Assembly (NCBI GenBank): GCA_021819035.1
Contig: JAKASL010000001.1
Span: 620,001 to 684,000, forward strand
Source: an archaeon
GTDB lineage: Archaea; Thermoproteota; Nitrososphaeria; Nitrososphaerales; Gagatemarchaeaceae
Length of the DNA: 64,000 bases
Direction of reading: 5' to 3'
A program made the position numbers and the translations under genes. This document shows positions 1 through 64,000 of the stretch, one piece after another (position 1 is the stretch's first letter; each line of letters starts with the position of its first letter). Below the pieces are notes generated by a model. That model saw nothing but the letters and a program-made list of their open reading frames with translations, ran no database searches and was not told the DNA's origin.

Positions 1-225
1 GCCGCCTTCCTCAAGGAGGGGAACCAGTTCATGAACGCGACGGCCAAGCTCAACTTCGGGGTGGCCCTCAGGGACTTCGACCTGGCGTTCGAGGGGCTGT
101 CGGAGCAGGCCAGGCTCCACTCGTGGTTCTTCCTGATGAGGTCGGACCCCCTCTACGCGGACCTCGTCCGCGACCGCCGCTTCGCCGAGTTCAGCCGGAA
201 GGTCGGGATGCCCGCCCCGGCCTAG
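1..225 (+). CDS. C-terminal end of a TPR-type protein (5' truncated)
   Basis: The reading frame is open from the first base, so this is the 3' end of a gene that starts before the window. The 74 visible residues end with a pattern (LRSDP-like 'MRSDPLYADLVRDRRF' then a final 'KVGMPAPA') that closes many tetratricopeptide-repeat proteins, for example those fused to cyclase or transcription-factor domains. TPRs are protein-protein interaction scaffolds. Nothing can be said about the N-terminal domain. Its stop codon overlaps the stop of the convergent membrane gene on the other strand. Confidence 0.6.
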   Translation, partial: AAFLKEGNQFMNATAKLNFGVALRDFDLAFEGLSEQARLHSWFFLMRSDPLYADLVRDRRFAEFSRKVGMPAPA

Positions 226-647
226 GGGACGGCAGGCGGCTCCATTGACGCGCCCCTCCACGCCAGGTAGGACAGCGGGGCCCTCAGGGCCGCCCAGAGG
301 GACGGCAGGACCAGGACATAGAGCAGGAGCTGAAACTGGAGCCCTATCGTCGTCCCCGCCGCGGTGACCTGAAGGTCTCCCCCGTCGGTCACAAGCCACA
401 GGTAGGCTGCGCTGAGCAGGGCCGCGCCAGAGATGAAGGGGACGGACACCGCCATCCCCTGGAAGAAGGCAGCCCCTACGTCAAGGATGACGAAGAGCAC
501 CCCGAACTCAAACACGAAAGCGGGGATCGCGAGCGCCAGGTCAGGGACGACCCCGGAGAGGTACGCCCCCAAGTAGTATGGTATGACGATCCACAGCACC
601 ACGTTGGCCACCAGCGCGACACCCGCGCTGGTCACCCGCTTCCGCAT
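222..647 (-). CDS. Small integral membrane protein, unknown function
   Basis: A roughly 141-residue protein with about four hydrophobic segments and a short basic N-terminus (MRKR). I chose the ATG at 647 because a GGAGG-type ribosome site lies just upstream. An in-frame TTG at 671, overlapping the stop region of the upstream gene, would add eight residues. It follows the single-pass protein at 672-1148 almost without a gap, so the two are probably co-transcribed, perhaps as a membrane complex. I recognise no family motif. Confidence 0.65.
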   Translation of the reverse strand: MRKRVTSAGVALVANVVLWIVIPYYLGAYLSGVVPDLALAIPAFVFEFGVLFVILDVGAAFFQGMAVSVPFISGAALLSAAYLWLVTDGGDLQVTAAGTTIGLQFQLLLYVLVLPSLWAALRAPLSYLAWRGASMEPPAVP

Positions 648-671
648 CGTCACCCTCCGCCCGAAGGACAA

Positions 672-1148
672 CTAGGGGCCTCCTGGCGCCTTGACGAAGG
701 CGCCCAGGTCCACCCCGATGGTCAGCCCGGCGAACGGGACCAGTCCGATGGCCACCGTCCCGTTGATGCGCGCGCCGGGGGTCGCGAGGAACTGGCTGAC
801 GTCCGCCACGGCCATGCGGAAGTGCAGCACTCCTTCGCCGCCGGGAGGGACAGACACCTGGGCGGGCTGGCAGGAGACCCCCGGGGTCGGGGCGCATGAC
901 ACCGTGACGTTCAGGGTGTACATCCCCCTGTTGGGGACGGTGATGTTGATGGACACCACCTCCGCGGAGCCCTGGAGGGTGGCGCTCCCCACGGCGCGGC
1001 CCGGACCCGCCCCGAGCTCCGCCTTCAACCCCGTGTAGTCCTGGTAGGCGGAGTAAGCCACCGTACCGACCACCAGTATGACCACCAGCGCGACGGCCGC
1101 GCTCACCCCCCTCAGGGCCCACGCCCCCCTCGGTGTCCTCGTCTTCAC
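672..1148 (-). CDS. Single-pass membrane-anchored extracellular protein, unknown
   Basis: 158 residues from a GTG start preceded by AGGAGGG. One hydrophobic segment near residues 16-32 is followed by an outward-facing domain with several N-x-S/T sites and two cysteines (SCAPTPGVSC). The pattern is that of an archaeal secreted beta-sandwich anchored by its N-terminus. It sits between the asparaginase gene upstream (26 bp gap) and the small membrane gene downstream, all on the minus strand, consistent with one operon. No enzymatic motif is visible. Confidence 0.65.
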   Translation of the reverse strand: MKTRTPRGAWALRGVSAAVALVVILVVGTVAYSAYQDYTGLKAELGAGPGRAVGSATLQGSAEVVSINITVPNRGMYTLNVTVSCAPTPGVSCQPAQVSVPPGGEGVLHFRMAVADVSQFLATPGARINGTVAIGLVPFAGLTIGVDLGAFVKAPGGP

Positions 1149-1173
1149 CCACTGTCCCTCCTATGGCCCCGGG

Positions 1174-2085
1174 TCAAGGGTCCGGTCCGACGGCCGCGAC
1201 CACCCTCCCCTTCTGGTGGTCGAACCACGCCCGGCCCATCGCCTCGGTGTTGAAAGCCGCTCCCACCCTCCCCTTGAGGTCCACGGTGATTATCCCTGCC
1301 GTCCCCTTCCCCCTGACCTTCGTGATGTGCCCAATCGCCCTCGCCGCCGAGCGCTGGGCGTCGTCCGTCCCCATGAACTCGCACGCCTTCAGGCAGAGCC
1401 CCACCCTGATTATCTCCTCCCCTGTCCCGGTGGCGCAGGATGCCCCGAGCCCCGAGTCAGCGAACAGGCCCGCCCCGAGTATCGCCGAGTCACCCACCCT
1501 CCCGGGGAGCTTCATCCACGTCCCTCCTGTGCTGACCGCCGCGGCCGGGACCCCGTCCGACCCGAGGGCCACGGCGCCGACCGTGTCTCCTGCCTCGAAC
1601 CTGCGGACCGTGCGGAGGGGCTCCGAATATTTCGCCTCCCTCTGCAGGGCCTCGAACCTCGCAGCCACCCGCCTCGACGGGGTGAGCTCCTCCACTTCCA
1701 GGCCCGCGAGCCTGACGTAGTCCCTGGTCCTGTCCCCTACGACGAGGACGTGCTTCGTGTTCTCCATCACCCACCTCGCCAAGGTCACCGGGGTGTGGGT
1801 GCTTGTCACGTTCCCCACCCCCGCCCCGGCGAGCCCCTCCCCGCTCATGACGGCCGCGTCAAGCTCGACCTTCCCCTCGGCGGTCAGGTACGCCCCCCTC
1901 CCGCAGTTGAAGAGCCCGGACTCTTCCATGAAGCCTACGGCCGCCACGGCCCCGTCCAGGCCAGACCCTGACCTCATCGCAGCGACCCCTGCTTCCGCCG
2001 CGCTGATGAGCCCGGCGTAGCGCCTATCCGTCCTTCCGTACTTCCCGCTCCCCGCGCCTCCGTGGACGATGATCGTTGGTTTCAG
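1174..2085 (-). CDS. Isoaspartyl peptidase / type-2 L-asparaginase (Ntn hydrolase)
   Basis: Threonine-type Ntn hydrolase of the plant-type asparaginase family. These enzymes cut beta-aspartyl dipeptides and asparagine and activate themselves by cleaving before a conserved Thr. The N-terminal family motif IIVHGGAG, the GDTVGAVAL stretch holding the predicted nucleophile Thr, and the following STGG and PGRVGDS motifs are all present. The first ATG (1977) would delete the HGGAG motif. The only candidate start upstream in frame is CTG at 2083-2085, after a G-rich stretch and about 45 bp from the TATA-like box at 2127-2134. The CTG start is inferred; the family call is strong. Confidence 0.85.
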   Translation of the reverse strand: MKPTIIVHGGAGSGKYGRTDRRYAGLISAAEAGVAAMRSGSGLDGAVAAVGFMEESGLFNCGRGAYLTAEGKVELDAAVMSGEGLAGAGVGNVTSTHTPVTLARWVMENTKHVLVVGDRTRDYVRLAGLEVEELTPSRRVAARFEALQREAKYSEPLRTVRRFEAGDTVGAVALGSDGVPAAAVSTGGTWMKLPGRVGDSAILGAGLFADSGLGASCATGTGEEIIRVGLCLKACEFMGTDDAQRSAARAIGHITKVRGKGTAGIITVDLKGRVGAAFNTEAMGRAWFDHQKGRVVAAVGPDP

Positions 2086-2126
2086 CGACGTCCCACCCGG
2101 CGTCCTCCCGACCCCCGTATGAAAAG

Positions 2127-2134
2127 ATTAAAGC
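2127..2134 (-). promoter_or_regulatory. TATA-like box for the asparaginase gene
   Basis: On the minus strand this reads CTTTAATC, about 45 bp upstream of the inferred CTG start. The region between it and the plus-strand gene at 2171 is AT-richer than its surroundings and probably holds divergent promoters. Confidence 0.4.
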
Positions 2135-2170
2135 ACATCTTTGTCTTATGTCATGTAAGACACGCCCACT

Positions 2171-2461
2171 GTGACCATCAGAACCTCGGAGGAAGACAAA
2201 ATGCGCCCCGCCAATCGCGGCAGGATCTCCGACGCTGTCAGGGAGGCCGTGCGGAGGTGCTTGGGTTCAGGGGCATCGGACGAAGCCTTCCAGAAGATCA
2301 GGGCCCTCCACCTGAAGGACCGGGTGAGGACGCCTCCAGAGGAGATAGTGAGGATGATAAGAGAGGACGGGTACCATGTTAGTGGCAGATCGCAGCTACA
2401 TAGCAGAAGGGGTGCTCGTGGACGAAGCCCTGCTGAGGAGAGACGGCATGGTCGCTCCTGA
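2171..2461 (+). CDS. Putative antitoxin paired with PIN-domain protein
   Basis: 96 residues from GTG. The N-terminus (TIRTSEEDK, then GRISDAVREAVRR) resembles ribbon-helix-helix-type VapB antitoxins: a short beta strand followed by a helix with an 'SD.VREA' core. The frame runs 86 bp into the downstream PIN gene, longer than usual for TA pairs. The last ~28 residues (Arg/Ser-rich) may therefore be non-homologous tail, caused by a lost stop or a frame change. As an antitoxin it would bind the PIN toxin and repress its own promoter. Confidence 0.5.
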   Translation: MTIRTSEEDKMRPANRGRISDAVREAVRRCLGSGASDEAFQKIRALHLKDRVRTPPEEIVRMIREDGYHVSGRSQLHSRRGARGRSPAEERRHGRS

Positions 2462-2798
2462 CCTCGCCGTCTACGAGACCATGGGGGCGATCTGGAAGCA
2501 CCAGGCCCTACTCGGCAGGATATCGGACGGCCAGAGGTACCTCGCCCCCCTCGCTGACCTCGTACGGTCGAACTGGCTGGTCGCATTGAAGCCCGACGAC
2601 CGGCTGGCGGGAGAGACCTACGACCTGTCCGTGCGTTACCGCGCGCATCAGAGCGGCACCGTCTTCGTGGCGCTCGCGGCCATGACCGGGCTGGGGCTGA
2701 AGACCTTCGACCGGAACCAGAGACGGATCCTCGAGCGCGAGACACCCAGGAGGGGGGGCGCGAGGTCAGAGGGCCAGGTGAGAGGAGACCGGCGTTGA
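2376..2798 (+). CDS. vapC: PIN-domain ribonuclease, VapC-like toxin
   Basis: 140 residues. PIN proteins are Mg-dependent endoribonucleases; the first acidic residue (MLVADRS, D5), the helix acidic (DLAVYETMG) and the C-terminal TFDRN aspartate are visible. The usual central 'YD..YVALA' aspartate is absent: the segment reads HQSGTVFVALA, which could lower or abolish activity. It overlaps the upstream antitoxin candidate and ends in a TTGA overlap with the PadR gene, so all three may be one transcript. Confidence 0.65.
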   Translation: MLVADRSYIAEGVLVDEALLRRDGMVAPDLAVYETMGAIWKHQALLGRISDGQRYLAPLADLVRSNWLVALKPDDRLAGETYDLSVRYRAHQSGTVFVALAAMTGLGLKTFDRNQRRILERETPRRGGARSEGQVRGDRR

Positions 2799-3196
2799 TC
2801 AACGTCCCGAAGGGGGCGCTCAGGCTCGCTGCCCTCAAGATGCTCTCGGAGTCCTCGCTCTCCGGGACCGACCTCGCCAGCCAGATCCGCCGGGCCACAG
2901 GCGGAGAGTGGAGCCCAGGTCCTGGCTCGATCTACCTGATGCTCGGCGAGCTCCTGAAGAAGGGGCTGATCACCGAGCTCCCCAAGCGCGAAGGGAACGT
3001 GCGGAGGTACATCATCTCGGGGAAGGGGAAGGGGGAGCTCTCGCGGTTGGCGAAGGAGGCTGAGTCCGACGTGGCGCGGCAGCTGAGGCTCCTGGCGGTG
3101 TACTCCGCACTCGCCGGACGCCCTGAGCTGAAGGCCAGGGTGCTCGCGGCCGCGGGGTCCCTCGAGGGGGGCTCCAAGGCAGGGAAGGGCAACTGA
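2795..3196 (+). CDS. PadR-family winged-helix transcriptional regulator
   Basis: 133 residues from TTG, overlapping the PIN stop by 4 bp. Residues 9-75 show the PadR layout: a helical segment with LKMLSE and SGTDLASQI, the hallmark SPGPGSIYLMLGELLKKGLI recognition region, then a wing (EGNVRRYIISGKGKGEL). The C-terminal helices probably dimerise. PadR proteins usually repress a nearby promoter in response to small molecules or stress; the target here is unknown. Confidence 0.8.
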   Translation: MINVPKGALRLAALKMLSESSLSGTDLASQIRRATGGEWSPGPGSIYLMLGELLKKGLITELPKREGNVRRYIISGKGKGELSRLAKEAESDVARQLRLLAVYSALAGRPELKARVLAAAGSLEGGSKAGKGN

Positions 3197-3451
3197 CTCT
3201 CCGGGAGAGAAAGCCCGGATCGGAGGAAGGGGACGGGGGACGGCCTCGGCTCAGGGCGCCAGGCGGGGCGCGGGGGGCACTACGCAAAGTAAGCCGGTCA
3301 CCACGTCCCAGACCTCCGGCTACCGTCCTTATGCTCGTCTCCTTCGCAGGGACCATGACCGGTGCCATGGCCTACCGGAACGACTATCCATGCAGCCAGG
3401 GCCTGTAAGGTTCTCAGGGCCGTCGGCCGACCGTCCCCGCCCCGGCGCACG

Positions 3452-3459
3452 CTTTTATC
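3452..3459 (+). promoter_or_regulatory. TATA box for the Cys-rich small protein gene
   Basis: CTTTTATC, centred 26 bp upstream of the GTG at 3482, the spacing expected for a leaderless archaeal transcript. This supports the GTG start over the earlier in-frame ATG at 3362. Confidence 0.6.
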
Positions 3460-3481
3460 CCCTCCACGGCCACCACCGGTC

Positions 3482-3748
3482 GTGTCCCAGGACGCCAAGT
3501 ACAAGGTGAACATCTACCAGACGCCGAAGCCCAAGAAGGTCCCCAAGGCTGTCTCCGGCGAGCTGAAGGGGGCCGCGAGCGCGAAGGCGATCGCCCGCAT
3601 GAAGAAAGAGAGCGTGGACTGCCCGGTGGTGAAGAGGGAGGTGGCCTTCCTAGTCTGCTTCGCATGCCCTTCGTTCCTCCGCAGGGTCACCGGGACCGTG
3701 GACTGCGCCGGGGGACAGGGCCCCCCGCCAGAGTGGCTCCTCGGCTGA
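3482..3748 (+). CDS. Small conserved archaeal protein with Cys-rich C-terminus
   Basis: 88 residues. A basic, Lys/Pro-rich N-terminal half is followed by DCPVVKREVAFLVCFACPSF and a further TVDC, giving four or more cysteines spaced like a metal-binding knuckle. I recall similar short proteins from other archaea, but no function. The start is set by the TATA box 26 bp upstream. It stands alone between the PadR gene and a convergent membrane gene. Confidence 0.6.
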   Translation: MSQDAKYKVNIYQTPKPKKVPKAVSGELKGAASAKAIARMKKESVDCPVVKREVAFLVCFACPSFLRRVTGTVDCAGGQGPPPEWLLG

Positions 3749-3778
3749 CGTTGGACGTCCGAGGCCGCCCGGCAGGAG

Positions 3779-4096
3779 TCAGCCTTTCAGCAGGCCCACT
3801 GCCAGCCCTATGATGAACGTCAGAGAGGAGTAGGGGAGGTACCCAGCTATCCTGTTGGCGTACGCCGAGACGGCGCTCGTGGTCGCCCCCGACTTCACCA
3901 GCGCCGCCAGGGGGGTGATCACCTGGTTCGGCGTGATTATCCCCGCGGCTATCAGGAGTATCACTAGGACCACGAGGGCGATCCCCACCTTCAGGGCGTT
4001 CCTTACTATGTAGCCCACCACGAACCCGATGAGCAGGGGGATTATGGCGGCTGCTAGGAAGGTCGTGGACAGGTTCGGGAGGAGAATCGCGACCAC
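3779..4096 (-). CDS. Small membrane protein, unknown
   Basis: 105 residues with about three to four hydrophobic segments, including a Gly-rich C-terminal one. It may resemble small archaeal pore-like or FUN14-like membrane proteins, but I cannot assign it. The GTG start at 4096 lies 26 bp from a minus-strand TATA (TTCTTAAAT, 4118-4126), so the message is probably leaderless. Confidence 0.6.
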   Translation of the reverse strand: MVAILLPNLSTTFLAAAIIPLLIGFVVGYIVRNALKVGIALVVLVILLIAAGIITPNQVITPLAALVKSGATTSAVSAYANRIAGYLPYSSLTFIIGLAVGLLKG

Positions 4097-4117
4097 AGAG
4101 ACTGACCCGCGTCCTCC

Positions 4118-4126
4118 ATTTAAGAA
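4118..4126 (-). promoter_or_regulatory. TATA box for the 3779-4096 membrane gene
   Basis: Minus-strand TTCTTAAAT centred 26 bp from the GTG start at 4096. Confidence 0.6.
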
Positions 4127-4193
4127 CCTATGCCATTTTTCAGCCCGGGACGCCCCCGGGCGAAGGCGCCTCCGTCGATGCGCCGCCGAACAG

Positions 4194-4201
4194 ATTAAAT
4201 T
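4194..4201 (+). promoter_or_regulatory. TATA box for the PEF-type secreted protein gene
   Basis: ATTAAATT, which places transcription start near 4223-4226, where a GTG codon lies (4224). Confidence 0.55.
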
Positions 4202-4223
4202 GCCGACATACGGGGCTTCATCA

Positions 4224-5586
4224 GTGATTTATCTTTCATAGGACCAAGGTTGTCGCCTTCGCCCTCGTACTCCTCCTTGTCCCCCCCGCGTGCGCGACCG
4301 CCCTGGCCGCCGTAGCTTCGGCGCAGAGCCACGCTCTGGCGCCCCGCCCCCTCCAGCCAGGAGGCGGTCCGATCAACATCTACCTCGGCTACTCCGCTGA
4401 TCCCGCCCCGACAGGGATAGCTGACTACGGCATCATGAACAGCTCGGGCGTGGTCTCCGCCTACACAGAGAAGGCCACCAGCGTGACCGGGACGGCGCTC
4501 ATCAGCAGCATGCAGTCCACGGTGTCGAACCCGCCGCAGGGTTCGAGCCCCTACGGGGCAGGGCTGCAGCTGAACGTCGTCATGCAGGTCAACACCACCT
4601 CCTCTAGCTACGTCTATTGGCTGCAGAACACCGTGACGTTCTACACTAACAACGACACCTTCTACTACGTATCCAACGTCTGGAACTACTCCTCCTCTAG
4701 CGCGTCGATGAACGCGAACTACACGGCAGGCCAGGGTTCCGTGTCCCAGTCGGGGAACCAGTCCTTCTACGGGTACTCCACCAACGAGGAAGGGTACACC
4801 CTCCCCCTCGCCCTCGACATCCCGATCAACGTCTCCTACTCGGGGGACGCAGCCCGCGCCTCCTTCAGCTACCTGCAGGCCCAGGGGGGCGCCCCTCTGA
4901 CAGGGACCCCGTCCCAGTATGACGAAGTGACCATCACCGAGCCCCAGCCTGTCCAGTCTGCGGTCATACTGATCACAGGGAACGCGTACGCCCCCAACAA
5001 CGACTACTTCGACAGCGAGCTCGACTTCGGGGGCGACGCCAACGGGGCCAACGCCACCTACACATCCATGCACGCTGTGCTGAACATGTCGTACCTCCTC
5101 ACCGACGGCCAGTCAGCCCTCCCGCGCTCCGTCTATGAATTCGGGAGCGACACCGCCGAGGCCGCGACGAACCTCCAGACCAACCAGGTGAACGGGGAGT
5201 TCGTGGTCTCTCTGGGGGCTCTGAACTTCAGCACGAGCTACGTCCCGACGACCGAGACCGTTTCCAACACGACGACCACCGTCGCCGCCACGACGACAAC
5301 CACGTCGTCCGCGACCTCCACGCCCGCCGCCTCGTCGGTCACCAGCCTGACGTCCTCCACCTCCGCCAACTCGACCACCGCATCCACCTCAAGCGCCACC
5401 ACGACGGCAGTCACCACGACGTCGTCTCCGTCGCCTTCGACTACTTCGACCGCGTCGTCCACCTCGTCCGGGGGGATCCCAGAGTTCCCGTACGCCCCTC
5501 TGGCGACCTTCCTCCTTGTCGCCGCCCTGGCTGCGTCCTACTTCGTGGCGCGCCGCCGCCTCTCGTCGCCGTCCCTCCCGGCCTGA
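4224..5586 (+). CDS. Secreted surface protein with PEF-CTERM-like tail; 5' end frameshifted
   Basis: Exported protein of about 450 residues: signal peptide, beta-rich body with many N-x-S/T sites, a long Ser/Thr stalk (about 5240-5470), then IPEFP, a hydrophobic helix and RRR. That tail matches the PEF-CTERM type sorting signal that archaeosortases process. The main frame has no ATG/GTG/TTG before 4435, yet it encodes a clear signal peptide from about 4240 (TKVVAFALVLLL). The leaderless GTG at 4224, 26-30 bp from the TATA box, is in another frame and stops after five codons. Removing one base near 4237-4240 joins them into MIYLS-RTKVVAF. This may be a real frameshift or a sequence error. Confidence 0.7.
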
Positions 5587-5693
5587 AGCGAGACCGGTTC
5601 GCTTATGTCCATGACGAGCCACTAGTTGACGTTGCTGGATGGGCACTCTCCTGTTCGTTCTCTCTCGCGCAAGAACCGAAGGGGATCTGGCTG

Positions 5694-6057
5694 TCAGCAA
5701 TCCAGCCTGAGGGGCTCCTCGCTCTTCAGCATGACGTACGTCGCCCGCATCAGCCTGCGGGCCGCTGCTACGATAGCTCCTTCTCGCCTCTCATCCTGCT
5801 CACCCCCGCGCGGGTCGAAGACGGGTTGCTCGTAGACGTGCCTGATCCCCCTCCGGAAGAGCCGGTCCGCGATGGCCTTCTCCGAGCGGCTCCTGGCTCC
5901 TGACGACCTCCCCCCGAAGTGTCACCGAAGGACGGCCGTACCCCTTGCGATGAAAGGGACGAAACACGACGACAGAGGCCAGGGCGAGCAGGACCGGCGC
6001 GAGGAAGGGGGACGCAGCCAGCGCCAGCAGGAGGAGGAGGCCCCAGAGGAGTCTCAA
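5694..6057 (-). pseudogene. Frameshifted membrane-anchored nuclease-like protein
   Basis: The 5' frame (leaderless TTG at 6057, 26 bp from a TTAAG box) encodes two hydrophobic helices and then HRKGYGRPSVTLRG. The downstream frame encodes SRSEKAIADRLFRRGIRHVY, with EQPVF and a C-terminal LKSEEPLRLDC before the stop at 5694-5696. That start resembles endonuclease-fold domains beginning 'RS.gEk.IAd.L...GI.y.YE'. The frames meet at a G6 run (about 5921-5927); one G fewer gives a single continuous protein. Either the gene is broken, it uses a slippery site, or the run is miscalled. Confidence 0.5.
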
Positions 6058-6194
6058 CGCCACCAACAGCCGCCGGGACACTTAAGCACCAACGGACGCA
6101 GAGAAGTTGGTTGGGGCCTCCCGAAGGTCGTTCGAAAGAAGAGAAGCGGCGGATAGGGAAAACGCTGAAGGGCGGCGGTCCCGAGCCAGGCGGC

Positions 6195-6644
6195 ATGGAT
6201 GGCGCCAACTACCGCCCACGGAAGATGAACCTCGAGGCGCTGGTGGCGACGCTCGTCGGGGAGCATGTGCTGATGGGGGAAGGGCTCGCCAGGGCGCGGG
6301 AGGCTGCCTCCCGGAACGACTACGAAGCCGTGCGGACGGAGCTGAAGAAGCTGGACCCGGTGTTCAGGCAGCACATCGCCGACGAAGAGTCCCAGATCCT
6401 GGGGCTGCTGATCGGGGAGCTTGGAGCAAAGGGGGCCGCAGAGGAGATCAAGGTCTTCCGGCAGCACAGACCGATATACCTGCTGATGAAGAAGGCTGAC
6501 GAGCTCGCTTCCATGTCTGCCTCTGGGCTCGAGGCCAACCAAGCTGAGCTGAGAGACCTCTTCGACAGACATGCGAGGGCAGAAGAAGGGCGAGTCTTCC
6601 CGAGGGCGAGGTCACTATCGGCTGGACCGGCGGCGCGGGCGTAG
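6195..6644 (+). CDS. Hemerythrin-like (HHE) domain protein
   Basis: About 149 residues, all helical. It carries the His/Glu ligand pattern of HHE cation-binding domains: GEHVLM, RQHIADEE, FRQHRPIY and DRHARAEEGRVFPRA. Such proteins bind a di-iron centre and are linked to oxygen, NO or iron-redox sensing and repair. ATG 6195 gives the usual domain length; longer in-frame starts would add low-complexity sequence reading through the divergent gene. The gene stands alone, and its promoter was not identified with confidence. Confidence 0.75.
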   Translation: MDGANYRPRKMNLEALVATLVGEHVLMGEGLARAREAASRNDYEAVRTELKKLDPVFRQHIADEESQILGLLIGELGAKGAAEEIKVFRQHRPIYLLMKKADELASMSASGLEANQAELRDLFDRHARAEEGRVFPRARSLSAGPAARA

Positions 6645-6984
6645 GACAGAAAGACGTTCAAAAAAGAGAAGGGGCGGGGGAGGGACCACGTCCCTGGCCA
6701 TCGTCAACGGCGCAGCCACGCTAATCACGGTCGTCGCAGCAGGAGCGATCCCCTTCACCATGATCAGGGCGACCGACTTCACGTCCAAGAACACGCTCAA
6801 CATGAAGGTATTATTTGCCTTGGCGGCGCTGGCCATTGTCGTCACGCAGTATTTCAGGCCAGCTTCTCTTTCGGATTCTGACCAGTCCTGTTACAATCAG
6901 GGGAAGAAGGCAGGTCTTCTCGACCAGGCGGGGCCGAAGGCCCTTCTCAAACTCTGGCAGATTCTTCCAGGCTCTTCTTCTTGA
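6645..6984 (+). other. Possible remnant of a membrane protein gene
   Basis: An open plus-strand frame here (about 6675-6880) has GC-rich third positions and encodes two hydrophobic segments (AIVNGAATLITVVAAG and MKVLFALAALAIVV). It has no convincing start: its 5' part overlaps the hemerythrin gene out of frame, and its 3' part runs antisense into the permease gene. It looks like a gene fragment rather than a working gene. Confidence 0.3.
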
Positions 6985-8356
6985 GCTCCGGACCGAATAT
7001 AATCTCGGCGGCGGCGCCTACTAGCAACACCACCCCAGTGATGACAAACACAGGCAGGAGCCCGCCTACCGTTCCTATGAACGATGCCAGGGCGAAGGGC
7101 GCCAGTATGCCTCCCAGCCTCCCAAAGCCGACTGCGGTCCCCAGAGCGGAGCCCCTCGCCTTGGTCGGGAACATCTCACCAATCTGGGGATAGAGAACTC
7201 CTGCGGCAGCGTACACGAAGAAATACAGTATGATGAGCAGGGCGATGAAAGACGAGAATGAAATCGAAGTCACGATCAGCCCTATCACGATAGACAGGAG
7301 CCCGGCCACCCCGTACGAGATTGTTATGCCTGACCGACGGCCAACCGCGTCGAGGACGTAGGACATAACGAAGACCCCGAGGACTCCGGCGCCGGTTATG
7401 GTGGCGAGCAGCAGCGCCACCGTGGAGCCAGGGTAATTGAACACCTTGGTCAGTATCAGCGGAATCACAGAGAAAGCCGAGTAGTACGGCCAGGTCTCTG
7501 TGAAGTTCAGCGTCCATGCCAGGATCAGCCTGTTACGGTATGCCGTGAACAACCTGCCGTATCCCCCTGCCTCAGACCCCCCGAAGTCGATCTCGATAGG
7601 CTGCACCGGCGGGAGCGGCTTCCCCGCCTTCTTGGCCGATTCTTCGATCCTTTCGACCACCCTTGTCGCTTCCTCGGTCCTTCCCTTCGAGAGCAGGAAC
7701 CTGGGAGACTCCGGCAGTCCCACCCGTCCGATGAATATGGCCACAGCTATCACCACACCGACGAGGAATGCTGCGCCGACGGCTGTGGATGGAAGGAGGA
7801 CGGACAGCAGGAAGAAGGCGGTGAAGGAGGCGATGACGCCCCCAAGGTCGAAGAGCACGGCGTTTCCAGTCCCCGTGAAGAAGGCCCTAATCCTAGCAGG
7901 TGTGAACTCCTGGAGGGCCGAGATGGACGCACCGAACTCGCCGCCGACGCCGAAGCCTGTGATGGCCCTGAGAACTGCGAGGCTCGCGAAGTTCAGTGCG
8001 TTGGCCACGAACAGCAGCCCCACTATGACGTCACCTGCCATTATAACTGCTAGGCTCACCATGAAGAGAAGCTTCCGTCCGCGCGTGTCGGCCAGGTGAC
8101 CGAGGTATACGGCTCCGAAGAGCTCGCCTATCAAGAAGATCGGCGTGACGGAGAGGCTTTCCAGGGTCGTCAGGTGGAGGACGTGGGATATCACCCCCAG
8201 CTGCGAACCTGCGACGCTGACGCTGAAGCCTTCGAGGAACAGCCCGCTCCCCAGAATCAGGAGGATCCTATAGTGCCAGGATGTTGTAGGTAACCTGTCC
8301 AACCTCGGCAATAAATCGGTGCTTATCTTGCCATCTTCCCTTTTACCGGAAGACAA
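6947..8356 (-). CDS. Major facilitator superfamily transporter (sugar/organic-acid type)
   Basis: 469 residues with about twelve hydrophobic helices. The MFS loop 2-3 motif (GHLADTRGRK), the helix-4 region (GFGVGGEFGAS) and the post-helix-6 PESPRFLLSKG are clear. PESPR is typical of the sugar-porter and aromatic/organic-acid proton-symporter branches. Start TTG 8356 is 28 bp from a TATA box (8380-8389), so the mRNA is leaderless. It stands next to a block of dehydrogenases and hydro-lyases (9.4-19.3 kb) and may bring in their substrate. Confidence 0.85.
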   Translation of the reverse strand: MSSGKREDGKISTDLLPRLDRLPTTSWHYRILLILGSGLFLEGFSVSVAGSQLGVISHVLHLTTLESLSVTPIFLIGELFGAVYLGHLADTRGRKLLFMVSLAVIMAGDVIVGLLFVANALNFASLAVLRAITGFGVGGEFGASISALQEFTPARIRAFFTGTGNAVLFDLGGVIASFTAFFLLSVLLPSTAVGAAFLVGVVIAVAIFIGRVGLPESPRFLLSKGRTEEATRVVERIEESAKKAGKPLPPVQPIEIDFGGSEAGGYGRLFTAYRNRLILAWTLNFTETWPYYSAFSVIPLILTKVFNYPGSTVALLLATITGAGVLGVFVMSYVLDAVGRRSGITISYGVAGLLSIVIGLIVTSISFSSFIALLIILYFFVYAAAGVLYPQIGEMFPTKARGSALGTAVGFGRLGGILAPFALASFIGTVGGLLPVFVITGVVLLVGAAAEIIFGPELKKKSLEESARV

Positions 8357-8379
8357 CGCCCCACCAGCGGGGAGGCCGA

Positions 8380-8389
8380 TTATATAAGC
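8380..8389 (-). promoter_or_regulatory. TATA box for the MFS transporter gene
   Basis: Minus-strand GCTTATATAA, centred about 28 bp from the TTG start at 8356. Confidence 0.7.
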
Positions 8390-8400
8390 GTGGATAGGGG

Positions 8401-9157
8401 GTGCCGTTACGGTAAGCCATTCCTGAGCTGATTGTCTACCCGTCTTGCGGTGGGAGCTGAACGGCCCCCAGAACGTATCGCGGATTGTGAGACCCTACAA
8501 ATCGCCTTCGAAAGCCGTCCAGGACGCACACATCTTCAGAAGGAATAAGAGACCGCTGGGGAGCAAGGTTCTTGCCTGCCTGCTCTACATTAGTGGACTC
8601 TCCTCCAGAGGGATGACACACCAGAGTGGTATGATCCCAGTCAGCGCGGTGCCTGCGTTCAGGTGAGTCCTTGCGATGAGAGGAATCGTCTCGAGGGTGC
8701 CAGGAGGGAGAGGAGGCTCGAAGCCATCGACCAGACAAGGCTGAGGATCCAAGGATGGCAGGTCTTCGTCTAGGCTGCGATCGACACGGACACCAGGGAG
8801 CTCCTGGCGGTCTACGTGCTCTGCTGCAGGTCTTCCATCAACACCCTAGTCTCCCTGAAGAGGGCGATGGAGACATGCACCAACAGGCCCGTCGTCCCCG
8901 TGGACGGAGGGCGGTGGTACCAAGGGGCTCTGGACAGGTACGGCCTGAAGCGGCGCCACATCACTTTCGGGGAGAGGAACGCCATAGGAGTCCTCAGGGT
9001 TCGAGGAGAGGACCAGACTGTTCTACGACAACCTCCCCTCGAACACGCTGGACAACCTCAAATCGTTCAAGAGGCTATGCAAGACTTGGCACACCCGTCT
9101 GAGGAAGCATCAGAGACTCGGAAGGATACCCCTGGAGGTGACGTCATCGTAACGGTA
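8401..9157 (+). mobile_element. Degenerate insertion sequence remnant (DDE transposase, IS6-like)
   Basis: Bounded by the inverted ends CCGTTACG (8404-8411) and CGTAACGG (9148-9155), about 750 bp apart, the size of a small IS. Between them lies a broken transposase. No target-site duplication could be recognised. It lies exactly between the permease promoter and the alcohol dehydrogenase gene. Confidence 0.55.
8530..9146 (+). pseudogene. Transposase pseudogene
   Basis: Fragments in more than one frame spell a DDE transposase: an N-terminal HTH-like part (about 8540-8660), then 'AIDTDTRELLAVYV' preceded by an in-frame stop (8773-8775). Next come 'SLKRAMETCTNRPVVPVDGG', 'WYQGALDRYGLKRRHITFGE' and, after a frameshift near 8990, 'FEERTRLFYDNLPSNTLDNL'. 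These match the order of IS6-type archaeal transposases. At least one stop and one frameshift make it inactive. Confidence 0.6.
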
Positions 9158-9415
9158 TCGGCGTTGCTGAGGGGCGACTTGATCGAAGGAGGACCCGACA
9201 GCAAAGCTCGCCGGGCTCGCCGGGGAGTACAACAGAGACGCGGAGGCACTTGTATAGGTGTACAAGGGAAGGCCGTTCACCATTGGATAGCATCATGGAC
9301 TTTGTGGGCTACCCACTAGAAGAGTAGCTGGAGACCGCAGCCTTCAGGCTCGTCAGCGAGCGAAGCGGTTCCTCATGGTCGGCGTGAGCCTGTAGCGCCC
9401 TCGGCTCTGACCCAC
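9158..9415. other. Intergenic remnant next to the IS
   Basis: No intact gene. Short frames are interrupted by stops (for example near 9258 and 9327), and the sequence looks like decayed coding DNA of unknown origin. Confidence 0.3.
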
Positions 9416-10567
9416 TCAGGCGGGCAGCCTTCCTTCCCACATCGTCTGGTAGAAGGCGTTCATGCTCCCCTGATCGAAGACGAGGGGGCTGTTGGGCCTC
9501 GGATACATGTCAAGGCACTCGCGCGCCAAAGCCGGCAGCTCATCCTCCTTCACTCCAAGCTCTTTCATGTTGGTCGGTATCCTCAGATGCTTCAGCAACT
9601 CGATCACTCTCCTCCCTATGGCTCCGCCCAACTTCGCGGGTTCTTGCCCTCCTGCGTCAACTCCGAAAGCGTCGGCCAGCCTTGACATCTTGGGGGCGCA
9701 GGCCGCGGCATAGCCGGAGATGACGTATGGCAGCGGAATCCCGCAGGAGACGCCGTGAGGTAACCTGAACCTGGTTGCAATGGTGTAACCTATGGAGTGC
9801 CCGTAGACCATCTTAGCCTGGAGCGAGATCCCGCCCAGCAGCGCTCCTAGGCTCATGGACTCGCGCGCCTTCCGGTCGCTGCCGTCGTCGAAGGCTCGCT
9901 CGAGGTTGCAGGAAATGAGCCGGACCCCCTCAAGGGCAATCGAGTCGGTTATCGGGCTCGCGGCGGTCGAAAGGTATGCCTCGGCGTTGTGGCAGAGGGC
10001 GTCTAGGCCCGTGGCCGCGGTCACAGACTGTGGCATGGTCATTGTCAGCTCTGGGTCAACGATGGCGATGTTCGGGAGCAGGAAGGGGCTGTTGATCCAT
10101 TGTTTGTGTCCGTCGACGGTGACCATGGATGTCACCGTCAGCTCCGCGCCTGTGCCAGCAGTTGTGGGGACCATGATGGACGGCAGTGAGGGTTTTACGA
10201 AGAGGTTGTTCCCTACGAAGCTGCTGGCAGGCCCTGGGTTTGTCGCCAGCCCCGCGGCAACCTTCGCCATATCCATGCAGCTGCCTCCGCCGACGCCGAC
10301 GACGAGGCCGTAGCCTCCCTGACGGACCCGCTCCCCGACAGACTGGGCCACCTCAATCCTCGGCTCGGCTTCGACCCCGTCGTAGACCTCCACAGTCGCC
10401 CCCCCCAACGCATTCACGACCCTTTCGACCACTCCAGCCTTGACCATTACTCTGTCTGTCACGAGAAGCGCCTTCGCCGTGTTGAACTGGCTCGCCTCCT
10501 TCCCCAGCGACTGCAGCGCCCCGAAGCCGAAGACGATCTTCGTCGGCAGATAATACGAGAAGTTCAT
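9416..10567 (-). CDS. Iron-containing alcohol dehydrogenase
   Basis: 383 residues, full length for the family. The NAD(P)-binding motif GVGGGSCMDMAK (about 100-115), PTTAGTGAE, and the metal site D/H residues in TGLDALCHNAEAY, GHSIGYTIATRF and LPHG are present. These enzymes interconvert alcohols, or hydroxy-acids and aldehydes, using Fe or Zn. Leaderless ATG at 10567 with TATA at 10589-10598. Nearby sugar-acid-type enzymes suggest a catabolic role; the substrate is unknown. Confidence 0.85.
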   Translation of the reverse strand: MNFSYYLPTKIVFGFGALQSLGKEASQFNTAKALLVTDRVMVKAGVVERVVNALGGATVEVYDGVEAEPRIEVAQSVGERVRQGGYGLVVGVGGGSCMDMAKVAAGLATNPGPASSFVGNNLFVKPSLPSIMVPTTAGTGAELTVTSMVTVDGHKQWINSPFLLPNIAIVDPELTMTMPQSVTAATGLDALCHNAEAYLSTAASPITDSIALEGVRLISCNLERAFDDGSDRKARESMSLGALLGGISLQAKMVYGHSIGYTIATRFRLPHGVSCGIPLPYVISGYAAACAPKMSRLADAFGVDAGGQEPAKLGGAIGRRVIELLKHLRIPTNMKELGVKEDELPALARECLDMYPRPNSPLVFDQGSMNAFYQTMWEGRLPA

Positions 10568-10588
10568 CGGCGTGAACTGCCCGAACTG

Positions 10589-10598
10589 CTTTTAAAAC
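10589..10598 (-). promoter_or_regulatory. TATA box for the alcohol dehydrogenase gene
   Basis: Minus-strand GTTTTAAAAG centred 27 bp from the ATG at 10567. The plus-strand HAD gene begins 63 bp away, so control could be shared. Confidence 0.65.
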
Positions 10599-10660
10599 GA
10601 TTGCCCGGGCAGGCTCCACCGGAGACTCGTGAGTCTCGGACCCCCAAAGTGTAATCGTCG

Positions 10661-11443
10661 ATGGCAAGACTCGATCTGTCGCGAAAAAAGCTGTTTCTCT
10701 TTGACCTGGACGGCGTCTTCTACAAAGGCAAAGAGAACCGCGTAAAGATCGGCGGCACGCGAATAGTCAGCCAGCTGAGGAAGAAGGGGAAGAAGCTGAC
10801 GATTCTCACCAACAACTCGACCGACACGGTAGAGACGGTCCGAGACAGGCTCGCAGAAATCGATGTCCTCCTTGACTCGGACGAGATCATGACCAGCGGC
10901 CGCGCCACCGCGGAGTACCTCAGGAACGAATTCGGTCCGGTCGAATATTTCTTACTGGGTGAGGCCGGCCTCGAAGCTGAGCTTCGGAGCCAAGGTCACG
11001 TTAGGACTCATGGGCTGGGCGCAGGCTTCGTGGTGATAGGTCTGGACCGGCACCTCACCTATGGGAAGCTCGACAGAGCAGCCGCCGTTGTCAGAGGGGG
11101 GGCCTCCATCGTTGCTACCCACGCCGCACCCCTTTACATGTACAAGGACGGCCCAGCCCTGGCGTCGGGTCCAATCTTGAAGGCGCTCGAGTACGCGACA
11201 GGGAAGAGAGGCACGGTGATAGGCAAGCCTTCGCCCTTGATGTTCAGGGCCGCCCTCGAAAGAGCAGGCGTCCGAGCCTCCGAAGCAGTCATGGTCGGCG
11301 ACCAGCTGGACACGGATATCGAGGGCGCCGCCGGCGCAGGCATCGAATCGGTCCTGGTCCTCACGGGCCTTGACCGCCCTGCGAAGAGAAAGGGCCTCAT
11401 AGGCTCGGTGGAAAACGTGGACGACCTGGCCGATTTCCTATGA
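10661..11443 (+). CDS. HAD-superfamily phosphatase (NagD/class IIA type)
   Basis: 260 residues. All HAD motifs are in order: DLDGVFYKG (nucleophile and acid aspartates, residues 15-23), TNNST, the lysine in IGKPSPLMF, and GDQLDTDIEGA. The C2-type cap between motifs II and III marks the NagD / phosphoglycolate / p-nitrophenyl phosphatase group. The substrate cannot be told from sequence; neighbours suggest removal of a phosphate from a sugar-acid intermediate or repair of a side product. Its end abuts the convergent enolase-superfamily gene with no gap. Confidence 0.8.
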   Translation: MARLDLSRKKLFLFDLDGVFYKGKENRVKIGGTRIVSQLRKKGKKLTILTNNSTDTVETVRDRLAEIDVLLDSDEIMTSGRATAEYLRNEFGPVEYFLLGEAGLEAELRSQGHVRTHGLGAGFVVIGLDRHLTYGKLDRAAAVVRGGASIVATHAAPLYMYKDGPALASGPILKALEYATGKRGTVIGKPSPLMFRAALERAGVRASEAVMVGDQLDTDIEGAAGAGIESVLVLTGLDRPAKRKGLIGSVENVDDLADFL

Positions 11444-12535
11444 CTAGCCCGCCAGGTTCGCTTTGATGAACCTCGGGTCGACCTCGACTCCAAGACCGGG
11501 ACCCCTGGGCACCACTATCCTGCCGGCGGAGAGCTCCGGGAAACCGGGCGTCAACTGGTGAACGAGGGGGTTGTCGAAGGCGTCGTACTCTACCCCGATT
11601 GATTCCAAGGCCGCCGCAACCTGCACGGAAGCGGCCAGCGACAGCGCAGAATTGGCTCCCACCATCGGTGAAAACTCGATTCCCCTCTTAGAGGCTTCAC
11701 GTGCGACTCTGGCTTCACAAGCTATGCCGCCGCACCGGCTGACGCTCGGCTCCACGACATCGACCAGCCGGCCCGATATGGGCCGGGCGAAGTCGCCAGC
11801 GAACCAGGTTTCGCCCGCCCCCACCCTGACTCTCCTCCCCTTCGCAAGGGCGGCGTATCCATCGAAATCGTCAGAAGGTACGGGTTCCTCGAGCCACGCG
11901 AGACCGAATCTCTCGAAGCCCTTCATGACCTTAGAAGCGCTCTTGGCGTCGTAGGCTCCGTTGGCATCGGCAACCATCATGCCGTCACCCCATCCCCTCC
12001 TCGCCTGTGCCAGGATCCTCGTGTCCTTGGCAACGCCGAATCCGACCTTCAGCTTCACCCCCTCGAGGCCAAGGGACTTTATCCATTCGATCTGTTCTGA
12101 GATGGGCCCCCTCGATTCGAATATGGAACCTGCGTAAGCCGGGACGCTCGCCGAGCTTCGCGCCGAAAGAAGCCTGGCTATGGGCTTCCCCCTAATCCTC
12201 CCCCAGGCGTCCCAGAGTGACATCTCGACCCCGCTCAGCGCTTCCATTGCGATTCCCCTGGTCTGGCCGCGGACCCTGAACTGCCGGTAGACGTCTTCCC
12301 ACGCCGCCTCGGGCCGGGGAAAGTCCCTGCCCTCGAGGCGGTGTCCTACCCACCTCACCAATCCGGCGGTGGCCTCAGCCGAGAACCTCGTCATGGCTTC
12401 GCCCCATCCAGGTACTCCGTTCCAGACAGTCCTCACGAATACCGACTGGTAGTCCTCGTAGCGAAAGGTCCCCGCGAGCAACCTGTCCTTCATCTTGACC
12501 CTCACAGGGAACGCCTCGACGGACTCGACGGTCAC
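11444..12535 (-). CDS. Enolase-superfamily enzyme (mandelate racemase / muconate lactonizing type)
   Basis: 363 residues: N-terminal capping domain then a TIM barrel. The KxK base motif (GVKLKVGFG) and the metal ligands in VADANGAYD, WLEEPVP and GAGETWF are visible. The His-Asp dyad of mandelate-racemase-like dehydratases is not: the Asp position reads EPSVSRCGGI and the later segment (SPMVGANSAL) has no His. A syn-elimination, racemase or cycloisomerase chemistry relying on KxK is therefore more likely than a classic sugar-acid dehydratase. Leaderless GTG with TATA at 12557-12566. Confidence 0.75.
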   Translation of the reverse strand: MTVESVEAFPVRVKMKDRLLAGTFRYEDYQSVFVRTVWNGVPGWGEAMTRFSAEATAGLVRWVGHRLEGRDFPRPEAAWEDVYRQFRVRGQTRGIAMEALSGVEMSLWDAWGRIRGKPIARLLSARSSASVPAYAGSIFESRGPISEQIEWIKSLGLEGVKLKVGFGVAKDTRILAQARRGWGDGMMVADANGAYDAKSASKVMKGFERFGLAWLEEPVPSDDFDGYAALAKGRRVRVGAGETWFAGDFARPISGRLVDVVEPSVSRCGGIACEARVAREASKRGIEFSPMVGANSALSLAASVQVAAALESIGVEYDAFDNPLVHQLTPGFPELSAGRIVVPRGPGLGVEVDPRFIKANLAG

Positions 12536-12556
12536 CCCTCGGGTCTGTCGTGGCGG

Positions 12557-12566
12557 ACTTAAATTG
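12557..12566 (-). promoter_or_regulatory. TATA box for the enolase-superfamily gene
   Basis: Minus-strand CAATTTAAGT centred 26 bp from the GTG at 12535. Confidence 0.65.
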
Positions 12567-12569
12567 CTT

Positions 12570-13157
12570 CAACGGGGTCGCGGTCACCAGTGCGGCATTG
12601 GAAGGGTGCGGCCGGGATCTGCGCCCTGCGCGGGACATCCGAGCCTTCCCTAGGCGCATCCCCCATGGTTGTGGGCCTGGGCAGAAGTCCGCGAGTCCTG
12701 TGGGATGAAGAAGGTCAAGTGTGACGCGTGCTGGAGCCACTCGATTACAGCTATCCTGCTGCACAGGCCGTCTATCCTGTCAATGACTATCGCATCGGTC
12801 AGCTTCAAGACGAGGGGGCGGTTGCGGACCCTCAAGAGCGCGTCGTAGACGACCGGACCTGAGGCACGTGAAGCTACCGAAGTTGACGAAGCGTTGGGCA
12901 CGCCGTGGACTGGCGTCAATGTGATCGTCCTCCACCAAGCGGCCTCCTCGTCTGAAAATGCCGAACTCCCTGTGCCTCCTCGTCCTGATCCTCGCGCCCT
13001 CTCTCAGGGACTTCGAGAGCGTAGTACCGGAACGGTATGGAAGGAGAACTTCTCGACCAAGGACACGACGCTGCATGAGAGAACGCATCACACGATAACC
13101 TATCCTAAATTATCCCAAATTGAACGCGAGAAGACCCGCTCTGTCGAACTTCGGATA
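12570..13157. other. Intergenic region without an intact gene
   Basis: About 590 bp with only short overlapping frames in several phases on both strands and no recognisable family. The stretch 13088-13130 is AT-rich (two near-copies of a TAAATT / AAATTG word). It is probably decayed DNA, possibly a former mobile insertion between two metabolic genes. Confidence 0.35.
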
Positions 13158-14474
13158 TCAGTCGACCCATACTGATTTCATGTTGGTAAGCTCCAGCATG
13201 CCATACCTGGAGAGTTCCCTGCCCACGCCGCTCCTCTTGACGCCGCCGAACGGGAGGCGAGGGTCGGACGTGACCCTCTTGTTTATGAAGACCATCCCGG
13301 CTTCGATACGAGGCGCCAGACGCTCAGCTGCGTCAGAGTCTCCCCACACCGACGCCCCGAGCCCATAGGGGGTTTCGTTGGCGAGAGACACCGCCTCTTC
13401 ATCTGTCTCGTACTTCTTCAGTATCGCGACGGGACCGAAGACCTCCTCGTCGAAGAGGACGTCCGTCCTGACCACCGTCGGCGGCACGAAGTTCCCGTGC
13501 AGGCCAGTCAGTGCCTCCTCCACCTTTCCGATTTTGCCCAGCCGTTGAATCTGCTCCCTGACGGTCTGCGCTTGATTCCTGCTCGAGAGCGGACCGATGA
13601 ACGTGCCCGAGTCGAGGGGGTCTCCCGCCTTGACTTTGGCGAAGCCTTCCTTCAACTTGCTGTAGAACTCGTCGTACACGTCGGCATGCACAATGAACCT
13701 CTTCGCGGAGATGCAAATCTGTCCCGCGTTCGTCAGGCGGGAGCTCACCGCGCTCTCCACCGTCTTGTCTAGGCCCGTGCCGTCAATCACTATGAACGGG
13801 TCTGAGCCGCCCAGCTCGAGGACCGCCTTCTTCAGATTCTTCCCCGCCTCGGCAGCTATGCGGGAACCCGTCCTGTCCGATCCCGTGAAGGCAACGCCGT
13901 CCACGTGGCCTATGATGGAGAGCGCAGTGTCCCCTCCACATATCGTTGATTTGAAGACGTCGAGGCCGAACAGCTCCTCCAGCTTCCTGCTCGTCCCAGA
14001 GACGATCGAAGAGTGCTTGAGCAGGACCGCATTGCCCGCGGCGAGCGCCCATACGGCAGCGCGCATAGCCTGCTGGACCGGGTAGTTCCAAGGCTCGATC
14101 GCCAAGATCGTCCCGAGAGGCTCGAAGCGTATGTAGCTCCGCTTCGCCTCGGTCTTCACCTGTTCGGGCGCTAGAAACGACTCCGCGTGCTCGATGGCAT
14201 AATCCAGCAGCTGGATCGACTTCGTCACTTCCGAGAGACTCTGGGTTATCGGCTTGCCCATCTCCGAAGTCACCAGCCGGGCCAGGTCGTCTACGCTCGC
14301 TGAGAACCTCTTCTTAGACTCCTCGAGCGCCTCTATCCTGCCGTGCAGGTCACGTCCCCACTTTTTCTGGCTCTCCTTCAGCTGAGAGAGCTTCGCAGCT
14401 ATTTCGTCCCAGCCGTCTTCTTCGTACTCGGCGATAGTCTCGTTCGTGTAGGGGTTGGTCGTCTTCACCGCCAT
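13158..14474 (-). CDS. NAD(P)-dependent aldehyde dehydrogenase (succinate-semialdehyde type)
   Basis: 438 residues, slightly shorter than the ~450-480 norm. The proton-acceptor Glu (LELGGSDP), the catalytic Cys (NAGQICISAKR), the cofactor loop (EPWNYPVQQ) and VAFTGSDRTG are present. Lack of an N-terminal oligomerisation extension and the overall pattern fit the short SSADH-like branch (GabD/Sad). It oxidises an aldehyde to an acid. It shares a divergent promoter region (14508-14516) with the MFS permease, suggesting co-regulation. Confidence 0.85.
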   Translation of the reverse strand: MAVKTTNPYTNETIAEYEEDGWDEIAAKLSQLKESQKKWGRDLHGRIEALEESKKRFSASVDDLARLVTSEMGKPITQSLSEVTKSIQLLDYAIEHAESFLAPEQVKTEAKRSYIRFEPLGTILAIEPWNYPVQQAMRAAVWALAAGNAVLLKHSSIVSGTSRKLEELFGLDVFKSTICGGDTALSIIGHVDGVAFTGSDRTGSRIAAEAGKNLKKAVLELGGSDPFIVIDGTGLDKTVESAVSSRLTNAGQICISAKRFIVHADVYDEFYSKLKEGFAKVKAGDPLDSGTFIGPLSSRNQAQTVREQIQRLGKIGKVEEALTGLHGNFVPPTVVRTDVLFDEEVFGPVAILKKYETDEEAVSLANETPYGLGASVWGDSDAAERLAPRIEAGMVFINKRVTSDPRLPFGGVKRSGVGRELSRYGMLELTNMKSVWVD

Positions 14475-14507
14475 CTTCTATGACCCAGGGTGATGGTCAG
14501 GGCGCCA

Positions 14508-14516
14508 ACTTAAATA
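14508..14516 (+). promoter_or_regulatory. TATA box in the divergent ALDH/MFS promoter region
   Basis: ACTTAAATA, 29 bp upstream of the ATG at 14541 and about 38 bp from the minus-strand ATG at 14474. The near-palindromic word TTAAATATCTT could serve both directions. Confidence 0.55.
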
Positions 14517-14540
14517 TCTTCAGAACGCCACGTGTGCCGC

Positions 14541-15935
14541 ATGGCCGTCGCCCAGCAGGTCGCGGTCCCGGCGCGGAAATCTCACGTACGATGGGCGATA
14601 ACGACGCTGCTGACTACCGTCATCGCGGTCAACTACATCGACAGGATAATATGGGTGATCGCGGAGCCGAAGTTCGCGCAGACGTTCGGCTGGTATTCGG
14701 GCACCGGTCCCCTCCCCGCGGTGGCCCTGAGCGACATAGCCCTGATACTCTTCATATGGTCGATGGCGTACGCTTTCTTCAACTTCCCTGGCGGATGGAT
14801 AGTGGACAAGCTCGGCATAAGGAAAGGGATGACGACGTTCCTTGCAATCTGGTCTGTGTTCACCATCGCCACCGCGGCCACGTTCAACTTCATCTCGATG
14901 GCCGTGGTGAGGGCCATCATGGGCGCGGGCGAGGGACCCGTCTGGCCCATAAACGGTAGGAACGCGAGGACTTGGTCCAATCCCAGCGAAGAGTCGACGA
15001 TGTTCACGCTGGCAGGCTCCGGGCAGGCAGTAGGGCCAATCATCGCGGCCGTCGTCGGAGGGCTGCAGGTGTCTCTCTGGGGGTGGCAGCTGACTTTCGT
15101 CTTCTGGGGTGTCGTAGGGCTCCTCCTTGTCGCCGTGTGGTATTTCTACGTGAGAGACTCTCCGCGGCTCCACCATGGCGTGAACAAGGAAGAGCTCGAT
15201 TACATCGAGAGCGCGCGGGGGAAGGACACGAAGGGGACAAACATCTCCAGCAAGGACACGTGGAAGATAACGCTGAAGCTCGCCTTCACGACGAAGGCGG
15301 GGTTTGGCGAGCTCCTGATCTTCGTCTCGTTCGCGTACATACTCGGCGCAATCTTGTCCTGGGTGCCCACTTACTTCTACAGCTCCTTCCTCCACAACGT
15401 TACGAGCACTGGCATCTACTCGGGCGCCGTCTACGCGTCCCTGCTGGGAGGCTATCTGGCGTCGGGCCCCATAAACGACGGGCTCTCGAAGAGGATGGGG
15501 CGGGCAAACGGAAGGAGGATAGCAGCTCTTGTCCCGATGGTTCTCATGATCCTGTTCGTGGCGGCATCCTACTTCACCGGGAAAGCGGGCGCTTTCATCC
15601 CCACGGCGATTCTTCTCGCCCTCGCCGGCGGTGTGATGAACATAACCGTCGGGTCTTGGGCGGCCAACGCGCTCACGATTTCGCCTGGCGAGACGAGCGC
15701 CACGGTCTACGGGTTCTACAATGGTGTTCTGAACATAATGGGAGCATTCACCTCGCTCATAATCGTGGGCCTGGCAATCAGGTACGGCTTCCCGGTGGCC
15801 ATAACGAGCACAGTCTTCTTCATGGTGCTGTTCATAGCGGCCTACTCGGTCTTCATCACGGAGAAGTCGATGAACAAGGCGATTGAGAAGGGCAACGCGA
15901 TGCTCGCCGCCGCCAAATCACACGCCGCGTACTGA
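14541..15935 (+). CDS. MFS transporter, anion:cation symporter (organic/sugar-acid) family
   Basis: 464 residues, twelve predicted helices. The early NYIDR motif and the PGGWIVDKLGIRKG loop are typical of the ACS family (glucarate/galactonate, hexuronate and phthalate permeases). The start is the ATG at 14541, matched to the TATA box, not the GTG nine bases earlier. With aldehyde dehydrogenases on both sides, it probably imports the carboxylated substrate of this catabolic block. Confidence 0.85.
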   Translation: MAVAQQVAVPARKSHVRWAITTLLTTVIAVNYIDRIIWVIAEPKFAQTFGWYSGTGPLPAVALSDIALILFIWSMAYAFFNFPGGWIVDKLGIRKGMTTFLAIWSVFTIATAATFNFISMAVVRAIMGAGEGPVWPINGRNARTWSNPSEESTMFTLAGSGQAVGPIIAAVVGGLQVSLWGWQLTFVFWGVVGLLLVAVWYFYVRDSPRLHHGVNKEELDYIESARGKDTKGTNISSKDTWKITLKLAFTTKAGFGELLIFVSFAYILGAILSWVPTYFYSSFLHNVTSTGIYSGAVYASLLGGYLASGPINDGLSKRMGRANGRRIAALVPMVLMILFVAASYFTGKAGAFIPTAILLALAGGVMNITVGSWAANALTISPGETSATVYGFYNGVLNIMGAFTSLIIVGLAIRYGFPVAITSTVFFMVLFIAAYSVFITEKSMNKAIEKGNAMLAAAKSHAAY

Positions 15936-16180
15936 GCGCCCATCAAAGGTCGGCCGCCGCCGCTTGATCACGCGAAGTTCACGCGAAGTGCAGTCGCGAG
16001 TGCCTCCCGCCTGTCGTCTCCGCGATGAATAGCGACTGGAACCTCGCAAGCACCTGCCGGCCGCTCGACTCCTGACCGGGAGAGGGACGCGCCCAAGACG
16101 ATAAGCGAGCTATGGTTCGAATGGAGGAGATTTGTTTATCTGCGGCCCGTTGCGCCTTTCGGCTGGAGAGGGCGACATCC

Positions 16181-17656
16181 ATGAAGATGTACATCGACGG
16201 ACAGTGGGTCGGTTCGTCTTCGGGCCGGGAGTTCACAGCCGTCAACCCCGCCACCGGAGAGGAATTCGAAAGGGTCCCGATGGGGAACGAAGAAGACGTC
16301 AAGGCCGCGGTGGACGCCGCCGGCGCTGCGCGGAAGTCCTGGAGGGACCTGCCCGCGAGCCAGCGTGCCGACTATGTCCTGAGGGCCGGCCTGCTGATCA
16401 GAGAACAGTTGGACGCGATTGCGAAAGTCGATGTGGAAAACGTCGGGAAGCCGATCAGGGAAGCGAGGAGGGAGGTGGGCGCAGCTGCGACCGCCGCCAT
16501 ATACTTCTCCGGTATGGCCAGGAGGATGTACTCCAATGTGGTGGACAGCGAACAGCCCAAGAAGTTCACGATGGTCGTCAGGAGGCCGGTAGGCGTGGTG
16601 GGTGTGATCACGCCCTGGAACGACCCCGCGTCGCTGGGCATGTGGGGGCTGGCCCCGGCGCTGGTGACAGGGAACACGGTCGTCTTCAAACCTTCGTCCA
16701 ACAGCGCGGTCATCTCCGCCGAGCTGGTGAAGGTGTTCGAGAAGGTAGGCCTCCCGAAGGGGGTGCTGAACATGGTCACTGGCGGAGGGGGCGAAGCGGG
16801 CGAGGCCATGATACGGAACAGGGGGGTCGACATGACTGTCTTCACCGGGGAGAGCGCAACAGGGCGGCACATAGCCGAGGTCAACGCCCCTCTGTTCCGA
16901 AGGCAGGTGATGGAGCTGGGCGGGAAGAACGCGCTGATCGTGGCCAAGGACGCGGAGTTGGCGGTGGCCGCGCGCGCCGCACTCTACGCCGCCTTCAGCA
17001 GCGCGGGCCAGAAGTGCACGGCCGCTTCGCGAATCATAGTAGAAGAGGAGGTGGCCGACAAGTTCTCGCGGCTCTTCGCTGACCTGGCTTCGAAGCTGGT
17101 GGTAGGCAGCGGCATGAGGGAGGACGTCGACGTCGGGCCTGTAATCAGCCGGTCTCAGAAGGAGAGGGCCCTGAACTACATCGAGGCGGGAGAGCGCGAA
17201 GGGGCAGTCGTCCTCGCGGGCGGCGGTGCCTATGAAGACGAGGAGCGACGGAACGGCTTCTTCGTGAAGCCCACCGTCTTCGGCTCGGCCCACAACGACA
17301 TGAAGATAGCGCGGGACGAGATATTCGGGCCGGTGACCGCCATAATCCCCGTAGACGGCATCGACGAGGCCATAGAGGTCGCAAACGACACGCGCTACGG
17401 CCTCTCCTCCGCCATATACACCAAGGACGTCAGGAACGTCTTCAAGGCGATAGACGGGATAGACGCGGGGCTGACCTTCGTCAACCAGGGCACGGTGGGG
17501 CCTGAGGTGGGCGCGCCTTTCGGCGGGGCTAAGGACTCGGGGTTTGGGATGGAGCTGGGCGAGGAAGCTCTCGAACATTTCACGAAGAAGAAAACGGTCT
17601 TCATAGACTACTCCTACGAAGACAGGCCGTGGTACTTCGGCCTGCCGAAGGGTTAG
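16181..17656 (+). CDS. NAD(P)-dependent aldehyde dehydrogenase
   Basis: About 491 residues from ATG 16181, preceded by a GGAGAGGGCG ribosome site; upstream in-frame codons are not conserved-looking. N-terminal MYIDGQWV, cofactor loop TPWNDPAS, FTGESATGR, Glu in MELGGKN and catalytic Cys in AGQKCTAASR give a full, intact ALDH. It is distinct from the ALDH at 13.2-14.5 kb, so two aldehyde oxidations are likely. The substrate may be a semialdehyde or a sugar-derived aldehyde. Confidence 0.85.
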   Translation: MKMYIDGQWVGSSSGREFTAVNPATGEEFERVPMGNEEDVKAAVDAAGAARKSWRDLPASQRADYVLRAGLLIREQLDAIAKVDVENVGKPIREARREVGAAATAAIYFSGMARRMYSNVVDSEQPKKFTMVVRRPVGVVGVITPWNDPASLGMWGLAPALVTGNTVVFKPSSNSAVISAELVKVFEKVGLPKGVLNMVTGGGGEAGEAMIRNRGVDMTVFTGESATGRHIAEVNAPLFRRQVMELGGKNALIVAKDAELAVAARAALYAAFSSAGQKCTAASRIIVEEEVADKFSRLFADLASKLVVGSGMREDVDVGPVISRSQKERALNYIEAGEREGAVVLAGGGAYEDEERRNGFFVKPTVFGSAHNDMKIARDEIFGPVTAIIPVDGIDEAIEVANDTRYGLSSAIYTKDVRNVFKAIDGIDAGLTFVNQGTVGPEVGAPFGGAKDSGFGMELGEEALEHFTKKKTVFIDYSYEDRPWYFGLPKG

Positions 17657-17664
17657 GCCTTCAG

Positions 17665-18081
17665 CTACCGCAGCCTGATTGTCCCCGTCCCAGCGTCCAC
17701 TTCCACCGCGTCCCCCGACTTCACGCGGCTTGGAGCCTCGGGCCACAGTATGACGGGAATCTCAACGCCGTAGAGGACCTTGGCCACCACGCTTCCTATC
17801 ACCGCTGCCGGGTCGACGGAGGATGTGACCACGGCTGCGGGCGCGTTGCCGAGCCTGGCTGTCTCCAGGAACCAGGCGGAAGCCGTCGTGGACCCCTTGC
17901 CGTATGGGTAGACCAGGACAGCCCCCCTCACGTTCTTCCCGAGCAGGTCGCTGTGCAGGTCGGTCACGCTCCCCGTCCTCGGGTCGACTCCGTGGGCGAA
18001 TGTGAATGCCTTCTTAGAGACGAGGGCTGGACCCTTCACCTTCCCGCCGGTCATCGTCCTGACGGAGCATGTCTCGGTCAC
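17665..18081 (-). CDS. Aconitase X swivel-domain (small) subunit
   Basis: 138 residues. The small beta-barrel domain of AcnX enzymes (DUF126): GVDPRTGSVTDLHSDLLGK, GAVLVYPYGKGSTTASAWF, then TSSVDPAAVIGSVVAKV. The GTG start overlaps the stop of the large-subunit gene by 4 bp (GTGA), so the two are translationally coupled. In archaea the pair acts as phosphomevalonate dehydratase in the modified mevalonate route; in bacteria fused forms dehydrate hydroxyproline isomers. Which reaction this pair catalyses is not decidable from sequence alone. Confidence 0.85.
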   Translation of the reverse strand: MTETCSVRTMTGGKVKGPALVSKKAFTFAHGVDPRTGSVTDLHSDLLGKNVRGAVLVYPYGKGSTTASAWFLETARLGNAPAAVVTSSVDPAAVIGSVVAKVLYGVEIPVILWPEAPSRVKSGDAVEVDAGTGTIRLR

Positions 18082-19286
18082 GATGTGGCCTCCGCTATGA
18101 TGTCCCTGAGCGGGGCGTAGCGCATTCTTATCTCCCCCTCCGACATGATCGTCTCCGCCAGTTTCGCCGAATTGGTCAGGACTGTCCTGAAGCCCATCTC
18201 CTTCAGCGGCGAGATCTCTCCGTCTGTGGAATGGGTCAGCCTGGCCCCGGAGGCCTCTATGGCTCTCCTGATCCCAGATTCCGTCGCCTCGTCGTAGGCC
18301 TGCTTCGAGGTGTACACGTACATGCTCGACCCGCGTCGGAGCCTCCTCCCGGCCAACTCGCCGGCCAGCCCCCTCAGCTCGTCGGGCGACAGGTGCGGCA
18401 CGCCGAGCGCCACAAGGTCCGCCTTCTCGTCCGTCTGGTTCAGCTCGCCTTCGACCTCCTCCATCTCCCTCCTGCCTATGTCGATGACCTCGACCTTCTC
18501 TCCGCCGGTCGCCTTCGCCACCGAGTCGCAACCAGGGGTGAAGCCGACGAACTGGATCATAGTCACCGGTCCACCCGTGGCCGCGGCCGAACCCAAGTGC
18601 TTCAGGCTATCGAGCGTCGAGGACTTCGGGAGGCCGGAGAGGACAGGCACTCTCGACCCGCAGTGCCTTCCGATGTAGAACCCCGCGCTCCTGTAGTCCA
18701 AGTCGGACGGGCCGCCCACCGATAGCCTGAACGCCACCCTGGCGACCCGGTTCTCGTCAAGCAGCATGCCGTATCTGGGCGTGAGCCCCATCAGGGCGCA
18801 GGCCAGGTCTAGGCCGGAGGTGATCTTGTTCGTCCTGCACCCCAACAACGAATTGGCGTAAACAACGGCGTTCGACTCCGCCCACGCGAGAGTCTCGCCC
18901 CGGCTTGGGATGTTGCACGTCTGGTACTGGACGCAGGTCCAGCACGCCGTCCCACCGAGAGCTTCGTACGCCCTGGAGAGCTCGAACTGCTTCTCGGCGA
19001 ACTCTTCAGGGACGCCGAAGCCCCTCCAGTTCTCCGGGTCGACGCTGGCCGGGTCGACGCTCGTCTTCACGGCGAACCTCCCCCCACCGTCCCGGAACTT
19101 CTCGAGCATGTCTATCCCCGCCTCGTGAAGGCTGCTGTAATGGGCCAGCACGTGCGCCGACGAGATGGGCACGAGCGAGTCGGCCCCCATGGCATCGCCG
19201 ACCTTCGTGAGTATCTCCATCGCGAGCTGTCGGGCCCTTCCTTCTTCGCCCTTCAGGGCCCTCTCCTCCTGGCGGTTCAGCTGCAT
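18078..19286 (-). CDS. Aconitase X catalytic (large) subunit
   Basis: 402 residues. The AcnX catalytic domain (DUF521): ISSAHVLAHYSS, SVDPASVDPENW, then GTACWTCVQYQTC whose cysteines may ligate an Fe-S cluster or metal. Next come GETLAWAESNAVVYANSLLG and CRTN. ATG 19286 is preferred because a TTTCAAG box sits about 26 bp upstream and the family N-terminus begins there. Its neighbours (two ALDHs, ACS permease, Fe-ADH, enolase-type enzyme) hint at a catabolic hydro-lyase, but the phosphomevalonate dehydratase role remains possible. Confidence 0.85.
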   Translation of the reverse strand: MQLNRQEERALKGEEGRARQLAMEILTKVGDAMGADSLVPISSAHVLAHYSSLHEAGIDMLEKFRDGGGRFAVKTSVDPASVDPENWRGFGVPEEFAEKQFELSRAYEALGGTACWTCVQYQTCNIPSRGETLAWAESNAVVYANSLLGCRTNKITSGLDLACALMGLTPRYGMLLDENRVARVAFRLSVGGPSDLDYRSAGFYIGRHCGSRVPVLSGLPKSSTLDSLKHLGSAAATGGPVTMIQFVGFTPGCDSVAKATGGEKVEVIDIGRREMEEVEGELNQTDEKADLVALGVPHLSPDELRGLAGELAGRRLRRGSSMYVYTSKQAYDEATESGIRRAIEASGARLTHSTDGEISPLKEMGFRTVLTNSAKLAETIMSEGEIRMRYAPLRDIIAEATS

Positions 19287-19319
19287 GGTGGTCGACTGCC
19301 GTCGCAGTCTTGAAACGGC

Positions 19320-19750
19320 CGTAATGAACCTTCCTGGCCTCTCCGGCTCCGACCGAGGGAATAATCGCTGTCGCACCGGTGGGGGGGCGGTGAGACGTTA
19401 TCCGGGTCCGGCACCTCCACGGCGCGAGACAGCCTATCAGGCCTTGGGCGCAGCCAGGCCGGAATCAGGGGTTCGTCGTGCAAGGTAAAGCGCATCGATC
19501 ATGTCGAACGCCTGCCTCCGCGCGGTCTAGAGCTTTAACTTGAAAGGGGCAGCTTGGTAATCGCGCCTGAGGTCTATAATGACGCCACTTCCGACTACGG
19601 TTTCGCGCCGGTAACCGTCTGCCCCGCAGGTTGTTCCCTGAGGCTTCGGGGTGTGATCGCCACCACTCGCTCTGTGTCAATCAGCCGAATGCCGGCTGGT
19701 CGACCATAATCGCAGTCAGCGGACTTCGGCGACATCGATAACATGCTACA
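19320..19750. other. Intergenic region, no gene seen
   Basis: About 430 bp between the aconitase X gene and the phosphate-uptake pair. I see only short out-of-phase frames and no RNA fold or repeat that I can support. The 3' end (19740-19783) holds the promoter of the DUF47 gene. Confidence 0.4.
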
Positions 19751-19760
19751 TCTTAAATGC
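19751..19760 (+). promoter_or_regulatory. TATA box for the DUF47-Pit operon
   Basis: TCTTAAATGC centred 28 bp upstream of the TTG at 19784; a GGGAGG ribosome site also lies just before that TTG. Confidence 0.6.
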
Positions 19761-19783
19761 ATCTTCATTTCTGCGGGAGGCTC

Positions 19784-20458
19784 TTGAAGTTCAGGATCAA
19801 GAACTTCCTCGCCATAGGAGAGAAAAAGACGTTCGTCGAAATCCTAGAAATCGTCAGGCTCGCCGAGAAGGCGAACGCGTCCCTGTCAGGGATGTTGGCA
19901 AACCCTGGCGGAAGCGCCCTATCGATTGGAAACGAGGACATCAGGCTGCTAGAAAAGAAGTCAGACGAGATCACGTTCAGGATAAAAGGGGACATAGAAA
20001 ACGGGGCGGTCAGCTCTAACATCCTGGACAATCTCCTTGCCTGCGTCGACGTGGCTGACAGCATCGTCGACGACTATTACTATGTCAGCAGAGAGCTGAA
20101 CAGGATGGCTGGCGTCAGGTTCGACGGAAGTCGCTCCGAGCACACAGCCGATTTCGACGCTTCTCTCACGAAGATGCTGAAGCTGGCAGCCGACGCGTTG
20201 GCCATCCTTGAGACATCGCTCACCAGTGATGGTCTGGAGAAGATCCACGAGCTCCGCATGGACATACAACGCATCGAGGAAGAAGGCGACAACATCAAGG
20301 ACGCCGGGTTCGACAGGCTCTACGCCATGGCCTCGGAGATGCACTACCTGCAATTCACGCACTTCTCGGAACTCCTCCACAAGTTCGACGACGTCCTAGA
20401 CGCCTGCGAAGACATCTCGGACCTCGTAGTCACGATAACCACGTCCATCTCCAGATGA
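19784..20458 (+). CDS. PhoU-like DUF47 phosphate transport regulator
   Basis: 224 residues, fully helical. The DUF47/PhoU pattern shows in FVEILEIVRLAEKAN, DIRLLEKKSDEITF, the middle DVADSIVDDYYYVSRE and RIEEEGDNIKDAGFDRLYA, then FSELLHKFDDVLDACEDISD. DUF47 genes almost always sit beside Pit transporters and are thought to gate or regulate them, perhaps through metal-phosphate binding. The TTG start at 19784 has both an SD and a matched TATA box. A Pit gene follows after 50 bp, forming the usual pair. Confidence 0.8.
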   Translation: MKFRIKNFLAIGEKKTFVEILEIVRLAEKANASLSGMLANPGGSALSIGNEDIRLLEKKSDEITFRIKGDIENGAVSSNILDNLLACVDVADSIVDDYYYVSRELNRMAGVRFDGSRSEHTADFDASLTKMLKLAADALAILETSLTSDGLEKIHELRMDIQRIEEEGDNIKDAGFDRLYAMASEMHYLQFTHFSELLHKFDDVLDACEDISDLVVTITTSISR

Positions 20459-20508
20459 CAAGTCGCAACAAGAGGGAGGGGACCGCTTGCCGGAGGGCCT
20501 GACGCAAG

Positions 20509-21411
20509 GTGCAGCTCTGGGAACTGGTCTCCGCTGGCGTCTTCCTCGCCGTGGCGCTGGTCTCGGGGAACAATCTGTCTGCCTGCGTGGGTACAGCGAT
20601 CGGTTCCGGCGTGGTCAGCCGGAGGTTCGGGACTGCGCTGGGCGCGGCCGGTTACGTGACCGGCCTCCTTGTGCAGGGCCCCAACATGGCCTTGGCTGCG
20701 CAGGCCCTCCTCCCCAACCAGAGTGATTTCACTGCTTCGGCCGCGCTCTTCGTCACCGTGGTCGTCTTCGTCTTCGGCATGGCGGCGAGGGTGCCGCTCT
20801 CCTTGACCATGTCGCTCGTGGGGACCCTTGCCGGGATATCTATCGCGGGGCGCCTGCCCCTAGATCACGCCTTCGTGCTGACCGTGGTCGCGACCTGGTT
20901 CCTGGCCCCGGTCGTCTCGATAGCCGCGACGTTCTTCCTGCTCCGATCCCTCGGCGCCTTCAAACCGAAGGACATCTGGCTGACCGTCCGTGCCTACAAA
21001 GCCCTGCTGATCGGGCTGTCCTTCTTCACCGCGTATACGCTCGGTGCGAACACGCTTGGCCTGGTGGTCGCCATAGGCGCCTTCAGCCCCCTGAACGTGG
21101 CGCTGGCGGTGTCGGCCGCGATCATCGGGCCGGTCTACTTCAGCCGCGCCCAGCTGACCCGAATCGGGCGAGACTTCTTCAGCCTCCGATACTCGAACGC
21201 CCTGGTGACCCTCCTCGCCTCGACGGTCCTCGTGGAGCTGGCCACTCTCTTCGCGATACCGCTTTCGAACACACAGACCCTCTCCGCCGGTGTCTTCGGC
21301 GCGGGGGTCTCGTACAGGCGCAAGTACATCTCGGCGAGGTCGTTCCTGGTGGTCGTCGTGGGTTGGGTTGTGGCGCCCCTCCTCGGCTTCCTCATCGGCC
21401 TGATCCTATGA
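20509..21411 (+). CDS. PiT-family inorganic phosphate transporter
   Basis: 300 residues, about nine to ten hydrophobic helices, shorter than long bacterial Pit proteins. The two inverted-repeat signatures are recognisable but altered: SGNNLSACVGTAIGSG and LGANTLGLVVAIGAFSP stand where GANDxAN is usual, so both conserved aspartates read Asn or Thr. The protein could still carry phosphate, or a related anion such as sulfate. GTG start with a GGAGGG ribosome site. It lies directly downstream of the DUF47 gene and is probably co-transcribed. Confidence 0.75.
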   Translation: MQLWELVSAGVFLAVALVSGNNLSACVGTAIGSGVVSRRFGTALGAAGYVTGLLVQGPNMALAAQALLPNQSDFTASAALFVTVVVFVFGMAARVPLSLTMSLVGTLAGISIAGRLPLDHAFVLTVVATWFLAPVVSIAATFFLLRSLGAFKPKDIWLTVRAYKALLIGLSFFTAYTLGANTLGLVVAIGAFSPLNVALAVSAAIIGPVYFSRAQLTRIGRDFFSLRYSNALVTLLASTVLVELATLFAIPLSNTQTLSAGVFGAGVSYRRKYISARSFLVVVVGWVVAPLLGFLIGLIL

Positions 21412-21476
21412 TCTGCGCATGAGAGACAGACGGTCGTGCCGCTCGGCGGCCAGAGCGGGCGGAAGGCGCGACGCAT

Positions 21477-21486
21477 GCTTTAAACG
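21477..21486 (+). promoter_or_regulatory. TATA box for the glycerophosphodiesterase gene
   Basis: GCTTTAAACG centred about 27 bp upstream of the GTG at 21509. Confidence 0.65.
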
Positions 21487-21508
21487 GCCTAACGGCGGGT
21501 TCCGGAGG

Positions 21509-22240
21509 GTGCGGCGGCTGCTGGTATTCGGGCACAGGGGGGCAAGGGGATACGCTCCGGAGAACACCATGAAATCATTCCTGCTGGCTGCCGAGATGGG
21601 AGCAGACGGCGTGGAGCTCGACGTCCACCTTTCGAAAGACGGCGAGCTGGTGGTCATCCACGACGACATGGTCGACAGGACGACTGACGGACACGGGGCA
21701 GTGCGGGGTTTCACCGTCGGGGAGCTGAAGAAACTGGACGCCGGGGCGAAGTTCGGCCGCGAGTGGAAGGGGGCGAGAATACCGACCCTCGGGGAGGTTT
21801 TCGACGGGCTCGGCCGCGCGGAGTACCGAATCGAGCTGAAGCACAGCGGCAAGGTCTATCCAAGAGTGGAGGAGAAGCTGGTCTCATTCGTCAGGGACTC
21901 GGGGCTGCTGCGCCACGTCGAGATAACCTCGTTCGATTACGACGCCCTCGAGACAGTAAGAAGGCTCGACGGCAGCATCCGCACGGGGATCATCATGCAC
22001 GGGAAGGCCAGATGGTTCATCCCGATCGCCAGGAAGTTGGGCTGCGCTTGGATGCACGCGAACTCTGACCTCGTGGCCGAGGACGACGTGTCGGCGGCCC
22101 ACGGCAAGGGATTCAAGCTCGGGATGTGGACAGTCAACGACGGGGAATCGGCCGAAAGGGCCGCCCGTCTGGGGGTCGACGGGGTGACCTCCGACTTCCC
22201 GGACGCCGTGGTGAGGACAGCCAAGCGTTCAGGCAGGTAG
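21509..22240 (+). CDS. glpQ: Glycerophosphodiester phosphodiesterase
   Basis: 243 residues, TIM-barrel GDPD. The catalytic HRGARGYAPENT (His and metal-binding Glu), ELDVHLSKDGELVVIHDD and the later IELKHS are intact. It hydrolyses glycerophosphodiesters to glycerol phosphate plus alcohol. No signal peptide is visible, so it acts in the cytosol. Start GTG 21509 is set by the TATA box, making the mRNA leaderless. It lies just after the phosphate-uptake pair, consistent with phosphate or lipid recycling. Confidence 0.85.
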   Translation: MRRLLVFGHRGARGYAPENTMKSFLLAAEMGADGVELDVHLSKDGELVVIHDDMVDRTTDGHGAVRGFTVGELKKLDAGAKFGREWKGARIPTLGEVFDGLGRAEYRIELKHSGKVYPRVEEKLVSFVRDSGLLRHVEITSFDYDALETVRRLDGSIRTGIIMHGKARWFIPIARKLGCAWMHANSDLVAEDDVSAAHGKGFKLGMWTVNDGESAERAARLGVDGVTSDFPDAVVRTAKRSGR

Positions 22241-22290
22241 CTCCTCCGGGCGTCATGCGATATGGCTAACAGACTCGGCGAGGCCCAACT

Positions 22291-22298
22291 GATTTAAG
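22291..22298 (+). promoter_or_regulatory. TATA box for the GT-C glycosyltransferase gene
   Basis: GATTTAAG centred 26 bp upstream of the ATG at 22320 (leaderless). Confidence 0.7.
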
Positions 22299-22319
22299 GC
22301 CCGCCTGAGCCTGTCCGTC

Positions 22320-23573
22320 ATGGACGGTCGGACCACGCTCTGGGGGGCGGTGGCGTCTTCGGTCGCCGCCATCTTCTTCAGCGCCTTCCTCCACTCCGGC
22401 TACTCCATCCCTTCCATCTACAGCGACATCGCGTCCTTCTGGGGGAGGGGGTGGGTCTCGGCCGAGCAGGTCCCGTACTCGTCCCCGGGCGCCTTCCTCG
22501 AGTATCCCCCCATCTCCGGGCTGTTCCTCTACGCGGCCAGGGTCCTGGGCGGGGCCTTCGCTGGTCTCGCAGGGGGTCTATACGCAGGTTATTACGACAG
22601 TTTCAGCGCCCTCAGCCTGGTCGCGGCGGCCGTCCTCGGGTGGTCCACCTGGCGCCTCGCCAAGGCGCTGGGGGTCCAGCTCAACCCGGTTTACTTCGTC
22701 CTTCCGAGCATGATAGTCTACGGCGTCTACAACTTCGACCTCTTCGACGCCATGTTCGTCGTCCTCTGCCTGCAGTTCTTCGTTGAGAAGAGGCCGGGGC
22801 GGTCTGCTGTCTTCCTCGGGCTGGCGGTGGCGACCAAGGGGATAGCGGTCGTCCTCCTCCCCCTCTTCCTCCTGGAGCTGGCCGGGGTGAGGGCGCGGGC
22901 GAAGTACCTCGCCGTGACCCTGGGGGTGGTGGGGGCCACCCTCGTCCCCATAGCGGTGTTCAACTTCGGCTTCTTCGGCCAGTTCGTCGCCTTCTTCTCC
23001 AACTGGGGGCTGGAGGACGCCTGGTACGTCTGGATCTTCGGGAGCCCCTTCTCCCACGCAGCCAAGTACTTCGGCTACGCCGTCCTGGGGCTCCTCCTCC
23101 TCAGGGTGTACACGCTGAAGATGCCCCTGGTCCCCCGGAGCTTCCTCGCCCTGACCGCGTACCTCCTCGGGACCTACATCTACGCCCCCCAGTTCAACGT
23201 CACGCTGGTCCCGCTGCTGGCTGTCATGGCTGTGACCACCCCGGTGCTCTACTTCTTCGACATCTTCAACGCGATGATAATCCTCACCTGGTTCACCGTC
23301 CCAGCCACCGCGACAGGCGGCCCGACCTACCCGTGGACCCTCCCCCAGGCGATGGCCCTCCTCCGCTCCGGGTGCCTGGCGCTGCTCGGCCTTTCTGTGG
23401 CCGGGGGGGCAGGGCACTCACTCCTGAACTGGCTTTCGGCCAAGGTGCGGGGCGGAGGGCCGGCGCCCATGGACGCCCGCAGTCACTCTGCGCCGAGGGG
23501 GGACGCGCCTACCCAGGCCGAGCCCAGAGGGCGTAGAGTGCCAGCGCCCCTAAGGCCAACAGCACCCCCCTGA
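22320..23573 (+). CDS. Polytopic GT-C fold glycosyltransferase (GT87/DUF2029-like)
   Basis: 417 residues with about nine to eleven hydrophobic helices. The first extracytoplasmic loop carries an Asp (IYSDIASFW) and a YPP motif (FLEYPPISGLF), the layout of polyprenyl-phosphate-sugar mannosyltransferases. Later NFDLFDAMFV and ATKGIAVVLLP resemble GT87. It would transfer a sugar from a lipid carrier on the outer face. The C-terminal ~40 residues are polar, Pro/Arg-rich, and their coding region overlaps the end of the convergent UbiA gene by 65 bp. Confidence 0.7.
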   Translation: MDGRTTLWGAVASSVAAIFFSAFLHSGYSIPSIYSDIASFWGRGWVSAEQVPYSSPGAFLEYPPISGLFLYAARVLGGAFAGLAGGLYAGYYDSFSALSLVAAAVLGWSTWRLAKALGVQLNPVYFVLPSMIVYGVYNFDLFDAMFVVLCLQFFVEKRPGRSAVFLGLAVATKGIAVVLLPLFLLELAGVRARAKYLAVTLGVVGATLVPIAVFNFGFFGQFVAFFSNWGLEDAWYVWIFGSPFSHAAKYFGYAVLGLLLLRVYTLKMPLVPRSFLALTAYLLGTYIYAPQFNVTLVPLLAVMAVTTPVLYFFDIFNAMIILTWFTVPATATGGPTYPWTLPQAMALLRSGCLALLGLSVAGGAGHSLLNWLSAKVRGGGPAPMDARSHSAPRGDAPTQAEPRGRRVPAPLRPTAPP

Positions 23574-24360
23574 GCCTCACCCCACGTATCGCCTCGACGA
23601 CGCCCTCTGTCCCGGCCCGCAGCCTGAGGAGGGGGGACAAGAGGAGCCAGGCGCCGGGGACGAGCGCGGCCATGTCAGGAGGGAGCGACCCCGCCAGAAT
23701 GGCGACGACATAGAGCGCGACCCCGGAGCCGAGGAGGACGAGAGAGAGGTCGACGGAGCGCCTCTCCCCTAGGACGAGCGCCGTGGTCCTCCTGCTGGCC
23801 GCGTCCTTCCCTATGTCCCTGACCTCCTGGAGGGCTCCGGACATGGCGGCCATGCAGAACACCACCCCCGAAATGAGCGCCGTCCCGAACGCCGGGGCGG
23901 CTGAGAGCGCGCCCCCCATGAAGACGAAGAGGGCAGGGACCGCGCCGTGGACGGCCAAGTCGACCCCTGGGAGGGACTTGAACGAAGGCCCCCAGCTGTA
24001 TCCCCAGTAGAGCCCATAGACGAGGGGGGCGGCGTAGAGGGCCGGGGGTGAGACGAAGTAGAGCGCGGCGAGCGAGCCTGCGGCCAGGAGGGCGAACGCC
24101 GCGACCCCGGCGGCCCTCCCTATCTCGCCGTTGGCTATCGGGTTCCTCGAGGCCCCTGCGACAGCGTCCTCCTCCGAGTCCGCGACGTCGTTCAGGACGA
24201 ACGCCGAGGAGGAGAAGAGGGCGATGAAGCAGAGCAGGGCTGCGAGGCCCGAGGGGGAGCTCACCCCGGCGTAGAGGGCCCCGGCCGCCCCGCAGAGGAG
24301 GAAGAGGGGGCCGTATTCATGGAACCTGAGAAGCGAGATCCACGGCCGCGCCTGGCTCAA
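23509..24360 (-). CDS. UbiA-family prenyltransferase
   Basis: 283 residues, eight to nine hydrophobic helices. Both Asp-rich metal-binding motifs of UbiA enzymes are present: NDVADSEEDAVAGASRNP (NDxxDxxxD) and DIGKDAASRRTTAL (DxxxD). These enzymes attach a prenyl chain to an acceptor. In archaea the usual members make geranylgeranylglyceryl phosphate lipids, quinones or haem O. The acceptor cannot be told here. Leaderless TTG start with TATA at 24384-24393. Confidence 0.8.
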   Translation of the reverse strand: MSQARPWISLLRFHEYGPLFLLCGAAGALYAGVSSPSGLAALLCFIALFSSSAFVLNDVADSEEDAVAGASRNPIANGEIGRAAGVAAFALLAAGSLAALYFVSPPALYAAPLVYGLYWGYSWGPSFKSLPGVDLAVHGAVPALFVFMGGALSAAPAFGTALISGVVFCMAAMSGALQEVRDIGKDAASRRTTALVLGERRSVDLSLVLLGSGVALYVVAILAGSLPPDMAALVPGAWLLLSPLLRLRAGTEGVVEAIRGVRLRGVLLALGALALYALWARPG

Positions 24361-24383
24361 CGCCCGCGGTTCGGGGGGGTGCC

Positions 24384-24393
24384 GGAATTAAGC
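24384..24393 (-). promoter_or_regulatory. TATA box for the UbiA gene
   Basis: Minus-strand CGCTTAATTC centred about 28 bp from the TTG at 24360. Confidence 0.6.
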
Positions 24394-24467
24394 GTTGGCC
24401 GAGGGCCCACGGGGGACCGAGGGACCCGTCCCCCCGGCACGGAGGCCTTGTTGCCAAATCCATAACT

Positions 24468-24477
24468 CCTTTTACTT
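24468..24477 (+). promoter_or_regulatory. TATA box for the RHH gene
   Basis: CCTTTTACTT centred 27 bp upstream of the ATG at 24500. Confidence 0.55.
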
Positions 24478-24499
24478 CCGCTCATGCGGCGGGGCGCCG

Positions 24500-24742
24500 A
24501 TGTCAGAGCCAGGCCGCACGCGCGCCCCGCGGCCGAGGGGGGATAAGGTGAGGATGGGCGTCTCCTTCGACCCGGAGATCATGGCGGCCCTGGACGCTCG
24601 CTCCAAGACGTTCCAGGAGCTCGGCGTCACGCGGAGCGAGGTCGTCAACGCGATACTGGCAGATTTCCTCGACTCCGACGCCTCCGACGAGGCCGTCTGG
24701 GAGGCAGTCAGCAAGAGGCGCATCAAGAAGCGGATAGAGTGA
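24500..24742 (+). CDS. Small ribbon-helix-helix DNA-binding protein
   Basis: 80 residues. A basic N-terminal arm leads into the strand MGVSFDPEIMAALDA, helix 1, then TRSEVVNAILADFL (helix 2), the RHH (Arc/MetJ, CopG-like) fold. The C-terminal AVWEAVSKRRI block is shared with the RHH gene at 42395, and in decayed form with the one at 42147, so the three are paralogues. RHH dimers bind palindromic operators. No adjacent toxin is present; the target is unknown. Confidence 0.75.
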   Translation: MSEPGRTRAPRPRGDKVRMGVSFDPEIMAALDARSKTFQELGVTRSEVVNAILADFLDSDASDEAVWEAVSKRRIKKRIE

Positions 24743-24908
24743 GCCCAGGACCACGCCCGCATCGTCCCTGAAGAGCCGCGGCCTCGCACCGAGCCCTCCC
24801 TCCTGGCATACGACAATCGGCCGAAGGGCTGCCGAGCCCAAGCGGCAAGTTTCATTAGGGACGGCCGAAGCCGTGGCCCGCTTGTCCAAGGTCCTGGTGC
24901 GCCTCTAG

Positions 24909-26321
24909 TTGCTCGCCGTCGTACTGGCCGGGGGGGAGGGGACGAGGATGAGGCCCCTGACGTTCACGAGGCCCAAGCCGATGCTCCCTGTCGGACCGCG
25001 GCCTTCGCTGCACTACCTCCTCCGCCACCTCTCCGACCAAGGGTTCGCCGACGTGGTGATGGTGGTCGGCTACCTGAAGGACCAGATTATGGGGTACGTG
25101 GGAGACGGCTCGAAGTTCGGCGTCCGCGTCACATACGTGGCCCTCCCCGAGGGGATGGTGTTCGGCACGGCGGGGAGCCTGAGGCTCGCCTCCCATCTCC
25201 TCGATTCGACGTTCCTCGTCGCCCAGGGGGACACGGTCAGCCAGATCGCACTGAGAGAGATGTTCGAGTTCCATCATAGGGCCGGGAGGGACCTGACGAT
25301 AGCGCTCACACCTGTCGAAAAGCCTTCGCAGTACGGCGTCGCCGTCGTAGACGGATCCGACCGCGTGACGGAGTTCCAGGAGAAGCCCCCCCCGGAGGAG
25401 GTCAAGAGCGACCTCGCGAGCACGGGGTTCTACATCCTGGAGCCTGAGATAACCGACTACATCGCGGACGACAGGTGGGACTTCGCCAAGAACCTCTTCC
25501 CTGCGCTGATGGCGGAGGGGAAGACTATCTCCGGCTTCGTGACCCGCTCCTTCTGGGCCGACATAGGGAGCCTTGCAGGGTACCTCAAGGCGACAGGGTG
25601 GGTCCTCGAGGGGATGAGCAAAGGGGGCGAGGAGAGAGGGCGCCTCCTCGGCAACGGGGTCGAAATGTCAGACGGGTGCGAGGTGCAGGGCCCAAGCCTC
25701 ATCGAAGACGGCGTAAGGCTCGGGAAGGGCGTCCTCGTCTCCCCCTACAGCGTGCTGAAGTCGAACAGCGTCGTGTCACGAGGCGCCTCCGTCACGCGTG
25801 GCGTCGTATTCGAGGGGACGACCATCGGCGAGTTGGCCCGGCTCGATTCGAGCGTCGTCGGCGAGAGGGCCTGGGTCGGGGACGCCGCGGCTGTGAGCGG
25901 GTCGATAGTCGGCCCGGGGTGCAGGGTAGGGGGTGGGGCGACGGTCGAAGTCGGGAGCAGGATATGGCCGAACATGTCCATAGGGGAGAAGGAGGTGGTC
26001 GACGGGATAGTGGCCGTGCATAGGGATAAGGCGTTCTACTTCTACACCTCTCTGGGGGCCTACACCGGCGAAATGGCGACGTCCATCGACGAGTTCCTCG
26101 AAGGGATAGGCACGGTCCCCATCCCCTCGCTCGAGTTCCACATCGTGAGGAGGGACTTCGAGAAGTGGGCCAAGGACGTCGTCCGCTCCATGGTCCTGGC
26201 TGACAGGCTGAGGGACGTGAGGCGGAAGGGGCTCCTAGGCGAGGAGTTGAAGTCGGAGCTGGTCGGATGCGTCGAGAGGTGGAGGCGCGAGGCCACGACG
26301 AACGAAGGGAGCCCGCCGTAG
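24909..26321 (+). CDS. Sugar-nucleotide pyrophosphorylase with LbH repeats and DUF5752-like tail
   Basis: 470 residues. Residues 1-230 are a nucleotidyltransferase: LAGGEGTRMRPLTF with the KPMLPV loop, then VVDGSDRVTEFQEKPPP. Residues about 255-365 form a left-handed beta-helix with repeated hexapeptides (VSGSIVGPGCRVGGG). The last ~100 residues start FYFYTSLGAYTGEM and match the stand-alone protein at 34021. The enzyme makes an NDP-sugar (glucose or mannose) from sugar-1-phosphate. Being upstream of a glucoamylase and a glycogen synthase, it probably supplies ADP- or UDP-glucose. The TTG start gives the exact family N-terminus. Confidence 0.8.
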   Translation: MLAVVLAGGEGTRMRPLTFTRPKPMLPVGPRPSLHYLLRHLSDQGFADVVMVVGYLKDQIMGYVGDGSKFGVRVTYVALPEGMVFGTAGSLRLASHLLDSTFLVAQGDTVSQIALREMFEFHHRAGRDLTIALTPVEKPSQYGVAVVDGSDRVTEFQEKPPPEEVKSDLASTGFYILEPEITDYIADDRWDFAKNLFPALMAEGKTISGFVTRSFWADIGSLAGYLKATGWVLEGMSKGGEERGRLLGNGVEMSDGCEVQGPSLIEDGVRLGKGVLVSPYSVLKSNSVVSRGASVTRGVVFEGTTIGELARLDSSVVGERAWVGDAAAVSGSIVGPGCRVGGGATVEVGSRIWPNMSIGEKEVVDGIVAVHRDKAFYFYTSLGAYTGEMATSIDEFLEGIGTVPIPSLEFHIVRRDFEKWAKDVVRSMVLADRLRDVRRKGLLGEELKSELVGCVERWRREATTNEGSPP

Positions 26322-26341
26322 CGGGGGAGGGGCGAGCCTGG

Positions 26342-28678
26342 TTGAGCGGCCCGGCACCGGGGGGCCCGGGGATGGAGCCGAGATGGACGAGGGGGAACAA
26401 GGACGGGGTGGGGACGGCCTACTCGGCCGACAGCAAGCTCTGGTACACCCTCTGGAGCGGGATAGCGACAGAGGTCTACTACCCCACCATAGACAGGCCT
26501 CAGGTCAGGGACCTGCAGTTCCTCGTAACCGACGGGGAGACGTTCTTCCACGAGGAGAAGAGGCACCTCAGGCACAGGGTGGAGAAGCTCGCCCACCACG
26601 CCCTGGGGTACAGGGTGACCAACGCGGACCCAGACGGGAGGTACGAGATAGTGAAGGAGGTCATAGGCGACCCTCACCTCCCTGTCCTGCTTCAGAGCAC
26701 CACCCTCCGGACCAAGAAGGCGGGGGGAGGCGGCAACATCAGGCTCTACGCCCTCTGCGCCCCCCACCTGGAGGTAGGGGGGTGGGGGAACAGCGCCTAC
26801 TCGGTGGAGGTCGCCGGGAGGAAGCTGCTCGTGGCTAAGAAGCGGGACACATGGATGGCGATAGGGGCGACCGTCCCGTTCACGAAGACGTCCTGCGGCT
26901 ACGTAGGGAGGAGCGACGGCTGGACGGACATCTCGTCGGACCTCAAGATGGACTGGGAGTACGAGAGCGCGGACGACGGGAACGTCGCGCTCACGGCCGA
27001 GCTCCCCACGGTCGACGCCTTCACCCTCGCCCTCTCCTTCGGGGAGACGCTGCACAGGAGCGTCACGGCGCTCCTCCAGTCCCTGTCGATCCCCTTCGCC
27101 TCCCAGAAGGCGAGGTTCCTGGAGCAGTGGGAGAGGCCCACCAGGCACATCCTCCCCCTCGAGGCGAGCTCGGGGGACGGCGGGGACCTCTACCACACGA
27201 GCTGCAGCGTCATCCTTGCGCACGAGGACAAGTCATACCCAGGAGCAGTGATAGCCTCGCTCTCCATCCCGTGGGGGGAGGTGAGGGGGGACGACGACCA
27301 GGGGGGGTACCACCTCGTCTGGACGAGGGACCTCGTCCAGGCGGCTATGGGGCTCCTCGCGGCGGGGGACACGGAGACACCTTGGAGGGCGCTGATATAC
27401 CTCGCCGTCAGCCAGCACCAGAACGGGAGCTTCCCCCAGAACTTCTGGGTCGACGGTGAGGCCTACTGGAGCGGCATCCAGCTCGACGAGGCGTCCTTCC
27501 CGATAATCCTCGCCTGGAGGCTGGCCGAGGCGAAGGCGCTCAGGGGGTTCGACCCGTTCGTCATGGTCATGAGGGCGGCGAAGTTCATCGTGGGGTTCGG
27601 CCCCTCGACCGGGCAGGACAGGTGGGAGGAGGTCGGGGGATTCTCCCCCTCGACCCTGGCATCGAACATAGCCGCGCTCTGCTGCGCGGCCGACTTCGCG
27701 AGGCGTCGCGGGGACAGCCAGCTGGCCGCGTTCTTCGAGGACTACTCCGACTTTCTGGAGTCGCACCTCGAAGCCTGGACGACCGCCCCCGACCCCAGGA
27801 GGCATTTCATACGAGTCCGCCCGGCCGACCCTGAGGTGGACGGCCCCGGTCGCGACGCGGTGGCGCTGGCGAACAGGGGGCCCGGGAGCAGGGCCGAGTT
27901 CAGCGCGGAGGAGATACTCGACGCAGGGTTCCTCGAGCTCGTCAGGTTCGGGATACGCAGCCCTGACGACCCCACCGTGAGGGCATCGGTCGAGCTGGTC
28001 GACGGCGCCCTGAAGGTGGACACCCCCTTCGGCCCCTGCTGGCGCAGGTACAACCACGACGGCTACGGGCAGAGGGACGACGGGACAGCGTACAGGGACG
28101 GCTGGGGGAGGGGGAGGGCCTGGCCGCTCCTCACTGCTGAGCGCGGGAACTACGAGTTCGCGGCGGGGAAGAGCGCGGCGGCGTACATACGCGCCATGGA
28201 GAGGTTCGCGTCGGAGGCAGGCCTCCTACCTGAGCAGGTGTGGGACGCGAAGGACATACCCGAGGCGCACATGTGGCTGGGGAAACCCACTGGGTCCGCC
28301 ATGCCCCTCGTATGGGCCCACGCCGAGTACATCAAGCTCCTCAGGTCGGTCCACGACGGCGAGCCGTTCGACAGGATACGATGCGTGTACGAGAGGTACT
28401 CGTCGAGGCGCGGCCGCGACGTGGAGGTGTGGAAGCCGAACAGGCAGGTGAAGCGCGCGAGGAAGAGTTCGAAGCTGAAGGTGGTCGCCGAGGAGCCGTT
28501 CGTCCTGCGCCACTCCTTCGACGGGTGGAAGACGGCGAAGGACGCCCCTTCTGCCCACGTCTCTGCCGGCATCGACTTCGCGGACCTCTCTCCCGAGGGG
28601 GCCGCCCTCGTCTTCACGTTCTACTGGCCTGCGAGGGGCGCCTGGGAAGGGAAGGACTACGCAATCGATTTCTTCTGA
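26342..28678 (+). CDS. GH15 glucoamylase / glucodextranase-like enzyme
   Basis: 778 residues. The prokaryotic-type N-terminal beta-sandwich (APGGPGMEPRWT, KDGVGTAYS, EVYYPTIDRP) precedes an (alpha/alpha)6 barrel. The catalytic acid lies in QDRWEEVGGFSP and the base in LLPEQVWD; LVWTRDLVQA is also diagnostic. It releases glucose from alpha-glucans. No signal peptide is visible, so it acts inside the cell, presumably on glycogen. TTG 26342, after GGGGAGGGGCGAG, keeps the APG.PG N-terminal motif; ATG 26372 is the alternative. It lies between the pyrophosphorylase and the glycogen synthase, 20 bp after the former. Confidence 0.85.
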   Translation: MSGPAPGGPGMEPRWTRGNKDGVGTAYSADSKLWYTLWSGIATEVYYPTIDRPQVRDLQFLVTDGETFFHEEKRHLRHRVEKLAHHALGYRVTNADPDGRYEIVKEVIGDPHLPVLLQSTTLRTKKAGGGGNIRLYALCAPHLEVGGWGNSAYSVEVAGRKLLVAKKRDTWMAIGATVPFTKTSCGYVGRSDGWTDISSDLKMDWEYESADDGNVALTAELPTVDAFTLALSFGETLHRSVTALLQSLSIPFASQKARFLEQWERPTRHILPLEASSGDGGDLYHTSCSVILAHEDKSYPGAVIASLSIPWGEVRGDDDQGGYHLVWTRDLVQAAMGLLAAGDTETPWRALIYLAVSQHQNGSFPQNFWVDGEAYWSGIQLDEASFPIILAWRLAEAKALRGFDPFVMVMRAAKFIVGFGPSTGQDRWEEVGGFSPSTLASNIAALCCAADFARRRGDSQLAAFFEDYSDFLESHLEAWTTAPDPRRHFIRVRPADPEVDGPGRDAVALANRGPGSRAEFSAEEILDAGFLELVRFGIRSPDDPTVRASVELVDGALKVDTPFGPCWRRYNHDGYGQRDDGTAYRDGWGRGRAWPLLTAERGNYEFAAGKSAAAYIRAMERFASEAGLLPEQVWDAKDIPEAHMWLGKPTGSAMPLVWAHAEYIKLLRSVHDGEPFDRIRCVYERYSSRRGRDVEVWKPNRQVKRARKSSKLKVVAEEPFVLRHSFDGWKTAKDAPSAHVSAGIDFADLSPEGAALVFTFYWPARGAWEGKDYAIDFF

Positions 28679-28715
28679 AACCGGCGGAGCCCTCGCCCGC
28701 GGCGGCGGGGGGCCG

Positions 28716-30380
28716 GTGTGGTTCGTCGCCTTCGAGTCCCAGAGGGTCGCAGGGGCCGGGGGGCTGGGGGACGCCGTCGCTAACCTCTCGGAGGCGCTCT
28801 CCCGGCAGGGGTCGTCCGTCACTGTGTTCCTCCCGAGCCACGGGATGCATCGGGACAGAGGGGTCAGGGAGAGGCTCGGCCTGCACGACACGGAGGCACG
28901 CCTCCAGGGGGTGAGGGTCGGATACGACGGAAGCCGCCACCCGTACTCCATAGGGGTGGAAGAGGGGGGATGCTCCGGCGTGAGGTACCGACTGTTCAAG
29001 GGGCTCGACGCGGCGACGTCGAGGTGGCTCGACCAAGAGACGATCTACGGGGGGGACGAGGCGACCTACCAGAAGATGTCCCTGATGGCGAGGGGGCTGA
29101 GGGGCCTCGTCGACGGCGGGGGGGCCGTGGCGGGGCGGACCGGGCGGCCTTCCGTCATCCACGTCCACGACTGGCATTCCATACCCGCGGGGGTGTCGGC
29201 CTGGCAGGGGTTCGCAGGAGGAGGGGGGCGCCCCCCCGCCCTGGTGTTCACGTCCCACCTCCTAGGCTACAAGCGGCTCTCGTGGCACTACATGTCGGCG
29301 GACTGGTCCGGTCTCGGCGAGGAGAGGAGGGGCCACTACGTCTGGACGGGGGGCTCCCTCTCCTACCGGCCCGGGTTCAAGGAGGTGTGGGAGTCGATGG
29401 CGGGGGGCTCCATAGAGAAGTTCGGCTCCTACGAGGCTGACTTCGTCACGTCAGTGAGCCGGTCGTATCTTGGGGAAGTCCTGGGGTTCGTGGGGGGGGA
29501 CGTCGGCGGGAAGAGCGACTTCGTCTACAACGGGTGCGACTGGGACCATCGAAAGATGATGGAGGCGGTCGGGGCTTCCATCGGCCTGAAGGGGGGCGGG
29601 GGAGGGGCGCTCCCTACCAGGAGAGAACTGCGGAGACACCTGCTGGAAGAGGCCCTCGCCGAGCAGGGGCGGAGGGGCGGCTTCAACAGGGACGGGCCCC
29701 TCGCCCTGATGACGGGGAGGTTCGACAGGCAGAAGGGGGTCGACGTCCTCCTCGCAGCCGTCCCGCGGGTGGTCGAGGAGATCCCCGGCTCGAGGTTCCT
29801 CCTCCTGCTCCTCCCGAGCGGGGGGGATGGGTCGTATGTGGAGGAGGCGCGGAAGGCGGCGGGGGAGCTTTCGGAGAGCGTCAGGATAGTAGAGGGGGCG
29901 CCGGGGAGGTCGATCTACCAGCTCGCATACCTGTCGGCCGACGTGTATGTCATCCCTTCGAGGTGGGAGCCGTTCGGGATAACCGCCCTCGAAGCGATGG
30001 CGTCGGGGGACCCGGTGGTCGGGTCTTCGACGGGGGGGATCAAAGAGACCGTGGTCGACCTCCTGCAAGACATGGACGGGGGGACAGGGATACTCGTCCC
30101 GCCGGAGGACAGCGTGGGGTTGGCGAGGGGGATAGCCGGCCTCCTTTCCCTGATGACCGCATCCGAGGGCGCCGGGGGGGACCCGGGCCCGATAGCCTAC
30201 GAACAGCTCGGGGGGGCTCTGGCGGAGGACCCCGCCTTCGGGGCGAAGCTGAGGGAGAGGTGCATCAGGAGGGTGAGGGAGAATTTCAGCTGGGAGGAGT
30301 CGGCGAGGAAGATGGCGTCGTGCTACCGGAGAGCGGAGGGGTTCGCCTCTGCGAGGTCGATGCAGCGCTCCAGCTCATGA
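28716..30380 (+). CDS. glgA: Glycogen/starch synthase (GT5 family)
   Basis: 554 residues from GTG. The N-terminal Rossmann half has GAGGLGDAVANL (KxGGLxD-like, with Gly for the usual Lys), HVHDWHSIPAG, and the donor region TGRFDRQKGVD; the C-terminal half has PSRWEPFGITALEAMASG and GSSTGGIKETV. This is the GT-B fold of bacterial/archaeal glycogen synthases, which add glucose from a nucleotide donor to an alpha-1,4 chain. It completes a synthesis-and-breakdown cluster with the two genes upstream. The sense strand is strikingly G-rich with many G runs. Confidence 0.85.
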   Translation: MWFVAFESQRVAGAGGLGDAVANLSEALSRQGSSVTVFLPSHGMHRDRGVRERLGLHDTEARLQGVRVGYDGSRHPYSIGVEEGGCSGVRYRLFKGLDAATSRWLDQETIYGGDEATYQKMSLMARGLRGLVDGGGAVAGRTGRPSVIHVHDWHSIPAGVSAWQGFAGGGGRPPALVFTSHLLGYKRLSWHYMSADWSGLGEERRGHYVWTGGSLSYRPGFKEVWESMAGGSIEKFGSYEADFVTSVSRSYLGEVLGFVGGDVGGKSDFVYNGCDWDHRKMMEAVGASIGLKGGGGGALPTRRELRRHLLEEALAEQGRRGGFNRDGPLALMTGRFDRQKGVDVLLAAVPRVVEEIPGSRFLLLLLPSGGDGSYVEEARKAAGELSESVRIVEGAPGRSIYQLAYLSADVYVIPSRWEPFGITALEAMASGDPVVGSSTGGIKETVVDLLQDMDGGTGILVPPEDSVGLARGIAGLLSLMTASEGAGGDPGPIAYEQLGGALAEDPAFGAKLRERCIRRVRENFSWEESARKMASCYRRAEGFASARSMQRSSS

Positions 30381-30458
30381 TGGAGCTGAGGTATGGCCGT
30401 CAGCGCTTCGGCGTCCCCCGCCGCCTCGGCCTGACTTGATTCTGATGTCGAGTCGTCT

Positions 30459-30980
30459 TTACCTTGTGGAAGTGTAGCCGCTGAATGCCCCGAGCAGGCC
30501 GCCAGCCAATCCGAAAGCCACGGTTGCGAAGGGACCGAAGAACACCCCGACGACGACCCCAATGATCGTGCCCGCGGAGAAGTCCTTCACGACCACGCTG
30601 GACCAGTTCTGGGCGATGACAAGGCCTGTCAGGGCGTAGTTGGTGACGTACAGGCCCACGTATTCGGCAGAGAAGGCGCGTACAACGACCAGGTCCAGGA
30701 ACCACAGGTAACCAGTAAAGATGTTCCCGACGGTGAGGAGCACCATGAGCTCCCTCCTCAGGCTGTCGCGGCCGAAGCGGGTGACCCAGAGCCCCACTAC
30801 CAGAACAAGGGGGAACCAGACTATGCCGAACGCCCAGTATGGGACTCCGAGGAGGGAGGCATAGGAGGAGAATCGCACCTGCGTCCAGTAGGTTGTGAAC
30901 GCGTTTTCCTGCCAGGCGTGGACGAACGCCTCGGCCACGCCGACCAAAGAAAGGAAGACGAAAGCAATGGATGCCTTCAT
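30459..30980 (-). CDS. VKOR-like membrane protein without redox cysteines
   Basis: 173 residues, about four to five helices. SYASLLGVPYWAFGIVWFP closely resembles the VKOR segment 'S.YA.lfGIPna..G'. However, the protein contains no cysteine at all, so the CxxC and loop cysteines of vitamin-K epoxide reductases are missing. A disulfide-generating role is unlikely; it may be a structural or quinone-binding relative. Leaderless ATG at 30980 with a TATA (CTTAATAT) at 31005-31014. It stands alone, before a decayed region. Confidence 0.6.
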   Translation of the reverse strand: MKASIAFVFLSLVGVAEAFVHAWQENAFTTYWTQVRFSSYASLLGVPYWAFGIVWFPLVLVVGLWVTRFGRDSLRRELMVLLTVGNIFTGYLWFLDLVVVRAFSAEYVGLYVTNYALTGLVIAQNWSSVVVKDFSAGTIIGVVVGVFFGPFATVAFGLAGGLLGAFSGYTSTR

Positions 30981-31004
30981 GCCGTCAAGCAGCCTGCCTC
31001 CAGC

Positions 31005-31014
31005 ATATTAAGCG
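31005..31014 (-). promoter_or_regulatory. TATA box for the VKOR-like gene
   Basis: Minus-strand CGCTTAATAT, about 29 bp from the ATG at 30980. Confidence 0.6.
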
Positions 31015-31099
31015 GCAAAGACGTTTTCCAAGGTTGAGAACAGGCACCCCGGAACCGTCAGGAGACAGGAACGCTCCCGAGGTCCCCCCGGGGAGAGGC

Positions 31100-31460
31100 C
31101 GGCGGCCGGTATCTCCCCCGAGATAGTCCAGGAGGGAGAGCTCGCCACCCTGCTCGAGAAGATGAAGGACGACGGCCTCATAGAGATTGCGGCCGTCAGG
31201 AAACGCGGGCCGGTCGCTAGCGTCGACTACGAGCTGACCTCGCAGGGCGAGAAGCTGCTCGCGTGGGACTACGGCCATGACCGCTGCCGGCGCCAACCAC
31301 GAAGCGAAGGGTACCATCGAGCTCATCGCAAGGGCCACCAGATACCACTATGTCTTGCACGGGCAGTTCTTCATCGCCTGCAGGCAGGGCCTCGACGTGG
31401 ATAGGAAGCCCGCCGCGGCCGCCTTCGACTACCTCAACCAGAGGGCCGTCGCCGTGAGAT
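31100..31460 (+). pseudogene. Remnants of a winged-helix regulator and a small partner frame
   Basis: One frame (about 31110-31300) reads ATLLEKMKDDGLIEIAAVRK and DYELTSQGEKLLAW, the end of a winged-helix (PadR/MarR-like) domain without its first helices or a start. A second frame from 31277 continues with GTIELIARATRYHYVLHGQF and ACRQGLDVDRKPAAAAFDYL. The two may be one ancestral gene split by a frameshift near 31270, or two fragments. Neither looks functional. Confidence 0.4.
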
Positions 31461-31638
31461 CGAGAGCCCCAGCCACGTGTGCACCCTCGGGTGATGGTTC
31501 CCGTGCAGCCGCACTAAGGCGTCCTTCAGCTCATAGTCGTAATCGTGCATCTGATCGGGAGTCATGCGGTAGGGGTCCGGGTGCCGGGTGGGTACTTGAC
31601 GTCTGGTAGAGGAGAAGTCGGGGACTTTTCGCGGCAAT

Positions 31639-31675
31639 AGGTGCCCCGGCCGGGATTCGAGCCCCTGAATCCAGC
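31639..31675 (-). other. tRNA 3'-end-like fragment (T-arm and acceptor strand)
   Basis: The minus strand reads GGGCTCGAATCCC followed by GGCCGGGGCACC, the T-loop and 3' acceptor strand of a tRNA. The matching 5' acceptor strand (GCCCCGG) is not found within 150 bp, and the T-stem is only partly paired. It is a remnant, such as an att site left after integration or a broken tRNA gene, not a full tRNA. Confidence 0.45.
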
Positions 31676-31778
31676 CGTCCGGCAGAACAGTGGTTTTTAA
31701 CGCCCAGTTGGGTCAATCGTCGACACATTGGAACCCGGAACTGACGACAGAAGTGCCTGGAACCGACCTTGAGTGAGT

Positions 31779-31793
31779 GCGGGCCCGACGGGA
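31779..31793 (-). repeat. tRNA-3'-end-like short repeat, copy 1
   Basis: GCGGGCCCGACGGGA on the plus strand, equal to the complement of a common archaeal tRNA 3' end. Near-identical words occur at 32758 and 33641. The VapBC pair at 32036-32745 lies between copies 1 and 2. Confidence 0.4.
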
Positions 31794-32035
31794 CGCGTAA
31801 AGAAATTAAGCGAATCCCGCTTTGCGCGGCTCTTTGAATCTCAAGCCCTGAAGCTGGACGGGTTCAATAGCGGTGGGAATTGCTGCGAAAGTGCAACTAG
31901 AGGTGGTCCCGAACCCGCTGGAGCCGCATCACGTTTCCACAGGTCATTCCTCATCCACGACCCTTGTTTGTGGGTGTGGTAATCTCGGTGGGGTAATGCA
32001 TAATAAACGGGGAGAAACTTGAGAAACGGGGCAGC

Positions 32036-32290
32036 ATGGCCGAAGTAGCCAAGGTCGACGACCGAAGGAGGATAACGTTACCTCGAGAAGTGGGGGTGTC
32101 TCCAGGTGAATCCGTGATAATCATCGATGCCCGCTCGTATTTTCTCGGTATCCCAATCCCCTCCGACCCATTAGTGTCCTCAGGGTCATGGCTGAACGAT
32201 GCACGGGACGTCAAGGAGCTGAAGAGGGCGGCAGAAAGGCGTGCTGAGGAGGACGCGACGAGCCGGGCGAAGAGAAGGGACCAAGGTTGA
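32036..32290 (+). CDS. vapB: AbrB/SpoVT-like antitoxin
   Basis: 84 residues. The swapped-hairpin AbrB fold is visible at the N-terminus: VAKVDDRRRITLPREVGVSP followed by GESVIIIDARS. The C-terminal half is charged and helical (DARDVKELKRAAERR), the part that binds and blocks the toxin. The stop overlaps the PIN gene start (TTGA). It would repress its own operon as a complex with the toxin. Confidence 0.75.
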   Translation: MAEVAKVDDRRRITLPREVGVSPGESVIIIDARSYFLGIPIPSDPLVSSGSWLNDARDVKELKRAAERRAEEDATSRAKRRDQG

Positions 32291-32745
32291 TTATCGAAAC
32301 GGACCTGCTCTTCTCTCACGTGAAGAGTGAAGATTGGCTCAAAAAAGACGCAGAGACAATCCTCAGGCATATCGCGACAGGGAAGCTCGGAGAGGTGTAT
32401 GTCAGCAGAGAGGCGATCCATGAGCTCTACTATCTTCTCAACAGGACCGGCCACGCGCCTGCGGACATCCTCGCTAAGGTGGGGGCGTTGACGAGAATCT
32501 CCAACCTGACATGGGTCGCGACGACTACGGATGACGACCTGCTGGCGCTGTCGCTCATCACCACCTACGGGCTGTCGTCGGTCTTCGATTCGTACCATGC
32601 CGCCGCGTGCTTACTCCAAGACCCCGAGCATACGATGATTTCGACGGATGAGGTGTACGACAAGATTCCAAGAATCAAAAGGATCGATCCCCGCAAGCTT
32701 GCCGAGCAGATCAGGGAACCGGACTCTGTTCACAGACCCCGCTGA
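32287..32745 (+). CDS. vapC: PIN-domain toxin (VapC-like)
   Basis: 152 residues from a TTG that overlaps the antitoxin stop. Acidic PIN positions are present: IETDLLFSH (D6), REAIHELYYLLN (Glu), SSVFDSYHAAACL (Asp) and STDEVYD (Asp). These residues bind Mg and cut RNA. The pair is flanked by tRNA-end-like words at 31779 and 32758, suggesting it moved here as a unit. Confidence 0.75.
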   Translation: MIIETDLLFSHVKSEDWLKKDAETILRHIATGKLGEVYVSREAIHELYYLLNRTGHAPADILAKVGALTRISNLTWVATTTDDDLLALSLITTYGLSSVFDSYHAAACLLQDPEHTMISTDEVYDKIPRIKRIDPRKLAEQIREPDSVHRPR

Positions 32746-32757
32746 GGTATTGTGGCA

Positions 32758-32791
32758 GCGGGCCCGACGGGGACCGGTGCAAACCCGCGGG
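32758..32791 (-). repeat. tRNA-3'-end-like short repeat, copy 2
   Basis: Begins GCGGGCCCGACGGGGA and continues to AAACCCGCGGG, so acceptor, T-stem and part of a T-arm-like segment can be seen on the complement. It lies 13 bp after the PIN stop and separates the two TA pairs. Confidence 0.4.
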
Positions 32792-32851
32792 TAAAAGCGG
32801 CACCGATGACGAAGGCCCACGCATCTAACGTACTGCGTGACCCGGTGGCCA

Positions 32852-33289
32852 TCAGGCTCTGTTTGGACGAAGAATCGGGATTTTCAATCCCAGCCCCCCA
32901 TAGTCAGCCTCGTTCCAGGTGACGAATCCGTCCGAGGTAGCCTCTGCCTGAGCTGCTATCAAGAAGTCAGGGAGTATCCTGACAGGCGCGGCCTTACCTT
33001 TCAGCACTCTCGAGTAAAGTTCACCGGCTCTCCTTGCCACTTTCAAGGACCTGGATGTCCTGACCTCCACGCCGTTGACCTTGAGAAGGCTCTGGACCCT
33101 GGTCTCCTCGACCTTCGGGTCTGGTGCCAGGAATATCCCGGCGTAGAGTTCGGAATAGACCACGTCAGGTATGACGAGTTGCTTCTTGCGTTCCATGGCT
33201 CGACGAAGGAACGAGTCGGTCTCCTCGGCGAACCTGTCTCCGCTCAGGTGGCTGATCAGCACGCTGGTGTCCAGCGAGAGCGTCGTCAT
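32852..33289 (-). CDS. vapC: PIN-domain toxin VapC
   Basis: 145 residues, a textbook VapC. SLDTSVLISHL (D7), PDVVYSELYAGI (Glu), PVRILPDFLIAAQA (Asp) and the C-terminal TWNEADYG (the usual Asp position reads Asn, with further acids beside it). It cleaves RNA when freed from its antitoxin. The ATG overlaps the stop of the antitoxin gene by 4 bp (ATGA), the usual translational coupling. Confidence 0.85.
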   Translation of the reverse strand: MTTLSLDTSVLISHLSGDRFAEETDSFLRRAMERKKQLVIPDVVYSELYAGIFLAPDPKVEETRVQSLLKVNGVEVRTSRSLKVARRAGELYSRVLKGKAAPVRILPDFLIAAQAEATSDGFVTWNEADYGGLGLKIPILRPNRA

Positions 33290-33540
33290 CTCTTCGCGCG
33301 CTTCCCTCTGAGCCAGTGAACCATCTCAACGGAGTCCTTCATGCCGGCAAAGGCCGGATGCGACTTCCAAGCCCCCCTCGTCTCCCTCATCACTTCTCCC
33401 CAGTTCCTCCCCACTCTTTCAATCACCACCTTCCCCTCATGGCTGCTGACGTCCACTACGTCGCCGACGTTTATTCCAACCTCCTCCCTCACTTCTTCTG
33501 GGATGGTGATCTGGTACCGTCTGGCCACCTTTGCCTTCAT
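33286..33540 (-). CDS. vapB: AbrB-family antitoxin VapB
   Basis: 84 residues. KAKVARRYQITIPEEVREEV and GINVGDVVDVSSHEGKVVIE give a complete AbrB-type DNA-binding domain; the C-terminal half (ETRGAWKSHPAF) should wrap the toxin. The gene is preceded by a perfect inverted repeat (33553-33579), a likely autoregulatory operator. Confidence 0.85.
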   Translation of the reverse strand: MKAKVARRYQITIPEEVREEVGINVGDVVDVSSHEGKVVIERVGRNWGEVMRETRGAWKSHPAFAGMKDSVEMVHWLRGKRAKR

Positions 33541-33552
33541 CGCACTCTCCGG

Positions 33553-33579
33553 ATATTCCTATTCACTAAGTAGGAATAT
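33553..33579. promoter_or_regulatory. Inverted-repeat operator upstream of vapBC
   Basis: ATATTCCTA and TAGGAATAT, 9-bp perfect arms with a 9-base spacer, 13 bp before the vapB ATG and overlapping AT-rich promoter sequence. An AbrB/VapB dimer pair commonly binds such repeats. Confidence 0.55.
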
Positions 33580-33599
33580 AACGATTCCCCCATGCCTTA

Positions 33600-34020
33600 G
33601 GTGATTTGTGAAGAAAGATAGGCGAAACTGAAGGCCGGTCGCGGGCCTGACGGGGCCAGGACCGGAAACAGTCCCAGAGTGGGCATCACCGGTTCGTTCC
33701 CCGAGGGTCCGAACCCGTCTCGACGGAAGCGTTCGAATTCGAACCAGTTTTGACGCTGAATATGAACTCGCCGCGTACATGTGCTGTCGCCTTTCGTCCC
33801 ATGCGACGAACGCCTGGGGGGTATCTTCGACACCATCAGCATGAAGGCGAACCAGGAAGCTCTTCGGCGAACTCGGCGCTCGCCGCGTCTCGTCCGAGGA
33901 ATACCACGCTGCGTCCAGTCCGGGGCGGCTCCCCACCCGAGAAGACGGCGGCCAGCAAGGTCGGACCTGACTGTCGGCTCCCCGCCAAGACATAATAGCA
34001 AGGAGGACTCATAAAGAGGT
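33600..34020. other. Intergenic region with a third tRNA-end-like word
   Basis: No intact gene. The plus-strand word GCGGGCCTGACGGGG at 33641-33655 resembles the copies at 31779 and 32758. Frames on both strands are arginine-rich and broken. The last bases hold the promoter and GAGG site of the 34021 gene. Confidence 0.35.
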
Positions 34021-34359
34021 ATGAGTCGAAGCAAGAAGGGGAGGAAGAGGAAAGCCGAGGAGCGGAGGAGGACGGCGGAGCTCCCGCCTGAGAAGGGGTT
34101 CTACTTCTACAGAGGCCTGGGGGGGCCGCTGGGCGTTTCTGCGAACAGCTTCGTCGACTTCCAGGCGAAGCTGGCCCACGTGGAGCCCGCCTCGGTCAAG
34201 TTCCACGTTGAGAGGGGCGACTTCCAGAGCTGGTTCAGGATGCTCGGCGAGGCAGAGTCGGCCGAGAAGGTCGACGCCCTGAAGGGGCTCCCCCCTGACG
34301 AGATGAAGGGGAGGCTGACGGCCCTCCTGGCCGAGGCTCTAGCGGGCAAGAGGGAGTAG
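34021..34359 (+). CDS. Stand-alone DUF5752-like protein
   Basis: 112 residues. A very basic N-terminus (RSKKGRKRKAEERRRT) precedes FYFYRGLGGPLGVSANSFVD and SVKFHVERGDFQSWFRMLG. The block aligns by eye with the C-terminal tail of the pyrophosphorylase at 24909-26321 (FYFYTSLG.., LEFHIVRRDFEKW). The domain is known in archaea fused to or near sugar-nucleotide enzymes, but its role is not known to me. Here it is a separate protein far from that cluster, perhaps a partner or regulator. Confidence 0.6.
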   Translation: MSRSKKGRKRKAEERRRTAELPPEKGFYFYRGLGGPLGVSANSFVDFQAKLAHVEPASVKFHVERGDFQSWFRMLGEAESAEKVDALKGLPPDEMKGRLTALLAEALAGKRE

Positions 34360-34489
34360 CCCCCGCCTCCGCCCCCCCTGGGCCGTCCCTGCCTCGCCTC
34401 TGCCGCCCGCCCTAGACGCTACCCTGCGGGGCCCTCGCTGGAGACGCAGGGCCCAGCGGCGGCCGCCGAGCCCTCCCCACAGGGGGGCC

Positions 34490-35380
34490 TCACCCATCCC
34501 TGGCGGCCTTCGCCCTGCGCTTGGCGAGGACGTCAAGCCAGGGGTTGTCCACAGTGGACTCGGGGACAGCCACCCCGGTCCCTCCCTCGGCCCTGGGCTG
34601 GACCTCCGGGGCGGCCGGCTTCGCCGCGACCTGCACCTTCGGGGGGGCCGCCTGCCTCGGCTGGGGGGCCATCACCCTCACGCTGGAGACGCTGGCCGCG
34701 GCGGGGGCGGTGTAGACGGCAGGCGCCGCCGTCTTCAGGCCGGAAAGGTCCTTCCTCACCGCCGTTATCTCTGACATGATCGACGTCACCTTCTCAGCCA
34801 GGGCTGGGTCGACCTTCTGGTCGTCCCCTTTCATCTGGAGCCCCACCTTGTTCACCGTGTCGGTGAGCTTGCGGAGCGTCGACTCGATGTCGGCGAACAC
34901 CCTCTCCGACGGCGGCTTGGTGAACGGCTGCAGCGCCACCCGGAAGACTATGAGCATGGCCCAGAGGAACGTCAGGGAGTAGACCCCTATGGGGAACTGG
35001 GGGAGGTAGAACAGGTAGAGGACGGTGTCCGCTGGGAACGGGTGCATGACAGGGAAGACGAAGCTCCAGACGAGCACCCCCACCACCCCTACCCAGGCCA
35101 TCACGTCGAGAAACGCCAGAGACAGGGACCCCGAGGGGCCGTGGACCTTCCGATACGAAGTGAACCTGAGGCCAAGGAGGGCCAGCCCCCCCAGCGCGCC
35201 GACCCCTGCCGTGGCTGCGTAGTCGTTGGTCAGCTCCCCGGCGTAGGGGGCCGCGATGAGGTAGACCAGCGCCACCGTGAGGGCTGCGAACGCCGCCAGG
35301 AGGAACCTGGCGCGGCCGACGGCCCCCCGGGGCTCCTTGGACAGGGCGGCCCGCCTCCTCTCACCCTCCTCGAATGTCAT
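34490..35380 (-). CDS. Membrane protein with helical and Pro/Ala-rich cytosolic tail; partner of the actin-like gene
   Basis: 296 residues. About four hydrophobic helices (residues 25-155) are followed by a predicted coiled-coil segment (ADIESTLRKLTDTVNKVGLQ to SEITAVRKDLSGLK). Then come a long Ala/Pro/Val linker and a conserved-looking end (NPWLDVLAKRRAKAARDG). It starts 9 bp after the actin-like gene's stop, so the two are almost certainly co-transcribed. Inference: it anchors or organises the filament at the membrane. I recognise no named family. Confidence 0.65.
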   Translation of the reverse strand: MTFEEGERRRAALSKEPRGAVGRARFLLAAFAALTVALVYLIAAPYAGELTNDYAATAGVGALGGLALLGLRFTSYRKVHGPSGSLSLAFLDVMAWVGVVGVLVWSFVFPVMHPFPADTVLYLFYLPQFPIGVYSLTFLWAMLIVFRVALQPFTKPPSERVFADIESTLRKLTDTVNKVGLQMKGDDQKVDPALAEKVTSIMSEITAVRKDLSGLKTAAPAVYTAPAAASVSSVRVMAPQPRQAAPPKVQVAAKPAAPEVQPRAEGGTGVAVPESTVDNPWLDVLAKRRAKAARDG

Positions 35381-35389
35381 GGAGGGGGC

Positions 35390-38257
35390 TCACCTGTCCA
35401 GGTACTGCCAGCCTTCGCGCTCGTCCCAGTCCCAGGTGAAGTCGTCGGGGATGTAGAGGCCGTAGGCGACGCACCCCTGCCAGACGTTGTAGACCGGGTT
35501 CTTCGTGAGCGTGACGTTGACCCCCTGTATCCCCTTGTCCTCCAGCATCAGCTTCAGCTTCGTCGAGGAGTCGACCGCGGCCCCCTCCATCCCCTGGGGG
35601 ACCTGCCATGAGAACCCGCCCCCAGAGAGGAAGATAGAGCGGTACAGGGCCGGCTGGACCTCGAAGCTGCACTTCTGGACGGACTGGATGATCACCTCGG
35701 CGAGGTCCGTGGTCCCGGACACAAGCTTCCCCTCCGAGTACGAGTCGGCAGGCTTCGGGAACCCCCTGCGGTAGTAGGACGAGAAGTACTCGTTGGAGGG
35801 GTCGAAGAAGTACTCCCCAATGAGGAAGCGCTGCCAGCTGTTCCTTTCCAGGTCGATGGATATCCTCGTGTTGGGGACCCTGAAGACGGCGCCGTACTTC
35901 GGGTTGGCCTTGTCCGCCATCACCTCCTTCAGGCTCCTCGGCACCAGCCCCAGGGACTCCTTGAACAGCTTGACCAGCTTCGGCTCGCGGGCGAGGTCCC
36001 CGTAGCCGGCGTCCCTCAGTATCTCTGCGGCCACCAGGTCGCAGTCCCCTCCCGCCCTGTTCAGCGTTATGAGGGCGTTGAATATCATACCGCTGCTGAT
36101 GGGGGCTACCTGGGTATTGTGGACAAAGATCCCACCGTTCCCCGCAAGGAACGTCTCGTTTCCAGGGCACGAGACATCGTAGACGTACTTGGAGTTTGGC
36201 TTGACCGTCTTTATCTCGACTACCTCGTCCCAGAATAGGTCGCTCTCAGCGAGGCTCGTCAGCCAGAGCAGTGCCTCTGATTTTGCTCCTCTGGTATACG
36301 CAGAAACTAGCTGGGATAGCCTTGCCCCAGACGGTCTGTTCTTTCCTTCCTCGTATTGGAGCGCCAGCCTCTGGCTGATGCCGAGCTTGGATGCCACCTC
36401 CACCGACTTCGCCTCGCCTCGAGCTTCCCTTAGCAGCTCGCCGCATGGGACGACGTCGGCATTGGTGTTCGCTCTGGGTCTGAGCATGAGGAAACCACCC
36501 GCAAACTTCCTCGACGAAGCGAACCCGATCTCCCGCAGGAATGCAGCGACATCTGCGGTACCGCCTATCTGGATCGCGTGGTAGGTCCCGACCCGGTTCT
36601 TCGACTCTATCCTCCTGAGCCGGGTGCGGGCGACGATGCCGAATCGGAGCAGCGCGACTACCAGCTCGGAAGCGAGCGTGGCGCTCTTGGTCGCCGCCTC
36701 GATGCTCTGCCCTCCCCTCCTGCTCTGCAAAGGAGCGCTACCTTCCCCTTCGTAATAGCACGCTAAAGCTATGGCGAGCCTCTCCGGCGCCTGGGACAGC
36801 AGCAACGGCCCGAAGCGCTTGCTTCCCGCGTCAGTGCCAAAGAGTTTGAAGAACAGCCTCGACAGCACGAGGTTGTCGACCACGAACGTCCCGTGCCTCT
36901 GCAGGTCGGTAAGCGTCGCGAATCTCCGGAAATAGGACCTGACGTATTCGTCCAGCCATCCACATTCTGTGCTGCAGACACCCATCTCTTGGCCGTGGGT
37001 CATTCCCTCGGCTATGTAGACTCCTGCCGCGGCAAGGAACCCTTCGTCGACGGCGACTAGGTTGCTCATTTTCGTTCCGCCCCTTGCGGAGATTTTGACG
37101 TCTTCTGACGCGAGGCCCAGAAGCTTCTCAAGCTTCCTATACTTGTCGGCTCTGATGGACTCCCCTCTGGCGACGATCCCGCTCAGAGAAGAACCGAGGG
37201 CGCGCCTGACCCCTCGTTCATGCCTGTGTTTTCTCACCAGCTCCCTGGTCTCGTCTGTAGCTATGACTCTGAGCCACTTCGGATATCCAAGTGCCCGGAG
37301 AACATTGATCTTGTCTGGGCCTGTTCCAGTGAAGCTGATTGACCGGGGGAGGGGGACATAATCACCTGCCTTCACATCGCCTGTCCTAAGCAGTTCTAGT
37401 CGTCCGCCTCGTAGCACGTAGAGGTTGTGGTCTTTGGTTATGGTAACCGTCCTCCCCTTCCGGGTCTTCACCTTGTAGAGCAGAGGCGGCGAAGGATGCC
37501 TGTAGACCTCCTTGACCTTCCGGAACGACACCTTCAGGCTGTAGGGGTCAAACGACAGGACTGAAAGGTCGTAATCGACAGGAGCACACTGCGTCCCTTG
37601 CCTCTCCTCGAAACCCCTTTCGATGATCGGGTCCACGACCTCGCCAATCTTGACCATCCCGATCTTGTCCCCCGAACGGACAAGGATTGGCTGATCATAA
37701 GTGACGGAGTTCCCCGCCCCCGCCTCGAGGACCGTGCACGCCAGGACCTTCTGAGATATGGCCACCGCGAACGGCTGGGGGATGACGGACAATGCCCTCA
37801 CCAGCTTCCTCCCCTCCTCCTGGTTCACCTCCCTGTGTATGTCGAAGAGCCTCTCGTACATGTACCTCGGCGCCGCCGCCGAGAGGGCAGCCACCGCGTT
37901 GACCCCTTCGAACCCCGGGACCTCGGGGACGTGCCTCAGCAGCGCGTACCTCGTCAGCTCCTTCACCACGGACCAGGACCTGTCGTCGTCCCTGTCGATG
38001 ACCCCGCTGCGCATGGGGTAGACCATCCGCTCAGCGATGTCCCGCTTCGCCTCCACGAAGTTGGAGACGTCCGGGCCTACCACGAGGAGCTTCTTGTCCG
38101 GCCCCCCCGTCATCCTGACCATGGAGCTCCTGGTGTCGGGGAAGTAGCCCCTGTTCTCTATCACGTCGGGGACGTTCCCCAGGGTCGCGGGGCCGAACTT
38201 CAGCTCGGACGTGCCATAGTCCTCGCCGAAGACGCGAAGTTCCTTGGGCGCTGACAA
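35390..38257 (-). CDS. Actin-like ATPase precursor interrupted by an intein
   Basis: 955-residue precursor. The spliced host is 183 + 241 = 424 residues and carries actin-fold motifs: phosphate-1 FGEDYGTSELKFG (residues 10-22), phosphate-2 LEAGAGN/TQVAPISSG across the splice junction, and the adenosine motif LSGGGFSWQVPQGM. Actin-like ATPases polymerise for cell shape, division or DNA segregation. The intein (36116-37708) interrupts phosphate-2, so ATP binding should require splicing. TTG start at 38257; TATA at 38284-38292. The gene is followed at 9 bp by a membrane/coiled-coil protein. Whether it is closest to crenactin-, Ta0583- or ParM-like proteins needs comparison. Confidence 0.8.
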   Translation of the reverse strand: MSAPKELRVFGEDYGTSELKFGPATLGNVPDVIENRGYFPDTRSSMVRMTGGPDKKLLVVGPDVSNFVEAKRDIAERMVYPMRSGVIDRDDDRSWSVVKELTRYALLRHVPEVPGFEGVNAVAALSAAAPRYMYERLFDIHREVNQEEGRKLVRALSVIPQPFAVAISQKVLACTVLEAGAGNSVTYDQPILVRSGDKIGMVKIGEVVDPIIERGFEERQGTQCAPVDYDLSVLSFDPYSLKVSFRKVKEVYRHPSPPLLYKVKTRKGRTVTITKDHNLYVLRGGRLELLRTGDVKAGDYVPLPRSISFTGTGPDKINVLRALGYPKWLRVIATDETRELVRKHRHERGVRRALGSSLSGIVARGESIRADKYRKLEKLLGLASEDVKISARGGTKMSNLVAVDEGFLAAAGVYIAEGMTHGQEMGVCSTECGWLDEYVRSYFRRFATLTDLQRHGTFVVDNLVLSRLFFKLFGTDAGSKRFGPLLLSQAPERLAIALACYYEGEGSAPLQSRRGGQSIEAATKSATLASELVVALLRFGIVARTRLRRIESKNRVGTYHAIQIGGTADVAAFLREIGFASSRKFAGGFLMLRPRANTNADVVPCGELLREARGEAKSVEVASKLGISQRLALQYEEGKNRPSGARLSQLVSAYTRGAKSEALLWLTSLAESDLFWDEVVEIKTVKPNSKYVYDVSCPGNETFLAGNGGIFVHNTQVAPISSGMIFNALITLNRAGGDCDLVAAEILRDAGYGDLAREPKLVKLFKESLGLVPRSLKEVMADKANPKYGAVFRVPNTRISIDLERNSWQRFLIGEYFFDPSNEYFSSYYRRGFPKPADSYSEGKLVSGTTDLAEVIIQSVQKCSFEVQPALYRSIFLSGGGFSWQVPQGMEGAAVDSSTKLKLMLEDKGIQGVNVTLTKNPVYNVWQGCVAYGLYIPDDFTWDWDEREGWQYLDR
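36116..37708 (-). other. Intein with LAGLIDADG endonuclease and an XRE-like HTH
   Basis: 531 residues (184-714 of the precursor). It starts with Ser (SVTYDQPILVRSG), has block B TKDH at 274-277, and two LAGLIDADG-type helices, FLAAAGVYIAEG (407-418) and LAIALACYYEGEG (494-506). A helix-turn-helix follows at about 617-655 (VEVASKLGISQRLALQYEE). It ends GGIFVHN with Thr as the first C-extein residue. All splice residues look competent. The endonuclease could home into intein-less alleles. Base use seems less G/C-extreme than in the host gene. Confidence 0.85.
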
Positions 38258-38283
38258 CCTCTCGCCCTCTCGACCCTTTGGCC

Positions 38284-38292
38284 CTTTAAGTG
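38284..38292 (-). promoter_or_regulatory. TATA-like box for the actin-like operon
   Basis: Minus-strand CACTTAAAG, about 31 bp before the TTG start at 38257. Confidence 0.55.
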
Positions 38293-38356
38293 TTTGAAGG
38301 ATTCGGAGTCCTGGTCGACGCTGGCCCCCCGCCTGCGCCCGGCCGCTGCCTCTCGT

Positions 38357-38521
38357 CTAACCCTGGTCCGGAGGGCGGGAGTCCCTGCGGGGGTAGGTCT
38401 GCGGTGCTCCGCTGGCCCTGACCCCCCTGCCGCTCCGCCATGCCTGGTAGAACAGCAGGAGGAACGAGAAGAAGGCGGTGGTGAACAGGAACAGGAACAG
38501 CAGGACGGAGAATATGGTCAT
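38357..38521 (-). CDS. 54-residue single-pass membrane peptide
   Basis: Too short for usual gene finding. One hydrophobic helix (MTIFSVLLFLFLFTTAFFSF and onward), then a basic/Pro-rich cytosolic tail. Its ATG overlaps the stop of the 38518 gene (ATGA), so it is the fourth cistron of the membrane operon. The tight coupling and good codon use argue it is real. It may be a small subunit of the complex made by the three upstream genes. Confidence 0.6.
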   Translation of the reverse strand: MTIFSVLLFLFLFTTAFFSFLLLFYQAWRSGRGVRASGAPQTYPRRDSRPPDQG

Positions 38522-39459
38522 CTGAGCCCCTCCGCCTCTCCGTGACTCTTCCGCTCCCTAGAGCCGCCGTCGAACGGCGCGGCGAGCACGAGGACCAGGA
38601 AACCGTAGGCGAAGGCGACCGCCTCCCCCATCATCACCAGGTAGGTGGTGGTGGCGCCTGCTCCGGGGACGAGCCCGGCCGCTATCACCCCCGCCCCCCC
38701 GGCCATGCAGACGGCCGCCAGGCCGAAGATGGCGAACAGCCACCTCTGACGGGACACCCGCAGGGGGAGCGCGATGGAGCCCTCGAACATGGAGAGCACC
38801 AGGACGCCGAGCAGCAGCGAGATCGTGACTGCGGCGAGCCCGAAGTGGATGGCGACCGCCGTCGAGTAGAGTGCAGCCAGGGACGACGACAGCGCGATGG
38901 TCATGGTCGAGACCCCCGCGACCGCGGTGATGGCCAGCGCGACGAGGGCGATCATGGCAAGCCCTGCCGCAGGGGACCCCTCTTCCCCCCTGTCAGCGCC
39001 GTTGGACCTGACGATCCTCGCCTCCTTGTCCATGGAGTAGCCGGTGACGGGCATCCCGAACCCCGCCACCGATATCATGGTCAGGTTGGTAGTGGTGACC
39101 TGGGCCCCGCTGGACGTGTCCCCCAGCAGCAGGAACCCTGCGACCCCCGCCGCGACTATGACCAGGAAGAAAGCCGTGTTGAGGAATGCTATGTCCTTCT
39201 GGTGCTGCAGCATGGCCAGGAAGCCTAGCCCCGCTGTCAGGCTGGCCAGGGTGGAGGCGAGGACGACGTGCACCACCACCTCGGGCTGGGTGACCGCGAT
39301 GCTGGACGCCATCACGACGGCCAGCCAGACACCCATCACGTAGGTGACCGCCAGGAAGAAAGCCTGGGCGTACATCAGGGTGAGCAGGCGCCGGGTCTGA
39401 CGGACGAACAGCCCCGGGAGGACGTCGTGCGAAGCGTTGGTCAGCTCCTGCGACGTCAT
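38518..39459 (-). CDS. Polytopic membrane protein, unknown (operon gene 3)
   Basis: 313 residues from ATG 39459, which overlaps the preceding gene's stop (ATGA). About eight hydrophobic helices; an Asp/Glu/Arg-rich loop near residues 160-175 (SMDKEARIVRSNGADRGEEG) probably faces the cytosol. I see no transporter, sensor or enzyme motif. It is encoded with two other membrane proteins and a 54-residue peptide, so a multi-subunit membrane complex is likely. Confidence 0.65.
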   Translation of the reverse strand: MTSQELTNASHDVLPGLFVRQTRRLLTLMYAQAFFLAVTYVMGVWLAVVMASSIAVTQPEVVVHVVLASTLASLTAGLGFLAMLQHQKDIAFLNTAFFLVIVAAGVAGFLLLGDTSSGAQVTTTNLTMISVAGFGMPVTGYSMDKEARIVRSNGADRGEEGSPAAGLAMIALVALAITAVAGVSTMTIALSSSLAALYSTAVAIHFGLAAVTISLLLGVLVLSMFEGSIALPLRVSRQRWLFAIFGLAAVCMAGGAGVIAAGLVPGAGATTTYLVMMGEAVAFAYGFLVLVLAAPFDGGSRERKSHGEAEGLR

Positions 39460-39980
39460 GGCGCCCCACTCCTTTGGTCCAGGGCCTCGATGAGCCTGAC
39501 CGCCCTCATTATCTTCAGGGTGGCATAGTATGACAGGAATATGGCGAGCATGAACAGGAGGGACATCTCCCACCCTGCGGCGAGCGTCTCCGACCCCGAG
39601 ACCCTCGACCCGCCTGTGATGAGGAAGAGAGCGCCCCCGGCCGTGGCCGCTATGAGGGAGGCGATGGCGCCGAAGCTGTACATGGCGACCTTCTTCATCC
39701 CATAGACGACCCCGACCATCATTATGACGAAGGTCAGCGCGAAGTTCCCAGCGGCGAAGAGCATGTGGACGAGGTTCGCCGGATTGCTGATGCCGACGGT
39801 GTCCACCCCCGACGTGATGAATATGTTGACGTACATGCCTGTGACGAGGAGCATGAAATACATGACGAAGTTGGCGTAGCTCAGCCTCAGGGTCAGCGTG
39901 AGCCCCCGCAGCCCGAGGCTGCCTATCTCCTCCCCCTGCAGCAGGGAGGCGGACTGGTAGGTCCCCAACTCAGCTGTCAC
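39456..39980 (-). CDS. Polytopic membrane protein, unknown (operon gene 2)
   Basis: 174 residues, four hydrophobic helices (about 35-55, 70-92, 98-118, 135-155). Start is GTG at 39980, overlapping gene 1 by 11 bp. The N-terminus (GEEIGSLGLRGLTLTLRLSY) may form an amphipathic helix. The family is unknown to me; conserved His/Asn residues near helix 2 (NPANLVHMLFAAGN) could bind a cofactor, but this is a guess. Confidence 0.6.
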   Translation of the reverse strand: MTAELGTYQSASLLQGEEIGSLGLRGLTLTLRLSYANFVMYFMLLVTGMYVNIFITSGVDTVGISNPANLVHMLFAAGNFALTFVIMMVGVVYGMKKVAMYSFGAIASLIAATAGGALFLITGGSRVSGSETLAAGWEMSLLFMLAIFLSYYATLKIMRAVRLIEALDQRSGAP

Positions 39981-40692
39981 TGCTCCTCAGGGGGACCGAG
40001 ACCGTGGGCCGGCCGACGGCTATGGACTTCAGGCGTACGTCCTCCCTGACGATGAATATCCTGCTCAGCAGCGTCAGGAACACCGCGACGCCGAAGACAG
40101 ACACCATGACGAGGGAGGCGACGCTCCCTGAGAAGATGATGGATATGGGGGAGGTAAGGTAGTAGATGTAGAGGGGGCCCATGAAGAAGCCGACTGTCCT
40201 GACGCAGATGGCCCCGACGTGCAGCCTCGTGACGTCCTTCAGCTTGATCCGCCTCGCCAGGTAGATCACCGGGACGCTCATGCTGGTGCTGAGTATGGCC
40301 ATCAGGACGTGGGTGAAGAGGTCAGGCGCCATGATGACCTCGGTCACTATCTGCACCAGGGTCGGCTGCAGGCTCCCGGGGACGAGGAAGTAGTAGTTGG
40401 TGAACATCCCGGCGGCGAACGTCCCCCAGTAGTAGGCGTACTGGACGTAGAGGAGGAGGAAGAGGCGGTGGAGCGTGTCGCGCGTCTTCTCGCTGTCGGC
40501 GCCCGCTTCCACCCCGCGGACGGTCCTCGCGTTGCGGAGGGCGAAGGCGACGGTTATCGCTATGAGCACGGCACCGGTGCCGTAGACAAGCAGCCGCGAC
40601 TGGATCCCTAGACCAAGGAATATGAAGCCGGAGAAGACGAAGATTATCAGCATCATCGCGGCGTCGACGCCGATCGGGAACTTGCTGGCCAT
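39970..40692 (-). CDS. Polytopic membrane protein, unknown (operon gene 1)
   Basis: 240 residues, about six helices, with His in several (LHRLFLLLYVQYAYYW, LFTHVLMAIL, TRLHVGAICVRT). First gene of a four-gene operon whose members overlap. ATG 40692 is matched by a TATA-like CTAATAC at 40713-40719. The His pattern could suggest a haem or quinone protein, but no cytochrome-b signature is clear. It lies upstream of the actin-like operon on the same strand. Confidence 0.6.
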   Translation of the reverse strand: MASKFPIGVDAAMMLIIFVFSGFIFLGLGIQSRLLVYGTGAVLIAITVAFALRNARTVRGVEAGADSEKTRDTLHRLFLLLYVQYAYYWGTFAAGMFTNYYFLVPGSLQPTLVQIVTEVIMAPDLFTHVLMAILSTSMSVPVIYLARRIKLKDVTRLHVGAICVRTVGFFMGPLYIYYLTSPISIIFSGSVASLVMVSVFGVAVFLTLLSRIFIVREDVRLKSIAVGRPTVSVPLRSSDS

Positions 40693-40712
40693 CTATCCGC
40701 TCTGCATCCCTG

Positions 40713-40719
40713 TGTATTA
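40713..40719 (-). promoter_or_regulatory. TATA-like box for the four-gene membrane operon
   Basis: Minus-strand CTAATAC centred about 24 bp from the ATG at 40692. A second AT-rich word (GATTTATCTG, 40737-40746) lies further upstream. Confidence 0.45.
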
Positions 40720-40872
40720 GCGGCCAAGCTCACGCGCAGATAAATCTCAGACCTAACAGATTAGGTTCGAGGCCGCTCCGCGGCGCGTTTCGCCGGCAGG
40801 GGCCGATTCCCTAATGTAAGACACCAGGAGGGCGAACCCGGGGCCGCTTCTCAGGCTGGCGCGCCCGCCCCC

Positions 40873-41817
40873 CTAAGCGGCCAGCCTCTCCATCGCCGCC
40901 TTGAGCTCCTTCTCCACCTTCTCGGCCTGGTCCAGCTCCGAAGCCCTGGGCCACACCCTGCGGGCGTAGTCTGCCATGGGCATCCCGCGCTGGAGCTCGG
41001 ACACAAGGACCTTCACGTCAGAGTCCGCCTGGGACCTCAGCATCATAACCTCCATCAGCCGCTTGTTAGCCCTGGCCCGCACCCCCCTCGCCCTCTCGAG
41101 GGCCTGGCGGTACTCCATGGAGGTGGCGCCGAGCCGCTTCGCGTTCTCGAGCTCGAGCTCGGACCTGGCCACGTCTGCCAGCAGCCCTGCGTCGACCCCG
41201 AGGCCCCGCACGTCTATCCTCGGCTTCATGGCCTGGAGGAGCTCCTCGGCGCTCTCGACTATCATGAACTTCCCGCCCGTCTTGGCTGCGACCTTCTCGA
41301 GCGTCCCCCTGTTGATCTTCCCCCCGATGGCTATGACGTCGATTATCGCCTTCAGGGCCACCTCGTCGCTGACCACCTTCTCTGGCTTGGGGCCGACGTT
41401 GGACTTCTCGTCAGTGACCATCACGAGCTTCTTTATCCTCCTGAGGGGCCCGTTGTCGGCGGCGTAGAGGAGGCGGAGCCCTTCCTCGATAGCCATCCCC
41501 GTGGGGGTCGCCCCCCCGACCTTCACCCCCGCGAGGGCCGCCTGCATCTGCGCCTTGGCCATGGACCCTATGGGGCTGATGGGGACCGCCACCTTCATCA
41601 TCTCTTCGCCCCCCTTGAGGAACATCCCCCCCGCCCTGGTCGGCGCCTGGAAGGTCATCACCCCCAGCCTGCTCCCGAAGGGGAGCTGGCCGCCGTCGAG
41701 GAGGCCGACTATGGTGCTGGCGACGAGGCTCATCTTGACGAAGCTGGTACCGTGGGGGGACCTGTGGGTGTCCGCCATGCTGGAGGAGGCGTCGACGGCG
41801 TAGAGGATGTCCCACAA
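40873..41817 (-). CDS. von Willebrand factor A (VWA) domain protein
   Basis: 314 residues. Residues 1-200 are a VWA domain: MIDAS Asp-x-Ser-x-Ser in AVDASSSM (D9, S11, S13), the Thr in GGATPTGMAI, and VMVTDEKSN. The rest is helical and charged, rich in Lys/Arg/Glu (ELENAKRLG, AEKVEKELKAAM), possibly a coiled coil. VWA domains mediate metal-dependent protein binding; in archaea they often serve AAA chaperones or surface complexes. No signal peptide is present. TTG start with a TATA (AGATATAG) at 41841-41849. Confidence 0.75.
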   Translation of the reverse strand: MWDILYAVDASSSMADTHRSPHGTSFVKMSLVASTIVGLLDGGQLPFGSRLGVMTFQAPTRAGGMFLKGGEEMMKVAVPISPIGSMAKAQMQAALAGVKVGGATPTGMAIEEGLRLLYAADNGPLRRIKKLVMVTDEKSNVGPKPEKVVSDEVALKAIIDVIAIGGKINRGTLEKVAAKTGGKFMIVESAEELLQAMKPRIDVRGLGVDAGLLADVARSELELENAKRLGATSMEYRQALERARGVRARANKRLMEVMMLRSQADSDVKVLVSELQRGMPMADYARRVWPRASELDQAEKVEKELKAAMERLAA

Positions 41818-41840
41818 GGCGACCGTACCTCCCCCAGGCG

Positions 41841-41849
41841 CTATATCTG
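41841..41849 (-). promoter_or_regulatory. TATA box for the VWA gene
   Basis: Minus-strand CAGATATAG centred about 27 bp from the TTG at 41817. Confidence 0.55.
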
Positions 41850-42003
41850 CGTGATTCCTTCCGGGGGGCGTGAGCCAGGCGCTGGGGGCCCCCGCGGCCG
41901 GGTCCTAGCAGGCGTTAAACAGGGCGGCAGACATCGAAACCGGCTCGTTTTCATCTGATTTCGTGGAATCGAACCGGAATCCGTCTATGTGTTTGCAATC
42001 ATC

Positions 42004-42030
42004 CTGTTTAACTGTGAAACAGATAAATAC
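42004..42030 (+). promoter_or_regulatory. Inverted repeat next to a TATA-like box
   Basis: CTGTTT (42004-42009) and AAACAG (42017-42022) form a perfect 6-bp inverted repeat, directly abutting GATAAATAC, a possible TATA box for the RHH genes downstream. It could be an operator. Confidence 0.4.
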
Positions 42031-42109
42031 AGAATCTCGGGCGGCTTTTCCCAGGAAAGCAGGGCCGATTTTGACCTATTCGTCTCATGACTTTGAAACG
42101 GAAGTCCAA

Positions 42110-42137
42110 GTGTGCACAACATGCACGATGTGCACAC
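42110..42137. promoter_or_regulatory. Palindromic operator candidate before the RHH genes
   Basis: GTGTGCACA (42110-42118) and TGTGCACAC (42129-42137) are 9-bp inverted repeats separated by 10 bases. TGTGCACA is also self-complementary, and a third TGCAC word lies in the spacer. It is 9 bp upstream of the broken RHH gene. RHH dimers bind repeats of this type, so autoregulation is likely. Confidence 0.55.
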
Positions 42138-42146
42138 ATGTCAACC

Positions 42147-42350
42147 GTGAAGATTGTCTGGGTCGGGATTCCCTTCGAGGAGGGCCTCGTTTGACTGCTA
42201 GGCAATCAAATCGGGGCGCTGAAGGAGCGGGGGGTAGACAGGGGCGAGGCGGTCAGCGCCATAGTCTCGGGGTCCCTCGAGGAGGGGGACACAGCGGGGG
42301 CCGCCGGGGAGGCGGTCGTCAGGATGCGGGCGAAACGGCGTCCGGGTTGA
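42147..42350 (+). pseudogene. RHH gene copy with an internal TGA
   Basis: From GTG 42147 the frame encodes VGIPFEEGLV, then a TGA (42192-42194), then GALKERGVDRGEAVSAIVSG and AVVRMRAKRR to the true stop at 42348. It lines up over its full length with the RHH proteins at 24500 and 42395, so a single stop codon has inactivated it (or it is read through). It lies 45 bp before the intact copy. Confidence 0.55.
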
Positions 42351-42394
42351 GGCCTGGCGGGCTGCGGAGGTCGGGCTGACTGTCTTCCAGAAAG

Positions 42395-42586
42395 GTGCGG
42401 GCCGGGATATCCTTCGACCCCAGGCTGGCGGAGGCCCTCGACGCCCACGCCAAGAACCTCTCCGAGCTGAACGTGGACCGCAGCGAGATAGTCAACGCCA
42501 TCCTCGACGACTACTTCGAAGGGAACGGGACGACGGAGTCGGTCTGGGGGGCGGTGAGCAAGAGGAGGATAAGACTCAGGACGTGA
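42395..42586 (+). CDS. Small ribbon-helix-helix DNA-binding protein
   Basis: 63 residues from GTG: AGISFDPRLAEALDA strand and helix, VDRSEIVNAILDDYFEG helix, and SVWGAVSKRRIRLR tail. The fold and tail match the protein at 24500. Its stop overlaps the GTG of the secreted-protein gene by 4 bp (GTGA), so translation of both is coupled. This suggests an autoregulator of the surface-protein operon. Confidence 0.75.
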   Translation: MRAGISFDPRLAEALDAHAKNLSELNVDRSEIVNAILDDYFEGNGTTESVWGAVSKRRIRLRT

Positions 42587-43500
42587 AAATCAGAAGCTCA
42601 TCCCGTGCAGGACGCGGGACCGTGGCGGTACTTGTCGCCTTGGCAGTCGTCTCCTCTCTGTTGTCAGTGGTCCCTGCCGCGTTCGCGGCCACTCCTTCAG
42701 GGGACTGCGGGAGCAGTGGGACCTTCCCATCCAACTGCCCTGCCGCCGTGTACAGTACAGTAGGTTCCTCGCCGATAAGTACCACCGGCCTCTCCACGAC
42801 CAATTCCGGCGACCTGGTCATCGCCATCGTCGTCGCACAATCAGGTGACACAATAAAAACTCCTACCGTAGGTGGAACAACCATGAACGGTCCTATGTGC
42901 ACTTATGCTCCACGGACTGGCCAAGTGGAAATCTGGTACCTACACGAGGCGTCCTCGATATCGAGCCAAGCTGTCAGCGTGACGGTCACCGGCGGCAAGA
43001 CGACGGACGGAATCGGTCTCATCGCATTCGGCGTGAGCGGGGCCAGCAGCACTGCGGTCACCGACGGGGCGTGTGGTACCGGGTCCAGCAGCGCCAACTC
43101 CCTCCCGCCGCCTTCGGTGACCCTATCCGGGCTGTCTTACAGCAACGACTTCATCATCGGTGGGGTCCTCGCGTCTGGGAAGAGCAGCGGGGTAACCGGC
43201 ATTACGGCCACTTCGCCTACGACACTCATAACTAACGCAACTGGCACCGGCGCCGCCAAGGGCGGAAACGCAGCCGGATATCAGCTTGGAGGGGTCGGCC
43301 AGCCTTCTCAGACCGTCGCGTTCTCGATATCCGGTTCCGCAGCCAGCTGGGACGAAATCGCCGTGGCCCTGGAGGCTTCCTCGACCACTCCCATCCCGCT
43401 CTTCCCTCAGGGAGCGATCCCGGTAATCGTCGCTACATTGGGTTGCTATATCATCATGAGGAGGCGGCTGCCTGCGCGAACGAAGGCGGTACCACGATGA
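42583..43500 (+). CDS. Secreted protein with archaeosortase-type C-terminal signal
   Basis: 305 residues. Signal peptide (VAVLVALAVVSSLLSVVPAA, cleavage near AFA/AT), a Ser/Thr/Gly-rich beta body of about 230 residues with cysteine pairs, and a C-terminal tripartite tail: PIPLFPQGAIP, hydrophobic helix, then RRR. The tail parallels the PEF-type tail of the 4.2-5.6 kb protein. An archaeosortase is encoded 470 bp downstream, so anchoring by it is likely. It is translationally coupled to the RHH gene before it and to the small exported gene after it. Confidence 0.75.
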   Translation: MKIRSSSRAGRGTVAVLVALAVVSSLLSVVPAAFAATPSGDCGSSGTFPSNCPAAVYSTVGSSPISTTGLSTTNSGDLVIAIVVAQSGDTIKTPTVGGTTMNGPMCTYAPRTGQVEIWYLHEASSISSQAVSVTVTGGKTTDGIGLIAFGVSGASSTAVTDGACGTGSSSANSLPPPSVTLSGLSYSNDFIIGGVLASGKSSGVTGITATSPTTLITNATGTGAAKGGNAAGYQLGGVGQPSQTVAFSISGSAASWDEIAVALEASSTTPIPLFPQGAIPVIVATLGCYIIMRRRLPARTKAVPR

Positions 43501-43928
43501 AAGGATTGAGAGGTACGAAGCGCACGGCGACTAGGTTCCTGCCCGTTGCCGTCATCGCGGTGGTGCTGCTTGCCATCGCTGCTTCAGCGGCAGTCAACTA
43601 CTCCAGGGTCGAGCTCGGCGTCTCGTTCCAGCCGTACTTCCCACGACCGACGAGCTACACCCCAGGCGTGAGCCAGTCGAACCTCCTGCTGATGATCAAC
43701 TACACAGGTCCCGGGACGGGACTTTACAGCTATCTCGTCACTTACAACTCCAGCGCGGGCACGCAGGTTGCAGGGAGGGGCGTGGTTTCCTTGCCCAGCG
43801 GGACGTCCTCGTCCATCTTCTTCCTGATTCCAATCGCTCCCGCAGGAACTGTTTCGGCCCAGGCCCAAATCTTCAAGGGAGGTGAAGCGTCCGGTGAAGC
43901 GGTCTACACGGAATCGCTTTCATTATGA
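43497..43928 (+). CDS. Small exported or membrane-anchored protein, unknown
   Basis: 143 residues. The ATG overlaps the preceding stop (ATGA). A basic start (RGTKRTATR), one hydrophobic helix (LPVAVIAVVLLAIAASAAV) and an extracellular beta domain with N-x-S/T sites (LMINYTGPGTG, TYNSSAG). It has no sorting tail. It is likely made with the upstream protein and could assist or bind it at the cell surface. Confidence 0.65.
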   Translation: MKGLRGTKRTATRFLPVAVIAVVLLAIAASAAVNYSRVELGVSFQPYFPRPTSYTPGVSQSNLLLMINYTGPGTGLYSYLVTYNSSAGTQVAGRGVVSLPSGTSSSIFFLIPIAPAGTVSAQAQIFKGGEASGEAVYTESLSL

Positions 43929-43972
43929 GGCCCAGACCTCTTGCGGCGACACATCCACTCTCACGCCATACC

Positions 43973-44902
43973 CTAGGAGGGTGTTGCCTTGACCTGCGCT
44001 CCCAAGACTGCCTGGTTCGCAGGTTTCATTCTGCCAATGTAGAGCAGAAGGATGACCATGTATCCTGCCACGTATAGGACGTAGCCCAGCCATCCGTGCA
44101 GGTTCCAGAGCACGCCTTCGCCGTAGTAGATGCCCCCTATGATGAGCACCACCACCCTGAGAGAATTGAGGAGGATGAACAGGACTGACCCTCCCACCGC
44201 GAACATGGCTGTGACCCCCAGGCTAGGCCTGACGTCGAGGTGCATCAGCGCGATCAGCAGGAGGAAGATGGACATTGACGCCATCCCCGAGCATTCCTGC
44301 GAGATGTAGAGGGACATCGGGACGCCCCCCGCCGCGGTGAAGCTCATGTAGACGCTCGTCCATGCGACGTTCAGCCCGAGCGCAGACGTCATGGCCCTGC
44401 TCAACCAGGCGACCACGACCGCCAGTGGGTCGCCGAACGCGGTCGTCAGGAGCCCCACCGCGCCTACCGCCAGAAGGAACGCGAGCAGGTACGGCCAGAG
44501 GAACGACAATGATTTAGGCCTCATCGCCACGAGGACCCCCACCCAGCCGGTGGCGAGAGCCATCGCCGCGTAAGAGTAAGACCCGTCCAAAGCTCCCCCC
44601 GCGCCGAGGAGCGCCACCAGGGGGACGACCGCCATGACGACGCCAAGCGCGCCTATCTCTGCGTCCCAGCGCCTCGGCCGGAGGCTCTCGACGAAGTCGG
44701 CCTTCCTGAGTGCGATGAACATCACCACGAAGAACATCCCTGCGAGGGGGAAGGCGGGGACGCTCGTGTCGAACACCCCGTTGAACACCTCCCCTACCTT
44801 GAGGAGGAGCAGAAGTGCCTGCTGGCTATACATCGCGAGCGAGACCGCAGTGGCGGCCACCAGAGGGGCCAGGACCTTCAGCGGGTCGCCCTGCTTGTTC
44901 AA
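43973..44902 (-). CDS. Exosortase/archaeosortase family membrane transpeptidase
   Basis: 309 residues, about eight to nine helices. The exosortase catalytic triad is present: Cys204 in SQECSGMASM, Arg249 in LLNSLRVVVLI and His269 in NLHGWLGYVLY. These enzymes cut C-terminal sorting signals (PEF, PGF and similar) and attach surface proteins. It faces the coupled RHH/secreted-protein genes head-on. Candidate substrates in this window are the proteins at 4224-5586 and 42583-43500. TTG start; TATA-like GATTAATC near 44931-44939. Confidence 0.85.
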   Translation of the reverse strand: MNKQGDPLKVLAPLVAATAVSLAMYSQQALLLLLKVGEVFNGVFDTSVPAFPLAGMFFVVMFIALRKADFVESLRPRRWDAEIGALGVVMAVVPLVALLGAGGALDGSYSYAAMALATGWVGVLVAMRPKSLSFLWPYLLAFLLAVGAVGLLTTAFGDPLAVVVAWLSRAMTSALGLNVAWTSVYMSFTAAGGVPMSLYISQECSGMASMSIFLLLIALMHLDVRPSLGVTAMFAVGGSVLFILLNSLRVVVLIIGGIYYGEGVLWNLHGWLGYVLYVAGYMVILLLYIGRMKPANQAVLGAQVKATPS

Positions 44903-44944
44903 CTAATTCGACGGCTCCTTGCCAGGCCTACGATTAATCCCTTG

Positions 44945-45240
44945 TTCCACTGGCGGACCTCCGCCGGGGCTTGCTAAACATACTTCTCCCTTCCCCGGCG
45001 GCCCGTTCGTAGGGGGCTAGTTCCAAGTGCGCACAGCCTGATGAGCAGGCGCCAGTTCTACTTCGCGCGCCGAGTGACCAAACTGACAGAGGGCGTGCTC
45101 AGAGCGCGAACACATCCTAGCGGACGCCGCTCTTCATTTCATCAGCGACCGTCCGAGCCCCGGTGGGCGACGTGGCCGGAGTCCCTGACCAAGACGAGCG
45201 GTCTTGCCAACCGACGATTATCCGCGGCAACGTGCGCCCG
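44945..45240. other. Intergenic region, no gene seen
   Basis: About 300 bp between the archaeosortase start and the aspartic protease stop. A plus-strand frame (RRQFYFARRVTKLTEGVLRA at 45047) might be a relic, but it has no start context and runs antisense through the next gene. Confidence 0.3.
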
Positions 45241-45243
45241 TTG

Positions 45244-45633
45244 TCAATACTCTATCGGAAGGCTGGGTTCTAACTTCCGAGTGATGTGGTTCACCTCGAA
45301 CCCGAGTATCTCGAAGGCGGTGCAGCCCACGGGTTCCGCCTCACCTTCTTCTCCGACCGTCACCGGCACGACATCCATTTGTGATCCTATCTCGAGCTCG
45401 ATGCTGCCTAGCTCCCTGATGACATTCTCGCCGTTCGCCAGGACCACCTCTAACTGCCTCCTTCCGCTGAACCCCGACCTCCTGGCCGTCCTCCGCGAGG
45501 TCTTGGCGGAGGTGGCGCCTGTCTCCACAACGGCGTCGACCGTGGCGCTCCCCGATGGCCCGTGGACTGTCATCCTGGCATAGGCGTCCCCCGTCTCGGG
45601 CCCTACGTCGTCCGAGAGACACTTAACTGGCAC
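45244..45633 (-). CDS. Retropepsin-like (clan AA) aspartic protease family protein with ETG
   Basis: 129 residues. The single-lobe retropepsin layout is clear: ARMTVHGPSGSATVDAVVETGAT, EVVLANGENVIRELG, then VGCTAFEILGFEVNHITRKL with the C-terminal LEPSLPIEY. The catalytic DTG reads ETG (E37-T38-G39), so protease activity is doubtful unless Glu substitutes. Such small archaeal proteins are predicted to be homodimers. The GTG start has AGGAGAG upstream. Confidence 0.65.
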   Translation of the reverse strand: MPVKCLSDDVGPETGDAYARMTVHGPSGSATVDAVVETGATSAKTSRRTARRSGFSGRRQLEVVLANGENVIRELGSIELEIGSQMDVVPVTVGEEGEAEPVGCTAFEILGFEVNHITRKLEPSLPIEY

Positions 45634-45817
45634 CTTCTCTCCTAGAATATCCGCCGGGGGGTTGACCCTGAGAGTCAGAACCTGCTACTCCTCTGGGGCG
45701 GGCGCATCTAGAATCTACCAGGACGCCCTCGACAAGCACGGTTTTATCAGAGAAGGGGAAGGCGTCCGGCCACAGGATTATGCCTGAGCTCAGGACCACC
45801 TCCTTCGAGGGCACGCC

Positions 45818-46297
45818 ATGAAGATACAGACTTCTCGCGCCATCGCGGCCATGGCTGCGGCGTGTGTCATCGCCCTCCTTTTCGTCCCGGCTTCGTCGGC
45901 CAGCGCGCAGACCTCTTCGCAGGTGAAGGCGCAGATCGCGCAGGCCTACACTTCGGTGCTGAGCGCAGAATCGAGCGGGGGGAACGTCACCTCCCTGGTG
46001 GCCAAGCTCAACTCCGCCGTCTCGCTCGTGCAGCAGGCAGACGCTTTGAACGCCACCGACCCCGCCAGGGCCCAGTCCCTCTACTCCCAGGCCTCCGCCC
46101 TGGCCCAGCAGGTGATCAGCGCGGCCCCCGCCGTGGCCGCGGCCGGGAGGGCGGCCGTCTTCGACGCCCAGGTCTCGCTCGCGGTGGAGACCGCCGCCCT
46201 CGCCGCCCTCGCCGTCCTCGCCTACCTCTACGTCCCGCGGCTCTACTGGGGGTACTGGTACAGGACCCACAGTGACTGGAGGGTGAAGAAGGCATGA
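45818..46297 (+). CDS. Exported helical protein with C-terminal membrane anchor
   Basis: 159 residues. Signal peptide (AIAAMAAACVIALLFVP, ending ASA/QT), then an Ala/Gln/Ser-rich helical coil (residues 35-105), a hydrophobic helix (VETAALAALAVLAYLYV) and a short aromatic/basic end (YWGYWYRTHSDWRVKK). First gene of a long closely spaced operon; its stop overlaps the next start. Function unknown; possibly a scaffold of the surface or membrane complex. Confidence 0.65.
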   Translation: MKIQTSRAIAAMAAACVIALLFVPASSASAQTSSQVKAQIAQAYTSVLSAESSGGNVTSLVAKLNSAVSLVQQADALNATDPARAQSLYSQASALAQQVISAAPAVAAAGRAAVFDAQVSLAVETAALAALAVLAYLYVPRLYWGYWYRTHSDWRVKKA

Positions 46298-46776
46298 TCG
46301 ACGACGACCTGAAGGTGGCCGCCGTGGGGGTCATCGTCCTCATCGCCGTCTTCAACGTCTCAGGCTACTACCTCGCCAACAGGAACGTCGAGCCTTTCTC
46401 GGAGCTCGGGCTCCTCGGCCCCACCCAGAAGATAGCCGACTACCCCACCAACGTCCTCACCGGCCAGAACTTCTCGCTCGACCTCTACGTCGGGAACCAC
46501 GAGGGGGAGCCGTCCTACTACCAGGTGCTCACCAAGCTCGGGACCAGCGCCAACGCCAACCAGAGCGTCCCCCTGGACGCCCCTGCGATAGCCACATACG
46601 GCATGGTCCTCATGAACAACCAGAACGTGACAGAGCCCATAACCCTCAGCCTGGACCACAACGGGACCAACGTCCGCCTCGTCTTCGAGCTCTGGATCTA
46701 CGAGACGAACACGACCTCCTTCCACTTCTACACTTCGGACTGGCTCTACCTCAACGTCACGGGGCCGTCGGCATGA
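46294..46776 (+). CDS. DUF1616-type protein, extracellular half
   Basis: 160 residues: one N-terminal helix (VAAVGVIVLIAVFNVSGYY), then PFSELGLLGPTQKIADYP and the beta domain with VGNHEGEPSYYQVL and many N-x-T sites. This is the C-terminal part of the archaeal DUF1616 family, here encoded on its own. The next gene carries the N-terminal membrane half, in reverse order to a normal full-length protein. Start ATG overlaps the previous stop by 4 bp. Confidence 0.7.
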   Translation: MIDDDLKVAAVGVIVLIAVFNVSGYYLANRNVEPFSELGLLGPTQKIADYPTNVLTGQNFSLDLYVGNHEGEPSYYQVLTKLGTSANANQSVPLDAPAIATYGMVLMNNQNVTEPITLSLDHNGTNVRLVFELWIYETNTTSFHFYTSDWLYLNVTGPSA

Positions 46777-47378
46777 GCTCCGAGGAGACCCCGAGGCAGA
46801 GGCGCGCGAAGGAGGTCCTGACTTCCGCCCTCGCCAGCGAGATGTCTGTGAAAGACGCCCTCGCCAGGGCGTCCCAGGGGACAGGGGCGACCCAGGTCGA
46901 GGCGTCCAGGGCCCTCTACTCCATGCTCGAGGAGAAGAAGGCGACGATCGCCGACCCCTCCCCCCCCGCCACCGCCTTCGAGTACCTAGGCCGTCCCTAC
47001 TCCGCCTGGTTCTGGGTGACCATGGCCTACCTCGCGGCCACCGTCGCCTCCATCTACCTGGCCCCGCAGCAACCGCCCTTCGTGTACGTCCGTTACGTCT
47101 TCGGGGCCATCGCCGTCCTCTACTTCCCTGGCTTCACGCTCATCGAGGCCCTCTACCCCAAGAAGGAGGACCTGGACAGCCTCGAGCGGCTCGCCCTCTC
47201 CATCGGCCTCAGCCTCGCCCTCGTCCCCCTCGTGGGGCTCCTCCTCAACTACACCCCCTGGGGGATACGCCTCGACCCCATCGTGGTGTCGCTGTCCCTC
47301 CTTGGGGTCGGGCTGGCCCTCGTCGCCGCCGTCAGGAAGGAATCGTATATCAGGCTCGCATCAAGGGCGAGGCAGTAG
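46773..47378 (+). CDS. DUF1616-type protein, membrane half
   Basis: 201 residues. A helical N-terminal domain (AKEVLTSALASEMSVKDALA), perhaps winged-helix-like, then three to four helices with the DUF1616 core RYVFGAIAVLYFPGFTLIEA and LERLALSIGLSLALVPLVGL. It overlaps the preceding gene by 4 bp. Together the two give the two halves of a DUF1616 protein as separate chains. DUF1616 proteins sit in archaeal cell-surface gene clusters; their role is not established. Confidence 0.75.
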   Translation: MSSEETPRQRRAKEVLTSALASEMSVKDALARASQGTGATQVEASRALYSMLEEKKATIADPSPPATAFEYLGRPYSAWFWVTMAYLAATVASIYLAPQQPPFVYVRYVFGAIAVLYFPGFTLIEALYPKKEDLDSLERLALSIGLSLALVPLVGLLLNYTPWGIRLDPIVVSLSLLGVGLALVAAVRKESYIRLASRARQ

Positions 47379-47379
47379 C

Positions 47380-48090
47380 TTGGCGAAGGTCAGGTACTTC
47401 TCCTTCGGCGCCGGGATCGCCGCCTTCGGGGCGGTGGTCGCCTTCATCTCGTACTACTTCCTCTTCAGCGTCCCCTTCGCCGCCCTCGGCGTCGCCTGCG
47501 TCATCCTCGGCGGAGCGACCCTCACCCTCCCCGAGTCCCCCGTCCCCAGCGGGGCTGTCAGGGGGGTGATACACGCCTCCGTGATGAACGTGGAGGCGCT
47601 CCTCGAGGAGTTCGACGTCCGCGAGAAGGCGGTCTACCTCCCGCCCAAGGAGGGGGAGTCGGTCGCCTACGTCCCCCTGGCGTCCAACCCCCATCTGCCG
47701 TCAGTAGAGTCCCTCGTGAACGCCCCCAGGAGGCTGGTGTCCGAGGCGGACGGGGTCCCCGTCCTCCTGGTGATCCCCCCCGGGTCGGAGCTGGTCAGGG
47801 CCTCCGAGCTCTCAGAGGCGTCGGGGCTGGAGGACGCCATCCAGTACGTCCTCACCGAGGTCTCCGAGCTCTGCTCCTCCGCCAAGGCTGTCGTCGCCGG
47901 GGACAGGCTGGTGGTGGAAATGAGAGGTATCAAGGTGAAAACGGAGGCGGCGAAGTACCTCGTCACCCTGGGGAGCATCCCGGCGAGCATCGCCGCCTCG
48001 GTGGCCTCCGCCGTCCTGAAGAGGGGCCTGTCCCTCGTATCCGAGTCGATAGAGGGGAAGGACTCCTCGGCCACGTTCAGGCTGCTCTGA
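47380..48090 (+). CDS. Two-helix membrane-anchored protein, unknown
   Basis: 236 residues from TTG 47380, one base after the preceding stop. Two helices near the N-terminus (FGAGIAAFGAVVAFISYYF, VPFAALGVACVILGGATL), then a cytosolic alpha/beta domain of about 170 residues (FDVREKAVYLPPKEGE, VLLVIPPGSELVRASELS). It resembles archaeal membrane proteins seen beside DUF1616/DUF4129 genes, but I cannot name the family. A TATA box follows, so the next gene may have its own promoter. Confidence 0.6.
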   Translation: MAKVRYFSFGAGIAAFGAVVAFISYYFLFSVPFAALGVACVILGGATLTLPESPVPSGAVRGVIHASVMNVEALLEEFDVREKAVYLPPKEGESVAYVPLASNPHLPSVESLVNAPRRLVSEADGVPVLLVIPPGSELVRASELSEASGLEDAIQYVLTEVSELCSSAKAVVAGDRLVVEMRGIKVKTEAAKYLVTLGSIPASIAASVASAVLKRGLSLVSESIEGKDSSATFRLL

Positions 48091-48103
48091 GCCCCCTTGG
48101 TAG

Positions 48104-48115
48104 GCTAAAATAATC
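48104..48115 (+). promoter_or_regulatory. TATA box inside the operon
   Basis: GCTAAAATAATC, 29 bp before the TTG at 48138. It may start a second transcript for the Ig-like / MoxR / DUF58 half. Confidence 0.55.
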
Positions 48116-48137
48116 GCCGGCGGGAGAGTAGGGGAGA

Positions 48138-48380
48138 TTGGAGCGCCAGAACCTGTACCTGATGACGCTGGCCTCGCTGCTCCTCCTCTCCACCGCCGGG
48201 CTGTCAATGATCGGGGGGTACACGCTGGACGTCTACGTCTCCATGTTCACCATCTGCTACTTCGTCGCCTCCACCGTCTTCCGGCCCAGGCGGCTTACCT
48301 TCGACTTCGTCGGGGTCGTCCTCTTCATCGTCTTCGCATACATAGTCGCCCTGAGGGTGCTGGCGATACTAGCGATTTGA
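48138..48380 (+). CDS. Small three-helix membrane protein
   Basis: 80 residues, three hydrophobic segments (LYLMTLASLLLLSTAGLSMI, VYVSMFTICYFVASTVF, VGVVLFIVFAYIVALRVLAI) and little loop. TTG start matched by a TATA box. Its stop overlaps the TTG of the following large gene. No family is recognised; probably a subunit of the same membrane complex. Confidence 0.6.
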   Translation: MERQNLYLMTLASLLLLSTAGLSMIGGYTLDVYVSMFTICYFVASTVFRPRRLTFDFVGVVLFIVFAYIVALRVLAILAI

Positions 48381-50242
48381 AGAGGCTCCTCGCCCTGGCC
48401 ATCGTGGCCATGGTCCTCGTCTCCGCCCCCGTGGCCCTGGCCATCCAGTTCCCCCGGCAGGTCGACCCCGCCACGGCCCCCGCCGACCCCGTCTACGGCC
48501 AGGGGCTCTACCTCTTCTACGGCTCCGTCGTCGCCGCCCTGAGCGGGGGGAACTTCACAGGCGCCAGCCACCTCCTCCAGCTCGCCCAGTTCATCCACAT
48601 ACCTGCGGACGTCCTCTCCGCCGTGGACACCTTCGACGGCCTGATCAACTCCACCGCGGACCAGTTCGCGCTCATCCACGCCCAGCTCGACAACGCGTCG
48701 GCGTACCTGGGGACAGGGAGGGTCGGGCCCGCCAGGGACAACCTGACGTCGGCGATCGCCAACCTCAGGAGCGCCAACCAGACCCTGACCCAGCTCGTCG
48801 CCGCCGAGCCCTCGCTCGCCTCCCTGACGGGCATCCCCCCGTCCCTCCTCCTCCAGAAGCTCCACCCGCTCGAGACCCAGTACGCCGAATACTCCGCCCT
48901 GGCCTCGCGGCTCCTGACCGTGCTGACAGGCCTCACCAGGCTCGCCCCGACCTCCGTCACACTCTCCGTGGCCCAGGCGTCCATCCCCGTGGGGTCCAAC
49001 GTCACAGTCAGCGGGTATCTCGCCGGGCCCTCGGGGCCGCTCGCCCACCGTGCCGTGACCATCTACTTCGGGGACGCCGCCATCGGGGACGCCAACACCA
49101 CCGCTTCCGGCGCATACTCGGCCGAGCTCCGCACCCCGTTCTACTACGACGAGAACGCCACCATCTTCGCGTCCTACGTCCCGTCAGGGGGGGACTCGCT
49201 CGTCTACGCCCCGTCCACATCCGCCCCGGCCGAGGTCAGGGTCACGTTCGCCACCCCTGTCGCCTCTCTCAGCGTCCCCGGCAGCGCCTACGCCGGCCAG
49301 CCCATGGTGGTGAACGGGACCCTCGAGCTCGGGGGGCGCCCCCTCGGGGGGTACACCGTCTCCCTCTCCGGCTTCAGCCCCTCCTCCCTCGCCCCCCCTG
49401 AGGTCGCGACGGCGACCACCTCGCCCGACGGCTCCTTCTCCCTGTCACTCGTCCCGCCCTCCGGTCTCGGCGCGGGGTCCTACCCCATCACCTTCTCCAC
49501 CTCCAGCAACGGGAGCGTGGGGCCGCTGAGCCTGACGCACCACGTCTCCCTGGTGAAGGAGAGCCCCACTGTGGCGTCGAGCGCCCCCGCCTTCGCCATC
49601 GCAGGCCTCCCCGTGACCGTGTCCGGCTCCGCCTCCGTCAACGGCTCGGCCCTCGCCGGGGCCCAGGTCCTCAACACGACCCCGACCCCCGGCGTCGACA
49701 CGAGCACCTCGCCGTCCGGGACCTTCACCTTCACTGTCACCCCGCCCCTGACCACCCCCAACGGGGCCTGGGACTACAGGGTGGGGGTGTACCCGTCCCA
49801 GTCCTGGATAACCTCGGCCCCCGTGTCAGTCAGCATCTTCGTGATCAACCCCCTGGTCCTCGTCTTCCCGGCGTCCAGCCTAGGCCTGCTGCTCCTGGTG
49901 GTCCGGCGGAGGCGCCCCCCGCCCCAGGCGCAGGCGATGGCCCCGCTCCAGCGCGCCGAGACCGACGCCGCCCCACCTGCCAGGGCCCCGCTCACCGGCC
50001 TCCCCGCCGTCTACTACAGCGCGGCCGGGCTGGCCGAGAAGGCGACCGGGGTCCCGCTCCGCCCCCAGATGACCGTCCGCGAATACCTCGCCGCGGTCAG
50101 GGGGGCCTTCAGGGGCTTCGAGCGCTTCGCTACCATCTCCTCCCTGCTGGAGACGAGCCTCTACGCCGGGGGAGGGGGCCCAGGGGACGAAGCCAGGGCC
50201 CGGGGGGAGCTTGAGGCGATGAGGAGAGAGCTTGAGGGTTAG
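48377..50242 (+). CDS. Large secreted protein: helical domain, Ig-like repeats, TM, DUF4129-like tail
   Basis: 621 residues. Signal peptide (LLALAIVAMVLVSAPVALA), a helical domain (to ~residue 190), three Ig-like beta modules with the recurring 'SVT.S..AS.PVGSNVTVSGYL' and 'VNGTLELGG' start (about 195-490), a TM helix (LVFPASSLGLLLLVV) followed by RRRR. The cytosolic tail has MTVREYLAAVRGAFRGFERF, close to DUF4129. DUF4129 proteins accompany MoxR and DUF58 in envelope operons. TTG overlaps the previous stop. Confidence 0.75.
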   Translation: MKRLLALAIVAMVLVSAPVALAIQFPRQVDPATAPADPVYGQGLYLFYGSVVAALSGGNFTGASHLLQLAQFIHIPADVLSAVDTFDGLINSTADQFALIHAQLDNASAYLGTGRVGPARDNLTSAIANLRSANQTLTQLVAAEPSLASLTGIPPSLLLQKLHPLETQYAEYSALASRLLTVLTGLTRLAPTSVTLSVAQASIPVGSNVTVSGYLAGPSGPLAHRAVTIYFGDAAIGDANTTASGAYSAELRTPFYYDENATIFASYVPSGGDSLVYAPSTSAPAEVRVTFATPVASLSVPGSAYAGQPMVVNGTLELGGRPLGGYTVSLSGFSPSSLAPPEVATATTSPDGSFSLSLVPPSGLGAGSYPITFSTSSNGSVGPLSLTHHVSLVKESPTVASSAPAFAIAGLPVTVSGSASVNGSALAGAQVLNTTPTPGVDTSTSPSGTFTFTVTPPLTTPNGAWDYRVGVYPSQSWITSAPVSVSIFVINPLVLVFPASSLGLLLLVVRRRRPPPQAQAMAPLQRAETDAAPPARAPLTGLPAVYYSAAGLAEKATGVPLRPQMTVREYLAAVRGAFRGFERFATISSLLETSLYAGGGGPGDEARARGELEAMRRELEG

Positions 50243-51209
50243 GACAGCCGTGGCCGTCGGGGTGGTGGCCGCCCTCCTCTTCGTCTCCGTCGCCGTCTAC
50301 TTCGCCGCCTCGGTGAACATCCTCGGCAACCCAGGGGACTTCAGCCCGTCCAACACCTCATGGAACGGGCTGAGCACCCTCGTGCAGACCGAGCACGCCA
50401 CCGTCCTGAGCAACGTCTCCTCCCTCCCGCCTGACGGCGCAGGGTACGTCCTCCTCGAGGAGGGCCCCTTCAGCCCGTACACGTCGGTCCAGGCCGCGCG
50501 GATATCGTCCTTCGTCTCCAGCGGAGGGACGCTGATAGTCGCCGACGGCCAGGACGCCATCGCCAACACGCTCCTTGCGGGGATGGGGCTCTCGTCCCGG
50601 TTCTCCGGGGGGGTCCTCACCGACCCGCTGTTCAACTTCAGGAACTCATTCCTGGTGGTGGCGCCGACGACGACCATGTACAACGTCTCCAGCATAGACT
50701 TCGACTACGCCACCACCCTGACCGTCTCCGACCCCGGGGCCAAGGTCCTCGCCTACTCGAGCGACTTCTCCTACCTCTACCCCAGCCAGCCGGGGTCCTC
50801 CATCGCCAGCGCCCCCCACGGCCCCTTCCCTGTGGCAGCCGAGATACCGCTCGGGAGGGGGACCGTCTACCTGATATCGGACGACTCCGTCTTCATCAAC
50901 TCTATGATACACATGGGGGGGAACTTCAACATGCTCAAGGACATGGCGAGCGGCTCCGTCTTCGTCGACACCTCCCACCTCGCGGCCAACCCTGCCACAG
51001 TGGCGAGGGGCTTCGAGCTCGCGGTCTACTCTGCGGCCTCCCTCTGGGAGTTCAAGTACTCCCTGGTGATCGTCGGGGTGGCCGCCATCATGGCCTACCG
51101 CTTCGCGTCCGCCCCGTCCCAGACCGACCGCGAGGTCGAAGCCGTCGCCCTGGAGCACCCCGAGTGGGACTTGGAGAGGCTCAGGAAGCTCAAGGAAGAG
51201 CTCGGGTAG
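50232..51209 (+). CDS. DUF4350-like membrane-anchored protein
   Basis: 325 residues from TTG (11 bp overlap with the previous gene). An N-terminal helix, an outside alpha/beta domain with ISSFVSSGGTLIVADGQDAI (the DUF4350 'GG.lvi' GATase-like pattern), GRGTVYLISDDSVFINSMI, and a C-terminal helix near residues 275-292. It then has a cytosolic end (WDLERLRKLKEELG). DUF4350 lies next to DUF4129, MoxR and DUF58 in many genomes; the role is probably envelope quality control or cargo binding. Confidence 0.7.
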   Translation: MRVRTAVAVGVVAALLFVSVAVYFAASVNILGNPGDFSPSNTSWNGLSTLVQTEHATVLSNVSSLPPDGAGYVLLEEGPFSPYTSVQAARISSFVSSGGTLIVADGQDAIANTLLAGMGLSSRFSGGVLTDPLFNFRNSFLVVAPTTTMYNVSSIDFDYATTLTVSDPGAKVLAYSSDFSYLYPSQPGSSIASAPHGPFPVAAEIPLGRGTVYLISDDSVFINSMIHMGGNFNMLKDMASGSVFVDTSHLAANPATVARGFELAVYSAASLWEFKYSLVIVGVAAIMAYRFASAPSQTDREVEAVALEHPEWDLERLRKLKEELG

Positions 51210-51234
51210 CCTCGCGCATCGCGGAGGGGACCGC

Positions 51235-52263
51235 GTGGCCGCGCCGCCGGACGGAGTGGTTAAAGCCACATCCCTCGGAGCGCTGACCGTGGAGCAGGAA
51301 GCTCCGAGAGGGAAGGCGGGGGGGCGGGCCGCTGACGAGACGGACACGGTCAGGAAGGTCACGGAGAGCGTCGAGTCGGTGATGGTCGGGAAGAAGGACG
51401 TCATAGTCAAGCTCCTGATGGCGCTGATGGCCCAGGGGCACGTCCTCCTGGAGGGCCCGGCAGGGATAGGGAAGACAACCCTCGCCAAGACATTCTCGGC
51501 CACGATCGGCGGCTCCTTCAAGAGGCTCCAGCTCACCCCAGACCTCCTCCCCTCGGACATCCTCGGGTCAAACGTCTACAACCAGAAGAAGGGGGCCTTC
51601 GAGGTGAGGCAGGGGCCCATCTTCGCCAACGTCGTGATGATGGACGAGCTGAACAGGGCGACCCCGAGGACCCAGGCCGCCATGCTCGAGGCGATGCAGG
51701 AGGGGCAGGTGACCATCGAGGGGGTCACCATCCCGCTCCCCGCGCCTTTCATCGCCGTGGCGACCCAGCTCCCGTCGGGGGCCGCGGGGACGTACCCGCT
51801 GACCGAGGTGCAGATAGACCGCTTCGCCATGAGGATAGCCATGGGGTACCCCTCCCCCCAGGAGGAGGGGCAGATAATCGCCAACATCGACGCCCTGGAC
51901 AGCATGGCGGTGAAGCCAGCCGTGAAGCTCGACCAGCTCGCCAGGCTCTCCGAGACGGTCCGCTCGGTGGCCGTCTCAGACAGGGTGAGGGGGTACGCCG
52001 TCGCCCTGGTCGACGCCATCCGCTCCAACCCGAGCGTCCGCTCCGGCCCGAGCCCCCGCGCCACCATCTGGCTCTACAAGCTCGGCAGGGCCAGGGCCGT
52101 CCTCGAGGGGAGGGGGTACGTCATCCCTGACGACATCAAGTTCGTCGCCGACGACGTCATCGCCCACAGGGTCGTCCTCACCCCCGACGCGGAGAGCGAG
52201 GGGGCCACCCCTGAGAAGGCCGTCGCCGGCGCCCTCGACAGCGTCCCGGTCCCGAAGGAATGA
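51235..52263 (+). CDS. MoxR-family AAA+ ATPase
   Basis: 342 residues from GTG. Walker A GPAGIGKT (74-81), Walker B VVMMDE (133-138), ELNRATPRTQAAMLEAMQEG, and the MoxR-type ATQLPSGAAGTYPLTEVQID sensor-1 region, then DIKFVADDVIAHRV. MoxR ATPases act as chaperones that work with VWA/DUF58 partners to mature or insert enzymes. It starts 25 bp after the DUF4350 gene, and its stop overlaps the DUF58 gene. Confidence 0.9.
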   Translation: MAAPPDGVVKATSLGALTVEQEAPRGKAGGRAADETDTVRKVTESVESVMVGKKDVIVKLLMALMAQGHVLLEGPAGIGKTTLAKTFSATIGGSFKRLQLTPDLLPSDILGSNVYNQKKGAFEVRQGPIFANVVMMDELNRATPRTQAAMLEAMQEGQVTIEGVTIPLPAPFIAVATQLPSGAAGTYPLTEVQIDRFAMRIAMGYPSPQEEGQIIANIDALDSMAVKPAVKLDQLARLSETVRSVAVSDRVRGYAVALVDAIRSNPSVRSGPSPRATIWLYKLGRARAVLEGRGYVIPDDIKFVADDVIAHRVVLTPDAESEGATPEKAVAGALDSVPVPKE

Positions 52264-53609
52264 AGCTGACGGAGCGGGGGAAAAGGTACGCGGCCGCCCT
52301 GGGGCTGCTGCTCGGGGCGGGGGTGCTCTTCTTCGACCCCTACCTGCTGGCGCTCACAGCGTCCCTCGCCGTCTTCTTCGCCTACGACGCCCTCGACGGC
52401 TACGTCGTCCCCAGGAGGAAGGGGGCGTTCAGGCTCGACCCTGCCGCCGTCGACGCCAGGATGCTGAGGGGGAACAGCAGGAGCTTCAGCGGGACCCTGG
52501 TCTCCCCCCGGCAGGTGGCCCTCGACCTGGGGTCGGCCCCCTGGTTCCGCGCCGAGCGCTCCTCCTACCCTGCGGGGACCTGGCCCTTCGCCTTCACCCT
52601 GTCCTCTGAGCTCGCCGGGACCTACCGCATGGAATCCCTCCCGGCCGACGCCAGCAGCAGGTACGGTCTCTTCACCTCCAGGGTCGGCGTCCCCTTCGAC
52701 GTCAGGGCGCGGGTCTACCCGAGGCTCATAGCCGCGGCCATAGCGGCCCTGGAGTACCTCACCCGCGTCGGCTCGGGGAGCGAGGGGGAGGTGGAGAAGG
52801 AGTCCCTGGGCCCCGGGCTCGAGTACGCCGAGACCAGGGAGTACCTCCCCGGGGACAACCTCCGCAGGGTTGACTGGAAGGCCACGGCCAGGTCCTCGTC
52901 GCTTATGATCAAGCACTACTACAGCGAGGGGGGAGGCGCCGTCCACGTCATCTACTTCGTCGAGGCCCCGGGGCACATCACCCACGACGAGCTGGCCACC
53001 CAGCTCCTCGACCTCGTCGTCTCCTCGGCGGCGAGGGTCACCCCGGTCTCGGTGACCGCCTACGAGCGGGGGACGAGGCTGACCACCATCGAGGGGAAGG
53101 GGTGGCAGGTGGTGATCAACACCCTGAACCTGGTGATGGCCGAGAGCAGGATAACCTACGACGACCTCTACTCCCTCCTCGACGTGTCGTCCCTGAGCAG
53201 GGAGAGGCGGGAGCTGGTCGCCGCCGGGAAGGGGAGATTCGCCGAGCTCCTGGGGCGGGCCGGTGGGAAGCGCCAGGCCCTGGTGTCAGACGTCCGCGGG
53301 GTGGTCGCCCGGCTCGCGTCCCCTGACGTCCAGTCGTCCTTCATCCTGCTGAGCAGCCTGGTCTCGAACCGGGATGTCCTGGCCGAGATCATCGAGGACC
53401 TGAGGCTCAGGCGGGCCGAGACCACCGTCGTCTACCCCCCGAGGCCCTGGAAGGACGCGTCGAACCTCGGCGAGGCCTACACCCTGCAGGCGTCCCACGA
53501 GAAGATGCTTGCCTTCGTGGAGAAGTCCGGCTGCCTGGTGGGGGCCATCCCGCTCAAGCTGCCTAGGATGAGGGGGATACCGAGCTGGGCGGTCCCCGCC
53601 GCCGCCTAG
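52260..53609 (+). CDS. DUF58 protein, VWA-related partner of MoxR
   Basis: 449 residues. Two N-terminal helices (about 10-45), a beta domain, then the DUF58 signature REYLPGDNLRRVDWKATARS and a VWA-like alpha/beta domain (VHVIYFVEAPG). The start ATG overlaps the MoxR stop (ATGA), making a coupled MoxR-DUF58 pair. Last gene of the operon. It probably docks MoxR to the membrane proteins encoded upstream. Confidence 0.85.
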   Translation: MKLTERGKRYAAALGLLLGAGVLFFDPYLLALTASLAVFFAYDALDGYVVPRRKGAFRLDPAAVDARMLRGNSRSFSGTLVSPRQVALDLGSAPWFRAERSSYPAGTWPFAFTLSSELAGTYRMESLPADASSRYGLFTSRVGVPFDVRARVYPRLIAAAIAALEYLTRVGSGSEGEVEKESLGPGLEYAETREYLPGDNLRRVDWKATARSSSLMIKHYYSEGGGAVHVIYFVEAPGHITHDELATQLLDLVVSSAARVTPVSVTAYERGTRLTTIEGKGWQVVINTLNLVMAESRITYDDLYSLLDVSSLSRERRELVAAGKGRFAELLGRAGGKRQALVSDVRGVVARLASPDVQSSFILLSSLVSNRDVLAEIIEDLRLRRAETTVVYPPRPWKDASNLGEAYTLQASHEKMLAFVEKSGCLVGAIPLKLPRMRGIPSWAVPAAA

Positions 53610-53780
53610 GCGGCTCCGGCTAGGATATCCGCGCTCCCTCTTCGACCCCGCGGTCGCCCGTCGCCGAACCCTGCCGATCGCCCCCCCCTCCGCGTCCACT
53701 CCCTGTCAGCTTTTTCCAGAGCCTGGCGGCCCTCGGCTGCGAGGTTCGGCCGTCGCTTCTTTGCCACCCGCTGCCGCTTT

Positions 53781-54818
53781 CTATGGTCTCGTCCGTGCTC
53801 TCGCGGCGTCCTTGACGCCGTCCCGCCCTTGCGGTGCATGCCGCGCGGGCTTCGACCCTGGGCTGCCGCGGCGCTGCGAGCCCGGGGGGCGCCTCTCCCG
53901 CCCCGCGTCCCTCAGCTTGGAGGCGATCACCTGGTCTATGGAGTCATATAGCTCCAGCCTCTCGTCGATGATGCTTGCCTTCGCCTCCTTCACGCCGCGT
54001 ATTGCCCGCACCTTCCTCTCCGCCGCTTCTACTGCGACGAGGTTAGCGGCGCTGACCGCGAACACGCTGTATCTGGCCCACACCCCGGCGTAGAACAGGT
54101 CGTCTTCCAGCGCCTTCACTATCTCCCCGTCCACCGCCGAGCGGTCTGCCCCAGGCTCGTACTGCACCACGACGTTCGCCTCCAGGCCCCCGCCGACTGC
54201 CCTGGTCTCGTGCAGAGCCATGGTGAAGACCGCCATCCCTGCCACCATCCTGTCCAGCCGCCGCTTGACAGTCTTCGCCGACAGCCCAGTTTCCTTCGCC
54301 AGCTCGCCGTAGGGCTTCGACGCGTCAGGTCTCAGCGCCGCGAGAATCTCCCAGTCCGCCCGCTTCAGCTCGAGCTCGCACGGCGGGAAGGCCACTTCCG
54401 TGAATATCGTATCGGTCCCCCCAGCCATCTCCTTCATGAGCTTCAGCTTCCTCTCCAGGGACGCCCCTCCCGCGTGGAAGAACACCAGCCCTATCATCCC
54501 GTCGAGGTGGGTCGCGACCAGCTGCACCCCTTCCACGAGGGCGAGCCTCCTCGCGAGCTTCGGCCTCGATGCCTCCGGAGGGACGTGCATCCCGAATGCC
54601 CCGATCTGCAGCCCGAGGACCTCCGGGTTCGGCTGAGCCACCACCCCGTTCAGTATCCCGGCCTCGAACATCCTGCGCATCCTCTTGCGGACTGTCTCCC
54701 CGGTCACCCCCAGCCTCTTCGAAAGGATCTTGATGTTGGGGCGGACCTCTGGCCTGAAGGGGGCGGTCATATGTCCCTGGAGGAACCAGCGCAGGATGCC
54801 GATATCAGTCCTGTCCAA
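53781..54818 (-). CDS. Lrp/AsnC-type transcriptional regulator with two HTH domains
   Basis: 345 residues. A first HTH near residues 28-60 (NIKILSKRLGVTGETVRKRM), and a second near 165-195 (YGELAKETGLSAKTVKRRLD). Each is followed by a ligand/assembly-type domain. The last ~45 residues are basic and low in order (GRERRPPGSQRRGSP). Such duplicated Lrp-like regulators are common in archaea. It is transcribed divergently from the giant surface protein and may control it. TTG start; TATA-like CCTTAAGG at 54849-54857. Confidence 0.75.
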   Translation of the reverse strand: MDRTDIGILRWFLQGHMTAPFRPEVRPNIKILSKRLGVTGETVRKRMRRMFEAGILNGVVAQPNPEVLGLQIGAFGMHVPPEASRPKLARRLALVEGVQLVATHLDGMIGLVFFHAGGASLERKLKLMKEMAGGTDTIFTEVAFPPCELELKRADWEILAALRPDASKPYGELAKETGLSAKTVKRRLDRMVAGMAVFTMALHETRAVGGGLEANVVVQYEPGADRSAVDGEIVKALEDDLFYAGVWARYSVFAVSAANLVAVEAAERKVRAIRGVKEAKASIIDERLELYDSIDQVIASKLRDAGRERRPPGSQRRGSPGSKPARHAPQGRDGVKDAARARTRP

Positions 54819-54848
54819 ATAGCGAAACGGGACCTGTTAGATTGCACA

Positions 54849-54857
54849 CCTTAAGGT
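54849..54857 (-). promoter_or_regulatory. TATA-like box for the Lrp-type regulator
   Basis: ACCTTAAGG on the minus strand, about 34 bp before the TTG at 54818. The box is palindromic and could be shared with the divergent gene. Confidence 0.4.
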
Positions 54858-55030
54858 CTTCCTGTCCTCTTTTCCAAGGGCGGTTCCGCTCGGGCATATT
54901 ACCTGTGCAATCCCACCCGAATCGGTTTGTTCATGTGCGCGCAGGCCGTGAGAGCGCTTGACTCGAGCGCGGGCTCTGGAGGACCGAGCCGTTGCGGGGA
55001 GTCCGCAGGAGATCTTGCTTCGCTTCCGCC

Positions 55031-58000
55031 ATGCACCAAGGTCGAAGCCTGATGAGGCCTCGGCGCGCTCCCTCTGTATCTCTGGCGTTGTTCCTGCTTG
55101 CATTGCTGCTCTTCAGCACCGCGGCCCAGCTGCCTGTCGCCCATTCGTTGAGCGTTGCAACGTCCATGCCTGTTGGGACTGCCCCGAAGGGGACCGCCTA
55201 CGACTCGGGCACAGGCGAAGCGTTCGTCCCCAATGGGGAGTCGAACACAGTCTCCGTAGTGCCTGCCGTGACTTCAACCACGACCTCCGTCTCCTGCTAC
55301 CCCTCGTCAGTGGGAGTCGGCTCGTCCGCCTCCTGCACGGCGACCGTGGTGGGCTCTTCTCCGACCTCACAGGTGACGTTCTCGTCGAGCGGCAGCGGAT
55401 CTTTCTCGTCGACCACCTGTCAGCTCTCTTCGGGCAGCTGCGGGGTCACCTTCACCCCGTCCGTCATCGGGTCGCAGACCATAACCGCAACCTACGGCGG
55501 GGATTCCAACAACGGTCCCAGCAGCGGGACCGCTACTGTCGCCGGCATATCCATCGTCGCCAGCACCGCGAACGCCGACCCGTCATCGGCGTCAAGCGAT
55601 AGGAAGGTCGTCTTCGGCAGCGGCCTCTGGTGGGTCTTCTGGGCAGACGGCGGCGGTGTCGAGTACGCTACGTCCTCCGACGGGGCCACGTGGAGCGCAA
55701 AGACAACCGTCCCCTCGACCACAGGGTTCGCGTCCACCTCGGGCTCGAACGGCGTCAGCGTATGGCTCAGCGGGACAACGGTCTCGCTCGTGATGGCCGA
55801 GAACGGCGCCTCCAGCTTCACCTTCGAACAGGGGGCTCTCAGCTCCGGCGGCACAATAACCTGGGGCTCGCAGAGCGTTGTGCCTACGGCATACCCGACC
55901 TGCTCGGCAGGCTCCTGCGTCGGCTCTGTATCTGTAGTCACAGACAGCTCTGGGAACATATGGGTCGCGGTCTCGACCCTTGACACCTCGGGAGGCTTAT
56001 CTTACCCGACATTCGAGACCTTCGAATACACCTCAAGCTGGGCCGCCGTCTCCCCTGTGGGTGGCCCGTTCCAGACGCCACCGGTGACGAGCCCGACGCT
56101 TCTCGTCTCTCTCGTGAGCCTCAGCTCAGGTCAGGTGGGGATCTTGTACACGGCTAACGGCGGGAACTCCAACCCGGCCGTCATAGACGTCTCCATCTAC
56201 TCCTCGGGTTCGTGGAGCACCATCGTCTCCACCCAGAACAGCTACTACTCCTTCTCGGCTGTAGGTTATGGAAGCACCGTGTACGTCGCAGGCATAGAGA
56301 GCGGAGCAAGCTTCACGGAGCCACTCTACTTCTGGACCTACGCCCTGGGGCAGAGTTCGCCCATCGGCACCGAGGTCTCTCTCGATTCATGCTCGGCCAC
56401 CTCGAGCAATTGCGGGACCGCTTCCATCGCGCTCGCCTCGGGGACCCTGGTGGTGGCCTACGGCCTAGGCGGCGTCAGCCCGCCGAACCTGTACTATCAG
56501 TACAGCACGAACCTCGGGTCCTCGTGGAGCGCGGTGCAGACCATGGACACCTACGACACGACGACCCTTCAGAGCATCTCGGCCCAGTATGACTCTTCCA
56601 CGAACTCGGTCGGCGTGATCTGGGGCGATTACGTGAGCGCAAGTTCCAACCTCCGCTTCGCCGAAGTCACGGTCCCTGCCCCTGCGCAGGTCACCGTATC
56701 TCTTACCCTGAACGCAGACTCTTCCAGCACGGCAGTCTCTGCCACCAACTACTTCACCGTGTCCTACACCTCGGGAGGAAGCGCCCGGACCGCTCAGTAC
56801 ACCGGGACCCCGCTATCCTTCCAGGCCGACGCGAACACCAACGTCGAGGTCTCAGCGACCACCTCCGCCTCCTCCTCGGCCGAACAGTGGTGCCTTTCGT
56901 TCTCAGCCTCCGCCTGCCAGACCACCACCTTCAGCACCGGTTCATCCGGCGCCACCGCGACCTACTACTACTACGACCTCCTGACAGAGCCCGTCTCGTA
57001 TTCCCTCCTCGGCGGGGGCTCCTACGTGCCTCCCTCGCCCCCCCAGTCTCCGGATCTGTCCTACGCCACGGCCCCGAGCGCCGCGGGCTCCGGCGACTCC
57101 CCGCTCGTAGAGGGCTCCCCGGGGGTCGGCGGCCTGGTGCTCCCCAACACCCCTGCCACCGACTTCTACATACTGAAGGGGACAACCGCGTCCGTCAACG
57201 AGTACCTCGGAGGCGCGGGGACCGGCGAGCAGTGGGTCCTGTCTTCCAACACCGCCACCCTCTCGACGGTGAACATGGTCCCGGTGGGCCAGTGGGTCGT
57301 CACCTCCGCCAACCAAATCGACGACCCCATGAACTTCCAGCACCAGTACCAAGTCACATTCGCCTCCAATCCGTCCTCAGGTGGGTCCACCGCCCCCTCG
57401 GGCGCCTCCGTCTGGGAGGATGCCGGCTCCCCCGGAATATCTATCACAGCCACCGCTAACCCTGGTTACACTTTCTCGAGCTGGAGCTCTTCGACCGGCT
57501 CCATCACCTTCTCGAGCGGCTCGTCGTCGTCGACCACCGCGTCGATCGGCGGGACAGGGACGATCACAGCGAACTTCGCCTCCTCCGCCCCCTCTCAGAC
57601 GCAGGTCTCGATCACCCTGACGCCCGACTCCTCGGGGAGCTCAGCCCTCGGCGCGTCCAACTACTTCACAGTCTCGTACACATCCGGGGGGGCTCCGGCT
57701 ACGGCAGACTACACCGGCTCGCCTCTTCTGCTTACTGTCGACGTGTCGACCACCGTTACGATCTCCGCCGCCACCTCTGGTTCAAACCAACGCGAGATGT
57801 GGTGCCTGACAGGCCCCGCCGCCTTAGGGAACGTCTGTGGAGACGGCGCCAAGATATCCGTGGGGGGGAGCCCGGTATCGGCGAGCTACTACTACTATGA
57901 CCTCATCGGCGAGCCCGCGGCATACGCGGTCGTCGACGGGGGTTCCCCTTCTGCCCCTTCGGTCGCCTACGTCACCGCGCCCTCGGTCTTCACCTACGGA

Positions 58001-61000
58001 ACCTCCCCTCCTCCCAGCGACTCCCCTCTCTCAGTCACGTCGGTGCTTCCAGTCTACAACCCCATGGGGGCGCCCTCCATCGTATACGCCCTAAGGGGCA
58101 CCACTGTGTCGGTCCCCGACGCCATCGCAGGGGGGGCTGGCGAGCAGTGGATAGTGGTCTCCTCGACCGCGACCGTCTCCGGCGGCGCTGCGACATGGAC
58201 GGCGGGTGGAGCGAACCCTGTCGACGTCCCCATCAGCTACTATCACCAGTATCAGGTCACCTTCGCGTCGAACCCAGGCGCAGGAGGGACGACCGCCCCG
58301 TCCGGGACTTCGGTCTGGGAGGACGCCGCGTCTCTCGCGATCACCGCCACCGCCAGCGCAGGGTACGCCTTCAACGCGTGGAGTTCGTCCTCCGGCTCCA
58401 TCACCTTCGCGAGCTCTACCTCGGCGTCCACCACTGCCACGATCGGAGCGTCCGGGACGATAACCGCAAACTTCGGGCTCCCGTCGATAGCGCTCAACCC
58501 GACGTCAGGGCCAGCTGGCACCACCACCCAGGTCACTGGGGGCGGCTTCCCTGCCAACGCCCAGTTCGACATCTGCGCCAGCACCAGCTCCTCAGCATGC
58601 ATGGGACCGTTCCCCTCTGGGACCGCGTACAGCGACGGCAGCGGCGCGGTCGTTTCATGCGCCGTCACCCCTCCGGGCGGGACGATGACCCCCTGCACCA
58701 TTACATTCCCCGCTGGTACGGCCGTGGGGACATACTACGTCGTCCTTCTCTCGACGTTAGGGCCGGTCCTCGCCTACGCGCAGTTCGTAGTGACATCCGG
58801 GGCCGTCACTTTCACCGAGACGGGCCTCCCTGCCAGCACGAGCTGGGGGGTGGCGTTCGACGGCGTCCCTCTGACGTCGACCGGGACCTCGCTGACCACC
58901 GGGGCCCTCTCGGTTGGGTCTTACTCATGGTCAGTCCCGGCCGTGGCATGCGGGACCGGGTGCCGCTACGCCCCGTCTCCCGGGAGCGGGTCGGCCACGG
59001 TCCCTGCAGGGTCGGCGGTCAGCATCGTGTTCACCAAGGAGTACTCGCTTTCGATGAGCTACTCTGTCAGCGTCGACGGGGCTTCGGCTTCACTCCCTGC
59101 CGGCTTCGCGGCCCCCACCCTGAACTACACCTCCGACGGCTCCCAGGCGACGGCTGCGCTGACAACAACCGCAGCGCCCTTCTGGGTCGACTCCGGGACC
59201 ACCTGGTCTGTCACCAACCCGCTCGCCGGCTCAGGGAGCACGGAGCGGTTCTACACCGGGACCCCGTCAGGCTCGTCCAGCGCCTCGACGGCCGTGGTCG
59301 TCCCCTACTTCGAGCAGTGGTACACGACCCTCAGCCTCCTCCCGGCGGGGTCGAGCGCCCCCATCGCCTCGCCTAACTGCTTCGCTGTCTCCTACACAAG
59401 CCTGGGGGTCTCAGGCCAGACGCAGCAGCAGTGCTCGCAGATCCTCAGCGAGTGGATGGACGCAGGGAGCGGGGCGGGCGGCCTGTCGATCCCCGGCAAG
59501 TCGAGCGGCTCGACATCATCTGAGGAGTGGTGCATCGATGCGGCATGCGCGGCCGTGGGGATCACCGTCCAGGGGTCGCAGCTGACCCCGACCCTGTATT
59601 ACTACGACCTCCTCCTACAGACCGTCCAGTATTCGATCACCGGCGCCCCCCCGAGCTCCCCGGTCGTCCTCGGCTACGCCACCGTCCCCGCGAGCGGGAG
59701 CGTCAACGGGAACTCGGCGTCCGCGGTCGTCGACCTGACCTCGTCTCCCCAGTCCATATGGGCCCTGAGGGGGACCTCGGCGACCGCGCCGGTCTCGATA
59801 GCGGGCGCAACCGGCATACGGTGGCTCGTCCACACCTCTGCGACGATATCCAACGGCCAGGTCGTCTGGACCATCGGCGGGGCCAACGCCGTCGACAACC
59901 CGGTCTACTACTATGAGCAGTTCGCGCTCACCCTGAGCTACTCGGTCTCCGGTCGTGGGTCCCCGACCGCCCCGTCCTTCACCGCCGGGAACCTCACCGG
60001 CACGTCGACGGTCACCCTCCCTCTCTCCCCGACCACGAAGCTGGCCTGGTTCAACTCAGGCGCGAGCTACACAGTGACCGACCCGCTGACCGGCTCCACG
60101 TCGACGGAGAGGTGGTACGCCCTCTCCAGCTCGGGCACGGTGGCGTCCCCGGCGACCATCAGCGTCGTCTACTATCACCAGTACCTGGTGGACTTCGCCA
60201 CCAGCGGGAGCGGGACGATCACCCTCAACGGGGACCGCTGGGAGAACGCCAGCGTCCAAGTGGGTATAGCGGCCACCCCCGGGGCCCCCTCGGACTTCCT
60301 GACCTGGGCCTCCAACACCTCCTCCATAGTCTTCGGGGACCAGTACGCCTCCACCACCTGGCTGTACGCCAACGGCCCCGCGCTCGTGACCGGAGAATTC
60401 GGCCTGCCCTCGCTGACTGCCAGTCCATCCTTCGGCCCGGCCGGAACCTCGGTGACGCTCACTGGGGTCAACTACACCAGCGAGGCCACCTACAATTACT
60501 GCTTCGAGCCCGGGGTGACGTCCTCTCCGGCGGTCTGCTCCTCGACAGACCAGTTCAGTGTCAGCTTCGTGACGGGCACCGGCTACATCCCTCCGGGGAC
60601 CGCCATCACGATCCCCCAGGGCGCCTCCACAGGGCTCGTTGTCGTTAGCGGCGCCGCCTCAGGGGCCGTCCTAGCCTCCACCCTGTTCACTGTCACCACC
60701 CCCTCCATCACGACGAGCCCGTCGTCGGGCGCAGCGGGGACATCCTTCGCCGTCGGCGGCACGGGGCTGGCGCCGGACACGGAGTACAACACCTGCATCG
60801 CCTTCGGGGCCTCGGGGCCGCCGACCCAGGCTTGCCAGGCGTACATCTACGCGATCGGGGGCCAGAGCGGCAGCTCGCCAGCCCTGTCCACAGTCGAGGT
60901 CTACGACCCGGCGACCAACGCCTGGTCGACCGTGGCCAGCCTCCCAGAAGCCGTGACCAACGCTACCGCCTTCAGCGTGGGGGGTATGATCTACGTGGTC

Positions 61001-64000
61001 GGAGGAGTCGACTCCGCGGGGACTGCCGTCGCCTTGACCCAAGTCTACGACCCGGCGACCAACGCCTGGTCGACGGGCCCTGCCTACCCATCGGCCGCCT
61101 CAGGGCTCGCGTCCGCCTCCAACGGAACCCTCGGCTTCGCTTTCGGCGGGACCGGCGCCTCCGGCGCCCTCGGTTCGAACTACCTCTTCAGCCCGTCCAA
61201 CTACTGCTGGTCGACCGAGGCGATGTGCGGCTCGGCGGCCTTCGTCCCCACCGCGAGGACCGCCCTCGCCGGCGCCTTCCTGGGGGGAGAGGTCTACTCC
61301 ATCGGCGGAATCGCCTCGGGGACCGTCCTCGGGACCGTCGAGGCCTACAACACCACGGCCAACTGCTGGAGCACCCAGTCAACCTGCCTGCCTACGGCGC
61401 CCCTCCTCACGCCAGCGTACTGGCTGACTGCCTCCGCCGCCGGCGGCCTCGTCTACGCCATGGGCGGGACCCTCTCCGACGGCTCGTTCACTTCAGTGGC
61501 CGAAGCCTACAACCCGGCTAGCAATGCCTGGTCGGCGACCCCGTCTCTCTTGTTCGCCGCCGGGGGGCTGGCTTCCGCCGAGGCGAACGGATTGATCTAC
61601 ACGGCAGGCGGGAAGACGGGGAGCGGCTACATCTCCTCCGCGGAGGTATACGACCCCGCCACCAACGTCTGGTCCGAGGTCGCGTCGATGCCCACCCCCA
61701 GGGCAGGGCTCGCGATGGTGGCCGTGTACGCCTACCCCAACGGCCCCGGGTTCTCAGGCTCGTATCTGACGAACGGGAGCGGCGCCCTCCCGGCCGGCCT
61801 CAGCGCCCTGATCCCAGCAGACAACGCGCCAGGGTCCTACTACCTCGTGGTCAGCCGGGGCTCGCAGGTGGTAGGCTACTCGAAGCTCACGGTGACCTCC
61901 CCGTCCGTCTCCATCAGCTCATCCGAGGGCTCCCCTGGCGCGACGATAACCCTGACCGGGACTGGGTTCTCCCCAGACCAGGCATACGAGTACTGTCTCG
62001 CGCCGTCCAACCAGCAGGCGTGCCCGACCAACGACGTGTTCGCCTCCACCGCATCCGGCGACATCCCAGCCTCCACCACCCTGTCCGTCCCGTCCGGCGC
62101 CTCCGGGGGGCTATACTACGTCACGGTGTCGATGCAGGTCTTTCCTCCACCGAGCTTTCCGACCGTGGGGGTGTTCCTGGCCTCCGACCCGTTCACCGTG
62201 CAGCCGGCGATCTCCCTCAGCGCCTCTTCAGGCCAGGCAGGGACGACCTTCACCCTGACGGCGGGCGGGCTCCTCCCCTCGACCCAGTACGGCTACTGCT
62301 TCAGCCCCGCCCTCACACAGACCTGCGCCCAGCAGGGGATCGCGGTCACCGCTCTGTCCTCCGACGGGAGCGGCGACATCTCCGCGTCGGTCTCGGTCCC
62401 GGCCAGCGCCTCCCCTGCGGGGCCGTTCTACTTCCTCCTTGAGACGACAGGCCCGACCCCGGCCATAGCCGCCTCGGCCCCCTTCGTGGTCACAGCCACC
62501 GTGTCGACCGTCACCCAGACCAAGGGCGGGTCCACCTCAGTCGACGACGCCGGCGTGACGGGGACCTCGGTGGACATCACCGGGTCCACCGCCCCGGACG
62601 GGACCAGCGCCAACATCACGACCACCGTCCTCGGCACACAGCCAGCGGGGACCTCGGGCTCGATCCTCACCTCGGTGGGGTACTACGACGTCCACGTCAC
62701 CGGCCTCACCGACGGGACGGCCCAGGTCTGCATCGAGAACCCGGGGGCGACGCAGTTCTCCAGCATGCAGTACTACAACACCGGCACTTCGTCCTGGGTC
62801 GACGCCACCCCGATGACGTTCAACGCCCCGGACACCCTCTGCGGCACGATCCCCGTGGCCGACCTGACGGGGACTCCGATACTCCTGGGGGCGCAGCCGG
62901 TGACCGTGAGCTTCTCCGCCTCGGGGTTCTCCCCCGACTCGACAGGGGTGGCGCTGACTGTCGACGGGGTCGCCTATTCGGCGTCGGAACTGCCTGTGTC
63001 GTTCAGCTGGCTCCCAGGCTCTGTCCACACCTACTCCTGGAGCGCCGCCGTCTCCACCACCGAGGCCGGAAAGCAGTACGCGTGGAGCTCGACGTCAGGC
63101 GCCGGGGTCACAGCGATGTCTGGGACCGTGAGCGCACCCTCAGGCGGCGGGACGGTCACAGGTTCGTTCGCAATCCAGTACTACCTTGGCGTGACGGTCT
63201 CAGGCTCGGGGAGCGTCTCCCCGCCGGCCGGATGGTTCGACGCCGGCTCGTCTGTCTCTCTCGCCGCCACCCCCTCGTCGGGGGCGACCTTCACCTCGTG
63301 GACCGGCACGGGGACCGGGTCGTACACCGGCACCGCCAACCCCGCCTCAGTCACGATGAGCGGCCCGGTGGACGAGACCGCTGCGTTCGCTGCGCAGCCG
63401 GCGCCGGTGTCGAAATACGTCGTGACCTTCACGGAGTCGGGCCTCCCGGCAGGGACCGTCTGGCAGGCGACCTTCGAAGGCGCCACGCTGACTTCGACGA
63501 CGCAGTCGATGATATTCTCGGGCATCCTTTCGGGTGTCGGGACCTGGAAGGTGTCGGCGGTCCAGGGGAACACCGCCGGGGTCAGGTACGAGCCGGCCGC
63601 GCCCTCAGGGAGCATCCTCGTCCCGACCCAGACGGGGCTCACGGTCAGGTTCATCACCCAGTACCTGGTCTCCGTCGACGTCAGCCCGGCTGGGGCGGGG
63701 ACCGTGTCTCCATCTCAGGGGGGCACGTGGTACGACGCCAACGCCTCGCTCTCGCTCGCCGCGACCCCCAACCCTGGGTTCGTCTTCGTCGACTGGTCGG
63801 CTCCGGCAGGGATTACCGTCGCTTCGCCAGCCTCTCAGTCCACGGCGGCAACCGTCTCCACCTTCGGGGCGATAACCGCGGACTTCGCCTCCACCGTTCC
63901 GATATGCAGCTCCTCGGCGGGGGAGGACTGCCAGGTGGCCCTGTCAGCCGGGGGAGCCTCGGCCAACGAGAGCTCCACAGGGATCTTCGTCGAGATAAGC
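55031..64000 (+). CDS. Giant modular surface protein (3' truncated)
   Basis: The frame is open from ATG 55031 (or 55052) to the window end: at least 2,990 codons without a stop. Signal peptide (VSLALFLLALLLFSTAAQL), then an Ig-like domain (about 55270-55545) and sialidase-like beta repeats. Three long modules follow at about 56690-57590, 57600-58490 and 59300-60410; each has YYYYDL or YYYDLL, GEQW or IRWLV, and the first two end in FASNP..GG..APSG..VWED. Other parts are VTFTETGLPA-type domains (58808, 63423), IPT/TIG-like segments (GPAGTSVTLTG) and five to six Kelch repeats at about 60835-61730 (YAIGGQ.., EVYDPATNAWS). Two further InlB-like repeats lie at 63240-63890. It is probably an adhesin or S-layer-associated protein. 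The anchor lies beyond the window. Confidence 0.85.
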   Translation, partial: MHQGRSLMRPRRAPSVSLALFLLALLLFSTAAQLPVAHSLSVATSMPVGTAPKGTAYDSGTGEAFVPNGESNTVSVVPAVTSTTTSVSCYPSSVGVGSSASCTATVVGSSPTSQVTFSSSGSGSFSSTTCQLSSGSCGVTFTPSVIGSQTITATYGGDSNNGPSSGTATVAGISIVASTANADPSSASSDRKVVFGSGLWWVFWADGGGVEYATSSDGATWSAKTTVPSTTGFASTSGSNGVSVWLSGTTVSLVMAENGASSFTFEQGALSSGGTITWGSQSVVPTAYPTCSAGSCVGSVSVVTDSSGNIWVAVSTLDTSGGLSYPTFETFEYTSSWAAVSPVGGPFQTPPVTSPTLLVSLVSLSSGQVGILYTANGGNSNPAVIDVSIYSSGSWSTIVSTQNSYYSFSAVGYGSTVYVAGIESGASFTEPLYFWTYALGQSSPIGTEVSLDSCSATSSNCGTASIALASGTLVVAYGLGGVSPPNLYYQYSTNLGSSWSAVQTMDTYDTTTLQSISAQYDSSTNSVGVIWGDYVSASSNLRFAEVTVPAPAQVTVSLTLNADSSSTAVSATNYFTVSYTSGGSARTAQYTGTPLSFQADANTNVEVSATTSASSSAEQWCLSFSASACQTTTFSTGSSGATATYYYYDLLTEPVSYSLLGGGSYVPPSPPQSPDLSYATAPSAAGSGDSPLVEGSPGVGGLVLPNTPATDFYILKGTTASVNEYLGGAGTGEQWVLSSNTATLSTVNMVPVGQWVVTSANQIDDPMNFQHQYQVTFASNPSSGGSTAPSGASVWEDAGSPGISITATANPGYTFSSWSSSTGSITFSSGSSSSTTASIGGTGTITANFASSAPSQTQVSITLTPDSSGSSALGASNYFTVSYTSGGAPATADYTGSPLLLTVDVSTTVTISAATSGSNQREMWCLTGPAALGNVCGDGAKISVGGSPVSASYYYYDLIGEPAAYAVVDGGSPSAPSVAYVTAPSVFTYGTSPPPSDSPLSVTSVLPVYNPMGAPSIVYALRGTTVSVPDAIAGGAGEQWIVVSSTATVSGGAATWTAGGANPVDVPISYYHQYQVTFASNPGAGGTTAPSGTSVWEDAASLAITATASAGYAFNAWSSSSGSITFASSTSASTTATIGASGTITANFGLPSIALNPTSGPAGTTTQVTGGGFPANAQFDICASTSSSACMGPFPSGTAYSDGSGAVVSCAVTPPGGTMTPCTITFPAGTAVGTYYVVLLSTLGPVLAYAQFVVTSGAVTFTETGLPASTSWGVAFDGVPLTSTGTSLTTGALSVGSYSWSVPAVACGTGCRYAPSPGSGSATVPAGSAVSIVFTKEYSLSMSYSVSVDGASASLPAGFAAPTLNYTSDGSQATAALTTTAAPFWVDSGTTWSVTNPLAGSGSTERFYTGTPSGSSSASTAVVVPYFEQWYTTLSLLPAGSSAPIASPNCFAVSYTSLGVSGQTQQQCSQILSEWMDAGSGAGGLSIPGKSSGSTSSEEWCIDAACAAVGITVQGSQLTPTLYYYDLLLQTVQYSITGAPPSSPVVLGYATVPASGSVNGNSASAVVDLTSSPQSIWALRGTSATAPVSIAGATGIRWLVHTSATISNGQVVWTIGGANAVDNPVYYYEQFALTLSYSVSGRGSPTAPSFTAGNLTGTSTVTLPLSPTTKLAWFNSGASYTVTDPLTGSTSTERWYALSSSGTVASPATISVVYYHQYLVDFATSGSGTITLNGDRWENASVQVGIAATPGAPSDFLTWASNTSSIVFGDQYASTTWLYANGPALVTGEFGLPSLTASPSFGPAGTSVTLTGVNYTSEATYNYCFEPGVTSSPAVCSSTDQFSVSFVTGTGYIPPGTAITIPQGASTGLVVVSGAASGAVLASTLFTVTTPSITTSPSSGAAGTSFAVGGTGLAPDTEYNTCIAFGASGPPTQACQAYIYAIGGQSGSSPALSTVEVYDPATNAWSTVASLPEAVTNATAFSVGGMIYVVGGVDSAGTAVALTQVYDPATNAWSTGPAYPSAASGLASASNGTLGFAFGGTGASGALGSNYLFSPSNYCWSTEAMCGSAAFVPTARTALAGAFLGGEVYSIGGIASGTVLGTVEAYNTTANCWSTQSTCLPTAPLLTPAYWLTASAAGGLVYAMGGTLSDGSFTSVAEAYNPASNAWSATPSLLFAAGGLASAEANGLIYTAGGKTGSGYISSAEVYDPATNVWSEVASMPTPRAGLAMVAVYAYPNGPGFSGSYLTNGSGALPAGLSALIPADNAPGSYYLVVSRGSQVVGYSKLTVTSPSVSISSSEGSPGATITLTGTGFSPDQAYEYCLAPSNQQACPTNDVFASTASGDIPASTTLSVPSGASGGLYYVTVSMQVFPPPSFPTVGVFLASDPFTVQPAISLSASSGQAGTTFTLTAGGLLPSTQYGYCFSPALTQTCAQQGIAVTALSSDGSGDISASVSVPASASPAGPFYFLLETTGPTPAIAASAPFVVTATVSTVTQTKGGSTSVDDAGVTGTSVDITGSTAPDGTSANITTTVLGTQPAGTSGSILTSVGYYDVHVTGLTDGTAQVCIENPGATQFSSMQYYNTGTSSWVDATPMTFNAPDTLCGTIPVADLTGTPILLGAQPVTVSFSASGFSPDSTGVALTVDGVAYSASELPVSFSWLPGSVHTYSWSAAVSTTEAGKQYAWSSTSGAGVTAMSGTVSAPSGGGTVTGSFAIQYYLGVTVSGSGSVSPPAGWFDAGSSVSLAATPSSGATFTSWTGTGTGSYTGTANPASVTMSGPVDETAAFAAQPAPVSKYVVTFTESGLPAGTVWQATFEGATLTSTTQSMIFSGILSGVGTWKVSAVQGNTAGVRYEPAAPSGSILVPTQTGLTVRFITQYLVSVDVSPAGAGTVSPSQGGTWYDANASLSLAATPNPGFVFVDWSAPAGITVASPASQSTAATVSTFGAITADFASTVPICSSSAGEDCQVALSAGGASANESSTGIFVEIS

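Follow-up and report, generated by a model that had tools for sequence, protein, structure and literature searches.

The window analysed in this study was a 64,000-nucleotide stretch of the 1.67 Mb genome of an uncultured archaeon of the Thaumarchaeota group. Positions 35390–38257 of its minus strand formed a single ORF of 955 codons with a TTG start, which lay at the same place in the crenactin ORFs of relatives in the genus. The original prediction had described this ORF as an archaeal actin-like ATPase split by a 531-residue intein, running from Ser to GGIFVHN, between LEAGAGN and TQVAPISSG. The ORF, its length, the insert and both junctions were all exactly as claimed (Table 1). Removal of residues 184–714 gave a spliced sequence of 424 aa.

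The spliced sequence matched the Pfam Actin family (PF00022) at 6.7e-11 (41.8 bits, cut-off 27), and its closest PDB match was Pyrobaculum calidifontis crenactin (4CJ7; E 2e-93, residues 9–421); the predicted membership of the actin family thus held. The IPQP motif aligned, and the catalytic Gln region was kept. The host protein aligned over its whole length with P. calidifontis crenactin (PDB 4CJ7, 5LY3), but it differed from it in having an intein and in scoring below the equivalog cut-off of the NCBIfam crenactin model NF053560 (5e-147; 490 bits, cut-off 630), which 42 of the 129 matching genomes of the phylum passed. The protein is therefore named a crenactin homologue (crenactin-type) and not an NF053560 equivalog. 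By sequence comparison, an intein in a crenactin-type archaeal actin gene was confirmed.

Table 1. Features of the crenactin locus (positions in the window)
Feature	Position	Strand	Basis
C-terminal VPESTVDNPWLDVLAKRR membrane protein, downstream, like arcadin-2-position proteins	34490..35380	-	sequence comparison
C-extein of crenactin	35390..36115	-	starts TQVAPISSG; stop codon included; crenactin match
Intein C-terminal splicing region ending GGIFVHN	36116..36283	-	TIGR01443 residues 508–531
Intein, 531 aa, Ser1 to Asn531	36116..37708	-	PF14890, TIGR01445, TIGR01443; empty alleles in relatives
Probable helix-turn-helix (~intein residues 427–475), below Pfam cut-off	36284..36430	-	HTH_3; HTH_31/HTH_3 in G023 allele
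LAGLIDADG homing endonuclease region (~residues 215–400)	36509..37066	-	PF14528 residues 315–395; dN/dS 0.13
LAGLIDADG motif 2, LAIALACYYEGEG (intein residues 311–323; ...YYEGEG)	36740..36778	-	sequence
LAGLIDADG motif 1, FLAAAGVYIAEG (intein residues 224–235; ...YIAEG)	37004..37039	-	sequence
Intein N-terminal splicing region (~residues 1–130)	37319..37708	-	TIGR01445 residues 2–98; PDB inteins 5o9j, 2cw7
Block B TKDH (intein residues 91–94)	37427..37438	-	sequence; invariant in three alleles
N-extein of crenactin	37709..38257	-	183 codons, TTG start, ends LEAGAGN; crenactin match
VWA-domain protein encoded upstream, conserved next to crenactin in relatives	40873..41817	-	PF00092 1.6e-11; synteny

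The downstream gene encoded about three hydrophobic segments and a linker, followed by VPESTVDNPWLDVLAKRR and a short tail. The same motif closed crenactin-adjoining proteins in Pyrobaculum-like, bathyarchaeal, brockarchaeal and other genomes. Filaments are depolymerised by P. calidifontis arcadin-2, whose 17 C-terminal residues bind a groove of crenactin with a tryptophan at the contact (PMC5173319). The gene product here shared its closing NPW motif with Pyrobaculum-type arcadin-2, but its arcadin-2-like part was fused to a membrane part. Judged by these features, it is probably a partner of crenactin and possibly a membrane-anchored arcadin-2; the fusion suggests that crenactin may be controlled at the membrane. 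The gene was present in 8 of the 31 genomes of the genus, seven of which had crenactin. In the eighth, G013 (C7:6351–7226), no crenactin was detected, and in G016 (C1:873889–874761) the gene lay far from crenactin.

Three consecutive ORFs with multiple hydrophobic segments and no family match were located at 38518–40692 (minus strand); of the relatives, only some (L019, L022 and L028) had such ORFs upstream of crenactin. A protein of the exosortase/archaeosortase family (43973–44902, minus strand; TIGR04178, PF09721) was encoded near crenactin, and relatives of it were also near crenactin in L022, L026 and L028. A toxin-antitoxin-like pair, composed of a PIN-domain VapC-type protein and a MazE/AbrB-type partner, was located at 32852–33540 (minus strand).

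Intein and insertion site

The insert matched Intein_splicing PF14890 (5.6e-18; 65.6 bits, cut-off 35.8), TIGR01445 (1.3e-13; 51.7 bits, cut-off 24.5), TIGR01443 (5.4e-7; 29.7 bits, cut-off 15.6) and LAGLIDADG_3 PF14528 (4.4e-10; 40.1 bits, cut-off 22.5). The intein that had been predicted from Ser1, TKDH, the GGIFVHN end and two LAGLIDADG motifs was thus recognised by intein and LAGLIDADG profiles above their cut-offs. The splicing residues Ser1, TKDH 91–94, HN 530–531 and Thr+1 were all intact, and the two-motif LAGLIDADG domain had its acidic residues. Among PDB entries, PI-PkoII was the best relative, matching parts of both the splicing and the endonuclease regions. The claimed helix-turn-helix is probable but weaker than first described: HTH_3 reached 19.4 bits, below its cut-off of 23, although sub-threshold matches occurred at the same place in the G023 allele and in a UvrB intein. 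The low quality of the AlphaFold2 models (pLDDT 49 for the precursor, 35 for the intein alone) precluded a fold comparison.

The codon usage of the intein is foreign to the exteins, with a GC3 of 0.71 compared with 0.93 in both exteins. The dN/dS of the intein pair from G000 and G023 was 0.12 overall. By region, it was 0.11 in the N-terminal splicing region, 0.22 in the middle, 0.13 in the endonuclease, 0.08 in the helix-turn-helix and 0.09 in the C-terminal splicing region; these ratios are rough, since the dS of 1.8 was near saturation. Both exteins and the intein were under purifying selection, with stops and frameshifts absent, and the LAGLIDADG endonuclease itself is under purifying selection.

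The intein was inserted after crenactin residue 183, at GAGN/T. In the PDB alignment, leagagn/tqvapissg lay opposite idsgdgv/thvipvaeg of Arp3, which places the junction within the phosphate-2 loop, as originally proposed. We take the junction to be equivalent to V159/T160 in actin numbering. In 52 crenactins outside the genus, residues E178, G180, H181, G182, N183, Q185 and P188 near the junction were invariant; most of the genus had Ala instead of His at residue 181.

Distribution and relatives of the intein

Crenactin was found in 10 of the 31 genomes of the genus: three with the intein, six empty and one cut off. The carriers (G000, G023 and G024) were all metagenome-assembled, and the G024 copy stopped at intein residue 218, the end of its contig. 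It had been proposed that relatives be searched for intein-less alleles, and the six empty ones (G008, G009, G016, G019, G022 and G029) joined GAGN or GHGN directly to xQ at the exact junction. The remaining copy, in G020 (L027 2005–2376), broke off near residue 125 within a contig of 252 kb and the remainder was not found; it is a lost or broken gene. The other 21 genomes had no crenactin, even though one of them was a single contig with a completeness rating of 100%, and crenactin is dispensable in the genus.

A survey of 398 genomes of the phylum gave a crenactin match in 129, with an intein-type interruption in G000 only; a few split matches were taken from the table as frame breaks or contig ends, G386 alone being checked. 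G386 was considered as another broken crenactin and rejected, since its sequence ends at the contig end.

The G000 intein was 94% identical to that of G024 (over 218 aa) and 70% identical to that of G023. In the crenactin DNA tree, G000 and G024 grouped with three empty alleles, apart from G023, and a single clade of carrier crenactins was rejected (AU p = 0.001). In the intein tree, the two full-length crenactin inteins were sisters (support 100/100). Non-monophyletic carriers with sister inteins point to one invasion of the site, followed by homing or loss. The flanks of the carriers G000 and G023 had no long tract of identity in common, and recent homing from one to the other was thus not supported. 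Over the 60 bases immediately 3' of the site, identity to G000 was lower in most empty alleles (0.73–0.87) than in G023 (0.85), a difference that is only suggestive.

The nearest inteins outside crenactin were in Walker A loops, directly before Thr. In the UvrB of G074 (L032), the Walker A loop was interrupted (GSGK/T) by a LAGLIDADG intein of 539 aa. This intein was 30% identical to the crenactin intein, with which it was co-linear over its full length (E 2e-60), and it grouped with the crenactin inteins (support 86/91). Like the crenactin intein, it had splicing, LAGLIDADG and HTH-like parts. VirB11/TadA-type ATPases of G068 and G065 also had inteins in the Walker A loop; the host names were read from the sequences. 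Inteins of archaeal/vacuolar ATPases and of RadA are known in Walker A loops. Like the crenactin intein, these Walker A inteins interrupt the phosphate-binding loop of archaeal ATPases, and the three found in this study (UvrB, G068 and G065) likewise directly precede a Thr, but the Walker A site is GK/T, whereas the site here is GAGN/T in the phosphate-2 loop of an actin-fold host. Movement of the intein from one phosphate loop to another appears likely.

The genus was rich in inteins, which occurred in 30 of the 31 genomes. The source genome had about nine intein genes: GlmS, topoisomerase VI A, a MoxR-like AAA protein (by sequence reading), CDC48, aIF2 gamma, an AmmeMemoRadiSam radical SAM enzyme, PolB1, Hel308 and crenactin. 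A scan of viral contigs with two short peptide patterns confirmed no relative of the intein and none was found in PHROGs, so a viral carrier is not indicated.

Proposed splicing and mobility of the crenactin intein

These results make it highly probable that the insert is a mobile class-1 LAGLIDADG intein living as a genetic parasite in a crenactin-type actin, predicted to be self-splicing and likely of Walker A origin. The insert is best read as an ordinary mobile intein whose host protein is new. The crenactin gene would be translated as a 955-aa precursor, from which the intein would excise itself by an acyl shift at Ser1, transesterification to Thr+1 and cyclisation of Asn531. The joining of GAGN to TQVAP would then rebuild the phosphate-2 loop and give a normal crenactin of 424 aa. 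The endonuclease would cut intein-less crenactin alleles and so spread the element. The source would most likely be the inteins in Walker A loops before Thr (GK/T), as in UvrB, one of which may have become established at the analogous phosphate loop (GN/T) of crenactin. From the sequences, we infer the splicing in the cell, the cutting activity and the route of the jump between loops.

Before splicing, the precursor would plausibly be unable to bind ATP or polymerise. It has been argued for other ATPases that an intein in such a loop should block nucleotide binding until it is removed (PMC2814812). The crenactin intein could serve as a natural release of an actin-like protein from an inactive precursor. 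The presence of carriers and empty alleles in one genus makes the inactivity of the actin precursor before splicing testable.

The original prediction had gone further and suggested that splicing could act as a post-translational switch. Under such a reading, slow or signal-dependent splicing would hold crenactin inactive until filaments are needed. The position inside a nucleotide-binding loop fits this idea, as does the P-loop intein of Pyrococcus RadA, whose splicing in its native exteins is temperature-dependent (PMC5790916). The P. horikoshii RadA intein likewise sits in the ATP-binding loop of an archaeal ATPase, but RadA has mini-inteins with Cys nucleophiles and temperature control, whereas the crenactin intein has an endonuclease and Ser1/Thr+1 (PMC5790916). 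Crenactin is uninterrupted in close relatives, so a switch is not needed; with Ser1 and Thr+1 as nucleophiles, a redox switch on a catalytic Cys is absent; and selection maintains the endonuclease, which is what a parasite would show. Conditional splicing is therefore not supported and seems very improbable.

An insertion that is dead or partly dead, with splicing failed and crenactin lost or left in two pieces, is marginally less probable still. The host gene could tolerate such a loss, being absent from 21 of the 31 genomes and truncated in G020, but the splicing residues are intact and kept in three alleles, selection maintains exteins and intein without stop or frameshift, and the probable partner gene downstream is intact. 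An assembly chimera of an intein fragment and crenactin is hardly credible: the carriers are all metagenome-assembled and one copy stops at a contig end, but the identical junction and reading frame in three separate assemblies argue against an assembly accident, as do the conserved neighbours and the intein identities of 70 and 94%.

The element apparently adds the actin superfamily to the known hosts of inteins, and it shows that two unrelated ATPase folds have related inteins in their phosphate loops. Inteins are common. The original prediction noted that none is known to have been described in an actin-fold cytoskeletal protein. The results listed by our literature search likewise contained no earlier intein in crenactin or another actin-fold protein; the search was limited to open-access papers, so priority is not proved.

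The phosphate-2 loop in empty alleles

It has been argued that conserved target sites make immunity to inteins hard to evolve (PMC2814812). Of the 52 crenactins outside the genus, 48 had Thr at the +1 position (crenactin residue 184), three had Ile and one had Ser. Both complete carriers also had Thr, but the five distinct empty alleles (L020, L021, L022, L025 and L026) had V, V, A, C and L. Val, Ala and Leu cannot act as a splicing nucleophile. It is conceivable, though doubtful, that crenactin of the genus is in an arms race with the intein, in which empty alleles have become poor targets by a changed phosphate-2 loop, above all by loss of the +1 Thr, while carriers keep Thr. The alternative is that the loop change in the genus is plain drift. 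If escape were true, a conserved catalytic loop of actin would have been reshaped by a parasite; since a single genus has both kinds of allele, such escape is testable. The Thr contrast at +1 gave a Fisher value of 3e-5 with relatedness ignored. Among 122 columns conserved at ≥85% outside the genus, residue 184 was the most diverse within it; of the five columns with the greatest diversity, three lay at residues 181–189 (hypergeometric 0.0018, for a region chosen after seeing the data).
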